DNA of 41,097 nucleotides from NCBI GenBank assembly GCA_020435005.1, contig JAGRAE010000005.1, forward strand, positions 1-41,097, written 5' to 3'. The stretch's first letter is position 1, and each line of letters starts with the position of its first letter. This stretch comes from Bdellovibrionales bacterium. Its GTDB lineage: Bacteria > Bdellovibrionota > Bdellovibrionia > Bdellovibrionales > UBA1609. The notes under the pieces were generated by a model, which was not told the DNA's origin, did no database searches, and worked only from the letters and a program-made list of their open reading frames with translations. Positions 1 to 41,097 of this stretch are shown here, piece by piece. Made by a program: the position numbers and the translations under genes.

Positions 1-36
1 GGACGCGGAGCAATGTAGAAACATTGCTCCGCGTCC
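1..36. repeat. Perfect 16-bp hairpin at window edge
   Basis: Bases 1-16 and 21-36 are exact reverse complements around a four-base AGAA loop. The stem is GC-rich (it starts GGACGCGGAGC) in an otherwise AT-rich region. It lies 14 bases past the stop codon of the leftward Bfd gene, so it could be that operon's terminator with the T-run beyond the window edge. It could also be one end of a dispersed palindromic repeat. No T-run is visible on the right-hand side. Confidence 0.7.
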
Positions 37-50
37 GGAAAGAGGGCCTG

Positions 51-269
51 TCACCTTTTAATAAATTCACCTGTTTTAAGATAGTGGTCTAACATTTTTT
101 TTAAAGTGGAGCGGCAAGAACCTCCACATGGGCCAACCCCGGCTGAAGTAGCATCATAAATTCTGGGTAAAGTTTTGCACCCTCGGGCAATGGCTTGTTC
201 AATCGTTTTTTTGGGAACATTATTGCAAATGCAAATAATAGGGTTGTCTTTTTTGTTTTTATTTCTCAT
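51..269 (-). CDS. bfd: Bfd-like [2Fe-2S] protein
   Basis: A 72-residue protein with the BFD-type [2Fe-2S] cysteine pattern: a C-x-C pair near the N terminus (in ICICNNVPKK) and a C-x-x-x-C pair in GPCGGSC about 35 residues later. In the best-studied family member, bacterioferritin-associated ferredoxin, the cluster passes electrons to bacterioferritin to release stored iron. No bacterioferritin gene is in the window, so the partner is unknown. I chose the ATG at 269, which overlaps the upstream DHH gene by 11 bases; an ATG at 290 would add seven residues. Neither has a clear Shine-Dalgarno sequence, so translational coupling to the DHH gene is likely. The length fits a stand-alone Bfd. Confidence 0.8.
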   Translation of the reverse strand: MRNKNKKDNPIICICNNVPKKTIEQAIARGCKTLPRIYDATSAGVGPCGGSCRSTLKKMLDHYLKTGEFIKR

Positions 270-1293
270 TAGTTTTAGAGCTGTGATCATCTAAACGTTG
301 CAGCAGTTGATTTACGACATCATTTTTAATTTTGTTATATTCACCTTCGATAAAGGCACCAGCGGCATGCATGTGCCCTCCGCCACCATAATTTTCTGCA
401 ATCCCCAAAACTTCAATCTTATCTTTACTACGTAAAGACATTTTGTAACCATTTTCTGTATCTTGTCTGAATAGAGCTGCAGTAATCACAGTAGTTACAT
501 TCATTATCATATCTATAACATCACGGGAGTCATCTAGATGAAGTTGGTTTTTGTTTATATCTTCTAAGCTTAGTTTTAAAATGGCAATCTGACCATTAGC
601 ATGATATTCAATTTCTGAGAGAACTTTTGCGAGAAAGGCAATTTTGCCCTGAGAAAAAGTCGCAAATAAATGACGATGAATTTCTTCAGGTTCTGATACA
701 TATTTCAATAGCTCAGCACAAATTAAATGTGAAGAAGATGCCCCTTTTACATAACGAAAAATTTGCGTATCAAAGGTGATACTTGTGTAAAGAGATTGAG
801 CAATGTTCTCATCCATGCGTATGCCTAAATCTTTAATAATAAAATAAGCAATCTCACCAGTACTAGCTGCATTAGTTTCAATAAATGAACCCGCAGTAGG
901 CTCTGGACCTTGATTTAAAATAGGATGGTGGTCGACAAATAAAATATTGCGCACTTTATTTTCTAATTCGGAATAAAGTGGTTCTACTAAGCGTTTATCG
1001 TTGGTATCAAAAATTAAACAAAGGTCAGTTGTTTCGATATCTTTATGAGGTTGTTCAAAAATATCTAAATACTTTTCTGGTTTTAAATAACTATACTTGG
1101 GTGGTACTTCATCAACTGTAAATACTCGGACTTTTTTTCCTATTTTTTTTAAAGCATGGTAAAGGCCTAACATGGCTCCTAGGCCATCGCCGTCACATTG
1201 TTTGTGGGTTGATAGAAGGATGGTTTCAGCTTTTTCAATTTGGCGAGTAATGCTTTTAACATTTAAAGACGTTAAACTGGGAATTGAATCCAT
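259..1293 (-). CDS. nrnA: DHH/DHHA1 nanoRNase or pAp phosphatase, NrnA-like
   Basis: A 344-residue DHH-superfamily phosphoesterase. Counting from the chosen ATG, it shows THKQCDGDGLGA near residues 29-40 (the first metal-binding motif), FDTND near 95-99, VDHH ending near 123, a DTQIF motif near 175, and the DHHA1 glycine-rich GGGGHMHAAG near 303-312. NrnA enzymes degrade 2-5-nt RNA fragments and dephosphorylate 3'-phosphoadenosine 5'-phosphate in the cytoplasm, standing in for Orn where that enzyme is absent. The ATG at 1293 has AAGGA seven bases upstream; a TTG at 1311 would lengthen the frame but lacks that site. It sits between mgtE and bfd on the same strand. A RecJ role is unlikely given the size. 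Confidence 0.88.
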   Translation of the reverse strand: MDSIPSLTSLNVKSITRQIEKAETILLSTHKQCDGDGLGAMLGLYHALKKIGKKVRVFTVDEVPPKYSYLKPEKYLDIFEQPHKDIETTDLCLIFDTNDKRLVEPLYSELENKVRNILFVDHHPILNQGPEPTAGSFIETNAASTGEIAYFIIKDLGIRMDENIAQSLYTSITFDTQIFRYVKGASSSHLICAELLKYVSEPEEIHRHLFATFSQGKIAFLAKVLSEIEYHANGQIAILKLSLEDINKNQLHLDDSRDVIDMIMNVTTVITAALFRQDTENGYKMSLRSKDKIEVLGIAENYGGGGHMHAAGAFIEGEYNKIKNDVVNQLLQRLDDHSSKTNEK

Positions 1294-1322
1294 TGTTGTT
1301 CCTTCACTCAAGTAGCTCGAGC

Positions 1323-1350
1323 CTTATAATTTATCGGAATTTTTCACAAA
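1323..1350 (-). promoter_or_regulatory. Possible promoter for the nrnA-bfd pair
   Basis: Read on the minus strand, TTTGTG (1345-1350) and TATAAG (1323-1328) are 16 bases apart, about 30 bases before the nrnA start. The 98-base gap after mgtE leaves room for a separate promoter. The match to the sigma-70 consensus is modest. Confidence 0.35.
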
Positions 1351-1391
1351 TAAATTATTTTAAATCTCAAAATCCGACAAAAGTATAAGAG

Positions 1392-2747
1392 CTAGTTTAC
1401 CCCAAAAAATTTCAAGCCCAAAGTCGCAATTCCTAAAAAGCTAAAAAAACTGATGATATCAGTAAACATTGTTACTAATACACCACTTCCAGTAGCTGGG
1501 TCCCAGCCCATTTTCTTTAGGCCTAGAGGGACCACAGAACCAGCAATGGCGGCAAGCAGAGAATTTATAATCATGGAAATACATATGATGATTGAAACCA
1601 TAAGATTTCCTTTCCAGACAAATGTTAATAGGCCGGCAGAAATACCTGTCATTATACCAATGCTAACACCAGCAATAACTTCCTTCAAAACGGCTTTGTA
1701 ATAAGAGATAAAACTAAAATCACCTGTAGCCAACCCACGGGTGACAACCGTTAATGATTGAATGGCTGTATTACCACCCATACCAGCTACAATATTTTTT
1801 AAACTGGCTAAAATAATTAAATGGCTCATTGTATTTTCAAATAAACTTACAACTGAACTGGCTAAAGCCGCTAATAATAGATTTAAAAACATCCAAGGTA
1901 TGCGTTTTTGTATGGAATACTTTGCAGGTGTAAATACGCGATCATCCTCTTGCAAACCAGCTTGTGCGTAAATACCAGCAGTGGCTTGTTCTTGTATAAT
2001 ATCTAAAACATCATCTACAGTGACAATACCTAAAAGTTCGCGGTCATGATTAATGACCGGAATGGCAATTAAATCATAATGTGAAACCAACTCGGCAGCT
2101 TTGGCCGCAGGCTCTTCGGGGTAAATAGTAACGACATCTTCTTTTACAATTTCAGATAGAGGCTTTTGTTCAGGGGCAGTTGCTAATTGGCGAAGAGAAA
2201 TAATTCCTGCGAGCTGATGACGTTCATTGATACAATAGATGTAATAGATAGACATCATTTGTGCTTTTTTACGGAGAATACTTAAAGCTTCACCAGCATT
2301 AATTTCTATAGGTAAATGAAAAACACTTGCATGCATCATTCGCCCAGCAGATTCCTCGGGATAACTGAGGTATTGTCTGATTTTTTCTGCCATGTCGTGA
2401 TCGACTTGGGCTAAGAGTTCATTTTGTTCGCCTTTGCTCAACAGGCTCAGAAAGTATGCCGCATCGTCAAAATTAGATTGTTCTATCAGTTTTAATTGCT
2501 GCTTCGCTTCAATTTTTTGCAGCGCATCTTGGAGTTGCTGTTCTGGAACAATGACAAATGTCTCAACAGCTTTATTAATGACTAATAGAGCCTCAACAAA
2601 TAGCCTCAACTCCCTTTTATTTAGGGAATTAACTAGAGATGCGAGGTCATGAGGGTCTAATTTGTTGAGAATAGACCTCAATGGCCGGTTGTTTCTGCCA
2701 ACCAAAAGGCGTTTTATAATTGAGGAGTTCGCAGCATTTAACTTCAT
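1392..2747 (-). CDS. mgtE: MgtE-type magnesium transporter
   Basis: A 451-residue protein with full MgtE architecture: an N-terminal helical superhelix domain (MgtE_N, about residues 15-130, starting around LNKLDPHDLASLVNSL), a CBS pair (about 130-255, with the diagnostic SAGRMMH and TVDDVLDIIQEQ segments), a connecting helix, and a five-helix membrane domain from about residue 285 with the ion-pore segment GNTAIQSLTVVTRGLA. MgtE is a homodimeric inner-membrane Mg2+ channel gated by Mg2+ binding to the CBS and N domains. The ATG at 2747 gives the usual family length; a TTG at 2786 would run through the greA promoter and is less likely. No M-box-like leader fits in the short upstream region. 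It diverges from greA. Confidence 0.93.
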   Translation of the reverse strand: MKLNAANSSIIKRLLVGRNNRPLRSILNKLDPHDLASLVNSLNKRELRLFVEALLVINKAVETFVIVPEQQLQDALQKIEAKQQLKLIEQSNFDDAAYFLSLLSKGEQNELLAQVDHDMAEKIRQYLSYPEESAGRMMHASVFHLPIEINAGEALSILRKKAQMMSIYYIYCINERHQLAGIISLRQLATAPEQKPLSEIVKEDVVTIYPEEPAAKAAELVSHYDLIAIPVINHDRELLGIVTVDDVLDIIQEQATAGIYAQAGLQEDDRVFTPAKYSIQKRIPWMFLNLLLAALASSVVSLFENTMSHLIILASLKNIVAGMGGNTAIQSLTVVTRGLATGDFSFISYYKAVLKEVIAGVSIGIMTGISAGLLTFVWKGNLMVSIIICISMIINSLLAAIAGSVVPLGLKKMGWDPATGSGVLVTMFTDIISFFSFLGIATLGLKFFGVN

Positions 2748-2773
2748 TTTAACACATATAATCTCTTTTGTAG

Positions 2774-2801
2774 TTGTCTGCGTCAAAGAAATTCATATAA
2801 T
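2774..2801 (+). promoter_or_regulatory. Sigma-70-like promoter of greA
   Basis: TTGTCT at 2774-2779 and a perfect TATAAT at 2796-2801 are separated by 16 bases, with the predicted start about 30 bases before the greA ATG. It lies in the narrow divergent region with mgtE, where TTGACG on the other strand (2781-2786) could be the -35 element of a weaker, overlapping mgtE promoter. Confidence 0.7.
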
Positions 2802-2838
2802 AGCGCTTTTTAAATCTAGCCAGATGGTGGAGACAAAT

Positions 2839-3315
2839 ATGAGCGATAAAGTACCAATGACAGTTGCCGGAAAAGAAAAGTTGGAAGCTGAACTCAAGAA
2901 CTTAATGCAAAATGAGCGTCCAGCTGTAATTAAAGCTATTGAAGAAGCTCGTTCCAATGGGGATTTAAGCGAGAACGCCGATTATGATGCTGCAAAAGAA
3001 AGACAAGCCTTTTGTGAAGCGAGAATCGCAGACATTCAAGGAAAACTGGCAAATGCCGAAGTATTTAACACCTCTACCTTAAAAAGTGATAAGGTTATTT
3101 TTGGTGCAACAGTTGAGTTATTAGATTTAGATTCAGAAGACAAAATAGTTTATCAAATTGTTGGAGAAGATGAGGCTAATGTTAAAGACGGTAAAATTTC
3201 AGTTTACTCACCATTAGCTCGCTCAATTATTGGTCGATCTAAAGGGGATGTAGTAGAGTTTAAGAGTCCAAAAGGTGAAAAAGAATACGAGATTATCAAC
3301 TTCGAATTTAAGTAA
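2839..3315 (+). CDS. greA: Transcription elongation factor GreA
   Basis: A 158-residue protein of exactly the usual GreA length. It opens with PMTVAGKEKLEAELKNL and has the coiled-coil tip loop EARSNGDLSENADYDAAKE, where the acidic D-x-x-E (DLSE, then D) residues place Mg2+ in the RNA polymerase active site. It ends with the FKBP-like C-terminal domain (SPLARSIIGRSKGD). GreA rescues backtracked polymerase by stimulating cleavage of the nascent RNA 3' end. The ATG at 2839 has a GGAG site six bases upstream. The open frame extends further upstream to 2662, but that part overlaps the promoter and the mgtE start and is not GreA-like. The next gene begins inside the greA 3' end. Confidence 0.97.
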   Translation: MSDKVPMTVAGKEKLEAELKNLMQNERPAVIKAIEEARSNGDLSENADYDAAKERQAFCEARIADIQGKLANAEVFNTSTLKSDKVIFGATVELLDLDSEDKIVYQIVGEDEANVKDGKISVYSPLARSIIGRSKGDVVEFKSPKGEKEYEIINFEFK

Positions 3316-5515
3316 ATCAGAAAACCCAGGTGGATCTTCACAGGCCTGGGTCATATTTCTTGTTGGATTATTTTTAAGTACATTTTTTGGTGGAGCTATA
3401 AGAGCGTTTTTGTCCCCTCAACAACTTTCTGCGTGGGTGGAAAAAAAACTAGTAGAGAAAAATCCAAAGTTTTATCTTAATTTTGACCATTTAGAATTTT
3501 CTTTAGCTGATGGAATATGGCCAAAATTTGGCTTATATGTGAAGGGTTTAAAGTTAACATCTAAAGATCCGTGCATAACCCAATCACAACTAACTATTTC
3601 AGAAGTCTACATTCCAATAAGAATTAATACTCTATTCAAAAAAAGTATAAGCTTTTCAGACATTGTTGGAAAAAAAGTTGAATTTGTTTACAAAGAAGCT
3701 GTTTGTAATTCCTCTTTTTCTGATTCTCACTTAAGGCCACCAATGCCAACTTTGCCGATGGATACACAAATTGAAGAGGAGAGCCATAAAGTTTTAAATG
3801 AGATTCGTGATTTTGTAGAAAATCGATTTTTAAAAGAGTTATCAAATAGTAGAAATTGGTTCTACACATTAAGCTTCGAAAAATTTCTAATTTATAATGG
3901 GGGGACGGACAAAGTAGGTTTGATCTTTGACAACTTTAAAGTGGACCTAAACCGTTTTGATAAAAAAGTTTTTATTTCTACAAAGTTATCTTATCAGTCA
4001 CCTCAATATTTAATAGATGAGTTAAAACCACTTGATTTTGAATTAGTACTTTCTAAAGAGGATTTAACTTTAAATGGAAAGGGTCGTTTTAAAGAGGGAG
4101 AATTAAAGTTACATGGTTCCTTAAATATACCGAGTGAAGAATTCCAATTGCATGTCTCTTCAGAATATTTTCCTGTGGGTGAAATAATTCACTCAATAAA
4201 AGATATTAAAGGGATTCCAACAAGTATAAATCCAAGGCTATTATGGTTTTCTTGTAAAGCCTCTGCATCTGGCATAGTTGGGGATTATAAAAACATTCAA
4301 GTGATTGCTAAGAATTGTGGTGTAAGGGGAGAAGTTGGCAAACTATCCACCGAAGAAATAATTTTTTATCCATTTTTAAAAAATCACATTGAACCATTTA
4401 CAGCCGAAGTAGAAAATTTCTCACTTAAATATTTTGCAGAAGCTATTGGCAGTTCTGATCTAAAGAGTACTTTTACATATTGGGGAGACTTAAATGGTCA
4501 ATTGGAATACAATGACGAACAATTAAAATTTAGCGGATCATTAGATAAAATAGAAGCCATTTTTTCACATAAGGGAAAAAAGCGTTTACAACTTATACGT
4601 AAAGCTATTGGTGAAGTTAGTTGGAAGCAAAATAGAGTCTCGGGTATAATAAATGAGATGGAAATTGTGGGTGGGGAGTTTAAAGGACTAATTTCATTTA
4701 ATTTGAATGAAAGTTTAAAAAATGGAATTCTGCAAACTAAAATTGACAGTCTAAAGCTGAGCCGCCCAGTGATGAGATTATACTTTGATATTGAAGACTC
4801 AAGTCCTTTGCAAGTATATGGGAAAATGAGTTTAAAACAGGGTGAATTGGAAGAGTGGCAAGGCTATTTGGGACTTTCTCATATGAACCTCTCTCATCTT
4901 GATTTGAACACTGTAAAAGTGGACACAAAGTATAGCAGCCAATCATGGGATTTAGGAGTTAAAATAAAAGAAATAGTTATTCCTACTGGGTCTAAAGTAT
5001 TTAGTGAATTGGAGAAAATACTAATTTTAGAGAAAGCTCCAGGCCAATTCACATTTAATAAAATCTCTGGAAATTTACAATTACGGAGTGATACAGGGGA
5101 ATGGAAAGATTTTGCTGCTAGAGAAAAAGATTTACCAATAATACTTTCTTCTGCTGGAAAGTTTGACTCAACAAATAAAGTCATTGGCTGGTTAAATGTT
5201 GAAAAAAAAGAACATAAGTGGATGCCATGGGAGGTTACAGGGAGCCTTAATGAAATATTGTTTTCACCATCAACTCAACTTTTAAAAGCGATACGTCCTG
5301 AAAACTCAACTGTAAAAATTGAAGATAAAATGAGTGTTGAACAACGAAGAGAGGCTTTTCAAAAAATCATGGCAAGTCGTAAGGGACTTGAGTTAAAAGG
5401 TTTTACTGAAAAAGTTGTAGACACAGCTAAAAAATGGATTCCCGATTTCTCAAATTCAAATAAAACCATCAATAATGAGGGTAATAACAAAAAAGAGAAA
5501 AGTGTATCTAAATAG
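3275..5515 (+). CDS. AsmA-like membrane-anchored periplasmic protein
   Basis: A 746-residue protein with an N-terminal membrane segment (about residues 25-45, WVIFLVGLFLSTFFGGAIRA) followed by a long beta-rich soluble region. The stretch from about 65 to 120 (LEFSLADGIWPKFGLYVKGL, then regular alternating strands) has the look of the AsmA/TamB/YhdP start, in which the chain forms a lipid-conducting groove across the periplasm. Function as an envelope lipid transporter is inferred from that resemblance only. The only usable start seen is GTG at 3275, which overlaps greA by 41 bases in another frame and suggests translational coupling. No second membrane segment is seen; the C terminus is lysine- and asparagine-rich. 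Confidence 0.65.
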   Translation: MKKNTRLSTSNLSKSENPGGSSQAWVIFLVGLFLSTFFGGAIRAFLSPQQLSAWVEKKLVEKNPKFYLNFDHLEFSLADGIWPKFGLYVKGLKLTSKDPCITQSQLTISEVYIPIRINTLFKKSISFSDIVGKKVEFVYKEAVCNSSFSDSHLRPPMPTLPMDTQIEEESHKVLNEIRDFVENRFLKELSNSRNWFYTLSFEKFLIYNGGTDKVGLIFDNFKVDLNRFDKKVFISTKLSYQSPQYLIDELKPLDFELVLSKEDLTLNGKGRFKEGELKLHGSLNIPSEEFQLHVSSEYFPVGEIIHSIKDIKGIPTSINPRLLWFSCKASASGIVGDYKNIQVIAKNCGVRGEVGKLSTEEIIFYPFLKNHIEPFTAEVENFSLKYFAEAIGSSDLKSTFTYWGDLNGQLEYNDEQLKFSGSLDKIEAIFSHKGKKRLQLIRKAIGEVSWKQNRVSGIINEMEIVGGEFKGLISFNLNESLKNGILQTKIDSLKLSRPVMRLYFDIEDSSPLQVYGKMSLKQGELEEWQGYLGLSHMNLSHLDLNTVKVDTKYSSQSWDLGVKIKEIVIPTGSKVFSELEKILILEKAPGQFTFNKISGNLQLRSDTGEWKDFAAREKDLPIILSSAGKFDSTNKVIGWLNVEKKEHKWMPWEVTGSLNEILFSPSTQLLKAIRPENSTVKIEDKMSVEQRREAFQKIMASRKGLELKGFTEKVVDTAKKWIPDFSNSNKTINNEGNNKKEKSVSK

Positions 5516-5541
5516 ACAGCGGTAGTGACAATTTACTGATG

Positions 5542-5586
5542 CATAAATATTAAACTTTAAAAAACTTGTAGTTTCAGATATTTATG
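5542..5586. repeat. AT-rich inverted repeat before a secreted-protein gene
   Basis: CATAAATAT (5542-5550) pairs exactly with ATATTTATG (5578-5586), and inside it AAACT (5552-5556) pairs with AGTTT (5570-5574). It lies between the AsmA-like gene and the next plus-strand gene. It may be a weak terminator without a T-run, a structured leader, or an operator. Confidence 0.5.
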
Positions 5587-5636
5587 AGGCCAGACTGTGG
5601 GCCCTTCTTTGCATAAGTTATGTAAAGGAGGATCTA

Positions 5637-6449
5637 ATGAGATATCTGCTTATATTATTAATAATTCCTATTTGTACACGCGCAGAACCCATTATAATGC
5701 CAGGAAAATATACAAGTGGGGACGTAACTATTAAAAGTACAGTGTTAGATAGGCCGGATAGTCGTGCTCCTATTGTGTCCATGGAAAAACATGAGATTTT
5801 AAGCACAAACGGTGATTTTACTTTTTTTGTCGATACCGGAAAAAATCAATTACTAACATTTCAACAAATGTCAGAAGACCTAGATAAAGATGGTCGCATT
5901 AAAGATGAACATATCGAGCACAATAGAGCTTTATTTGCAGATTGGGAGTATGTTAAAAAAATAATTAATTTTGAAAAGTTAAATTTGCCTGAAACCCTAG
6001 ATTTATCTCAGCTATATCTGAAAGAAGTTTTTCCGACAATTAGTAAAGATAAAAAATTCAAAGGTCATACCTTTTGTGGAATAATTGAAAGACAGGAGTC
6101 CGCAACGAATAAGTTTTGTGTAAGTTTGCTGTTAAATAAAACTGGTGAAAATACTTATAAAAGTAAGTGGGTTGTCACTTACAATGAGAATTCATTAGCT
6201 GAAGAGCCCAGTTATCATTTATTAGTAGAAGAGCGGCAGGCGAACTATAATAAACCCTATGTGTATTGTCCTAAAGAACTCTCAGAAAAAGAGTGTGAAA
6301 TAAAAAAACAAAATAGATATAATCAAACACGAATACAAGATTTATTTTTCAATGGTAAAAATATGAGCTGGGCAGATATTTTTACATTAGATCCCAAAAT
6401 AACTACTTTAATAGAAACAATAAATGCAGATAGCTCAATTAGAGATTAA
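5637..6449 (+). CDS. Secreted protein of unknown function
   Basis: A 270-residue protein not recognised as any family. It starts with a short Sec-type signal peptide (MRYLLILLIIPICTRA, cleavage likely after residue 16), so the mature protein is probably periplasmic or outer-surface. The mature part has no membrane segment, four cysteines and an acidic stretch DLDKDGRIKDE near residue 83 that resembles a calcium-binding loop by composition. The ATG at 5637 has a strong AGGAGG site five bases away. It is convergent with sohB and the two stop codons share bases (4-base overlap). Confidence 0.75.
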   Translation: MRYLLILLIIPICTRAEPIIMPGKYTSGDVTIKSTVLDRPDSRAPIVSMEKHEILSTNGDFTFFVDTGKNQLLTFQQMSEDLDKDGRIKDEHIEHNRALFADWEYVKKIINFEKLNLPETLDLSQLYLKEVFPTISKDKKFKGHTFCGIIERQESATNKFCVSLLLNKTGENTYKSKWVVTYNENSLAEEPSYHLLVEERQANYNKPYVYCPKELSEKECEIKKQNRYNQTRIQDLFFNGKNMSWADIFTLDPKITTLIETINADSSIRD

Positions 6450-7435
6450 ACGCGAAACTGCTCAAATAAACTAGTAACAGTCAATCGCAATTGCTCAGCG
6501 ATTTTTTCACCAAATTTTTTCTTTTCTGCAAGTTTAACTTTCACTATGTCGTGGGAGTCTTTTCTTTCAAAAAAGTATTCATCGCTAGTTTTAATTTCAT
6601 CTATTAGCTTATGGTCTAAAGCTCTTTTGCCAAACCAGGGTTCACCTGTTCCCACTTTATCAATATCTACAATTGGTCGGTGCTCTTTGACAAAGTTTTT
6701 AAATAACTCATGGGTATCGGCGATCTGTTCAGTAAACTTTTCTTTGCCTTTATCGGTAATTTCACCAAACATTGAAATTGTGCGTTTATAGTCGCCAGCT
6801 GTATACTCTTCATAATCTATATCGTGCTTTTTCAATAAACGATGAAAATTGGGCACTTGAGCCAATACACCAATTGAACCTAAGATAGCAAAAGGTGAGG
6901 CAATAATCTTATTTGCAGTACACGCCATTAAATAGCCACCACTAGCAGCCACTTTGTCTACTGAAACACACAGCGGAATATTTGCATTGCGAACTCTCGT
7001 CAATTGGGCCGCAGCTAAGCCATAAGTGTGAACCATCCCGCCAGGGCTAGTGACTCTAACTAAAACTTCGTCTCTAGGGGTCGCTACATCTAATACTGTT
7101 GAAATTTCCATGCGTAAATTATTAACGGCACTGGCTTTTATATCACCGTCAAAATCTATAACATAAATTTTAGGTTTTTTTTCTTTCTCTTTGCTCTTAG
7201 ATCTTTTCTTTTCCTGTTTTTCAAATTCTTTATAGGCTTTATGATCTAAAACTTTTTTTCTCAAGGTGTCAGCATAGTTTTTAAACGTTTCATTGATTGT
7301 TTCCAGTTCAAGATTTGGTAAGTGGTGTTGACCTTTTATAGATTGAGAAACTATAAAGCCAACAACAGCAATGATACCAATGACAATAACAAAAACTTTT
7401 GCAAAAAATATTAGAAATTCTATTAAGTGTTCCAT
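6446..7435 (-). CDS. sohB: SohB-type S49 signal-peptide-peptidase-like protease
   Basis: A 329-residue inner-membrane serine protease of family S49. An N-terminal transmembrane helix (about residues 5-32) and a lysine-rich linker (about 70-90) precede the peptidase domain. The catalytic Ser lies in VDKVAASGGY (about residue 165) and the catalytic Lys in the GDYKRT motif (about residue 217), the Ser-Lys dyad expected for the family. The VTSPGGMV segment is the typical substrate-binding loop. SohB is thought to act on membrane or periplasmic peptides. The ATG at 7435 is preferred over a TTG two codons upstream; neither has a strong ribosome site. The fold and length match E. coli SohB rather than the double-length SppA. 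Confidence 0.92.
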   Translation of the reverse strand: MEHLIEFLIFFAKVFVIVIGIIAVVGFIVSQSIKGQHHLPNLELETINETFKNYADTLRKKVLDHKAYKEFEKQEKKRSKSKEKEKKPKIYVIDFDGDIKASAVNNLRMEISTVLDVATPRDEVLVRVTSPGGMVHTYGLAAAQLTRVRNANIPLCVSVDKVAASGGYLMACTANKIIASPFAILGSIGVLAQVPNFHRLLKKHDIDYEEYTAGDYKRTISMFGEITDKGKEKFTEQIADTHELFKNFVKEHRPIVDIDKVGTGEPWFGKRALDHKLIDEIKTSDEYFFERKDSHDIVKVKLAEKKKFGEKIAEQLRLTVTSLFEQFRV

Positions 7436-7527
7436 GATCAATTCATATCTTTTAAATGACTTAGGATCAAGGTCGAGGACTCACAAAGAGGACTATTAAC
7501 TAGAGTTTTAACATTATAGGATAAATT

Positions 7528-7965
7528 ATGGGCTGGGAGCGTTATATTTTTTTTATAGGTTTAATTATTTTTACAGCACCCTATTTTGCTTTGGCTCAAG
7601 ACATTGAGTATAGCCAAGAAATTGAATATTTAAATGAGCGCTATCGTGATTACTTTATTCATGAAAATATGAAAAATAGAATGAATGAGCAAAGGCGGCA
7701 AGGTGCTGATGAGCAAAGAGAATATCGCAAAAATTTAGAAATTCAAAAAGAAAAAGCACGCAAAAATTTTGTTAAAAACAGAAGACAGAATACAAAAAGT
7801 GTAAATTGGGAAGAGCTTGAAGAAAAGTATGAGGTAAAAAAGCAACAGCAAGAACAAAAGAAAAACCGAGAGAGAAAACGATTTGCTAAGAAAAGACAAA
7901 AGTTAATGAAAATAAAAAAGCAAGCTAAGAGTATTCCTGAAGAGAAGTTGGTAGGCTTAGAATAG
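7528..7965 (+). CDS. Small secreted highly charged coiled-coil protein
   Basis: A 145-residue protein with a signal peptide (hydrophobic residues 6-20, ALA cleavage site before QD at about 23). The mature chain is almost entirely Lys/Arg/Glu/Gln, with heptad-like stretches from about residue 50 to 135 that predict a long helix or coiled coil. No family recognised. It stands alone: sohB diverges upstream and a minus-strand membrane-protein gene converges 14 bases downstream. An AGGAT-type ribosome site precedes the ATG. The composition suggests a periplasmic rod, a chaperone-like protein, or one binding acidic polymers; this is only inference. Confidence 0.7.
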   Translation: MGWERYIFFIGLIIFTAPYFALAQDIEYSQEIEYLNERYRDYFIHENMKNRMNEQRRQGADEQREYRKNLEIQKEKARKNFVKNRRQNTKSVNWEELEEKYEVKKQQQEQKKNRERKRFAKKRQKLMKIKKQAKSIPEEKLVGLE

Positions 7966-7979
7966 TTGTGTCTTAACTA

Positions 7980-8702
7980 TTATTTATTTTGAATTAATAT
8001 ATCTTCCAGTTCCAGACCGGTTAATTCTTTTAAGCCATTGAGCAGTTTATAAAGTATAAACATTAAAAAACCAGTTAAGGGCAATGCAATCACCACATAT
8101 CCCATCCACCACATATCTGCAATTTGTTGATTCAAGGCCTCCAGTCGCGCTTTTTCAGTTAAAGTTGGATCAATATCCTTAAAAACCCAATAGGCCAATG
8201 TAAAATTTAAAAATGCACTAATGAAAAAAGATAAAGCAAACAAGTTGTTTGTATTAATCAGCAGCTTTTCATATTTAGTATGGGATTGGTTTTGATCCAG
8301 TTTTGAATTTATTTTATCAATGTCCATTATTTGGGCAAAGTTAAACATAAATTTGATCACTGGTTTTTTTGAAAATGATGAGAATAAAACCATGGCTCCC
8401 AAAATAAAAGGAAAAGCCGCTTCTTTAACTATAAACCACGTACTCGATAGCTCTAATAGAGCAAAGCCACCTGTGAACAGAGTGTTTATTAATCCGAAAA
8501 TAGATATATAATTGGTGCGATCATTTTTTAGGTAGTCATGAATTCCATAGGTTAGAGGAATGCTCAAAGCAATTAACAGCGCCCAAGTTGGTCCTTTATC
8601 ACCAAGATAGGCTGCGGCTTTAGTTAATATTAAATAGGGAACGATTACGTTCACAGCTAAGCTTATGAGTGGATTTTCTTTTTTAATATTTTTAGATGCC
8701 AT
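7980..8702 (-). CDS. VC0807-family integral membrane protein
   Basis: A 240-residue protein with about six membrane segments, matching the VC0807-like family by its typical order: NVIVPYLILTKAA near the start, then PLTYGIHDYL with a charged loop, SIFGLINTLFTGGFALL, VKEAAFPFILGAMVL and two C-terminal helices. The family is found in many Gram-negative bacteria and has no firm function. It sits convergent to the charged secreted protein and divergent from the DUF3307-like gene. No good ribosome binding site is visible before the ATG at 8702. Confidence 0.75.
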   Translation of the reverse strand: MASKNIKKENPLISLAVNVIVPYLILTKAAAYLGDKGPTWALLIALSIPLTYGIHDYLKNDRTNYISIFGLINTLFTGGFALLELSSTWFIVKEAAFPFILGAMVLFSSFSKKPVIKFMFNFAQIMDIDKINSKLDQNQSHTKYEKLLINTNNLFALSFFISAFLNFTLAYWVFKDIDPTLTEKARLEALNQQIADMWWMGYVVIALPLTGFLMFILYKLLNGLKELTGLELEDILIQNK

Positions 8703-8845
8703 GGGTTCAATTTGCCAAGGGGGTCTAGAATGTCAATGAAATCCTAGTGATTTTCGAGATTTAGGTCGAGAATCAACCTTTTCTACATTGTTTGTGCTGC
8801 ATCTAGACAGTAACTTTTAAGTAGATCTTTAAAGAGTGGTTAAAT

Positions 8846-9235
8846 TTGACAGACTTTGAATTACTTTTTTCTCTATTTGCTGCCTTTCAAATCAAACATT
8901 TTTTATGTGACTTTCCTTTGCAAAGAGAATTTATGATCGCAAAGAAAGGGAGTGAAAATTGGGATTTTTTTATTCCCCTGTTGATTCACTCAAGTGTCCA
9001 CGCATTTTTTAGTTTGGCCATAATATTGGTGGTTAATTCTAATTTATGGTGGTTAGCTATCGTTGATTTAATTGTGCATTTTATTATGGATAGAATTAAA
9101 TCAGGCCGCAGATATTTGGGGAGATTTCAGGATACAACAAAAGCTGTTTATTGGAATATATTTGGCTTTGATCAAATGGTTCATCATTTCACACACTACA
9201 CCATCATTTGGTTTCTCGTTCACCACGGATTATAA
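8846..9235 (+). CDS. DUF3307-type membrane protein
   Basis: A 129-residue membrane protein with three or four hydrophobic segments and conserved polar residues typical of DUF3307: HFLCDFPLQ near residue 18, LIHSSVHAF near 46, DLIVHFIMDRIKSG near 73, and DQMVHHFTHY near 109. The spaced histidines and aspartates in the membrane suggest metal or proton binding, but no activity is established. The start is TTG at 8846, followed by acagac; no ATG gives the first conserved motif. Confidence 0.75.
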   Translation: MTDFELLFSLFAAFQIKHFLCDFPLQREFMIAKKGSENWDFFIPLLIHSSVHAFFSLAIILVVNSNLWWLAIVDLIVHFIMDRIKSGRRYLGRFQDTTKAVYWNIFGFDQMVHHFTHYTIIWFLVHHGL

Positions 9236-9304
9236 GTTGAGCTTATACTGAATATAAAAAAGGACAATTAGCTATATAGACGATTTTTTATTATATAAAG
9301 TGTC

Positions 9305-10210
9305 ATGAAGAATCTAATGCTATTACTAATACTTATATTCGCGATGCCTGCATGGTCATCAAATTTACAATCTGTCTCTTCACGTGAGGTATATCAGTTT
9401 CTGGGGTTGATACCTTCGGATTGCCAGCAAAGCTTACATGCTGGAAAAAGTCCTCGCCAAAATAATAATTATCAGAATAATGTCGATGAGGAAATAGATC
9501 CATTTTATATTGAGCCTTACGTTCCTACTCAGAATGGATATCTTCCTGCTTATAACGATACAAATATTGGAGAAGGGTATTTTCCAAGTCCTGACGGGAG
9601 TGGTGGTTTAGAAGGGCCTTTTAGCTTTACTGGAAAGTTATATGACGACCGTGGCAACTATATGCCTGGCAAATATGATAGTGGTTTTAGGTGGCCCAAT
9701 CAAGATAGAAGAGATTCGCCAAATTACAAAGATACAGATACGAGCCGTGATAGAGGGCGTGGTGGCGACAATGGTTATGGTAGTGGTATTAATGGTGGGG
9801 ATAATATTGGGAGTGTTTACATAGGTGCATCTACAAATTGGCCTGGCGATGAAGGAGACTTTATTCCCTATCAACAAGCCAAGAATTGGCCAGGTGAAGG
9901 AGACGACTGGGTTCCCTATCAACAAGCTAAGAATTGGCCAGGTGAAGGGGACGACTGGGTTCCCTATCAACAAGCTAAATCGAATGGATACCAAAATCCA
10001 CTTTATGATCCAAGACGTAGACAAGTGGACTACAGTGATGAGGATGTAGAAATAGATAACAGCCGCAGCTTAAGAATTCCAGCGTCTCCTCCAATAGGTC
10101 ATGAAAAATCAAGCAATATTAATGAAATGGACATTAGTGGAACTGATATAGGTAATGCCGAAATTGATAATACGGATGTTATAGTTGGCAATGTTTATAG
10201 ATTTCATTAA
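9305..10210 (+). CDS. Secreted low-complexity protein with 3x16-residue repeat
   Basis: A 301-residue protein with a signal peptide (MKNLMLLLILIFAMPAWSS). The mature protein is rich in Gly, Asn, Asp, Tyr and Pro and lacks a recognisable domain. Residues 178-225 are three tandem copies of a 16-residue unit; copies 2 and 3 read NWPGEGDDWVPYQQAK and copy 1 differs at a few positions. The C-terminal 40 residues alternate I/D/N (for example DISGTDIGNAEIDNTDV), like a short beta-solenoid turn. The only cysteine in the mature chain is in PSDCQQS. It ends directly against the convergent acyltransferase stop codon. A surface, adhesive or extracellular-matrix role is plausible but unproven. Confidence 0.7.
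   Translation: MKNLMLLLILIFAMPAWSSNLQSVSSREVYQFLGLIPSDCQQSLHAGKSPRQNNNYQNNVDEEIDPFYIEPYVPTQNGYLPAYNDTNIGEGYFPSPDGSGGLEGPFSFTGKLYDDRGNYMPGKYDSGFRWPNQDRRDSPNYKDTDTSRDRGRGGDNGYGSGINGGDNIGSVYIGASTNWPGDEGDFIPYQQAKNWPGEGDDWVPYQQAKNWPGEGDDWVPYQQAKSNGYQNPLYDPRRRQVDYSDEDVEIDNSRSLRIPASPPIGHEKSSNINEMDISGTDIGNAEIDNTDVIVGNVYRFH
9836..9979 (+). repeat. 48-bp tandem repeat, three copies
   Basis: Three in-frame 48-base units (9836-9883, 9884-9931, 9932-9979). Units 2 and 3 differ at only two bases, both silent, so that duplication is recent; unit 1 has diverged more. The unit codes for 16 residues of the secreted protein, so copy-number changes would keep the frame. Confidence 0.9.
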
Positions 10211-12055
10211 TCAATTTTTGCGATCTTCATAAAATTGATCTGTTTTATCTTTTAACATTCTTCTCATCATGGGCTTCGGAAATTCACTTAATTTTACAAC
10301 TATAAGCCCATCAATACTGTTAAATTCTTTATCAACACTGAATGCCACATACTTGGCTCCCATTTTAGAATAATAAGTAATAAGTGTTGGGACATTTTTT
10401 TCGCCCTCTAAGGTTTCAACTACAGCATTAAGGCCATCTAAGTTGTGAGCACCATGAAGTAGTTCGTTTAAATTTTGTTCACTTAAATCGGTTCGTAACT
10501 TATAAGGCAAATAAGGTTTAACCATTGATTGCATTTTATCTTCGGCCCCGTGGTGTTTCATAAGATATTCAATCATTATAAAACTGGCGAGTTTAGAATA
10601 CTCAGCACTTATACTTGCCGGTCCAAACAAAGATTTTATTTGTGGTCTTTGTAATAAAATTTTAGCTATTCCAGTTAATAAAATAGAGAGAGCTTGTGAT
10701 CCTTGATGCTTCGGAACAATAAAAGACCGTCCCAGTTCCATGGCTTCGCCAATTTGGTCTAAAAATTTAATATCATATTTAAAAAGGCTATGAGTGTAAA
10801 TGCCCTCAATACCAATTTTTTCCATTATATTGCTAACCATACCAAGTCGATAAGCTCCAACCAGTTCATCATTAGCTTTGTGCCAAATAAATATGTGTTC
10901 ATAATGCTTATCGTATTTATCTAGGTCATAGGCTAATCCACTTCCTTCACCTTCAGCGCGAAAGGTGATTTCCCTAAGGCGACCAATCTCGGCAACTATA
11001 TTAGGTATGTTTTCATAGTTGGCTATATAAACCCTAAAATCATTGGTTTCGTAGACTAAACTTTGTGGGTTTAAATTTATTAAGTCTTCTCGTAGCAGCG
11101 CTTTATCTATTTCTAAACCAACAGGTAATAATTTTCGTGGTTTAACCGGTTTATTTTTTTTTATTCTTTTTTGAATAAAATCGAGTCGAGAATTTATTAG
11201 CTGTGCATCTCCACCTAATAGATAGGTGCGTATTCTGAAGTATTCAGCTAAGGATCTATTAGACTCAATATGTTTAAATTGATCATAGGAAATAGTTGCA
11301 CCAATATGCATATCGATATTTTGCTGTCGATGTCTGAGCACTTCGAAAACCATTAATAAACCACGCACTCCCAGAGAAATTTTACGCAAGATTCGAGTCA
11401 AAAAATTACTAGGATTTTCAAATAAAAACACACTGACTAATTGAAATAAAAAACTATTTTTTCCCTTAAAATAAATGGGTAAAACCTGTGCCTTTGATTC
11501 TTTTGCAATTCGTGCAACCGAACGACTCCATCGCTTGTCATAAGCTTTCCTCCACGGTGGGAAGGCTGTTGACACTTCTCCCGCAGGAAAAAGTATAAGA
11601 GCTCCTTCAGCTTTTAAATGGTGAATGGCATTTTGAATTTGTAATCTGTTTTGAATCTTTGTGGACAGTCCACGACTCTCGTCAATATCTACAGAAAACA
11701 AATAGGGTGCTACTTCGGGAATGGCATTGAGTGCAGCATTGGCTATAAACATAAAATCTTGTCTTACTTCACTAAGTTTAGCAGCAAGGGTTATAGCCTC
11801 AATGCCACCAAAGGGATGATTAGCAATAATTAGTAAAGGACCTTTTTGTGGGATTTTATTTAAATCATTTTCTGAGACAATGACTTTAACTTGTAAGGCT
11901 TTTGTAGCTGCTTGCCAGAAGTTAAAGTTTTCATTTATGTAAGTGAGTGCTCTATCGTGTAACTTTGACAGCTTCTTAAAGCCGGTAATTATCTCAGCAA
12001 CATTTATTAAATGGTTTTTAAGTTTAGAGTAATGTGAACGACGCAATGTTAACAT
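10211..12055 (-). CDS. Fused PlsC-type and OlsB-type acyltransferase (OlsF-like)
   Basis: A 614-residue two-domain protein. Residues about 45-270 are a PlsC-like O-acyltransferase: NHPFGGIEA (79-87, the acid in the usual H-x-D position is Glu) and FPAGEVS (156-162). Residues about 330-590 resemble the GNAT-like N-acyltransferase OlsB (EGSGLAYDLDKYDKHYEHI, then VGAYRLG and AMELGRSFI). This order matches bifunctional OlsF enzymes, which make the whole ornithine lipid: the C-terminal half N-acylates ornithine with a 3-hydroxy fatty acid and the N-terminal half adds the second acyl chain. The amino-acid head group cannot be told from sequence. It lies 40 bases after the AAA+/M41 gene, likely in one transcript. 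Two unrelated activities fused by chance is the alternative. Confidence 0.75.
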   Translation of the reverse strand: MLTLRRSHYSKLKNHLINVAEIITGFKKLSKLHDRALTYINENFNFWQAATKALQVKVIVSENDLNKIPQKGPLLIIANHPFGGIEAITLAAKLSEVRQDFMFIANAALNAIPEVAPYLFSVDIDESRGLSTKIQNRLQIQNAIHHLKAEGALILFPAGEVSTAFPPWRKAYDKRWSRSVARIAKESKAQVLPIYFKGKNSFLFQLVSVFLFENPSNFLTRILRKISLGVRGLLMVFEVLRHRQQNIDMHIGATISYDQFKHIESNRSLAEYFRIRTYLLGGDAQLINSRLDFIQKRIKKNKPVKPRKLLPVGLEIDKALLREDLINLNPQSLVYETNDFRVYIANYENIPNIVAEIGRLREITFRAEGEGSGLAYDLDKYDKHYEHIFIWHKANDELVGAYRLGMVSNIMEKIGIEGIYTHSLFKYDIKFLDQIGEAMELGRSFIVPKHQGSQALSILLTGIAKILLQRPQIKSLFGPASISAEYSKLASFIMIEYLMKHHGAEDKMQSMVKPYLPYKLRTDLSEQNLNELLHGAHNLDGLNAVVETLEGEKNVPTLITYYSKMGAKYVAFSVDKEFNSIDGLIVVKLSEFPKPMMRRMLKDKTDQFYEDRKN

Positions 12056-12095
12056 ACTACATCACTACATTTAAAAAAAAGACAGTTCAAGTGCT

Positions 12096-15000
12096 TTATT
12101 GAGTTGGCGAAAGAGCTGTATGACAGCTAACCCCTTGATCTTTTAGGGTTTTTACAGCCTCTTCAAAGCCATCTATGATTGTTAAAACTTGAGGTTTTTC
12201 CTGTGGCTTGATGTTCTTTATAGCTATCATTCTTTCGTTCTCATGAAATTCCACCTCATTGGCAACTTTTTTAGTGATAATTGTATCTATACTTGGCAAA
12301 AGTTCCTCTTGCAGTTTAAAGCTAAATTCTTTTGCTAATAAGGCTTCAACTATTAAGGTTGTTTGATATTCGCTTAAAATTAAGAGCGAGTATTGTTTTA
12401 AGTTTTCATCACTTTTAATAATATTTAAAGCTTCTTCAACATCTGATGATAACACTCCTTTGGCACGTCGTTGACCTTTGTCACGTCTTTTTACATTTTG
12501 CCTAATTGGTTCTAGTAGAATATCGAAATCTTCTAGAAGTTCAGCTCGTTCTATAGAATTATCTTCTGTGTATATAGTATGATTATTCAAAAAACTCTTC
12601 ATTTCACCATCAATAATTTTACCTTTACCGGATAGATCGCTACCTAATGGTATTAATGCAGTTTCTAAATTAATCAATAAGGCTTCTCTGGCTAGAGCTT
12701 GTGCTTCAGTTAAAAGTCGGTCTTTTAGTTTCTCAAAAAGTTTTCTTTTTTCATGCGTAAGTGTGGCTATAAAATTATCAATATTCTCTGGGTCAGACAA
12801 AGACTCGAGTCCCCATTCCTCTTCAAGTCCATAAATAAGAATAGCAATTTTAGCTAACTGAGTGGCTCTTTTTATATCATTTGATTTTCCACCGTCGTGA
12901 CGGGCTCCTTTTGTTAACAATTTTTGTGCTTCAAATCCACCATAAAGAGTAGCCATCTCTCTAACAATATACTCTCTAGTAATATTGAGTTTTTTAACTT
13001 TTTTAGATTTTGCTACACCCTCATAGGGAATGATTTCACCACCAATTTTTGTAGCGCCACGAATTATACTCACACCTTTATGTTCTTGATAGTCGCCAAA
13101 AAAATACTGTTCAACTATAGCATGTCCAGCTTCGTGGATCCCGGTCAATTTTCGATTTATATCAGGTGTTTCCATTTCAAATTCAATTTCTTTTCCCCGC
13201 AAGGTAAAGCGAATAGGTTCGTACTGACCTTTTACATGTACGTTAAAGGCAATTTCTGTCACTTTTTCTTCACCCATTTCAACAATTTTAGTGTTTTGTT
13301 TATCTAGAGACAGCAAAATATCACTGCCAGTTTCTACTCGATGTTGATACATAGTCATGCGAAAATGGGGTACAAAAACTTTATTAAACATGGAAACTAT
13401 AGAAGCTCCTTGGGATTCAACATTAAATCCTTCTTTTTCTAAAATATCTATAATGTCATCAAAAGCTTCTTCACTTGGAAAATATATATTCCACCCCCGA
13501 CGTGAAGGATGAGGGCGTAAGGATTCTAGTGCTTCTTGCATCTGTAAATAACTTAATGCTCTAACATGACCGTAACCAAGGGGGCCAAAAAAGTAAATAT
13601 TTCTTTCGTCAATACGGTTGATGAGGGGCGGTGATAAATAACGCTCTAATACAGATCGGCGATAGCTTGGGCTACTCATCATAGTTTCATGAACTTCACG
13701 ATAAGCTTCTAATCGCACATACTCAGGCAAGTTTCGGCTGATATTCTTGTAATCTTCAATACCAATATTGGCATTGACAACAAAAATAATTTTTCCCATG
13801 GGCCGAGGTACACCATCTGAAAAGTCAGTGACTACAGCTTCTCTAAATAAATCAAATAACATATTTAGAACTTGTTCAGCATTATCTGCATTTACGAGTT
13901 CCTCTAAACTAACGACCATTCCGTCAGGATTGCGGTCGTAATGCTGCATAAAAATGGATGGAATAAAATCATCGCCAATTTTTTCACCAAAAAACATTCT
14001 TTTTATATCAGACTTACTTTGAACTTGACCAAAATTTAGCGGAAGTAAAGGAATTTTTAATGCTCTTGCAAGTTCTTTAGATGTTTGTGATTTACCAGTG
14101 GAACTCATTCCAAAAAATGCAATTATTTTTGCTGTGTCTTTTGCTTCGGCAATATCTTTATTTGTACGTAAACTCTCTTCCATAGCAATAGCAAGTTCTG
14201 TGAGTCTTTCTGTAATATGCTCAATACCAAAAACTCTTTTGTTCAAGCGCTGAGGTAAAGTTAAAAGTTCATTTAATCGATCATCACTAATGGGCTGCTT
14301 ATCTCTTTGTGAAGCAGTGGCACGAATAAATAATTCAATGGCTTTTGTTTTTTTTCCTTTTGATTTAGGGGTGATATTTAGTTTCATATTAGCTGTGCCA
14401 TCTTTATTTTTTTGAATAGATAAATGCACGTGATTTCCATAATGTGGTTCAGGTTTTAAATGCCCAGCACGTATAGCATCAAACAATGTAGCTTCAACAA
14501 TATTGCGGATGCGATCATCTGTTGGACGAGCATTATTTTCTGATATATAGTTAAATTCTTGCATAAATAGAATCAGGTTCTCATCCCAGCTGAGATCGAC
14601 TGGACCCCAAGAACCAGAAACTTCTAATAATAATTGCTGAAGTAGTTCCATCTTATTTTTTAAGATGCGGCGAAAACCTTCAGGACTTGTTGGTTTCATT
14701 AAAATGAGAGAACTGTCATCTATTCGGTTTAAAGTTTCATCAGAAATACCAGGTGCACTCGGGTTGCGGGAAGACATGCTGAGATTAGTTTTACGGATAG
14801 CTTCACGTAATACATACTTATTATCTTTTAAGTCTTCATAGCGACGCATGCGTTCTTCATGGCTGAGTGGTTCTCCCGTTCTTCTTCCTTTTTCATCTTT
14901 AGAAGTTGTTAAATGTGCGCCTTCATTTGAGGCTATGGAAATATTAATGGGTACATAAATTTGTTGTTCTCCACCATTGGGATTTTTAACTGTAACATAA

Positions 15001-16433
15001 CCATTTTCCAAGAGTTGTTTTAAAAGTTGGTCTGTGTTGCTTTTGGACCAGTTGTGGCGCTCATTAATAAAAATTTCACCAGATTCAGGTGGAAAATAAC
15101 CATCAAAAACCATGCCGGGACGCCAATTTTTATTTTCAATAATTTTATATAAGGACTCTCCATTTTTAGACTTTTCTTGATTTTCTTCGCTGTTAACGGG
15201 AACTATTTTATAACGCCCCGCTGAGTGCAGAACTAAAAATTCGATGAGTGGTGGAATGGACTCAGAACCCCTATAGCCAGTGGGTGCACCCAAAATTGTC
15301 CATAAGTCAGCTTCATTGGCGGCAACAGGAGTGCGAAACAAATGATCTAAATGTGCGCCTAAGTAGCCATGTATTGCATCAATTTTTACCTTCACTACAG
15401 TATCTTTACCAGTGCCAGGTTCACCCATTAAATATTTAATCTGTGGTATTTGATTAATACCTAAACCTAAAAAAGCAATACGTAATTCTTGATCCATTAT
15501 AAGTTCAATAGCATCATCTTGATCAATCACTACAGATTTTAAATGAGACTCAATATTTTTTAAAACATCGATCATTGAAACATCATCAGCTAAACTAACA
15601 TTGTTTAAAGTGGAACCCGTCAGGGAATCAACATATTCTTGGTATTCCTTTTGGTAAGTGATCAGCTCTTGTATAACTCCACGAATAAAGTTTTTATCTT
15701 CATTGTCCAAATCTAGACTTAATGAATCTTGTAAGATTTGTAAAAACTCAGGATCTTCCTTTTTAATCTTCATTTGTATAAAGTCTGCACCTAGCTGTTC
15801 TTTAACCATGTCTAAAATATCAATAAGATGGTGAAAACGTTTGGCTAGTTCTGGAGGAAACTCTGGCCGGTCACGAATTTCATCTGTTTCTTGTTCGCGG
15901 TGATAGAGGCGACCATTCAAATACTTTGATTTTTTTTCTAATGAAAGTTTTGTTGAGGCTAAGAGGGAACGCAGCTCACCTTTGCGATTTAAGCCAGTTT
16001 TAATAGCTTCATTGATTTTAGTTTGAATTTTATCTAACCATCTTTTGGTGTCTTCACGATCAGCAAAATGTAAATTTAAATCTTTAGCTTGATTTTTCAA
16101 AGGTCGAATAAATTTTGCCTCATCAAATCTAACTATTTTACGTTGAGCTTCTACAATTTCTTCAAATATCTTTTGAGATAGATTTGTTAAGCCATTGTTT
16201 TGAGCATTAATTATCTCTGCTTCAAATCGCTTATAAAGAGCATCAAAAACTTCACCGTAGGTATACTTGCCACATTCTCGTATATTGTGGGTATCCTTCT
16301 GAAAATCACCTGAATTTAAATGTTTAATTAAAAATAAAGCTTTCTGTGGATCAGCTAAAGTAGGCGTTGTTATGAAGCTTATTAGAATCGCTAAAAAAAC
16401 AATTCTAACATTGCTTTGTATAAATCTAATCAT
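12096..16433 (-). CDS. Exported or anchored double AAA+ (ClpB-like) / M41 zinc protease fusion
   Basis: A 1445-residue protein of unusual build. Residues 1-27 look like a Sec signal peptide (R3, R10, hydrophobic core, TLA then DP). A helical region (about 30-300) follows. AAA+ module 1 has Walker A GEPGTGKD (K343), ILGAPTGYRGSE, Walker B IFINE (E458, with Asn in place of the usual Asp) and a LNRID arginine-finger motif (R570). Module 2 has Walker A GMSSTGKS (K781), Walker B VVSLEE (E844, Asp replaced by Leu) and INRID (R940). Both resemble ClpA/ClpB second modules. Residues about 1095-1240 are an FtsH-type M41 peptidase: HEAGH (H1100, E1101, H1104) and SNDIKRAT with the third zinc ligand D1186. 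The M41 site looks intact. Expected role: ATP-driven unfolding and proteolysis; where it meets ATP if exported is unclear. The OlsF-like gene follows. Confidence 0.8.
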   Translation of the reverse strand: MIRFIQSNVRIVFLAILISFITTPTLADPQKALFLIKHLNSGDFQKDTHNIRECGKYTYGEVFDALYKRFEAEIINAQNNGLTNLSQKIFEEIVEAQRKIVRFDEAKFIRPLKNQAKDLNLHFADREDTKRWLDKIQTKINEAIKTGLNRKGELRSLLASTKLSLEKKSKYLNGRLYHREQETDEIRDRPEFPPELAKRFHHLIDILDMVKEQLGADFIQMKIKKEDPEFLQILQDSLSLDLDNEDKNFIRGVIQELITYQKEYQEYVDSLTGSTLNNVSLADDVSMIDVLKNIESHLKSVVIDQDDAIELIMDQELRIAFLGLGINQIPQIKYLMGEPGTGKDTVVKVKIDAIHGYLGAHLDHLFRTPVAANEADLWTILGAPTGYRGSESIPPLIEFLVLHSAGRYKIVPVNSEENQEKSKNGESLYKIIENKNWRPGMVFDGYFPPESGEIFINERHNWSKSNTDQLLKQLLENGYVTVKNPNGGEQQIYVPINISIASNEGAHLTTSKDEKGRRTGEPLSHEERMRRYEDLKDNKYVLREAIRKTNLSMSSRNPSAPGISDETLNRIDDSSLILMKPTSPEGFRRILKNKMELLQQLLLEVSGSWGPVDLSWDENLILFMQEFNYISENNARPTDDRIRNIVEATLFDAIRAGHLKPEPHYGNHVHLSIQKNKDGTANMKLNITPKSKGKKTKAIELFIRATASQRDKQPISDDRLNELLTLPQRLNKRVFGIEHITERLTELAIAMEESLRTNKDIAEAKDTAKIIAFFGMSSTGKSQTSKELARALKIPLLPLNFGQVQSKSDIKRMFFGEKIGDDFIPSIFMQHYDRNPDGMVVSLEELVNADNAEQVLNMLFDLFREAVVTDFSDGVPRPMGKIIFVVNANIGIEDYKNISRNLPEYVRLEAYREVHETMMSSPSYRRSVLERYLSPPLINRIDERNIYFFGPLGYGHVRALSYLQMQEALESLRPHPSRRGWNIYFPSEEAFDDIIDILEKEGFNVESQGASIVSMFNKVFVPHFRMTMYQHRVETGSDILLSLDKQNTKIVEMGEEKVTEIAFNVHVKGQYEPIRFTLRGKEIEFEMETPDINRKLTGIHEAGHAIVEQYFFGDYQEHKGVSIIRGATKIGGEIIPYEGVAKSKKVKKLNITREYIVREMATLYGGFEAQKLLTKGARHDGGKSNDIKRATQLAKIAILIYGLEEEWGLESLSDPENIDNFIATLTHEKRKLFEKLKDRLLTEAQALAREALLINLETALIPLGSDLSGKGKIIDGEMKSFLNNHTIYTEDNSIERAELLEDFDILLEPIRQNVKRRDKGQRRAKGVLSSDVEEALNIIKSDENLKQYSLLILSEYQTTLIVEALLAKEFSFKLQEELLPSIDTIITKKVANEVEFHENERMIAIKNIKPQEKPQVLTIIDGFEEAVKTLKDQGVSCHTALSPTQ

Positions 16434-16760
16434 ATATCCCAGAACCCTTGGCTAAATTTCACCCTTCGATAAAAATAAATAAATGATGAAGGCAAAGGAG
16501 TTAAGTACTTAAAAGCAATGTAAAAAAATTATTTTGCTAAAATGAAATTAGTATAGGAGATTTACTGCTTTTTTAATTTTATGTATAAGTAAAACTAATA
16601 AATTAACAAAAAAGGTTCCAGCATCTTTTTTTGCGATCAAGCGCGTAAATTTGGTAATTTATTACAAAAATTAAAATTAAATTGTAAATTGTCTTCGAAT
16701 TGACTCTCGAAGTTGCAAAAAAAGATGCTGGAACCTGTTTGGTAATGTAGGTTTATTTTT
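16434..16760. other. 327-bp divergent gap without a gene
   Basis: This is the shared upstream region of the leftward AAA+/M41 gene and the rightward mutM. No convincing open frame or tRNA was seen. It is strongly AT-rich and holds the long inverted repeat at 16614-16735 with smaller nested hairpins. Promoters for both flanking genes are expected here but none stands out. Confidence 0.7.
16614..16735. repeat. Long inverted repeat, 21-bp perfect arms
   Basis: The left arm (16614-16634, starting GGTTCCAGCATC and ending TTTTGC) is an exact reverse complement of the right arm (16715-16735, ending GATGCTGGAACC). The 80-base spacer holds smaller pairs: TTACAA with TTGTAA, and CTTCGA (16693-16698) with TCGAAG (16707-16712). 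The organisation is MITE-like or that of a structured RNA. No target-site duplication was noticed. The 26 bases between the right arm and the mutM ATG contain no strong promoter. Confidence 0.8.
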
Positions 16761-17597
16761 ATGCCCGAACTGCCCGAAGTAGAAACCATGTGCCGTGGTT
16801 TAAATAAAATATTAAATCTAGGTAAAAATAAAGAAAGAATTATTATCGAAGGAATGGAATTTAAACGAGGGAATATTCGTTCAAAGATACCTCAAAAACA
16901 ACTTAGATCCATTATTGGTCAGAAACTTCTGCCCATCCGAAGAAGGGCAAAATATTTAATTTTTCCTACAGAAATGGGTAGTCTATTAAACCATTTAGGT
17001 ATGACAGGTTATTGGCGAGAATACAACGGAGAGCCCTTGTTAAAGCACGATCATTTTTTAATAAATTTTAGCAATGGTAAAGCACTAGTTTTTAATGATG
17101 CTCGAAGGTTTGGCGTCATAGACTATTTATCACCACAAAGTGAAGCCAGTAATATTTGGTTAAAACATTTAGGAGTCGAACCATTAAGTACTGACTTCAA
17201 TGCCGAATATTTATTTAATAAATTAAAAAAAAGATCGGGATTCCTAAAAAACATTATTATGGATCAAAAATTAGTTGTCGGTGTGGGTAATATTTATGCC
17301 AGTGAAGCCTTATTTTTAGCTAAAGTTCACCCCAAAAAAAATGCTAATAAATTAAATTTAAAAATGTGTCAAAGCCTAGTCATATCTATAAAAGAAATTT
17401 TAAAAAAAGCCTTGGCCTCTGGTGGTTCAACAATTCGTGATTTCCGCCAGGCTGGAGGGGAGTTAGGATACTTTGCTAGAGAACTCAAAGTTTATGGTCG
17501 TTCAGGGCAAGTCTGCACAGCTTGTGCAAGCACAATAAAATCTGAAATATTAGGTGGCCGTAGTACATTTTGGTGCCCAAAATGTCAAAAAAAATAG
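16761..17597 (+). CDS. mutM: Formamidopyrimidine-DNA glycosylase MutM
   Basis: A 278-residue Fpg/Nei-family DNA glycosylase. It begins MPELPEVET, giving the catalytic Pro2 (after Met removal) and Glu3. Lys64 lies in RRAKYLIF, the helix-two-turn-helix region contains MDQKLVVGVGNIYASEALF, and the C terminus has a zinc finger with C-x2-C pairs (VCTACAS and WCPKC) around GGRSTF, the DNA-binding beta-hairpin. It removes 8-oxoguanine and ring-opened purines and cuts the abasic site by beta,delta-elimination. Length is normal. It begins a plus-strand run with the MFS transporter and methyltransferase, with 74 bases before the next gene, so co-transcription is possible but the functions look unrelated. 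Confidence 0.96.
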   Translation: MPELPEVETMCRGLNKILNLGKNKERIIIEGMEFKRGNIRSKIPQKQLRSIIGQKLLPIRRRAKYLIFPTEMGSLLNHLGMTGYWREYNGEPLLKHDHFLINFSNGKALVFNDARRFGVIDYLSPQSEASNIWLKHLGVEPLSTDFNAEYLFNKLKKRSGFLKNIIMDQKLVVGVGNIYASEALFLAKVHPKKNANKLNLKMCQSLVISIKEILKKALASGGSTIRDFRQAGGELGYFARELKVYGRSGQVCTACASTIKSEILGGRSTFWCPKCQKK

Positions 17598-17671
17598 ATT
17601 TAAAAAAGCATTCACCAAAACTATACTTGAAAGCTCGACGTTTAAGTATTTGCTTGATAGCTTAGGCTCTT

Positions 17672-18826
17672 ATGAAGTCTGTGAATTGGTCATATATTTT
17701 TGCCGCTTATTTAGCTCTATTATCTTTTGGTTTATTGGATAATGTTAGAGGCCCCTTTTTCCCAGATCTTATACAGGATATGAAGCTCCGTGATGACCAA
17801 GCTTCTTGGTTTTTTGCTTTAACTTCTATTATAGCTTTCTTTGGCTCTATTTGGGCACCTAAAATACAAACATTATTTGGCGCTTTAAATGGACTGCGCT
17901 TGGGCTTACTTTTATTATTTAGTGGTTTTTATATGACGACTTTTGCCAATGATATGACATTTTTATTATTGGCAAGTTCTATTTTTGGTCTCGGTATGGG
18001 AATGTCACAAGTGTTTGAACACATTTGTATTCAAGAAGGTGCTCCTCTTCAACTGCGTAGACGTTTATTTAATGGACTGCATAGTTTTTATGCTGCAGCC
18101 TCTATACTTGCTCCTTTGTCAGCAGGTTGGGTTTTAAATAAAGGTGAAGGATGGCGATTTGGCTTTAAATTGGTCTGTATACTTCCTATGTTGGCTTTTA
18201 TTTACACTTTATTTGTAAAAAACCAAAAGCAACATACAACATTACAAAAAGTTTTAAAAGCTAAGGGTATGGAATTTTACCATATGCTTTATCTCTCTGT
18301 GATATTATCCCTTTATGTAACGGCTGAGCTTTCTATTAGTACAAGACTGGTTTTGTATGTGCAAAGAACCACATCAATAGAACCTGCTCAATCTACCTTT
18401 TATTTGACAACATTTTTTATTTTTCTATTACTCGGCCGATTATTAATGACTATTTTTGATTTTAAAAGTTTATCTAGTCGACAAATCATTTTTTTAAGTC
18501 TTTTTGCCTCCCTAATTCTTTATGCTATAGGTTTGTGGTACTCACCGTGGTTATTAGCTCTATGCGGTTTAACCATGGCACCAATGTTTGGTATGACTAT
18601 GGATTATATTGCACACACTTTCCCGTCTAAGTCTTCCTATGGTATTTCATTGTCATTTGCAGTGGGGGCCGTTTTAATTGTAAGTATGCATTATTTTGTG
18701 GGATTAATGACAGAATGGTATAGCATTCGACAAGCTTTAATTTTAGGACCTGTGTTTTTGGCTTTATCAATTTTTCTTTTTTTATTTGAAAAAAAATTTT
18801 TTAAAACTGAGGAGTGGCACTCATGA
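17672..18826 (+). CDS. MFS transporter
   Basis: A 384-residue protein with about 12 predicted membrane helices and a central hydrophilic loop (about residues 185-205), which is the Major Facilitator layout. The N-terminal half carries GLLDNVRGPFFPDLIQD (loop 2-like region) and GLGMGMSQVFEH. The substrate is not evident. Its last four bases (ATGA) overlap the start of the methyltransferase, so the two are translationally coupled. The ATG at 17672 follows a weak TAGG ribosome site; an alternative frame starting at 17554 is a shadow. Confidence 0.8.
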   Translation: MKSVNWSYIFAAYLALLSFGLLDNVRGPFFPDLIQDMKLRDDQASWFFALTSIIAFFGSIWAPKIQTLFGALNGLRLGLLLLFSGFYMTTFANDMTFLLLASSIFGLGMGMSQVFEHICIQEGAPLQLRRRLFNGLHSFYAAASILAPLSAGWVLNKGEGWRFGFKLVCILPMLAFIYTLFVKNQKQHTTLQKVLKAKGMEFYHMLYLSVILSLYVTAELSISTRLVLYVQRTTSIEPAQSTFYLTTFFIFLLLGRLLMTIFDFKSLSSRQIIFLSLFASLILYAIGLWYSPWLLALCGLTMAPMFGMTMDYIAHTFPSKSSYGISLSFAVGAVLIVSMHYFVGLMTEWYSIRQALILGPVFLALSIFLFLFEKKFFKTEEWHS

Positions 18827-19632
18827 CCCAAGAGTATATCCACGGCTTTTCCAGAGAGGAACAAGAGCGCTTAATTCGCCAAGCAGAATTCTTAAAGCCA
18901 TATATTTACGAAAAAATTCAAATGACAAATGTTAACCACCTTTTAGAAGTGGGCTGTGGGGTAGGTGCACAAACTAAAATCTTATTGGAAATATTTCCTC
19001 ACTTAAAAATTACTGGAGTGGATTTATCTAAAGATCAATTAGCTGTAGCTGAGAAACGCTTAAAAAAATATATAGATGAGGGTCGTTTAAAATTAATAGA
19101 AGCAGATGCCTCTAAATTAAATATTTTAGATGATGAAAGTTTTGATGGAGCTTTTTTATGTTGGTTTTTGGAACATGTGCCAAAACCTGTAGCCGTTTTG
19201 AAAGAGGTAAAAAACAAATTAAAACCAGGCTCCCCGCTGTGGTCCACTGAAGTTATGAATTGGACACTTTTTGTTGAACCTTATAGCCCCAATTTATTGA
19301 AGTACTGGTTTGAGTTTAATGACTATCAATGGAGTTTAAAAGGCAATCCTTTTATTGGTGCTCAGATGGGTAATTATCTAACTGAAGCCAATTATTCAAA
19401 AGTAAAAACGGATGTTAGAACTTGGTTTTGGGACGACCGTTACCCCGTTCAACGCAAAGACTTTTTTGATGAATTGAGAGACCTTCTTTACAGTGCGGCG
19501 GATGGCTTAAAGGCTGAAGGTCGTGTTGATCAAAAGTTAATCGACGGTATGAAACAAGAAATGGATGAGCGCAGTGTGGGGCAGGGGAGTGTGCTTTATA
19601 TGTCTTGGATGCGCTCAGAAGCCCTGGCTTAA
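18823..19632 (+). CDS. Class I SAM-dependent methyltransferase
   Basis: A 269-residue Rossmann-fold methyltransferase. Motif I is LLEVGCGVGAQTK (about residues 41-53), the acidic residue binding the ribose is in ITGVDLSKDQ, the adenine-binding D-A pair is in EADASKL, and motif IV is FDGAFLCWFLEHVP. The substrate is unknown; the C-terminal 100 residues, rich in aromatic and charged residues, would decide it. The ATG at 18823 overlaps the MFS stop (ATGA), with GGAG at 18811-18814 as the ribosome site. A GTG three codons earlier is in frame but coincides with that site. Pairing with a transporter suggests methylation of a transported compound, which is inference. Confidence 0.88.
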   Translation: MTQEYIHGFSREEQERLIRQAEFLKPYIYEKIQMTNVNHLLEVGCGVGAQTKILLEIFPHLKITGVDLSKDQLAVAEKRLKKYIDEGRLKLIEADASKLNILDDESFDGAFLCWFLEHVPKPVAVLKEVKNKLKPGSPLWSTEVMNWTLFVEPYSPNLLKYWFEFNDYQWSLKGNPFIGAQMGNYLTEANYSKVKTDVRTWFWDDRYPVQRKDFFDELRDLLYSAADGLKAEGRVDQKLIDGMKQEMDERSVGQGSVLYMSWMRSEALA

Positions 19633-19639
19633 ACTTTTA

Positions 19640-19744
19640 AAATGGCTTTGCACTTTGTTGCTGCGTCGTCGAGGTACGTTTATTGTACATCTTCCTCCTT
19701 GCGCCTTGTGCAAAGCCATTTAAGGCTTAGCACTTTGTTGCTGC
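19640..19744. repeat. MITE-like imperfect palindrome plus partial direct copy
   Basis: AAATGGCTTTGCAC at 19640-19653 is the exact reverse complement of 19708-19721, giving a palindromic unit of 82 bases whose centre holds GTAC pairs around GTTTATT. A second copy of its left end follows: 19724-19744 matches 19644-19664 at 20 of 21 bases, at an 80-base offset. The element starts eight bases after the methyltransferase stop. It is more GC-rich than its surroundings and looks like a dispersed REP or MITE sequence. Confidence 0.75.
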
Positions 19745-19868
19745 ACTATGGCGCGATTTTAAAGTCATCAAACTCCTTTTAACCCGACTTGATAAAAACA
19801 TATATTGCTGTCTTGACAGCCCCGATAGGGCTTCCTAAAGTTTTTTAGGGGAAATTTTAGGGGGGAAA

Positions 19869-21002
19869 GTGAATCTACGGATTCTATTAATTTTATCATT
19901 TTTTATTATTAGCTGCGCACCTAAAGATAAACCTCTTTCAAGAGAAGATAATGACAAAATAAAAGAGAGCGCTTTTTACGGCTCAAGTAGTGATGTGATT
20001 ACCTACGGGGCTTATCGTGTCTTAGATGTTAAAAGAATCCTAGAAATTGCTCTTAAATGGGAAAAAATCGATATAGAAAAACTAAAAGATTTAAAACTAG
20101 ATTTAAAACCGGGTTTTAATCTTATAAAAAGTTGTGGTCAGGGCTCTAAGGGCGCTTATCTAGATCTTATTAAATATGAAAGTCATTTTATAGAGTTTGA
20201 TATAGGTTTTGAGAACTGCTCTGTGCAGAGTAACTTTAGTTTAAGTGCAAAAGTTTATGGTTTTGAAAATTTTAAAATAGAGCTGATAGAGGTCGAGGGT
20301 AAGATTAAAGTCAATAGAGTTTTTTATTCTACAAATAACTTCAACCACTTACTCACACCCAATGACAAGCACCCACGGTTTAGTAACAGTGGTCTCACAG
20401 GGATAAGTGAAAAAAAAATGGCTGAAATCACATTGCGCACCAATGGAGAATATCGATTTAAATATGAGTCCAATGGTAAATATGAACAGGAAATGCTAAG
20501 TGAAAACTTTCGTGTAAAAGAAGATGGAGAACACTACATATTTACCGAGGGAAACTTTATTGTTGATAAGGCAAAAGTGACCAACGTAATTTTGGGTGGT
20601 ATAAAACTTACTCATAAAGCGCCACGTGAAGTTCATTTAAAAAGAGGGCGACATTTATTTAATAATGAAAAAAACAGACTTAGTTTTTTTGCCAATTTTG
20701 GGATGAGTGGTTTAGAATTTGCTAAAGACTGTGGATTCTTAAAAGGTAGTTTGTCCAACGTTAGTTTTAATAATGGCAATGAAAAAAGAAATCGCTTTTT
20801 TGAAGAAGTTGAAGAACTGAAAGAAGAAACATTTATTTTTGACTATATTATGAATAAAGGTCGTGATGCAGAGCTGGTGCAAATTAACGATAAAGAAGGG
20901 GTCCTTTTAAAAAGCCAACCTGCTAAATGCTTTATCAAAAATTCTAACCTGTCAGAATTGGCCCAACCAAAAATACCTTTTGAATACATTTTTCAAAAGT
21001 AA
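19869..21002 (+). CDS. Lipoprotein of unknown function
   Basis: A 377-residue protein with a lipoprotein signal: NLRILLILSFF then IISC, with the lipidated Cys at about residue 16. Residue +2 is Ala, so outer-membrane sorting would be expected by the E. coli rule. The mature part is beta-rich with no recognised family and six or so further cysteines. Start is GTG at 19869, three bases after an AGGGGGG stretch that acts as the ribosome site. It leads a plus-strand pair with the four-helix membrane protein. Confidence 0.72.
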   Translation: MNLRILLILSFFIISCAPKDKPLSREDNDKIKESAFYGSSSDVITYGAYRVLDVKRILEIALKWEKIDIEKLKDLKLDLKPGFNLIKSCGQGSKGAYLDLIKYESHFIEFDIGFENCSVQSNFSLSAKVYGFENFKIELIEVEGKIKVNRVFYSTNNFNHLLTPNDKHPRFSNSGLTGISEKKMAEITLRTNGEYRFKYESNGKYEQEMLSENFRVKEDGEHYIFTEGNFIVDKAKVTNVILGGIKLTHKAPREVHLKRGRHLFNNEKNRLSFFANFGMSGLEFAKDCGFLKGSLSNVSFNNGNEKRNRFFEEVEELKEETFIFDYIMNKGRDAELVQINDKEGVLLKSQPAKCFIKNSNLSELAQPKIPFEYIFQK

Positions 21003-21039
21003 TACATTCTTAAACATTATTTTAAATGTAGTAGGGACT

Positions 21040-21636
21040 ATGAATGCTATAGATGAAAAATATAAGCAATTTGTTTGTAAACGTAACAAGGATACAGAGT
21101 CTGAAGACTTTTTAAATTCTAAGTCAAAAAAAGCTTTTTTAGTTAGAGATGAATCCATTTTAGTTAATTTAGAAAATAAATTAACTAAATTTCATGGCTA
21201 TTACATGTTAGCAATCTTGATTTTACCAATTGTATTATTAAGCTCTTACGTTTATTTTTTAAAAAAGTACGGTTTGAATAAAGATTATTTTACTCCATCA
21301 ATCTTTGTTTTCGTTATTCTATTGATAGTTGGTCTTGATTCTTGTAGAAAATATATTTTTGAAAAACAATTAAGTGATTATCCACTAACAGAAGTAAAAC
21401 TCACTGACGAAGAGAAAAAGTTTTTACGTTTTCGTTATATTTCAGGAAGATACGTAAATGTTTTTTTGTTTTTAGGTATCATTTATGTATTAAGTCAGTG
21501 GATATTTATTGTTTTAGATTTAAATGAGCTATTTAACTTTAAAAATATAATTCCTTTGGCATTGAGTTTTATTGTGTTATTTGAAGTTTTAAATATTTTT
21601 AAAAACAAAAAAGAAATTGAAAAAAATAATAACTAA
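21040..21636 (+). CDS. Membrane protein with four helices
   Basis: A 198-residue protein of unknown family. An N-terminal cytosolic segment (about 45 residues, with a charged run DTESEDF) is followed by four hydrophobic segments (near residues 52-72, 80-100, 140-165 and 168-188) with an acidic and basic loop between the second and third. The ATG at 21040 has AGGGA two bases upstream. The frame is open back to 20980 but that part overlaps the lipoprotein gene. It ends in a four-base overlap with the convergent endonuclease-like gene. Confidence 0.65.
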   Translation: MNAIDEKYKQFVCKRNKDTESEDFLNSKSKKAFLVRDESILVNLENKLTKFHGYYMLAILILPIVLLSSYVYFLKKYGLNKDYFTPSIFVFVILLIVGLDSCRKYIFEKQLSDYPLTEVKLTDEEKKFLRFRYISGRYVNVFLFLGIIYVLSQWIFIVLDLNELFNFKNIIPLALSFIVLFEVLNIFKNKKEIEKNNN

Positions 21637-22733
21637 TTTTCTATTTGTTTGCGAGGTTTTAACACGGCAAATATGGGCCAGTGATCACTGACGCCCACAG
21701 GGCTTTGTGCTTCAAAGCGAGCGGGAGACATGAATCGATTTTTTTGGTAAACACTCTCATTGGGAATGCCAATAGACTTGGGGTCAACATACCAATTGGC
21801 TGTGCCTGTTTGTCTATCTAAATTTTTATGAAACAGCAAAGCATCTAAGAACGACCACTCGCGTTTTCGGTGATAGTAATTTGTGCCACGGCAGCTACTA
21901 CAGCCTATTAAATGAGAAACCAACCACTTTTGACCTATTTCTTTTTTATAAAGTTTGTGGCTAGAATCTTCTGATGAGTTGATGTTAAAGTCTCCTCCGG
22001 CAATGGCCAAATAATCCTTTGGTAATTGGCTCATTAGTTGATTGAGATGAGTCACGCTTTGCTGTCGCCAATATGTAGGATTTGATCCTGATGGAAAATG
22101 CACACCAAAAACAGCTAATTTTGATTTATCTGGGAGTTCTAAATTAACTTGTAAAATTCCTCGAGATCTTTCCATCCATACTTGATCATCAGCTGTTTTA
22201 CCTTTGTAGGGAATTTTATGAAGTTGGGCCTTGTCTAATTGTGGTAAGCGTGAAAGCAGGCCAATATCAATACCTCGCTTATCAAAGCCTTCAATAAGTA
22301 CAACGGTTTTATAATTTGCAGTCTTTAAATATTTATCACGTAGTTGAGTGAGGACATTGATGTTTTCAACTTCTTCGACAATTAAAATATCAGGACCTTT
22401 GCCAGAGTTTACTTGTAAAATCACTTCGGCGAGTCTTTTCATTTTTCGCTCAAGAATATTTTGATTCCAATCCATGTCGTAACATTCTGCTCGGTACTTA
22501 CCATGGCGAATCTGTTTACAAATAGCTTTATGTTCTTCTGTTTGTTTCATTTCAATAGGTAAATAAGAATGATCTTCGGTTCCCTTGTCATGTTGAGTAT
22601 CAAAAAGATTTTCCACATTATAAGCCATTACACTGACAGATCCAGGCTCTTGCTTAAATTCACTTGATGTTGCACAAGAAATAAGCAGGATAAAAATATT
22701 GTAAATGAATAATTTTCTGACGATTGGGAGCAT
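21633..22733 (-). CDS. Endonuclease/exonuclease/phosphatase-fold lipoprotein
   Basis: A 366-residue EEP-fold hydrolase. It starts MLPIVRKLFIYNIFILLISC, a lipoprotein signal with lipidated Cys20. The enzyme motifs are VMAYNVENLFDT (metal-binding Asn), IVEEVEN (catalytic Glu in the usual QE position), FGVHFPSG, GGDFNINSSE (catalytic D-x-N) and VGVSDHWPIFAVL (terminal SDH). This is the set used by DNase I-like nucleases and related phosphodiesterases, so a lipid-anchored extracytoplasmic nuclease or phosphoesterase is likely; the substrate is not decided by sequence. The ATG at 22733 has AAAGGA upstream. An open frame reaches 22937 but would overlap the divergent barrel gene and lacks a signal peptide. 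Confidence 0.85.
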   Translation of the reverse strand: MLPIVRKLFIYNIFILLISCATSSEFKQEPGSVSVMAYNVENLFDTQHDKGTEDHSYLPIEMKQTEEHKAICKQIRHGKYRAECYDMDWNQNILERKMKRLAEVILQVNSGKGPDILIVEEVENINVLTQLRDKYLKTANYKTVVLIEGFDKRGIDIGLLSRLPQLDKAQLHKIPYKGKTADDQVWMERSRGILQVNLELPDKSKLAVFGVHFPSGSNPTYWRQQSVTHLNQLMSQLPKDYLAIAGGDFNINSSEDSSHKLYKKEIGQKWLVSHLIGCSSCRGTNYYHRKREWSFLDALLFHKNLDRQTGTANWYVDPKSIGIPNESVYQKNRFMSPARFEAQSPVGVSDHWPIFAVLKPRKQIEN

Positions 22734-22854
22734 TCCAGTATTCCTTTTGAAAAAAATTAACTCAGATGAGATTAAACAATGACAAGGCTTTCGGCCAATG
22801 ATTTTGCCTTGCACCAGTTTATTATCCATGGGAAAAGTATTTAACGGGGGATAG

Positions 22855-23766
22855 ATGCTACGATTGAGTCTATATCTTTTATTAATTTTGAGTAATTTTC
22901 CTGTCCTGGCGGAAACTTTATCAGAGCCGGTTTCCACAGAACAATTAACTATGACAGAAATTGATGTACAATTTCGCCCGCGATACTCTCCGTGGAGTCT
23001 TTCCTATTTCAATTGGGCCACACAACCTGTGGATAAAACTGATGAGGGCAAAGCTCGGTTAAGTACTTATAATTATTTAAGCATAAATTATAGACTCAAT
23101 GGAGGAATGTTTTCTATTCGCCCCACATTTTTTATTAATGGCTCGGGTTATGATGAGTTTGAGAATGAGGTGGTTGAAAGTGACATCGAACTTGGTGATA
23201 TTTATTTGCAATATTCAAAGTATAATGTGGCTTTGTTGCCTGGGGGCATTGGCTTAACTGGTGCTTTAAGAATTTATTTGCCTCAGGCAAAATATGCTAA
23301 AGAACAGGGTAAAATATCTGAACTTCGAGGCAAATTTTACTTCAGTAAACCATGGGGTTATGGCTGGAACACCACTTATATGCTGGAACCCAGATATGCT
23401 TTTTTTAGAGAGCGAGGCTACTTTACTGAATTTAATAATGTTGCTGCCAATAGGTATGCTGTACTTTGGCACTATTTAGAACAAGCAAAACTTTTTAATC
23501 AAAGATATGGTCTATCTGCACAGGTTGGAATGAAGCACTACTATTATTATGATTTTCCAAGTGAAGGCTTGCAGAATCGCATTGAAGATTATGCAGAAGC
23601 CGCCATGTATTTTCTGTTTAACTTGAATGGTGTAAACATTAAAGCTGGAGTTATGCAGTCGCGAAATATTAGACATCCTAATGGCAAGTATGAGCCGGGT
23701 GGCGGACTATCACTTTTTAAAAAAGAAGAGTCAAAAATTTCAATAATGACATCCTTTCGCTTGTAA
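22855..23766 (+). CDS. Predicted outer-membrane beta-barrel protein
   Basis: A 303-residue protein with a signal peptide (hydrophobic residues 3-18, cleavage near AE). The mature chain shows alternating amphipathic strands rich in Tyr, Phe and Gly (for example YYYYDF, YIRLAN-like segments such as LSINYRLNGG) and ends SIMTSFRL, with an aromatic residue third from the end, as in many barrels. It may be a 10- to 14-stranded barrel. The family is not recognised. The ATG at 22855 follows GGGGG at a good distance. It is divergent from the EEP-fold gene. An inverted repeat (CAAGGC at 22783-22788, GCCTTG at 22806-22811) lies in the shared gap. Confidence 0.7.
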   Translation: MLRLSLYLLLILSNFPVLAETLSEPVSTEQLTMTEIDVQFRPRYSPWSLSYFNWATQPVDKTDEGKARLSTYNYLSINYRLNGGMFSIRPTFFINGSGYDEFENEVVESDIELGDIYLQYSKYNVALLPGGIGLTGALRIYLPQAKYAKEQGKISELRGKFYFSKPWGYGWNTTYMLEPRYAFFRERGYFTEFNNVAANRYAVLWHYLEQAKLFNQRYGLSAQVGMKHYYYYDFPSEGLQNRIEDYAEAAMYFLFNLNGVNIKAGVMQSRNIRHPNGKYEPGGGLSLFKKEESKISIMTSFRL

Positions 23767-23808
23767 ATAATGAGTCATTAGTTTAATGAAATGACTATTG
23801 AGGATAGG

Positions 23809-24993
23809 ATGAAATTATTTTTACTAATTCTTTTTGCGAGTTTAAATTTATCAGCAGCAGTGCCAGTTGAACTACAAATCAAATTAGGATTTGGTAGAGT
23901 AAACATAGCCGTTTTATCACCTCAAGAAAATCCAAACCTAGATAGTATAAAAGAATTTGTAAAATCCTTTGAAACAGAATTGTTAATTAATGAAAAAATA
24001 GCTCCTTTAGTTATTGGCAATGATTATAAAGAATATCAGCTCATTGTCGGTTTTAGCGAAAATCAAAATTCAGAACAGAGAAGTAAAGAGTGGATTCAAT
24101 ATTTTTTAGCAAAAGCAAAAAAAGATTTGCCAGAAGATGGCGAAGTTACTGGAGTACTTAAAAAAGGCAATAACCGAGTCGTCATGGGTTCGCATTTGGT
24201 GATTCGAGAAGATGAAGAACTCGATGAGGTAACTGTAATTGCCGGAAGTGCTGATATCTACGGAACAGTCAAACGTTTAATTATTATTGGAGGGGATGTT
24301 CGTTTATTTTCCTCGTCACGTATTACAGAAGAATTAAATACCTTGGGCGGAAATGTACAAACAGATTCTGGTGCTCAAATTAAAGGCAAAAGCGTTAAAG
24401 TTGGGGTTCCACTCAGTGAAGAAAGCTGGAATATGGTCTTCAATAAATTAAAAAATTCAAAATTTGGAATTTATCTACAAAGTGATTGGACTAAGTTGGT
24501 GCTTTCTTTATTGCGTTTGGGTGCAATGTTTATGTTTGCCTTGATAGGTTTCTATATTGCACCGATATATCAAAAACGGGTGGAAAATTATATATCTTCA
24601 CATCCTGTTGGTTGTATTATTTGGGGATTTGTTAGTTTATTTTTAGTATTGCCAATAATGATGATAATGGTGTTATCTGTTGTGGGAATCCCACTTATGC
24701 CATTACAGTTTACTATTTATTTTTTGTTTTTTATTTATGGTTACATTCACAGTGCTCTATTGGTTGTAAATTGGATCACTCAAAAATTATTAAAAATGAA
24801 AGCGTTAAATGAATATTTAAAAATATTCATTGGATTGGTAATATTTGAATTAGTTATTTGGCTTCCTTATCTAGGCCAAAGCATTAAGTGGATAATTATT
24901 TTTATGGGTTTTGGAGCTGCCTCTAAAGTTTTTTACAATCAACTTTTGAAATCCCCAGCAAAAAAACTTGCCGAGCACTCGCCAATAAATTGA
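23809..24993 (+). CDS. Beta-helix and membrane-domain protein
   Basis: A 394-residue protein starting with a signal peptide (MKLFLLILFASLNLSAA). Residues about 110-190 form short regular repeats with small and valine residues (VVMGSHLVIREDEE, VIAGSADIYG, IIIGGDVRLF), which is the pattern of a bactofilin-like or left-handed beta-helix. The C-terminal half (about 240-380) has four or five membrane helices with a GIPLMPLQF turn. This two-part build is common in proteobacteria and has no firm function. The ATG at 23809 follows GAGGATAGG; the in-frame ATG at 23791 would put charged residues before the signal and is disfavoured. Confidence 0.65.
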   Translation: MKLFLLILFASLNLSAAVPVELQIKLGFGRVNIAVLSPQENPNLDSIKEFVKSFETELLINEKIAPLVIGNDYKEYQLIVGFSENQNSEQRSKEWIQYFLAKAKKDLPEDGEVTGVLKKGNNRVVMGSHLVIREDEELDEVTVIAGSADIYGTVKRLIIIGGDVRLFSSSRITEELNTLGGNVQTDSGAQIKGKSVKVGVPLSEESWNMVFNKLKNSKFGIYLQSDWTKLVLSLLRLGAMFMFALIGFYIAPIYQKRVENYISSHPVGCIIWGFVSLFLVLPIMMIMVLSVVGIPLMPLQFTIYFLFFIYGYIHSALLVVNWITQKLLKMKALNEYLKIFIGLVIFELVIWLPYLGQSIKWIIIFMGFGAASKVFYNQLLKSPAKKLAEHSPIN

Positions 24994-25040
24994 CAGCTAC
25001 TATTTCAAATTAATAAAAAAATTGACGCTTTTCATGTCAA

Positions 25041-25247
25041 TTAATTGAACTTATGATCCTTGGTGCGAGTCACCAATTCACAGCTTTCACAATAAGCTTC
25101 CTCGGCTATAGTAAAGTTCTCTTCATAACTTTTTATACGAATGGATAGCTGTTCACTACACAAAGGGCATAAATTTTCCCTTTCGATAAAGAGTCTTTGT
25201 GTAAGAGTAGTATTTTTATTGATCTGATCTGTTTTATCCTTTTCCAC
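25041..25247 (-). CDS. Small zinc-ribbon protein
   Basis: A 68-residue protein with two C-x2-C pairs (Cys27/Cys30 in LCPLC and Cys53/Cys56 in YCESC), the usual four-cysteine zinc-ribbon layout. No catalytic motif; it could bind nucleic acid or a protein partner. The start is decided by a GGGAGG site (25256-25261) eight bases before GTG at 25247; a longer frame to 25304 would cover that site. Confidence 0.6.
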   Translation of the reverse strand: MEKDKTDQINKNTTLTQRLFIERENLCPLCSEQLSIRIKSYEENFTIAEEAYCESCELVTRTKDHKFN

Positions 25248-25332
25248 GATGAGGCCTCCCTGCCTATATACAATGCAAAATAGGTGACCAAAATTTGCTG
25301 TCATGTGTTTGGACTTATGTTAGTTTTAAGTT

Positions 25333-26358
25333 ATGGACTATAGCCTAAAAAGTAATACTTTGGTGTATACAAGACCCGTTTTGCGTTGGAGCATAATTAG
25401 TTTTTTGAGCCTGTTTTTTATCACACTATTAATGCAGTTTATTCTGTGGAAACAATACAGTCTAGAAGCGACTTATGTTCAGTTGAAAAATGTTTTTGTT
25501 CATCAATCTCTCCCCAATTACTTAGAACTTGGGGCCATTTGTAATTCATTAGAAGATTTATATTGTGCGCAAAAATATTTTGAAAAAGTAGTGAGTATTC
25601 AACCTAATAATAAATTAGGACTAGCAAATCTAGCTATAGTATTGGCAAAACAAAAAAGGTGGAAAGAAGCCGAGCCTAATTTTAAAGCTTATTTTTCACT
25701 TGGCGGTAGTTCTTATGATATGCTCTATTGGTATGGTTTAACTATAAGTTCCTTAAAAGGCCCATCAGAGGGAATGCAATGGATTATTCACTCTATAAAA
25801 GCTAATCCCAAGTATATACCTGCAGGTAAAGAGGTGGTTAATTATTATCTTGAGCAAAAACAAAAGTCACTGGCACTCAGTTTAATTGGGGCTATGACTC
25901 GAGGACATCCAGAAAACTTTAACCTGTGGAATAATTTTTTAAACAAAAATGAATTTATCGAAATCGATAAAAGTTCTGTTGGTGAAAATTGGACGTTGAT
26001 TAGTTTAGATGGCAATAGTTATTACATCCCATTAGTTTTAAGAGAGCATACACGTTTAAAATTTTTCACTGTATTTGATGATGTAGAATACAATTTAATA
26101 AATACTGATACCTTAAACGAACTATTGATACCTATAGAAAAAGATTCGGAAATGAAGACCATAACCTTAAATGAAAGAAATTTAAAAGCTCATAAAGTAA
26201 GTTTCCCCAATGTACTCGTGGCGGGAGTACCTGTTGGTGAAGTTGTTTTTTATGCTTGTGAGAACTGTCCTAATTTAATTGGTAAAAGTTTACTAAAAGA
26301 ATATAAAGTTCAGTATTGGTCAGAGAATCAAATTAACTTTTTAAATATATACAAATAA
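25333..26358 (+). CDS. TPR membrane protein with degenerate retropepsin-like domain
   Basis: A 341-residue protein. One membrane helix (about residues 21-40) anchors it. Residues about 62-190 form TPR-like helical repeats (LPNYLELGAICNSLEDLYCA, KYFEKVVSIQPNN, LGLANLAIVLAKQKRWKEAEPN). The C-terminal 120 residues look like a retropepsin fold: a beta strand at FFTVF in the position of the active-site loop, then VAGVPVGEVVFYA and LIGKSLLKEYKV in the position of the usual LLGxxFL. The D-T-G catalytic triplet is absent (FDDVEY stands there), so protease activity is unlikely. Function unknown; a protein-protein scaffold in the envelope is a reasonable guess. A terminator follows at 26359. Confidence 0.6.
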   Translation: MDYSLKSNTLVYTRPVLRWSIISFLSLFFITLLMQFILWKQYSLEATYVQLKNVFVHQSLPNYLELGAICNSLEDLYCAQKYFEKVVSIQPNNKLGLANLAIVLAKQKRWKEAEPNFKAYFSLGGSSYDMLYWYGLTISSLKGPSEGMQWIIHSIKANPKYIPAGKEVVNYYLEQKQKSLALSLIGAMTRGHPENFNLWNNFLNKNEFIEIDKSSVGENWTLISLDGNSYYIPLVLREHTRLKFFTVFDDVEYNLINTDTLNELLIPIEKDSEMKTITLNERNLKAHKVSFPNVLVAGVPVGEVVFYACENCPNLIGKSLLKEYKVQYWSENQINFLNIYK

Positions 26359-26385
26359 AAAACCGCCTTTGTCTAAGGCGGTTTT
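26359..26385. terminator. Bidirectional rho-independent terminator
   Basis: AAAACCGCCTT (26359-26369) and AAGGCGGTTTT (26375-26385) form an 11-base-pair stem with a five-base loop. The T-run on each strand lets it serve the rightward TPR gene and the leftward rpsD gene. Confidence 0.9.
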
Positions 26386-26410
26386 CACATAATTTAAAGA
26401 ATAAATAAAA

Positions 26411-27043
26411 TTATACTTTTCTAGCAGCGTAATACTCAGTAAACAAACCTGCATCAAAAGGAAACGGCACGTGTTCAATGCGAGGTATAGCGTGAAGTAC
26501 GCCCATTTCTTTACCTTCTTTTTCCTCTTTTCTTAAATAATCAGGTACTTCTAAACGTGGCGATTGTTTTGCACGCAAGTAACTTTGATTATTTTGAGCC
26601 TTATCAGTTAGCGTAATTGTGTCACCAGGACGAACTACAAAAGAAGAGATGTCCACTTTTTCGTTATTTACACGAATATGACCATGAGAAATTAATTGGC
26701 GAGCAGCGCGAATACTGGGAGCAAAATTTAATCTAAAAACTACGTTGTCCAATCGAGACTCTAATAGTCCTATTAATTTGCTGACCCAATTGGTTCCCTT
26801 ACCTCTTTTTGCGTCTCTAATGAATCGACGTAATTGCTCTTCTTTAAGTAAATAATTGCAGCGAATTTTTTGTTTTTCTTCTAAGCGCAGTGCAAAGTCA
26901 GAATATTTTCGTCGTTTATTACCATTTTCTCCAGGTGGATAAGGGCGTCTTTCAAGTGCGCCAGCTTTACCTAAACCTGGAAGTTCACAGCCTAAACGCC
27001 TCTGAACTTTGAATCTTTGTCTTTTTCCCGTGTTTTTCTTCAT
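26411..27043 (-). CDS. rpsD: 30S ribosomal protein S4
   Basis: A 210-residue S4. It begins MKKNTGKRQRFKVQRRLGCELPGLG, with the GKAGALERRPYPPGENG segment, the S4 RNA-binding domain (LESRLDNVVFRLNFAPSIRAARQLISHGHIRVNN, about residues 93-126) and the C-terminal DTITL segment. It binds 16S rRNA early in 30S assembly. It is encoded alone here, apart from S13, S11, RpoA and L17, with which it is grouped in many bacteria. An AAGGAG site lies before the ATG. Downstream transcription ends at the shared terminator. The leader has a hairpin that could let S4 control its own translation. Confidence 0.97.
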   Translation of the reverse strand: MKKNTGKRQRFKVQRRLGCELPGLGKAGALERRPYPPGENGNKRRKYSDFALRLEEKQKIRCNYLLKEEQLRRFIRDAKRGKGTNWVSKLIGLLESRLDNVVFRLNFAPSIRAARQLISHGHIRVNNEKVDISSFVVRPGDTITLTDKAQNNQSYLRAKQSPRLEVPDYLRKEEKEGKEMGVLHAIPRIEHVPFPFDAGLFTEYYAARKV

Positions 27044-27059
27044 TTTTTCTCCTTTTTAT

Positions 27060-27106
27060 CCTAGCCCTTTCACAAGGCATAACGCTAGGCGGCACCTATA
27101 ATAGGT
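27060..27106 (-). promoter_or_regulatory. Structured leader of rpsD
   Basis: CCTAGC (27060-27065) pairs with GCTAGG (27084-27089), with an inner CCTT/AAGG pair. Next to it, ACCTAT and ATAGGT (27094-27106) form a tight palindrome. Both lie within the predicted 5' leader, 17 to 63 bases before the rpsD start. S4 is known to regulate its own operon through leader RNA in other bacteria; whether this one works that way is inference. Confidence 0.5.
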
Positions 27107-27133
27107 CCAATAAAAACGGTTTTTAGAGTGGTT

Positions 27134-27162
27134 TTTATAACCATAAAACTTAAAAACATCAA
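27134..27162 (-). promoter_or_regulatory. Promoter of rpsD
   Basis: On the minus strand, TTGATG (27157-27162) and TATAAA (27134-27139) are 17 bases apart, with the start expected near 27127. That leaves a leader of about 85 bases containing the hairpins listed separately. Confidence 0.65.
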
Positions 27163-27233
27163 GAATTCTCTATTAAAGTCTTAAAAAACAAAAAAGTGTT
27201 TTCCAGTTCATATGGGGGAGGTAAAATTAATCT

Positions 27234-27998
27234 ATGAATAATAAGCCTATACCCCTAAAATTATTAGCAGTTTTGCATATACTGATGCCCTTATTCAGTT
27301 TGGTTTTTAATGCTCTCGTTTCAGGTTTACCAATAACTCAATATGCTGGGGTCCATTGGAACAGTTTTAGCGGTCTAGAGTTGTTAGAGTTTTATGCCTT
27401 TTCGCCTCTTGCCGGCTTGCTAATTCTTAGCTTTAGCGCTTGGGGTTATTACTCCTATTTAGCTGTAGTACTTTGGAATATAGCTATAAATACCATTATA
27501 TGGAAGGTTGAATTCAGCTCCTCACTGGCAGTGCTTGTGGCGTCTAATCTTTTTAATGTAGTGAGTTTTGTTTATATGCTTTCTCCAGCAGTGAGAAAAA
27601 TATACACAGATAAATCCCTGCATTGGTGGAATACACCGAAACGTTTTTTAGTGGATATCAATGAGGTTGTAATAAATAATGATGTTCGCACGGATGTATC
27701 AATTCGAAATTTATCTAAAGGTGGAGCCCTTTTATTAACCAAGTGGAGTCCTGCTATAGGTGAAAATTTAAGTATGTGTTTTAGTTTAGGAGATTTTGAT
27801 TTTTCTACAGAGGCAAAAGTTGTTCACGCAAAAGAAGACCAATTTGGCGTACAATTTTTAACGAATACAGATTTAATTCAAGAAGCTCTTGAATTTACTC
27901 AATTAGAACCCATGAATAAATCTTTAAACACAAAAGATCAATTTAAGGTGTGGATGGGTGATCTAAAACAAGGGCGAGGACTGTTTCCTAACCTTTGA
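27234..27998 (+). CDS. Membrane protein with C-terminal PilZ domain
   Basis: A 254-residue protein with four membrane helices in residues 1-125 (LAVLHILMPLFSLVFNALV, LEFYAFSPLAGLLILSF, YYSYLAVVLWNIAINTII, SLAVLVASNLFNVVSFVYML). A PilZ-like domain follows (about 135-225): PKRFLVDI resembles the first binding stretch and SIRNLSKGGALLL is the D/N-x-S-x-x-G motif. PilZ domains bind cyclic di-GMP, but the classical RxxxR motif is only partial here (a single Lys-Arg), so binding is not certain. A GGGGGAGG stretch lies 12 bases upstream of the ATG. It is divergent from rpsD. Confidence 0.75.
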   Translation: MNNKPIPLKLLAVLHILMPLFSLVFNALVSGLPITQYAGVHWNSFSGLELLEFYAFSPLAGLLILSFSAWGYYSYLAVVLWNIAINTIIWKVEFSSSLAVLVASNLFNVVSFVYMLSPAVRKIYTDKSLHWWNTPKRFLVDINEVVINNDVRTDVSIRNLSKGGALLLTKWSPAIGENLSMCFSLGDFDFSTEAKVVHAKEDQFGVQFLTNTDLIQEALEFTQLEPMNKSLNTKDQFKVWMGDLKQGRGLFPNL

Positions 27999-28020
27999 TA
28001 TATTAACACCTATCGTTTCT

Positions 28021-29316
28021 TTAAGTGGCTTTGGCCAATCGACTGTGGATCATTAGAAGAATTCCACCAATTATAAAAAAAGTTAAAATAACCAAAATAG
28101 ATAATCTAGGGTTGCCAGTGCTCACACTAACATAACCTACCAGTAAGGGGCCAAGAATGGCTGATGATTTGCCCACCATATTAAAAAAGCCAAAATATTC
28201 GGCTGATTTTTCAACGGGAATATGTTTGGCAAAGTAAGAGCGACTAAGAGCTTGTATTCCACCTTGAACGAGACCGATTGCGATGGCTAGTATATAAAAT
28301 TCTTTAACCGAATCCATCTGATAACCCCAGATTGTAATGCCAGCATAGCAAATTAGTGCTAAAAAAATACCTTTTATTGGTCCTTTTTTTTCTCCTAAAA
28401 AACCAAAGACAATGGCCGCTGGAAACCCTACAAATTGTGTAATAAGAAGTGCTGTTATTAAATTGTTTGCATCAAAACCTAAAGCCAGTCCATAATCCAC
28501 AGCCATTTTAATAATAGTGTTAACTCCATCAAAATAAAAAAGATAGGCACAAAGATATATAAGAAGGGGTTTGTTTTTGAATAACTCTTTAAAAGTTTGC
28601 CATAACTTAACAAAGCCTGCGATTACTAAACTAGATGAATTTATGGATTGTTGAACAGCATGATCTTCTTTAACATTTATGAACAATGGAAAAGAGAAAA
28701 CTAGCCACCAAATGGCCACCATTACAAAGCTTATTTTTACAGCTTCAGACGTAGAGGTTAGTCCAAAAAAATCAGGTTTCAAGGTCATAACTACATTTAA
28801 AGCAAACAATATTCCTCCGCCGAGGTAACCCAGTGAAAAGCCAAAACCAGAAATAAAATCCAAGTTTTTTTTGGGAGCTATCAGCGGCAGAAGGGAGTCA
28901 TAGAAAATGTTACTACCAAAAAAACCAAGAGTGGCAAAAACATATAAAATAACGGCTCCTTTCCAGTCTCCATAATTAACTAGATAAAGTCCGCTGGTAC
29001 ATACGACCCCGATAAATAAAAAAAAGCTTAAATATTTTTTTTTGTTATGAGTTAAGTCGGCAAGTGCACCTAAATAAGGGGCCATTAAAGCTAGAAAAAA
29101 ACTAGCTACGGAATTGGCGATTCCCAAAAAATAAGTACTTTCTGTAAGGCTCTGTTCACCACTCCAATACTGCTTGAAAAACAAGGGAAAAAAACCTGCC
29201 ATCACCGTTGTTGCAAATGCTGAATTAGCCCAGTCATATAGTGACCAAGATAATGTAACTTTATTTATTCTATTTGAGGGTGTTGGCCCAGCTTTTCCAT
29301 TGTAGGATGTATTCAT
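28021..29316 (-). CDS. UMF1/Atg22-type MFS transporter
   Basis: A 431-residue protein with 12 membrane segments. The UMF1 family signature is at residues 24-38 (WSLYDWANSAFATTV), followed by PYLGALADLTHNKKK and the C-terminal IGLVQGGIQALSRSYFAKHIP, which is typical of the family related to yeast vacuolar Atg22 effluxer. Bacterial members are thought to export amino acids or metabolites; the substrate here is not clear. The ATG at 29316 lies 47 bases inside the end of the upstream secreted-protein gene, so the two are probably coupled. No good Shine-Dalgarno site is seen. Confidence 0.87.
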   Translation of the reverse strand: MNTSYNGKAGPTPSNRINKVTLSWSLYDWANSAFATTVMAGFFPLFFKQYWSGEQSLTESTYFLGIANSVASFFLALMAPYLGALADLTHNKKKYLSFFLFIGVVCTSGLYLVNYGDWKGAVILYVFATLGFFGSNIFYDSLLPLIAPKKNLDFISGFGFSLGYLGGGILFALNVVMTLKPDFFGLTSTSEAVKISFVMVAIWWLVFSFPLFINVKEDHAVQQSINSSSLVIAGFVKLWQTFKELFKNKPLLIYLCAYLFYFDGVNTIIKMAVDYGLALGFDANNLITALLITQFVGFPAAIVFGFLGEKKGPIKGIFLALICYAGITIWGYQMDSVKEFYILAIAIGLVQGGIQALSRSYFAKHIPVEKSAEYFGFFNMVGKSSAILGPLLVGYVSVSTGNPRLSILVILTFFIIGGILLMIHSRLAKAT

Positions 29317-30436
29317 CTATTTTCTCTGGTTTGTCAGATTGTATAACGGGACCTCTTGGATTCATGATTTTTAAAACTTTAGTTATTTCAGTTTTCAAGT
29401 CTATGTCTTCAGTTTGTTCTAAGGCTTTAACCAAAATTTTCATGTTTTCATTTGTGGGTTTTCTCTTAAGATGACTTGTAATATGTGCTTTTAATTGGTC
29501 ACTATCATCGGGATCTAGTATCACTTGGTGGAAGGCCTGTTTGATCGAAGGTGTCCATGATGAACCAATCTTATTTAAAGCAGCTGAGCGTTCTGTGTAA
29601 TTTTTATCTTTATTGGTTAAAACAACTAATAACTCATTATAACGACTGAGCCAGAGTTTTGGATTGAAATCTTCAAGTAGAGCCCAAGCGGAGGAACCTA
29701 TTAGCCATTTTACTTTAGGGAGTTTAATAGCCCAATAGTTTCTGCCGACTAAATAGAAATGATAAACCTCACGTCCAGTGCGAATTTCAAAATTCGGCTT
29801 TTCATTGGCTAAGGCAATGTGATATCTTTTTTCAATAGGAAAATCTCTAAAAGAATCTAAAACACGATGAAAGTATTCCCAATCGATAAATAATTCAGAG
29901 TTTTTTTGATACCACTCATTGTTTTCTTTTTCAAAATCAAACAATAGCTTTCCATTGGTATATATTTGCAATTTATTGTGGATGTTAAGCGTGGCATTTG
30001 TTTGACCAATAAACCAGTCTTTATGCAGAGGAAGGCGAGTTAAACCTTCTTTTAAAATGTAAAGACATTTTTGAGTAGTATTGTCACGGATGTAAGATTT
30101 TTCTACAAAGAAATCTCTGGTTATCGATGTGGTATCATTATGTGCGGTGATTTTAATCGTGGGTTTGTTGCCTAGGTCATGGGGGCAATCGACATCATAA
30201 GTTGTTTCAGCTCTGAAAATTTGTTCAAAATCTTTAAAAATATCAGGGTTTATTTCCCGATTATCGATAGCATATTTATCTTCAATTTTTTTGATAGTAA
30301 ATTTCCCATATTCACCATCAAAACGCCATTCGTTTGCAATAAAAGCTTCTTGAGCTTTGGGCTCTTCCGGCTCTTCAAGGGCCAGTGAATTAATGCTAGG
30401 ATAAAGCACTAAAATGGAAATAAATATATTTTTCAT
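29270..30436 (-). CDS. Secreted protein with HEAT-like C terminus, unknown function
   Basis: A 388-residue protein with a signal peptide (MKNIFISILVLYPSINSLA, cleavage around residue 19). The region after about residue 270 has two or three short helical pairs (YTERSAALNKIGSSW, then QLKAHITSHLKRKP, and MKILVKALEQTEDIDLK), which look HEAT-like and could bind a partner. The central part is beta-rich with aromatic residues and two cysteines. No family recognised. GGGGG four bases upstream of the ATG at 30436 is the ribosome site; a TTG at 30448 is rejected. Transcribed away from the TetR gene start, downstream of it. Confidence 0.65.
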   Translation of the reverse strand: MKNIFISILVLYPSINSLALEEPEEPKAQEAFIANEWRFDGEYGKFTIKKIEDKYAIDNREINPDIFKDFEQIFRAETTYDVDCPHDLGNKPTIKITAHNDTTSITRDFFVEKSYIRDNTTQKCLYILKEGLTRLPLHKDWFIGQTNATLNIHNKLQIYTNGKLLFDFEKENNEWYQKNSELFIDWEYFHRVLDSFRDFPIEKRYHIALANEKPNFEIRTGREVYHFYLVGRNYWAIKLPKVKWLIGSSAWALLEDFNPKLWLSRYNELLVVLTNKDKNYTERSAALNKIGSSWTPSIKQAFHQVILDPDDSDQLKAHITSHLKRKPTNENMKILVKALEQTEDIDLKTEITKVLKIMNPRGPVIQSDKPEKIDEYILQWKSWANTLK

Positions 30437-30455
30437 GTTTTCCCCCAAAAAAGCC

Positions 30456-30482
30456 TTAAGATATATTTGTACTATATCTTAA
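30456..30482. repeat. AT-rich 10-bp inverted repeat after tetR
   Basis: TTAAGATATA (30456-30465) and TATATCTTAA (30473-30482) pair exactly with a seven-base loop. On the minus strand the stem is followed by GGC and six Ts, so it could weakly end tetR transcription or serve as an operator before the secreted-protein gene. Confidence 0.55.
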
Positions 30483-30488
30483 TTTATA

Positions 30489-31130
30489 TCAACTGGCTAA
30501 AAAAAGTTCGACTAAATGTTGAGTTACCTTTTGTTGTTCATCTTCTTTTTTTAAACTGCGATTATAAGATTTTTCTTTAATATGATCCATACGCATTTGA
30601 CTGGAGAGACAGCCAAAAAATAAGCTGCCCAAAATAAAAGGATCTTTTGACTTATTAATAAACTTTTTTTTCTGGGCTTCACTAAAAAATTGTACTAACA
30701 ACTCAAAAATCTTCAAAAATGTTTCTTTAAAGACCTCTTCAGCAGGGGAGTGAACCTTGTCATACTCTCTAACGATTATCAAACCGGCATCTCGGTCTTC
30801 TGTGTAAAGAGAAAACAAATTTTTGATGAGTAATTGTAAACGTATTTTTAACTCTTCTAAACTGTTAACCTCAGTTAAAACATCCTGGGCATATTTTAAA
30901 TGACTTTTTCCTATTTCGCGTAAACATTCTCGATAGAGACCATCTTTACCTTCAAAATAGTAACTAATCATGCTTGAATTGACTTTAGCCTCTGTTGCTA
31001 TATCCCTTATAGAAGTGCCACTTAAGCCCTTAAGGGCGAATTGCTTCTTTGCGGCTTTTAAAAGCCGCTCCCTAACATCTGGACGTTCGGTTTTCCGTTT
31101 TGCTTTATTTTGAGACGTATTTGCCGCCAT
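30489..31130 (-). CDS. TetR-family transcriptional regulator
   Basis: A 213-residue TetR/AcrR regulator. The DNA-binding part is residues about 18-65, with the HTH in SIRDIATEAKVNSSMISYYFEGKDGLY, the usual TetR spacing. The C-terminal ligand domain is not informative by eye. It is divergent from fadE and a 22-base palindrome lies between them. By analogy with TetR-type fatty-acid regulators it probably represses fadE (and perhaps itself) until a fatty acyl-CoA binds; that ligand is an inference from position. An AGGAC ribosome site precedes the ATG at 31130. Confidence 0.88.
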   Translation of the reverse strand: MAANTSQNKAKRKTERPDVRERLLKAAKKQFALKGLSGTSIRDIATEAKVNSSMISYYFEGKDGLYRECLREIGKSHLKYAQDVLTEVNSLEELKIRLQLLIKNLFSLYTEDRDAGLIIVREYDKVHSPAEEVFKETFLKIFELLVQFFSEAQKKKFINKSKDPFILGSLFFGCLSSQMRMDHIKEKSYNRSLKKEDEQQKVTQHLVELFLAS

Positions 31131-31137
31131 ATGTCCT

Positions 31138-31219
31138 ATTATTAATCATTTAGTTTAAAAGTTCAATCATTTGATTGAACTCTCTCATTTTGAGCTATAC
31201 AATATAAATGATTAATAAT
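31138..31219. promoter_or_regulatory. tetR-fadE divergent control region with operators
   Basis: A perfect palindrome at 31160-31181 (arms AGTTCAATCA and TGATTGAACT around TT) is a likely TetR operator. A likely fadE promoter has TTGAAC (31175-31180) and TACAAT (31198-31203), 17 bases apart, so its -35 box lies inside the operator's right arm. Two further 14-base sites, ATTATTAATCATTT (31138-31151) and its exact reverse complement (31206-31219), flank the palindrome; the second covers the fadE transcription start region and the first lies seven bases upstream of the tetR start. Confidence 0.75.
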
Positions 31220-31231
31220 TTGGAGGAAAGT

Positions 31232-33778
31232 ATGGGCGTTTTGGAAATGTACTCAGGCATTTTTCACAACCATTTAGCCACGGCTATTGTTGGAACTCTG
31301 TTCTTGTTTTTAACCATAGGATACTTAGGTTTACCTTATTGGTTATGGACGGTATTGGTTTCTGGTGTTTTATTAGGTTTTGGTGCACCTATAGTTATTA
31401 TTGGTGTTTATGTGGCCATTTCACTATTTTTTATAATCAAACCTTTGCGTCAAGTTACTTTATCTGTGGGAGTAATGAAGTTGTTTAAAGCTTTAAACTT
31501 TATCCCGCAAATTTCTGAAACAGAAAGAACTGCATTAGAGGCAGGAGTCGTTTGGGCTGAAGCAGAACTCTTTTCAGGAAAGCCAGATTTCAAAAAATTA
31601 ATGTCTCAACCCAATCCACAGCTAACTCCTGAAGAGCAAGCTTTTATCGATGGTCCAGTAGAGCAACTTTGTCAAATGATAGACTCTTGGAAAATATATA
31701 GATCACGTAAAATTCCAGATAATATTATGCAATTTATTAAAGACAAAAAATTCCTGGGCATGATTATACCCAAAGAATATGGTGGCTTGGGCTTTTCAAA
31801 CTTATTGCACAGTGATGTTATTCAAAAAATTTCAACTCGCTCGATAACTGCTTCCATTACAGTTATGGTTCCCAATTCTTTGGGTCCTGCTGAGTTATTA
31901 GTTCATTATGGTACTGAAGAGCAAAAAAAGAAATGGTTGCCTCGTTTAGCAGATGGTCGTGAAATGCCATGTTTTGGCTTAACAGAACCTCAAGCGGGTA
32001 GTGATGCGGGATCTATAGTTTCCACAGGTGTTTTGTTTAAAGGAGACGATGGAAAAATTTATGTCAAAATTAATTGGCGAAAACGTTGGATAACTTTAGC
32101 TTCTATTTCATCAGTTATTGGTTTAGCCTTTAAACTTCGCGACCCAGAGAATCTTTTAGGTCGAGGAGAGGATTTAGGTATTACCTGTGCTTTAATCCCC
32201 TCAAATACAAAAGGGGTCGTATTAGGTAAAAGGCATGATCCATTAACGATTCCTTTTTATAATTGCCCCACAGAAGGAAATGACGTCATTGTTGAAGCCG
32301 CTGAAGCAATTATTGGTGGTTTGGATAATGCGGGTAAAGGTTGGGGTATGTTAATGGAATCTTTGGGTGCAGGAAGAGGTATTTCTTTGCCAGCTCAAAG
32401 CACAGGTGGAGTAAAACTACTCACTCTTTTAGCATCAGCTCACTCTACTGTAAGAAAACAATTCGGTTTATCAATTGGAAAATTTGAAGGGGTTGAAGAG
32501 CCTCTCGCCAGAATTGCTGGCAAATCTTATTTTGTTGAGGCTATGAGACGCTACACTTTAAGTGCGTTAGATCAAGGAATTAAACCACCAGTAGTTACAG
32601 CTATGGCAAAATACAATACTACTGAATGGTACCGACAAGCGGTCAATGATGGCATGGATATTTTAGGAGGTGCGGCCATCTCAATGGGGCCTAGAAACGC
32701 TATAGCTGAAGGTTATATTGCTGCTCCTATCTCCATTACCGTTGAGGGCGCTAACATACTTACTCGTACACTTATGATTTTTGGTCAGGGTGCACTTCGC
32801 GCTCATCCCTATGCTTTCAAAGAAGTTTACGCTTTAGAAAATAATGATCTTAAAGCTTTTGACCGTGCTTTTTGGGGGCATATTGGACACATTAGTCGCA
32901 ACTTATTTCGCGCTAAGGTTTTATCTTGGACACGTGGGTGGATTATTTTTGGACACGGAGATAGTGTTACAAGAAGGTACTATCAAAAACTAGCTTGGGT
33001 TTCTGCATACTTTGCAATTATGGCCGATATAGCTATGGGTATTCTTGGAGGAAAATTAAAGTTCAAAGAAAAACTAACAGGACGCTACGCAGATGTCTTA
33101 TCTTGGATGTACACGGCAACAGCTGTTTTACATAGATATGAATCTGAGGGGAAACGGAAAGAAGATGCTGCCTTTGTTCATTACTCAATGCAAATGGCAT
33201 TTCACAATATTCAAAAAGCTTTTGAAGGAATTTTGGCCAATTTTGAAGGCCCCTTCATTGTGCGTTGGTTGTTCCGTGGTCCTGTGTTGTGGTTTGCAAG
33301 TCTTAATAAAATGGGAGTAGAACCTGATGATGAGTTAACTCATGAGATTTCAAAACTTATTCAAGAAGATAGTGAACAACGACAACGTTTAACTCAGGGA
33401 ATATTTATTCCTAAAGAAAAAACCGAAGCTTTAGGTAGATATGAAAATGCATTTAAAACGATCAAGCAAAGTGAAGATATTGAAAAGAAAATGCGTAAAG
33501 CCGTTCGCAGTAAAATCTTGCCTAAGAAACGTTCAAAAGATCTTATCGAATTAGCACTTGAAAAAGGTGTGATAACGGCAGAAGAGCATAAAATTATAAA
33601 GCTGAGTGAAGAACTACGGTGGGATACAATACAAGTCGATGAATTTACGGAAGATGAATTTATTAATGCGACTCGAGTTCGCGCAGCACTTGAGGATAGA
33701 GAAGTGCGTTTAGATGCAAGCCCAGAGACAACACCTATGCCAAAAGAAGAAGAGGAAGAGGTGCAGTCGGTCCATTAG
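31232..33778 (+). CDS. fadE: FadE-type acyl-CoA dehydrogenase
   Basis: An 848-residue, long-form acyl-CoA dehydrogenase. An N-terminal hydrophobic region (about residues 10-75) should anchor it in the inner membrane. The flavin-binding segment FGLTEPQAGSDAGS is at about 248-261, followed by the DUF1974-type C-terminal domain of FadE (about 500-780). It catalyses the first step of beta-oxidation, FAD-dependent 2,3-dehydrogenation of acyl-CoA. The length is slightly above the E. coli protein. The ATG at 31232 has a GGAGG ribosome site; the ATG at 31208 is upstream of it and rejected. The TetR neighbour and its operator explain regulation. The thiolase of the pathway is at 35432-36700. Confidence 0.93.
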   Translation: MGVLEMYSGIFHNHLATAIVGTLFLFLTIGYLGLPYWLWTVLVSGVLLGFGAPIVIIGVYVAISLFFIIKPLRQVTLSVGVMKLFKALNFIPQISETERTALEAGVVWAEAELFSGKPDFKKLMSQPNPQLTPEEQAFIDGPVEQLCQMIDSWKIYRSRKIPDNIMQFIKDKKFLGMIIPKEYGGLGFSNLLHSDVIQKISTRSITASITVMVPNSLGPAELLVHYGTEEQKKKWLPRLADGREMPCFGLTEPQAGSDAGSIVSTGVLFKGDDGKIYVKINWRKRWITLASISSVIGLAFKLRDPENLLGRGEDLGITCALIPSNTKGVVLGKRHDPLTIPFYNCPTEGNDVIVEAAEAIIGGLDNAGKGWGMLMESLGAGRGISLPAQSTGGVKLLTLLASAHSTVRKQFGLSIGKFEGVEEPLARIAGKSYFVEAMRRYTLSALDQGIKPPVVTAMAKYNTTEWYRQAVNDGMDILGGAAISMGPRNAIAEGYIAAPISITVEGANILTRTLMIFGQGALRAHPYAFKEVYALENNDLKAFDRAFWGHIGHISRNLFRAKVLSWTRGWIIFGHGDSVTRRYYQKLAWVSAYFAIMADIAMGILGGKLKFKEKLTGRYADVLSWMYTATAVLHRYESEGKRKEDAAFVHYSMQMAFHNIQKAFEGILANFEGPFIVRWLFRGPVLWFASLNKMGVEPDDELTHEISKLIQEDSEQRQRLTQGIFIPKEKTEALGRYENAFKTIKQSEDIEKKMRKAVRSKILPKKRSKDLIELALEKGVITAEEHKIIKLSEELRWDTIQVDEFTEDEFINATRVRAALEDREVRLDASPETTPMPKEEEEEVQSVH

Positions 33779-33805
33779 GGGGGGCAGAAAAAATCGAGTT
33801 TGATC

Positions 33806-33836
33806 AAAAAAAGCCACAAATATTGTGGCTTTTTTT
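33806..33836. terminator. Bidirectional rho-independent terminator
   Basis: AAGCCACAA (33811-33819) and TTGTGGCTT (33823-33831) form a nine-base-pair stem with an ATA loop, followed by Ts on the right and preceded by As, so it can end both fadE and the convergent rpmE2. Confidence 0.9.
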
Positions 33837-33862
33837 ATGAATTAGAACATGCAATTTTAAAT

Positions 33863-34117
33863 TTAAGATTTCTTACGACGAACACCGTACTTCTTCTTGA
33901 ATTTTTCTGCGCGGCCTTCAGTATCAATCAAACGTTGTTTTCCGGTGTAAAACGGGTGTGATTGGCTGGAAATATCTACTGTAATTAGGGGGTATGTTTT
34001 TCCATCTAAATCAATGGTGTCTTTTGTTCTAGCCGTTGATTTTGTGATAAGTGTCCAATCACAAGATACGTCTTTAAAACAAACTTCGCGAAATTCTGGG
34101 TGAATGCCTTCTTTCAT
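33863..34117 (-). CDS. rpmE2: 50S ribosomal protein L31 type B
   Basis: An 84-residue L31 starting MKEGIHPEFREVCF and ending with the type B signature ISSQSHPFYTGKQRLIDTEGRA. It lacks the CxxC zinc motifs of the type A form, although two single cysteines (Cys12 and Cys18 approximately) are present. Type B L31 often replaces the zinc form when zinc is scarce; no Zur box was recognised here. The ATG at 34117 has a GAGG site; a longer frame to 34198 is open but not L31-like. It is the only L31 in this window. Confidence 0.94.
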   Translation of the reverse strand: MKEGIHPEFREVCFKDVSCDWTLITKSTARTKDTIDLDGKTYPLITVDISSQSHPFYTGKQRLIDTEGRAEKFKKKYGVRRKKS

Positions 34118-34259
34118 AACTTTAACCTCACTAGAGAGGGTGTTTTTAGCAAAATATGGCTGCCCGCGCAAGCTCAAATTAATATAGATTTTCGACAACT
34201 TCTCATAAGAGCTGTCAACGCATTAAATAGATTTTTAGCTAGAATGACGGCATATTAAC

Positions 34260-34420
34260 TTTAAGGAAATGGTGCTGAGAAACACCTTTTCTGGGGGGAG
34301 GATGTCATTTTGATGTACCAAGACAGTGAAATGAGGGGAGTAGCTGGTTTGGAATTCCAAAATGACTAAAGGTTGTCAAAACATCTGTACGCACCTTAGG
34401 GGCCCCTTGGGGCCCTTTTT
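34260..34420 (+). ncRNA. Candidate small RNA or leader-peptide transcript
   Basis: Between about 34260 and the terminator at 34400-34420 the plus strand carries GGTG/CACC (34271-34274 with 34283-34286), CATTT/AAATG around 34305-34332, and the 14-base palindrome TTTGGAATTCCAAA (34348-34361). Two short frames, 14 residues (34269-34313) and 18 residues (34313-34369), meet in a TGATG overlap, with GGGGGGAGG before the second. No family of RNA (6S, SRP, tmRNA, c-di-GMP riboswitch) was recognised. The promoter is not clear; TAGAAT at 34240-34245 is a possible -10. The ends given are estimates. Confidence 0.35.
34400..34420 (+). terminator. Rho-independent terminator of an unassigned plus-strand transcript
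   Basis: GGGCCCC (34400-34406), TT, GGGGCCC (34409-34415) then five Ts. It sits 52 bases past the end of the iminopeptidase gene, which runs the other way, so it does not serve that gene. Confidence 0.75.
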
Positions 34421-34472
34421 ATAGCTAATTCAATAGTTGTGAATAACAGAGTTTAAATTAAAGGGAAGGGTT

Positions 34473-35429
34473 TCATAAATCTTTGTAACCTTCCATAATC
34501 TCTAGCATTTTTTTAGCAAGACTGCTTTCAGTTAAAGAATGGCCTGCGTCAGGGATAATATGCAATTTTGATTTAGGCCATGCCTTATGTAAATCCCAGG
34601 CACTTTCTGTGGGGCACACGATATCATAGCGACCTTGGACAATGGCACCCGTTAGGTGTTTAATTTTATCAATATTATCTATAATATAGTTTTCAGATTC
34701 CATAAAAATATTATTTATAAAATAATGGCATTCAATACGAGCAAAGGCTTCGGCAAAAAAATCACTACCAAATGTGTTTATAAGCTCTTCATCTTGAATT
34801 AATTTTGAAGTAGAGGCCTCCCAAATACTCCAAGCTTTTGCTGCTTTCATACGTGTTTCAGAGTTTTCACTGGTTAATCTTTTGTAGTAGGCCTTGATGA
34901 AATCATGTTGTTCGTCAACAGGAATAATATCTCTATAATGCTCCCAAGCCTCAGGGTATATTCTGGAAGCCCCCTCTTGATAAAACCATTTTATTTCCTG
35001 GGGTCTACATAAAAATATACCTCTTAGTGCTAAGGCCTTAACATTTTCAGGAAATTGTATGGCATAACACAAAGAAAGAGTGCTGCCCCAGCTCCCACCA
35101 AATACAATCCATTTATCAATATTAAAAAATTCTCGAATAGTATTTATATCATTTACTAAATGATGGGTTGTATTCTCACGAAGCTCGGCATGGGGAGTGC
35201 TTTTACCAGCTCCTCGTTGATCAAACAAAATTACTCGGTAGTGATTAGGGTCGAAAAAACGACGATAGACAGGGGTAATCCCACCACCTGGGCCACCGTG
35301 GAGAAAAATTACGGGTGAGCCATTGGGGTTACCCACCTCTTCAATATATAGTTCATGTAAATCTGAAACTTTTAATCGGTGTGTTTTATAGGGCTCAATA
35401 TCTGGGTACAAAAAACCTAATTCAGACAT
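34473..35429 (-). CDS. pip: Proline iminopeptidase
   Basis: A 318-residue alpha/beta hydrolase of peptidase family S33. The oxyanion motif HGGPGGG is at 44-50 and FDQRGAGKS at 69-77. The nucleophile Ser113 lies in GGSWGST; Asp269 (GRYDIVCP) and His297 (DAGHSL) complete the triad. It removes N-terminal proline from peptides in the cytoplasm, fitting use of peptides as food. The ATG at 35429 is two bases after the thiolase stop, so the pair is probably translated together. A frame to 35477 is open but belongs to the upstream gene region. Confidence 0.93.
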   Translation of the reverse strand: MSELGFLYPDIEPYKTHRLKVSDLHELYIEEVGNPNGSPVIFLHGGPGGGITPVYRRFFDPNHYRVILFDQRGAGKSTPHAELRENTTHHLVNDINTIREFFNIDKWIVFGGSWGSTLSLCYAIQFPENVKALALRGIFLCRPQEIKWFYQEGASRIYPEAWEHYRDIIPVDEQHDFIKAYYKRLTSENSETRMKAAKAWSIWEASTSKLIQDEELINTFGSDFFAEAFARIECHYFINNIFMESENYIIDNIDKIKHLTGAIVQGRYDIVCPTESAWDLHKAWPKSKLHIIPDAGHSLTESSLAKKMLEIMEGYKDL

Positions 35430-35431
35430 AA

Positions 35432-36700
35432 CTATCTTTCTATGATAGCGGTCACTCCCATTCCACCCGCTGTACATACGGAAATAAGTCCACGGCCAGA
35501 ACCCTTCTCCTTAAGAGTTTTAGCTAATGTTCCTACAATTCTAGCTCCGGTTGCTGCAAAAGGGTGACCTAGGGCTAAGCTACCACCTTTCACATTCAGT
35601 TTATTGCGATCAATAGAACCTAAGGCTTTGTCCAGACCTAATTTTTCTTTGCAAAATTCATCAGATTCCCAAGCTTTTAGTGTACACAATAATTGCGCAG
35701 CAAAAGCCTCGTGAATTTCATAAAAATCAAAGTCTTGTAATGTTAAACCATTTCGAGCTAACAAACGAGGAACGGCATAAGCTGGTGCCATTAGTAAACC
35801 TTCATCATTTACAAAATCTACAGCTGATACTTCTCCGTCTACGAAGTAAGCGAGAACTTCTAAATTATTTTTTTCGGCCCACTCTTCGGAGCCATACAAT
35901 ACCGCAGCTGCACCGTCAGTCAAAGCGGTACTGTTACCAGCAGTTAAAGTGCCTTTACCACTTTTTTTATCAAAAGCCGGACGCAATTTAGCTAGTTTTT
36001 CAACAGCTGTATCACCACGAACTATTCCGTCATGGTTAGTTCCTTTAAATGAAGTAACTAGATCTAAATAAAAGTTTTCTTCATAGGCTTTTGCTGCTTT
36101 TTGATGACTCTCAAAAGCTATTTGGTCTTGTTCTTCACGAGTAACATTCCAAGTTTTGGCCATGACTTCACAGCTTTGCCCCATGCTCATTCTTGTTCGT
36201 GGTTCAACTACTCCGGGAAAAACGGGAATAAAATGTTTAGGGCGCAATTTAAAAAAAGGTTTCGCCTTTTCCCAACCACTACGTCCGCGATAACTATCGA
36301 GCACTAATTTAGTAAAATCTTTGCCATAAACAATGGGTAGATCACTATTTGTATCTGTTCCACCGGCAATCGCACTATCAATTTGTCCTAACTTGATTTT
36401 ATTAGTAACAAGTATAGCAGCTTCTAAACTGGTTCCACAGGCTTGTTGAATGTCGTAGGCGGGAGTATCTGGAGAAAGCCCCGAGCCCATTGTGCACTCG
36501 CGCGCCAAGTTCCAGTCTCGACTATGTTTCATCACAGCTCCTAAAGCCACTTCACCTAATCTTTTGTCTCGTAAATTGTAGTTGTGAACAAGATTTTTTA
36601 AAACTTCTGTCATTAGTTCTTGATTGCCAATATTTAAATACTTGGTCATAGATTTCATAAAGGGAATTCGGGTGGATCCAAGAATGGCAGCTTTTCTCAT
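35432..36700 (-). CDS. fadI: Acetyl-CoA acyltransferase (FadI-like thiolase)
   Basis: A 422-residue thiolase. The acylated Cys88 lies in QQACGTSLEA, the second catalytic region is in EIHEAFAAQLL, the HP motif is in GGSLALGHPFAATGAR, and the final Cys is in SVCTAGGMG. Thiolase cleaves 3-ketoacyl-CoA to acetyl-CoA and a shorter acyl-CoA, the last step of beta-oxidation. The length and N-terminal sequence fit FadI better than the shorter FadA, though acetoacetyl-CoA thiolase cannot be excluded. No hydratase/dehydrogenase partner is in the window. The ATG at 36700 has AAGGAG ten bases upstream. It is co-transcribed with pip. Confidence 0.88.
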   Translation of the reverse strand: MRKAAILGSTRIPFMKSMTKYLNIGNQELMTEVLKNLVHNYNLRDKRLGEVALGAVMKHSRDWNLARECTMGSGLSPDTPAYDIQQACGTSLEAAILVTNKIKLGQIDSAIAGGTDTNSDLPIVYGKDFTKLVLDSYRGRSGWEKAKPFFKLRPKHFIPVFPGVVEPRTRMSMGQSCEVMAKTWNVTREEQDQIAFESHQKAAKAYEENFYLDLVTSFKGTNHDGIVRGDTAVEKLAKLRPAFDKKSGKGTLTAGNSTALTDGAAAVLYGSEEWAEKNNLEVLAYFVDGEVSAVDFVNDEGLLMAPAYAVPRLLARNGLTLQDFDFYEIHEAFAAQLLCTLKAWESDEFCKEKLGLDKALGSIDRNKLNVKGGSLALGHPFAATGARIVGTLAKTLKEKGSGRGLISVCTAGGMGVTAIIER

Positions 36701-36834
36701 GTTGTTAATCTCCTTAAAAGTTCCAAGTCTAAACTTGATATGCATTGTATAAAGAAAGTCATTATATTTGTACTCTTAGAAATACATATTTACACATTGC
36801 ATTCCAAAAGGTTAGCCTTTAATTGGAGGACACA

Positions 36835-38364
36835 TTGAATCCCATTGAATCGGCTGAAAAATTTTTGCAAACAGGTGAAAAATTCAGGTTGGGACATTTA
36901 GTCACTGAACAACCTCACCCCCTAACTTCTAATTTATCAGACTTAGTTGCAACAAATTTGTCTGAAGCTATTAATATGCTTAAGCAAGTAGATTTGCTCG
37001 CGTTACAAAAGTTTTCCAACTATCTCAGTGAGGTTAAACAATTAAATCAATCCATCAAAAAAGTTTTAGCATCAAACGGGCGCATTTTTTTTTGCGGTTG
37101 CGGTGCCACTGGTCGTTTATCCCTCACACTTGAACATTTATGGCGAAAAATAAATAAGAGCTCTGAAAGAGTACAAGCTTTTATGGCAGGGGGAGACGTT
37201 GCTTTAGTTCATGCTATTGAAGGATTTGAAGACTTTCCTGAGTTTGGCGCTAATCAATTAATGCAACTAGGATTTTCACAAAATGATTTACTTATTGCGA
37301 TTACAGAGGGAGGAGAAACTCCATTTGTAATTGGTGCTATTGAAAAAGCAACAAAGGTTTCACAACATAAACCTTACTTTTTATACTGTAATCCGCGTAA
37401 TGATTTAATCAGAACCGTCGAACGTTCAAGAAATGTAATTGAAAATCCAGATATAATAAACTTATGTTGGGAAGTTGGTCCCATGGGATTGGCGGGAAGT
37501 ACGCGTATGCAAGCAAGTACAGTACTCGAGTGGGGGGCTGGCCTAGCTTTATTTTTAGAACTTGAAGAAATAGAAGATGCTCATAAAAATCTAATAGAAA
37601 ACTACAAAAAGTTATCCATGGAATCCTTAGTTCATTTTATTGAAATAGAATCCTCTTTTTACAATAAAAATGAACTTATACATTATTTTGTAGATGATTT
37701 TGCCATAACCACATTTACAGATACAACTGAGCGAGCTCCAACATTCAGCTTACAAGCCTTTGCCCCTTTAGAAGGAAATATTAGCAAATTTTCCTTAAGT
37801 TATATTAGTATAATAGGAACACAATCAGCAGAAGAAGCATGGCAAGCCTTACTTTCTCGGAAACCACACTGTTTAGACTGGCAGGGAAAAAATCAATTGA
37901 GTTATGATTATTTGTATCGATTTGATTTTAGTGAGCAGGCCTATTTAAAAAGAAAAAAATTATCTAATTTAAATGTTCATAAATTTACTCTTAAAAAAGA
38001 AAGTCGAGAAATTTGTTTAGATATTAATCAAGAAGTAAAATTCAATATTTCTTTGGACTCAGAATTTTCACTTTTAGAACATTTAATACTTAAGATGATT
38101 TTAAATATTCACTCCACTTTAGTTATGGGTAAGTTGGGGCGATATAAAAATAATTTAATGACATGGGTAAAACCTAGCAATGGCAAATTAATAGATAGAG
38201 CTTCTCGCTACGTAATGCATTTATTAGAGTATGACGGGCATGTAGTATCTTATGAAGACGTAGTGAATAATTTATTTAAAGTTATGCCAGAAATTACAAG
38301 TACAGATTCTATCGTATTAGAAACTTATAAATTCATAAAAACAAATATAAATATGGAGTTTTAA
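36835..38364 (+). CDS. Long MurQ/GckR-like SIS-domain protein
   Basis: A 509-residue protein. Its first ~280 residues follow MurQ closely: LVTEQPHPLTSNLSD (residues 22-36), GCGATGRLSLTLEHLW (88-103, with Glu100 in the position of the catalytic glutamate), AIEGFEDFPE (127-136), ITEGGETPFVIGAI and the sugar-binding GSTRMQASTV. MurQ cleaves the lactyl ether of N-acetylmuramate 6-phosphate in peptidoglycan recycling. The extra ~200 C-terminal residues contain what looks like a second SIS-type unit, as in the eukaryotic glucokinase regulator GckR, so a regulatory role is an alternative. Start: TTG at 36835 has GGAGGA (36825-36830); a TTG at 36823 overlaps that site. It diverges from the thiolase and overlaps the next gene by four bases at its end. 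Confidence 0.72.
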   Translation: MNPIESAEKFLQTGEKFRLGHLVTEQPHPLTSNLSDLVATNLSEAINMLKQVDLLALQKFSNYLSEVKQLNQSIKKVLASNGRIFFCGCGATGRLSLTLEHLWRKINKSSERVQAFMAGGDVALVHAIEGFEDFPEFGANQLMQLGFSQNDLLIAITEGGETPFVIGAIEKATKVSQHKPYFLYCNPRNDLIRTVERSRNVIENPDIINLCWEVGPMGLAGSTRMQASTVLEWGAGLALFLELEEIEDAHKNLIENYKKLSMESLVHFIEIESSFYNKNELIHYFVDDFAITTFTDTTERAPTFSLQAFAPLEGNISKFSLSYISIIGTQSAEEAWQALLSRKPHCLDWQGKNQLSYDYLYRFDFSEQAYLKRKKLSNLNVHKFTLKKESREICLDINQEVKFNISLDSEFSLLEHLILKMILNIHSTLVMGKLGRYKNNLMTWVKPSNGKLIDRASRYVMHLLEYDGHVVSYEDVVNNLFKVMPEITSTDSIVLETYKFIKTNINMEF

Positions 38365-39311
38365 TTTAACCACATATAATATCCAGGCGCCCACTCGACA
38401 AGAGAAAATTTTGCCCCTGAAGTATTTAAATCAGTTGAACGATCGTTGCCACTTGGCTTAACTTTTAAAGATGCATGTTGCCAATATTCATTATTGTCAA
38501 AGATTCTTGAAACTAATGGATTTTTAAATTCAGTGTCGTTAATGTGATATAGCGTACTCATGAAAATATCAGCTCCAGTTCCTGGGTCAGTCCCTTTAAC
38601 TTTTAGCCAGTAGAGTTCATTGCTTCTAGATTTACAATAACTTTCCCAGTTTAAATTGCAAAAATAAAAATGACCAAATTCAGGACTTAAAATTGTTTTA
38701 GTGCGGTCAAAATTTGTTATTAAAGTTTTATTAGTGGTTTTGTTAAAGAGCTGTATCCAGTCCTCATTTACCATACTTGCCAGTTCTTCGGACAAGAGTT
38801 TAAACCTAATTTTTGTTGTAGAAGTGTATTTGGTTAGTTGGGATCCTTGCTCTGAGATTAAGCAAAGGGATTCTTCTCCTCGAAAAATAATAGGATAATC
38901 AGTATTCAACATATCTAAAAGTTGTTGTTGGTTAGGAGCAAATCCAGAATAAATACTAAATATTTGAGATTTAGAATCAAATATTAAAAATAAATTTAAG
39001 TCGCTATATGCAGAAAAAACGTTGCATTCATTTTGACAAACATTATAGGTTTCACCAGTTTTTTTATCTAAAAAAACGGATAACTCCTCATATTCATCTT
39101 GATCATTCTCTTTATACCCAGTTGCAATGGCATATAGTTTATTCTCTGAAACGATATTTGTCAGGTACTCAGTAACTCCATTCTTTTTCAGTTTCTTAAA
39201 TTGCAAAATGTTATTTTCTATAGATACATAAGTGGTTTCGTATTCATATATATTTACTAATATACTATTTTGATTTTCGCTATAACCAATAGTTATTTCT
39301 CCTGGTATCTG
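38361..39311 (-). pseudogene. 3' part of an amber-interrupted gene
   Basis: A 316-codon open frame directly after the TAG at 39312-39314 and in the same frame as the upstream gene. The first codons (QIPGEITIGYSENQNS) and the rest are protein-like and beta-rich, with aromatic residues and cysteines spaced as in the upstream part. There is no ATG in its first ~80 codons and no ribosome binding site; the only possible starts are rare codons such as TTG at 39206. The most economical reading is one gene cut by a single base change, or read through at the amber codon. It may instead be an independent protein translated from TTG. It converges with the SIS gene with a four-base overlap. Confidence 0.55.
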
Positions 39312-41097
39312 CTAGACTAGCTGTAAAGAATTATTTTCGATTTTGTAAAAATATAGTCCTTGATAATTATTTATTATTAAATAGTTTTGCCCTAATAAAT
39401 TCAGATTAAAGCCATCTTCTAGATTTAATTCAAAGCTAAATGAACTCCAACCTTGATCAATGTTATACATCCAAGCTTTTTGATGAGAGCTATATTGATT
39501 TTTTTGCACACATAAATAGTTTTTGCTACCCGGCCAATTTGTGAAGTTATAACAAGATTCGGGCAAAGTTATTTTTTGTTGTTTAACTAAGTCAAAATAT
39601 GTTTTCGAATTAATCCTTGCTAAATTATTTGTATCTACTTCAGCTTCGTAACCCTCAATTTTAAAGGGTAAAAAATTCCAATTTAGAGATTTGTTTTGTC
39701 GGCCCCACCTATTGTCTAAATTGGCATTAGGGTCAGACACGTACCAGGCAATATTCTTCAATAACTGTTTAAATGAAATTTTGTTACCGTTAAAATTAAA
39801 AATATTATTTAACTTAGTTTTTGTATCTGAACAATCGGCCACTTGCGGTCGCTGTTGGCAATAGGATAATGCAGAGGAGGATATTTTGCGAAGAGTTTCA
39901 TCCAAGTCAAATGTTTGCCATTTATTAAATTCTTCCGTATGGTAACCGCAGCCAATAGAGACACATTTTGAGTTTTGTACGCCATCGACTAATAGGGTCC
40001 GGTCCTTTATATAAGAGTTTAATTTTTCTTCTGTATTTTCTTTAACCGCATTAAAATTTAATGCCCAACGCTGTTCAATACTCACTTTGGGATCCGAGGA
40101 GTAAAGTTCTCCCTGCCAAATAAAATAAATGTCATCAAGTGAGATTTTCTCACTATTTAAATCATAATAGACATTGGCTTTCTTATTATGCCATATATTT
40201 TTATCTATTAGCGAACCATAACTTTTTATTAAATTCTCAACAATCCTTATTTTTTCTAAAATCCTTTTGTCTCGTGAAGGTGTGCTCCAATCTTCCCATA
40301 GGGATGTTCCAGGAGAACAATCTTGTTTTTGACAGACTTTATAACCCTCATTAACGATATCAATTCTCAAAGAAATATAATTAATAGCATCATCGATGGC
40401 TGCGAGATAAGGTTTTGATGGGTCAAAACCAGGAATTAATTTTTTGTAAATTAATAAGGCAAAATTGTCACCAGAGTATTCACTGTCATATTGTTCTAAA
40501 GAATAGTAGGGATGTTTCTCTTGAGCAAGTAATTGCCAGTCATTGCCAACCAGAATAGGCCAACGAAAACGTCGAAAACCACCATCTTCTTTCGTGGGTT
40601 GGTAAAAATCGAGAAAAGGTTCTTTGCTTAAATCACGTATAGCTTTGGGTACTGTTGACCAATATAAGGTAATGGGAATACCACCGTCTAAACTATAATC
40701 GGTTTCAGCAATAATTCTTGTGTGTCCAGAGTCACTACCAATTATTAAATGAAAAGCACCAGGTACCAATGAATCTTTACTTATATTAATTGGATAACTG
40801 TCTTCAAAAATACTATGGGTATATGTGTTATTGGCAACATAATCTAAAACAGCTCTGAACCTTTGATCTTTATGCCATATCGGATCTGTGGGTAGCCTTA
40901 ACCATTCCCTTTTCATAGATTCATGGGTCAATAATACATTTGTTCCAGGCAAAATATTCGCCACCGGTAAACTATGTTCTCTAGCAAATATCCAGCGCAA
41001 TAATGTAGCGGCATCTGCACAATCTGTGGCAATTTGATAATGGCTAAAAAAATCGTGATTAAACTCTTTTATTAACCAATCATTGTATTTTTTCTCC
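39312..41097 (-). CDS. Large protein, 5' end outside window, possible NlpC/P60-like domain
   Basis: A frame of at least 594 codons open to the window edge; the apparent start at 41000 is an internal TTG, as codons upstream to 41097 stay open and protein-like. Near the edge, ATDCADAATLLRWIFA holds a cysteine (41019-41021) and about 100 residues later LVPGAFHLIIGSDSGHTRII holds a histidine (40722-40724). A Cys followed by P-G then G-H is how NlpC/P60 and related papain-like amidases are laid out, so peptidoglycan hydrolysis is a possibility, but the match is by pattern only. The rest is beta-rich with many paired cysteines (YKVCQKQDCSPG, KCVSIGCG, SYCQQRPQVADC), suggesting an exported, disulfide-bonded protein. 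It ends at an amber codon after which the frame continues. Confidence 0.6.
   Translation of the reverse strand, partial: EKKYNDWLIKEFNHDFFSHYQIATDCADAATLLRWIFAREHSLPVANILPGTNVLLTHESMKREWLRLPTDPIWHKDQRFRAVLDYVANNTYTHSIFEDSYPINISKDSLVPGAFHLIIGSDSGHTRIIAETDYSLDGGIPITLYWSTVPKAIRDLSKEPFLDFYQPTKEDGGFRRFRWPILVGNDWQLLAQEKHPYYSLEQYDSEYSGDNFALLIYKKLIPGFDPSKPYLAAIDDAINYISLRIDIVNEGYKVCQKQDCSPGTSLWEDWSTPSRDKRILEKIRIVENLIKSYGSLIDKNIWHNKKANVYYDLNSEKISLDDIYFIWQGELYSSDPKVSIEQRWALNFNAVKENTEEKLNSYIKDRTLLVDGVQNSKCVSIGCGYHTEEFNKWQTFDLDETLRKISSSALSYCQQRPQVADCSDTKTKLNNIFNFNGNKISFKQLLKNIAWYVSDPNANLDNRWGRQNKSLNWNFLPFKIEGYEAEVDTNNLARINSKTYFDLVKQQKITLPESCYNFTNWPGSKNYLCVQKNQYSSHQKAWMYNIDQGWSSFSFELNLEDGFNLNLLGQNYLIINNYQGLYFYKIENNSLQLV

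What the first reader, a model, noticed from the sequence alone, without database searches (positions are those of the whole stretch)
12096..16433. Exported or anchored double ClpB-type AAA+ unfoldase fused to an FtsH-type M41 zinc protease
Seen: a 1445-residue chain with a signal-peptide-like N terminus, two complete P-loop modules (K343, K781), two NRID arginine-finger motifs (R570, R940) and an intact HEAGH plus SNDIKRAT peptidase. Known: FtsH has one classical AAA module fused to M41 and faces the cytoplasm; ClpB-type double modules are normally not fused to a protease, and ATP is absent from the periplasm. Also seen: both Walker B motifs keep the catalytic Glu but have lost the Asp (IFINE, VVSLEE). 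Inference: this is a new unfoldase-protease class. If exported, it may act where ATP is available, for example in a host or prey compartment, or the N terminus is a cytosol-facing anchor.
Basis: partly seen in the sequence, partly recalled or inferred. Interest (0 to 1): 0.8.

Follow-up and report, generated by a model that had tools for sequence, protein, structure and literature searches.

The report
Secreted double-Clp unfoldase fused to protease
A bacterium related to the predator Bdellovibrio encodes a large protein-shredding machine that needs ATP yet carries a secretion signal, and it belongs to a set of similarly exported, single-cysteine-tagged enzymes, which suggests these bacteria run ATP-driven machinery outside their own cytoplasm, perhaps inside prey.

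Summary
In detail: 12096-16433, minus strand, is one intact 1445-codon gene. It belongs to a real family. Full-length homologues (about 26-38% identical) occur in 27 of 141 genomes of the order, which I identified as Bdellovibrionales. The chain is signal peptide, variable N-domain, two tandem HSP100-D2-type AAA+ modules, an M41 zinc protease domain and a C-terminal cysteine tag. FtsH is homologous only in the protease part.

The signal-peptide-like start is conserved and no other transmembrane segment exists, so the body is most likely outside the cytoplasm. The protein is not alone. The same genome, or close relatives, also encodes signal-peptide-bearing versions of other normally cytosolic, mostly ATP-dependent enzymes: a three-module paralogue, a PrkA kinase/giant AAA/SpoVR-YeaH operon, an SF2 helicase, a J-protein, a PhoH and an ATP-grasp. 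Many carry a terminal C-x-x-h-[LF] tag that is often the only cysteine of the mature protein. In one relative the paralogue is followed by a same-tagged FGE-domain protein diversified by a retroelement.

Export is strongly inferred, not shown. Action on prey proteins with prey ATP is my preferred but unproven mechanism. I found no description of the family or the exported set in the papers I could search.

The parts
12096..16433 (-). whole gene, 1445 aa, exported double-AAA+ M41 protease
   Evidence: full-length homologues
16353..16433 (-). signal-peptide-like N terminus, residues 1-27 (MIRFIQSNVRIVFLAILISFITTPTLA|DP)
   Evidence: rule-based prediction; only hydrophobic 19-mer above 1.6; conserved in complete homologues
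15579..16352 (-). variable N-terminal region, residues 28-285, no Pfam match
14334..15578 (-). AAA+ module 1 (HSP100 D2-type with ClpB_D2-small lid), residues about 286-700
15399..15425 (-). Walker A 1, GEPGTGKDT (res 337-345); GKDT in all 17 aligned members
15267..15278 (-). substrate pore loop GYRG (res 386-389), GYVG in most members
   Evidence: (aligned to Skd3 GYVG)
15060..15077 (-). Walker B 1, EIFINE (res 453-458); N-E in all 17 aligned members
14724..14726 (-). arginine finger 1, R570 in LNRID
   Evidence: invariant
13314..14276 (-). AAA+ module 2 (HSP100 D2-type), residues about 720-1040
   Evidence: Pfam AAA_2 E 1.5e-4 (below cut-off) in window protein; 6.6e-19 in the best member; PDB 1e-30 by profile
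14088..14111 (-). Walker A 2, GMSSTGKS (res 775-782)
13899..13916 (-). Walker B 2, VVSLEE (res 840-845); D-E in most homologues
13614..13616 (-). arginine finger 2, R940 in INRID
   Evidence: invariant
12564..13175 (-). M41 peptidase domain, residues about 1087-1290
   Evidence: Pfam PF01434 7.3e-15; PDB FtsH
13122..13136 (-). zinc site HEAGH (res 1100-1104)
12861..12884 (-). third zinc-ligand motif SNDIKRAT (res 1184-1191, D1186)
   Evidence: alignment to FtsH
12111..12125 (-). C-terminal cysteine tag CHTAL (res 1437-1441); Cys is 9th from the end; conserved in almost all homologues
10211..12055 (-). next gene downstream, same strand, 40 bp gap: acyltransferase plus GNAT (Acetyltransf_5), 614 aa; possible operon partner but not conserved as neighbour
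   Evidence: neighbours of homologues

Best explanation
An exported AAA+ protease. After Sec export the mature chain would form a ring in which two stacked HSP100-D2-type AAA+ modules unfold a substrate. The GYRG pore loop of module 1 grips it and the arginine fingers couple neighbouring subunits. The threaded chain is passed into an M41 zinc-protease ring that cuts it. The variable N-domain would select substrates. The lone C-terminal cysteine tag would attach the enzyme to a partner, carrier or membrane. The protein belongs to a set of exported, single-cysteine-tagged, mostly ATP-dependent enzymes of Bdellovibrionales. Because ATP is scarce outside the cytoplasm, the set most plausibly works where ATP is present, above all in a prey or other target cell. 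Shown by sequence: the architecture, motif conservation, signal-peptide-like N termini, the tag and its co-occurrence. Inferred: hexamer, ATP-driven unfolding, cleavage, role of the tag. Least certain: prey as the place of action.
For: Full-length family in 27 of 141 genomes of the order. Profile matches: HSP100 D2 at 1e-30, with module 1 matching Skd3 over the GYVG loop and ClpB over the D2-small lid as separate stretches; FtsH M41 at 4e-24. Pfam M41 in 17/17, AAA_2 in 16/17, ClpB_D2-small in 16/17. Catalytic motifs conserved. Signal peptide by rule in the window protein and most complete members; the housekeeping ClpA, ClpB, two Lon-like proteins and FtsH of the same genome are not exported by the same rules. 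No TM in the mature chain, whereas own FtsH has two hydrophobic segments. Other exported ATPases in the own genome: three-module AAA-M41, PrkA, SF2 helicase and a J-protein. Conserved exported PrkA / giant AAA / SpoVR-YeaH operon, adjacent to or within about 25 kb of the protease gene in two relatives. Terminal Cys tag in 17/23 M41 members against 0.9 expected, and in 18/41 other large exported proteins of these chosen loci against 1.4 expected. In many members it is the only Cys of the mature chain. The order contains B. bacteriovorus: the single contig of G048 is 3,988,594 bp, exactly strain Tiberius (PMC3539863).
Against: No experiment and no SignalP; export is rule-based. ATP supply outside the cytoplasm is unexplained. 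Module 1 has unusual Mg-site residues (GKD and NE) and module 2 lacks the sensor-2 Arg, so ATP turnover by each is uncertain. Bdellovibrio itself (g38, including Tiberius) lacks the protease, so it is not needed for predation, and the lifestyle of the window organism is unknown. No second-step secretion system was linked to the tag.
Confidence: 0.62

Rival explanations
1. Periplasmic or cell-surface zinc protease whose AAA+ modules have become ATP-independent scaffold, ring-forming or substrate-binding domains. It needs no extracytoplasmic ATP.
For: Altered Mg site in module 1 (GKD, NE) in all 17 aligned members; sensor-2 Arg lost in module 2; Walker-B Asp to Glu in the window protein; one member (G052, L078) has lost Walker B of module 1.
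Against: Walker-A Lys, Walker-B Glu, sensor-1 Asn and both arginine fingers are strictly or nearly strictly conserved across members only 26-38% identical, and the exported set includes PrkA, a helicase, PhoH and ATP-grasp whose known chemistry uses NTPs.
Confidence: 0.2
2. Inner-membrane protease anchored by an uncleaved N-terminal segment with its body in the cytosol, that is an FtsH-like enzyme with extra modules.
For: Only the M41 half is FtsH-like; an anchored cytosolic enzyme has ATP at hand; not every member shows a perfect cleavage site.
Against: Single hydrophobic segment with a positively charged n-region and downstream A-x-A-type sites; no second helix to return the chain; several unrelated ATPases in the same genomes show the same N-terminal feature; few cysteines other than the tag.
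Confidence: 0.08
3. A component of conflict with phage, other bacteria or hosts rather than of feeding: an exported unfoldase-protease whose target recognition is diversified by partner proteins.
For: In G043 the three-module paralogue is followed by a same-tagged exported FGE-domain protein that is a DGR target: 115-bp VR/TR pair, 18 mismatches, all at template A. In G300 the FGE domain is fused to the protease. In G316 neighbours include an exported tagged 2H phosphoesterase with a weak Acb1 match and an exported PhoH-PIN. Patchy, HGT-like distribution.
Against: The DGR is seen at one locus of the paralogue, not at the window's family; own genome has only one weak FGE match; window neighbours are housekeeping-like.
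Confidence: 0.1

Closest known systems
FtsH / Yme1 (M41 AAA+ proteases)
   Same: M41 peptidase with HEAGH and the Asp zinc ligand; ATPase and peptidase in one chain
   Different: FtsH has one classical AAA module of another clade, a two-helix anchor and a cytosolic (or matrix/IMS) body. Here there are two HSP100-D2-type modules, a signal peptide and no second helix.
ClpB / Hsp104 / Skd3 / ClpA (HSP100)
   Same: D2-type AAA+ fold, GYVG pore loop, NRI arginine finger, ClpB_D2-small lid
   Different: Two D2-type modules instead of D1+D2, fused to a zinc protease; exported; Walker A GKD and Walker B NE in module 1.
Plasmodium HSP101 (PTEX) and torsins
   Same: HSP100-D2-like AAA+ proteins that carry a signal peptide and act outside the cytosol (own knowledge); HSP101 is among the PDB hits and Torsin among weak Pfam hits in 8/17 members
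   Different: Eukaryotic, no fused protease; torsin works in the ER lumen where ATP is imported.
PrkA-YeaH-YcgB(SpoVR) operon
   Same: Domain content of the exported operon found beside the protease in relatives
   Different: The normal copies are cytosolic (about 510-aa SpoVR in most genomes of the order; bd0228-bd0231 in B. bacteriovorus, PMC5430801). The exported set is a divergent, giant, tagged duplicate.

Membership tests
FtsH (M41 AAA+ protease) | M41 zinc peptidase with HEXGH and third ligand Asp | tested here: met
   Pfam PF01434 7.3e-15; invariant columns; aligned to FtsH structures
FtsH (M41 AAA+ protease) | Single classical AAA module directly before M41; equivalog score over cut-off | tested here: not met
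   TIGR01241 scores 50.1 against cut-off 600 and matches only the M41 part; two D2-type modules
FtsH (M41 AAA+ protease) | Two-helix membrane anchor, body on the cytosolic side | tested here: not met
   One hydrophobic segment, at the N terminus; own FtsH shows two. Topology itself not measured.
HSP100 / Clp AAA+ | D2-type AAA+ large and small subdomains with GYVG pore loop | tested here: met
   module 2 lacks the GYVG loop and the sensor-2 Arg
HSP100 / Clp AAA+ | D1 followed by D2, with N- or M-domain (class I) | tested here: not met
   Window protein has two D2-type modules and no D1. A D1-like module with VDEIHTLG is present only in the three-module paralogues.
AAA+ protease (functional class) | ATP-dependent unfolding coupled to proteolysis | not testable with these tools
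   Needs purified protein; sequence motifs are present
Sec-exported protein | n-, h- and c-regions with signal-peptidase site | tested here: met
   Rule-based only; SignalP and experiment not available

The most novel reading that the evidence does not exclude
Some Bdellovibrionota export a whole ATP-dependent toolkit: double- and triple-AAA+ M41 proteases, a PrkA/giant AAA/SpoVR-YeaH operon, a helicase, a J-protein, PhoH and ATP-grasp. The members are marked by a terminal single-cysteine tag (C-x-x-h-[LF]) and act in an ATP-containing compartment outside the producer, most likely another cell. In some lineages the target binder is diversified by a retroelement.
Probability: 0.45. Interest if true: 0.93.

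Novelty: new variant of a known kind. Interest (0 to 1): 0.8.

Why it matters
All well-studied AAA+ proteases work where ATP is plentiful. A conserved family with the same engine and a signal peptide breaks that rule and makes a direct question testable: is there usable ATP outside the cytoplasm of these bacteria, or do they run ATP machines inside other cells? The co-exported set and shared cysteine tag give a handle for finding further members and a possible new sorting or anchoring signal. For predator biology it would be an enzymatic route to unfold and digest folded prey proteins using the prey's own ATP.

Tried and rejected
I did not hand in homologues from the genome search, because the tool's stated list of permitted sources does not name them. 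The genome-contig scan with the single protein found only an ordinary FtsH-like M41 match and viral contigs nothing. Plasmids gave no match and phages only weak Clp-type matches. 16S rRNA is missing from the MAG; the taxon was pinned instead through the exact length of the Tiberius genome in the same order. The idea that the Cys tag marks exported proteins in general was rejected: unbiased 420-kb and 400-kb samples show it in 2 of 22 large exported proteins of G043, both in the PrkA operon, and 0 of 15 in Tiberius. Enrichment of the tag in P-loop proteins among non-M41 exported proteins is only marginal (Fisher p 0.04). A CAAX-type prenylation box was considered and rejected, since the Cys is not at position -4. 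The adjacent acyltransferase as a tag-modifying enzyme is not supported: it is not a conserved neighbour. An exported Hsp70 was looked for in the own genome; the main hit is an ordinary-sized DnaK and the second a short partial match.
Full report
WHAT IS THERE. The finding at 12096-16433 is one uninterrupted ORF on the minus strand, 1445 codons with an ATG start. The window is an entire contig (C307) of a 3.39-Mb, 351-contig genome with 35% GC in the window.

FAMILY. Searches of whole genomes found full-length homologues. With the alignment of 17 members (A1) as a profile, 27 of 141 genomes of the order, 28 of 144 of the class and 29 of 369 of the phylum matched at E <= 1e-60. Members are about 26-38% identical to the window protein, and the distribution is patchy within every family. 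Invariant columns include Q305, G337-P-G-x-G-K-D-T345, the GY.GS loop glycines, N457-E458, N503, R570, R636, G780-K781, E845, N889, R940, Q1008-G1009, H1100-E-x-G-H1104, N1185-D1186 and R1189. This is far more than chance.

DOMAINS. With the single protein, Pfam sees M41 (7e-15) and a sub-threshold AAA_2. With the family it is clear: M41 in 17/17, AAA_2 in 16/17 and ClpB_D2-small in 16/17. Against PDB sequences the profile hits ClpB, Hsp104, HSP101, Skd3, ClpE, ClpC and ClpA D2 at E down to 1e-30 and FtsH at 4e-24. Separate stretches of one Skd3 chain match module 1 (including GYVG) and module 2, and the ClpB D2-small domain matches the lid of module 1. So both modules are HSP100-D2-type, not D1+D2. 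Module 1 always has GKD in Walker A and NE in Walker B among the 17 aligned members. Module 2 has canonical Walker A, a D-E Walker B in most members (E-E here), the arginine finger, but no sensor-2 Arg (QGASI or QGRSI) and no aromatic GYVG loop. FtsH's own equivalog model gives 50 bits against a cut-off of 600.

PARALOGUE. The genome holds a second such gene (G000:C286; L127 11110-15894 minus, 1594 aa). A three-module version (an extra N-terminal AAA module, which in L075 has the ClpB-D1 signature VDEIHTLG, then two D2 modules, then M41) occurs in 35 of 369 phylum genomes. The two- and three-module profiles align over 877 columns at E 1e-63. In a tree of the M41 domain they form two clades.

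EXPORT. The window protein begins MIRFIQSNVRIVFLAILISFITTPTLA|DP. A simple n/h/c-region rule calls a signal peptide in 17 of 29 M41-AAA members. Most of the rest are truncated at contig ends, frameshifted, or have an obvious hydrophobic start that narrowly fails the rule. The same rule calls no signal peptide on the genome's own ClpA, ClpB and two Lon-like proteins. No other segment of the window protein reaches membrane-like hydrophobicity (maximum 1.31 over 19 residues), while the genome's FtsH shows two. With positive charges before the hydrophobic stretch, the body is predicted to be outside the cytoplasm.

IT IS NOT ALONE. In the same genome, signal-peptide-bearing proteins include the three-module paralogue, a PrkA-like AAA kinase followed by a giant AAA protein (C337), a 1788-aa SF2 helicase and a J-domain protein (C296). 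A divergent SpoVR giant is also present on C115, but its 5' end is cut off by the contig, so its export could not be checked. In relatives, an operon of exported PrkA, giant AAA (1764-2179 aa) and SpoVR-YeaH(DUF444) fusion is conserved (L202, L205 with L054, L207, L210, L211 and others). It lies directly upstream of the protease gene in G024 and in one island with both protease types and an exported ATP-grasp in G034. The ordinary SpoVR (about 510 aa) remains in most genomes, so these are extra, exported copies.

THE CYSTEINE TAG. Nearly every M41-AAA member ends in a C-x-x-h-[LF]-like motif 5-14 residues from the end (CHTAL here). In many members this is the only Cys of the mature chain. PrkA and SpoVR-YeaH carry the motif soon after the signal peptide, giant AAA near the C terminus, and FGE near the N terminus. 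In the loci sampled, 17 of 23 M41 members and 18 of 41 other large exported proteins have it, against shuffle expectations of 0.9 and 1.4, and internal positions almost never have it. That sample was chosen around these genes. In unbiased stretches of one relative (G043) and of B. bacteriovorus Tiberius (G048), exported proteins in general do not have it. So the tag marks a specific set, not all exported proteins. What it does is unknown. A single conserved unpaired Cys suggests an intermolecular bond or a modification.

ORGANISM. The window genome is therefore in the order of Bdellovibrio but in another family. Bdellovibrio itself (g38) had no match for either protease.

A RETROELEMENT LINK. 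In G043 the three-module protease gene (ending NRCADLLSGKL) is followed by an exported 1056-aa protein with the same peptide after its signal peptide (SNRCADLLSGR) and a C-terminal FGE-sulfatase domain. The last 115 bp of that gene match a downstream template with 18 mismatches, all at template adenines (A>G 12, A>T 6), next to a reverse transcriptase and an Avd-like gene: the signature of a diversity-generating retroelement. In G300 the FGE domain is fused to the protease. This suggests, for the paralogue at least, a protease with a rapidly evolving target binder that shares its tag.

HOW IT PROBABLY WORKS. Best reading: an exported ring-forming AAA+ unfoldase-protease, working together with other exported ATP-dependent enzymes wherever ATP is available outside the producer, most plausibly in prey. 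The chain of inference weakens in that order: architecture (shown), export (strong inference), ATP-driven action (likely from conserved motifs), prey as the site (a guess guided by the order's biology and by the odd company of helicase, PhoH, kinase and J-protein). Rivals are an ATP-independent periplasmic protease, a cytosol-facing anchor, and a conflict system.

LIMITS. No SignalP, no usable structure (single-sequence models failed), no search outside this phylum with a sensitive profile, no experiment. Literature searches found no description of the family or of the exported set; that library is partial.

Noticed in passing
G000:C286 (L127 11110-15894, minus): Second exported AAA-M41 gene in the same genome, 1594 aa, three-module type with a degenerate first module; C-term ERCSRALSD.
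   Followed up: yes
L075 9459-15040: Diversity-generating retroelement targeting an exported, Cys-tagged FGE-domain protein directly downstream of the three-module protease: VR 12502-12616, TR 14926-15040, RT 13885-14904, Avd-like 13521-13907.
   Followed up: partly
L202, L205/L054, L207, L209, L210, L211, L213, L214; own genome C337 and C115 (C115 copy cut off at its 5' end): Exported duplicate of the PrkA-YeaH-SpoVR system with a giant AAA protein between, tagged with terminal cysteines.
   Followed up: partly
L138 8531-13897 (minus) and 2509-4281 (minus), own genome C296: Exported SF2 helicase (1788 aa, ends KKCDESLN) and exported J-domain protein (590 aa, ends HHCGKSLED) about 4 kb apart.
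   Followed up: partly
L221 1310-2833 and 13119-15077: Exported PIN-PhoH protein and exported 2H phosphoesterase (weak Acb1 match), both with SCPESL after the signal peptide, near a three-module protease.
   Followed up: no
L053 11398-14595 (minus): Exported circularly permuted ATP-grasp protein with CEEIL near the mature N terminus, between two exported AAA-M41 genes.
   Followed up: no
L070 12152-14896 and L060 16196-18964: Further exported AAA proteins (914 aa with two AAA modules; 922 aa) next to the family gene.
   Followed up: no
L063 11476-12066 and L078 3276-3860: Small exported proteins (about 195 aa) with C-terminal Cys tag immediately downstream of the protease gene in two genomes of one family; no Pfam match.
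   Followed up: no
window 9305-10210 (+): Exported 301-aa protein of unknown function with SDCQQSL in its N-terminal part, near the protease gene; possible partner.
   Followed up: no
L131 2999-6832 (own C55): Exported 1277-aa protein with GCESLF after the signal peptide; no convincing Pfam match.
   Followed up: no
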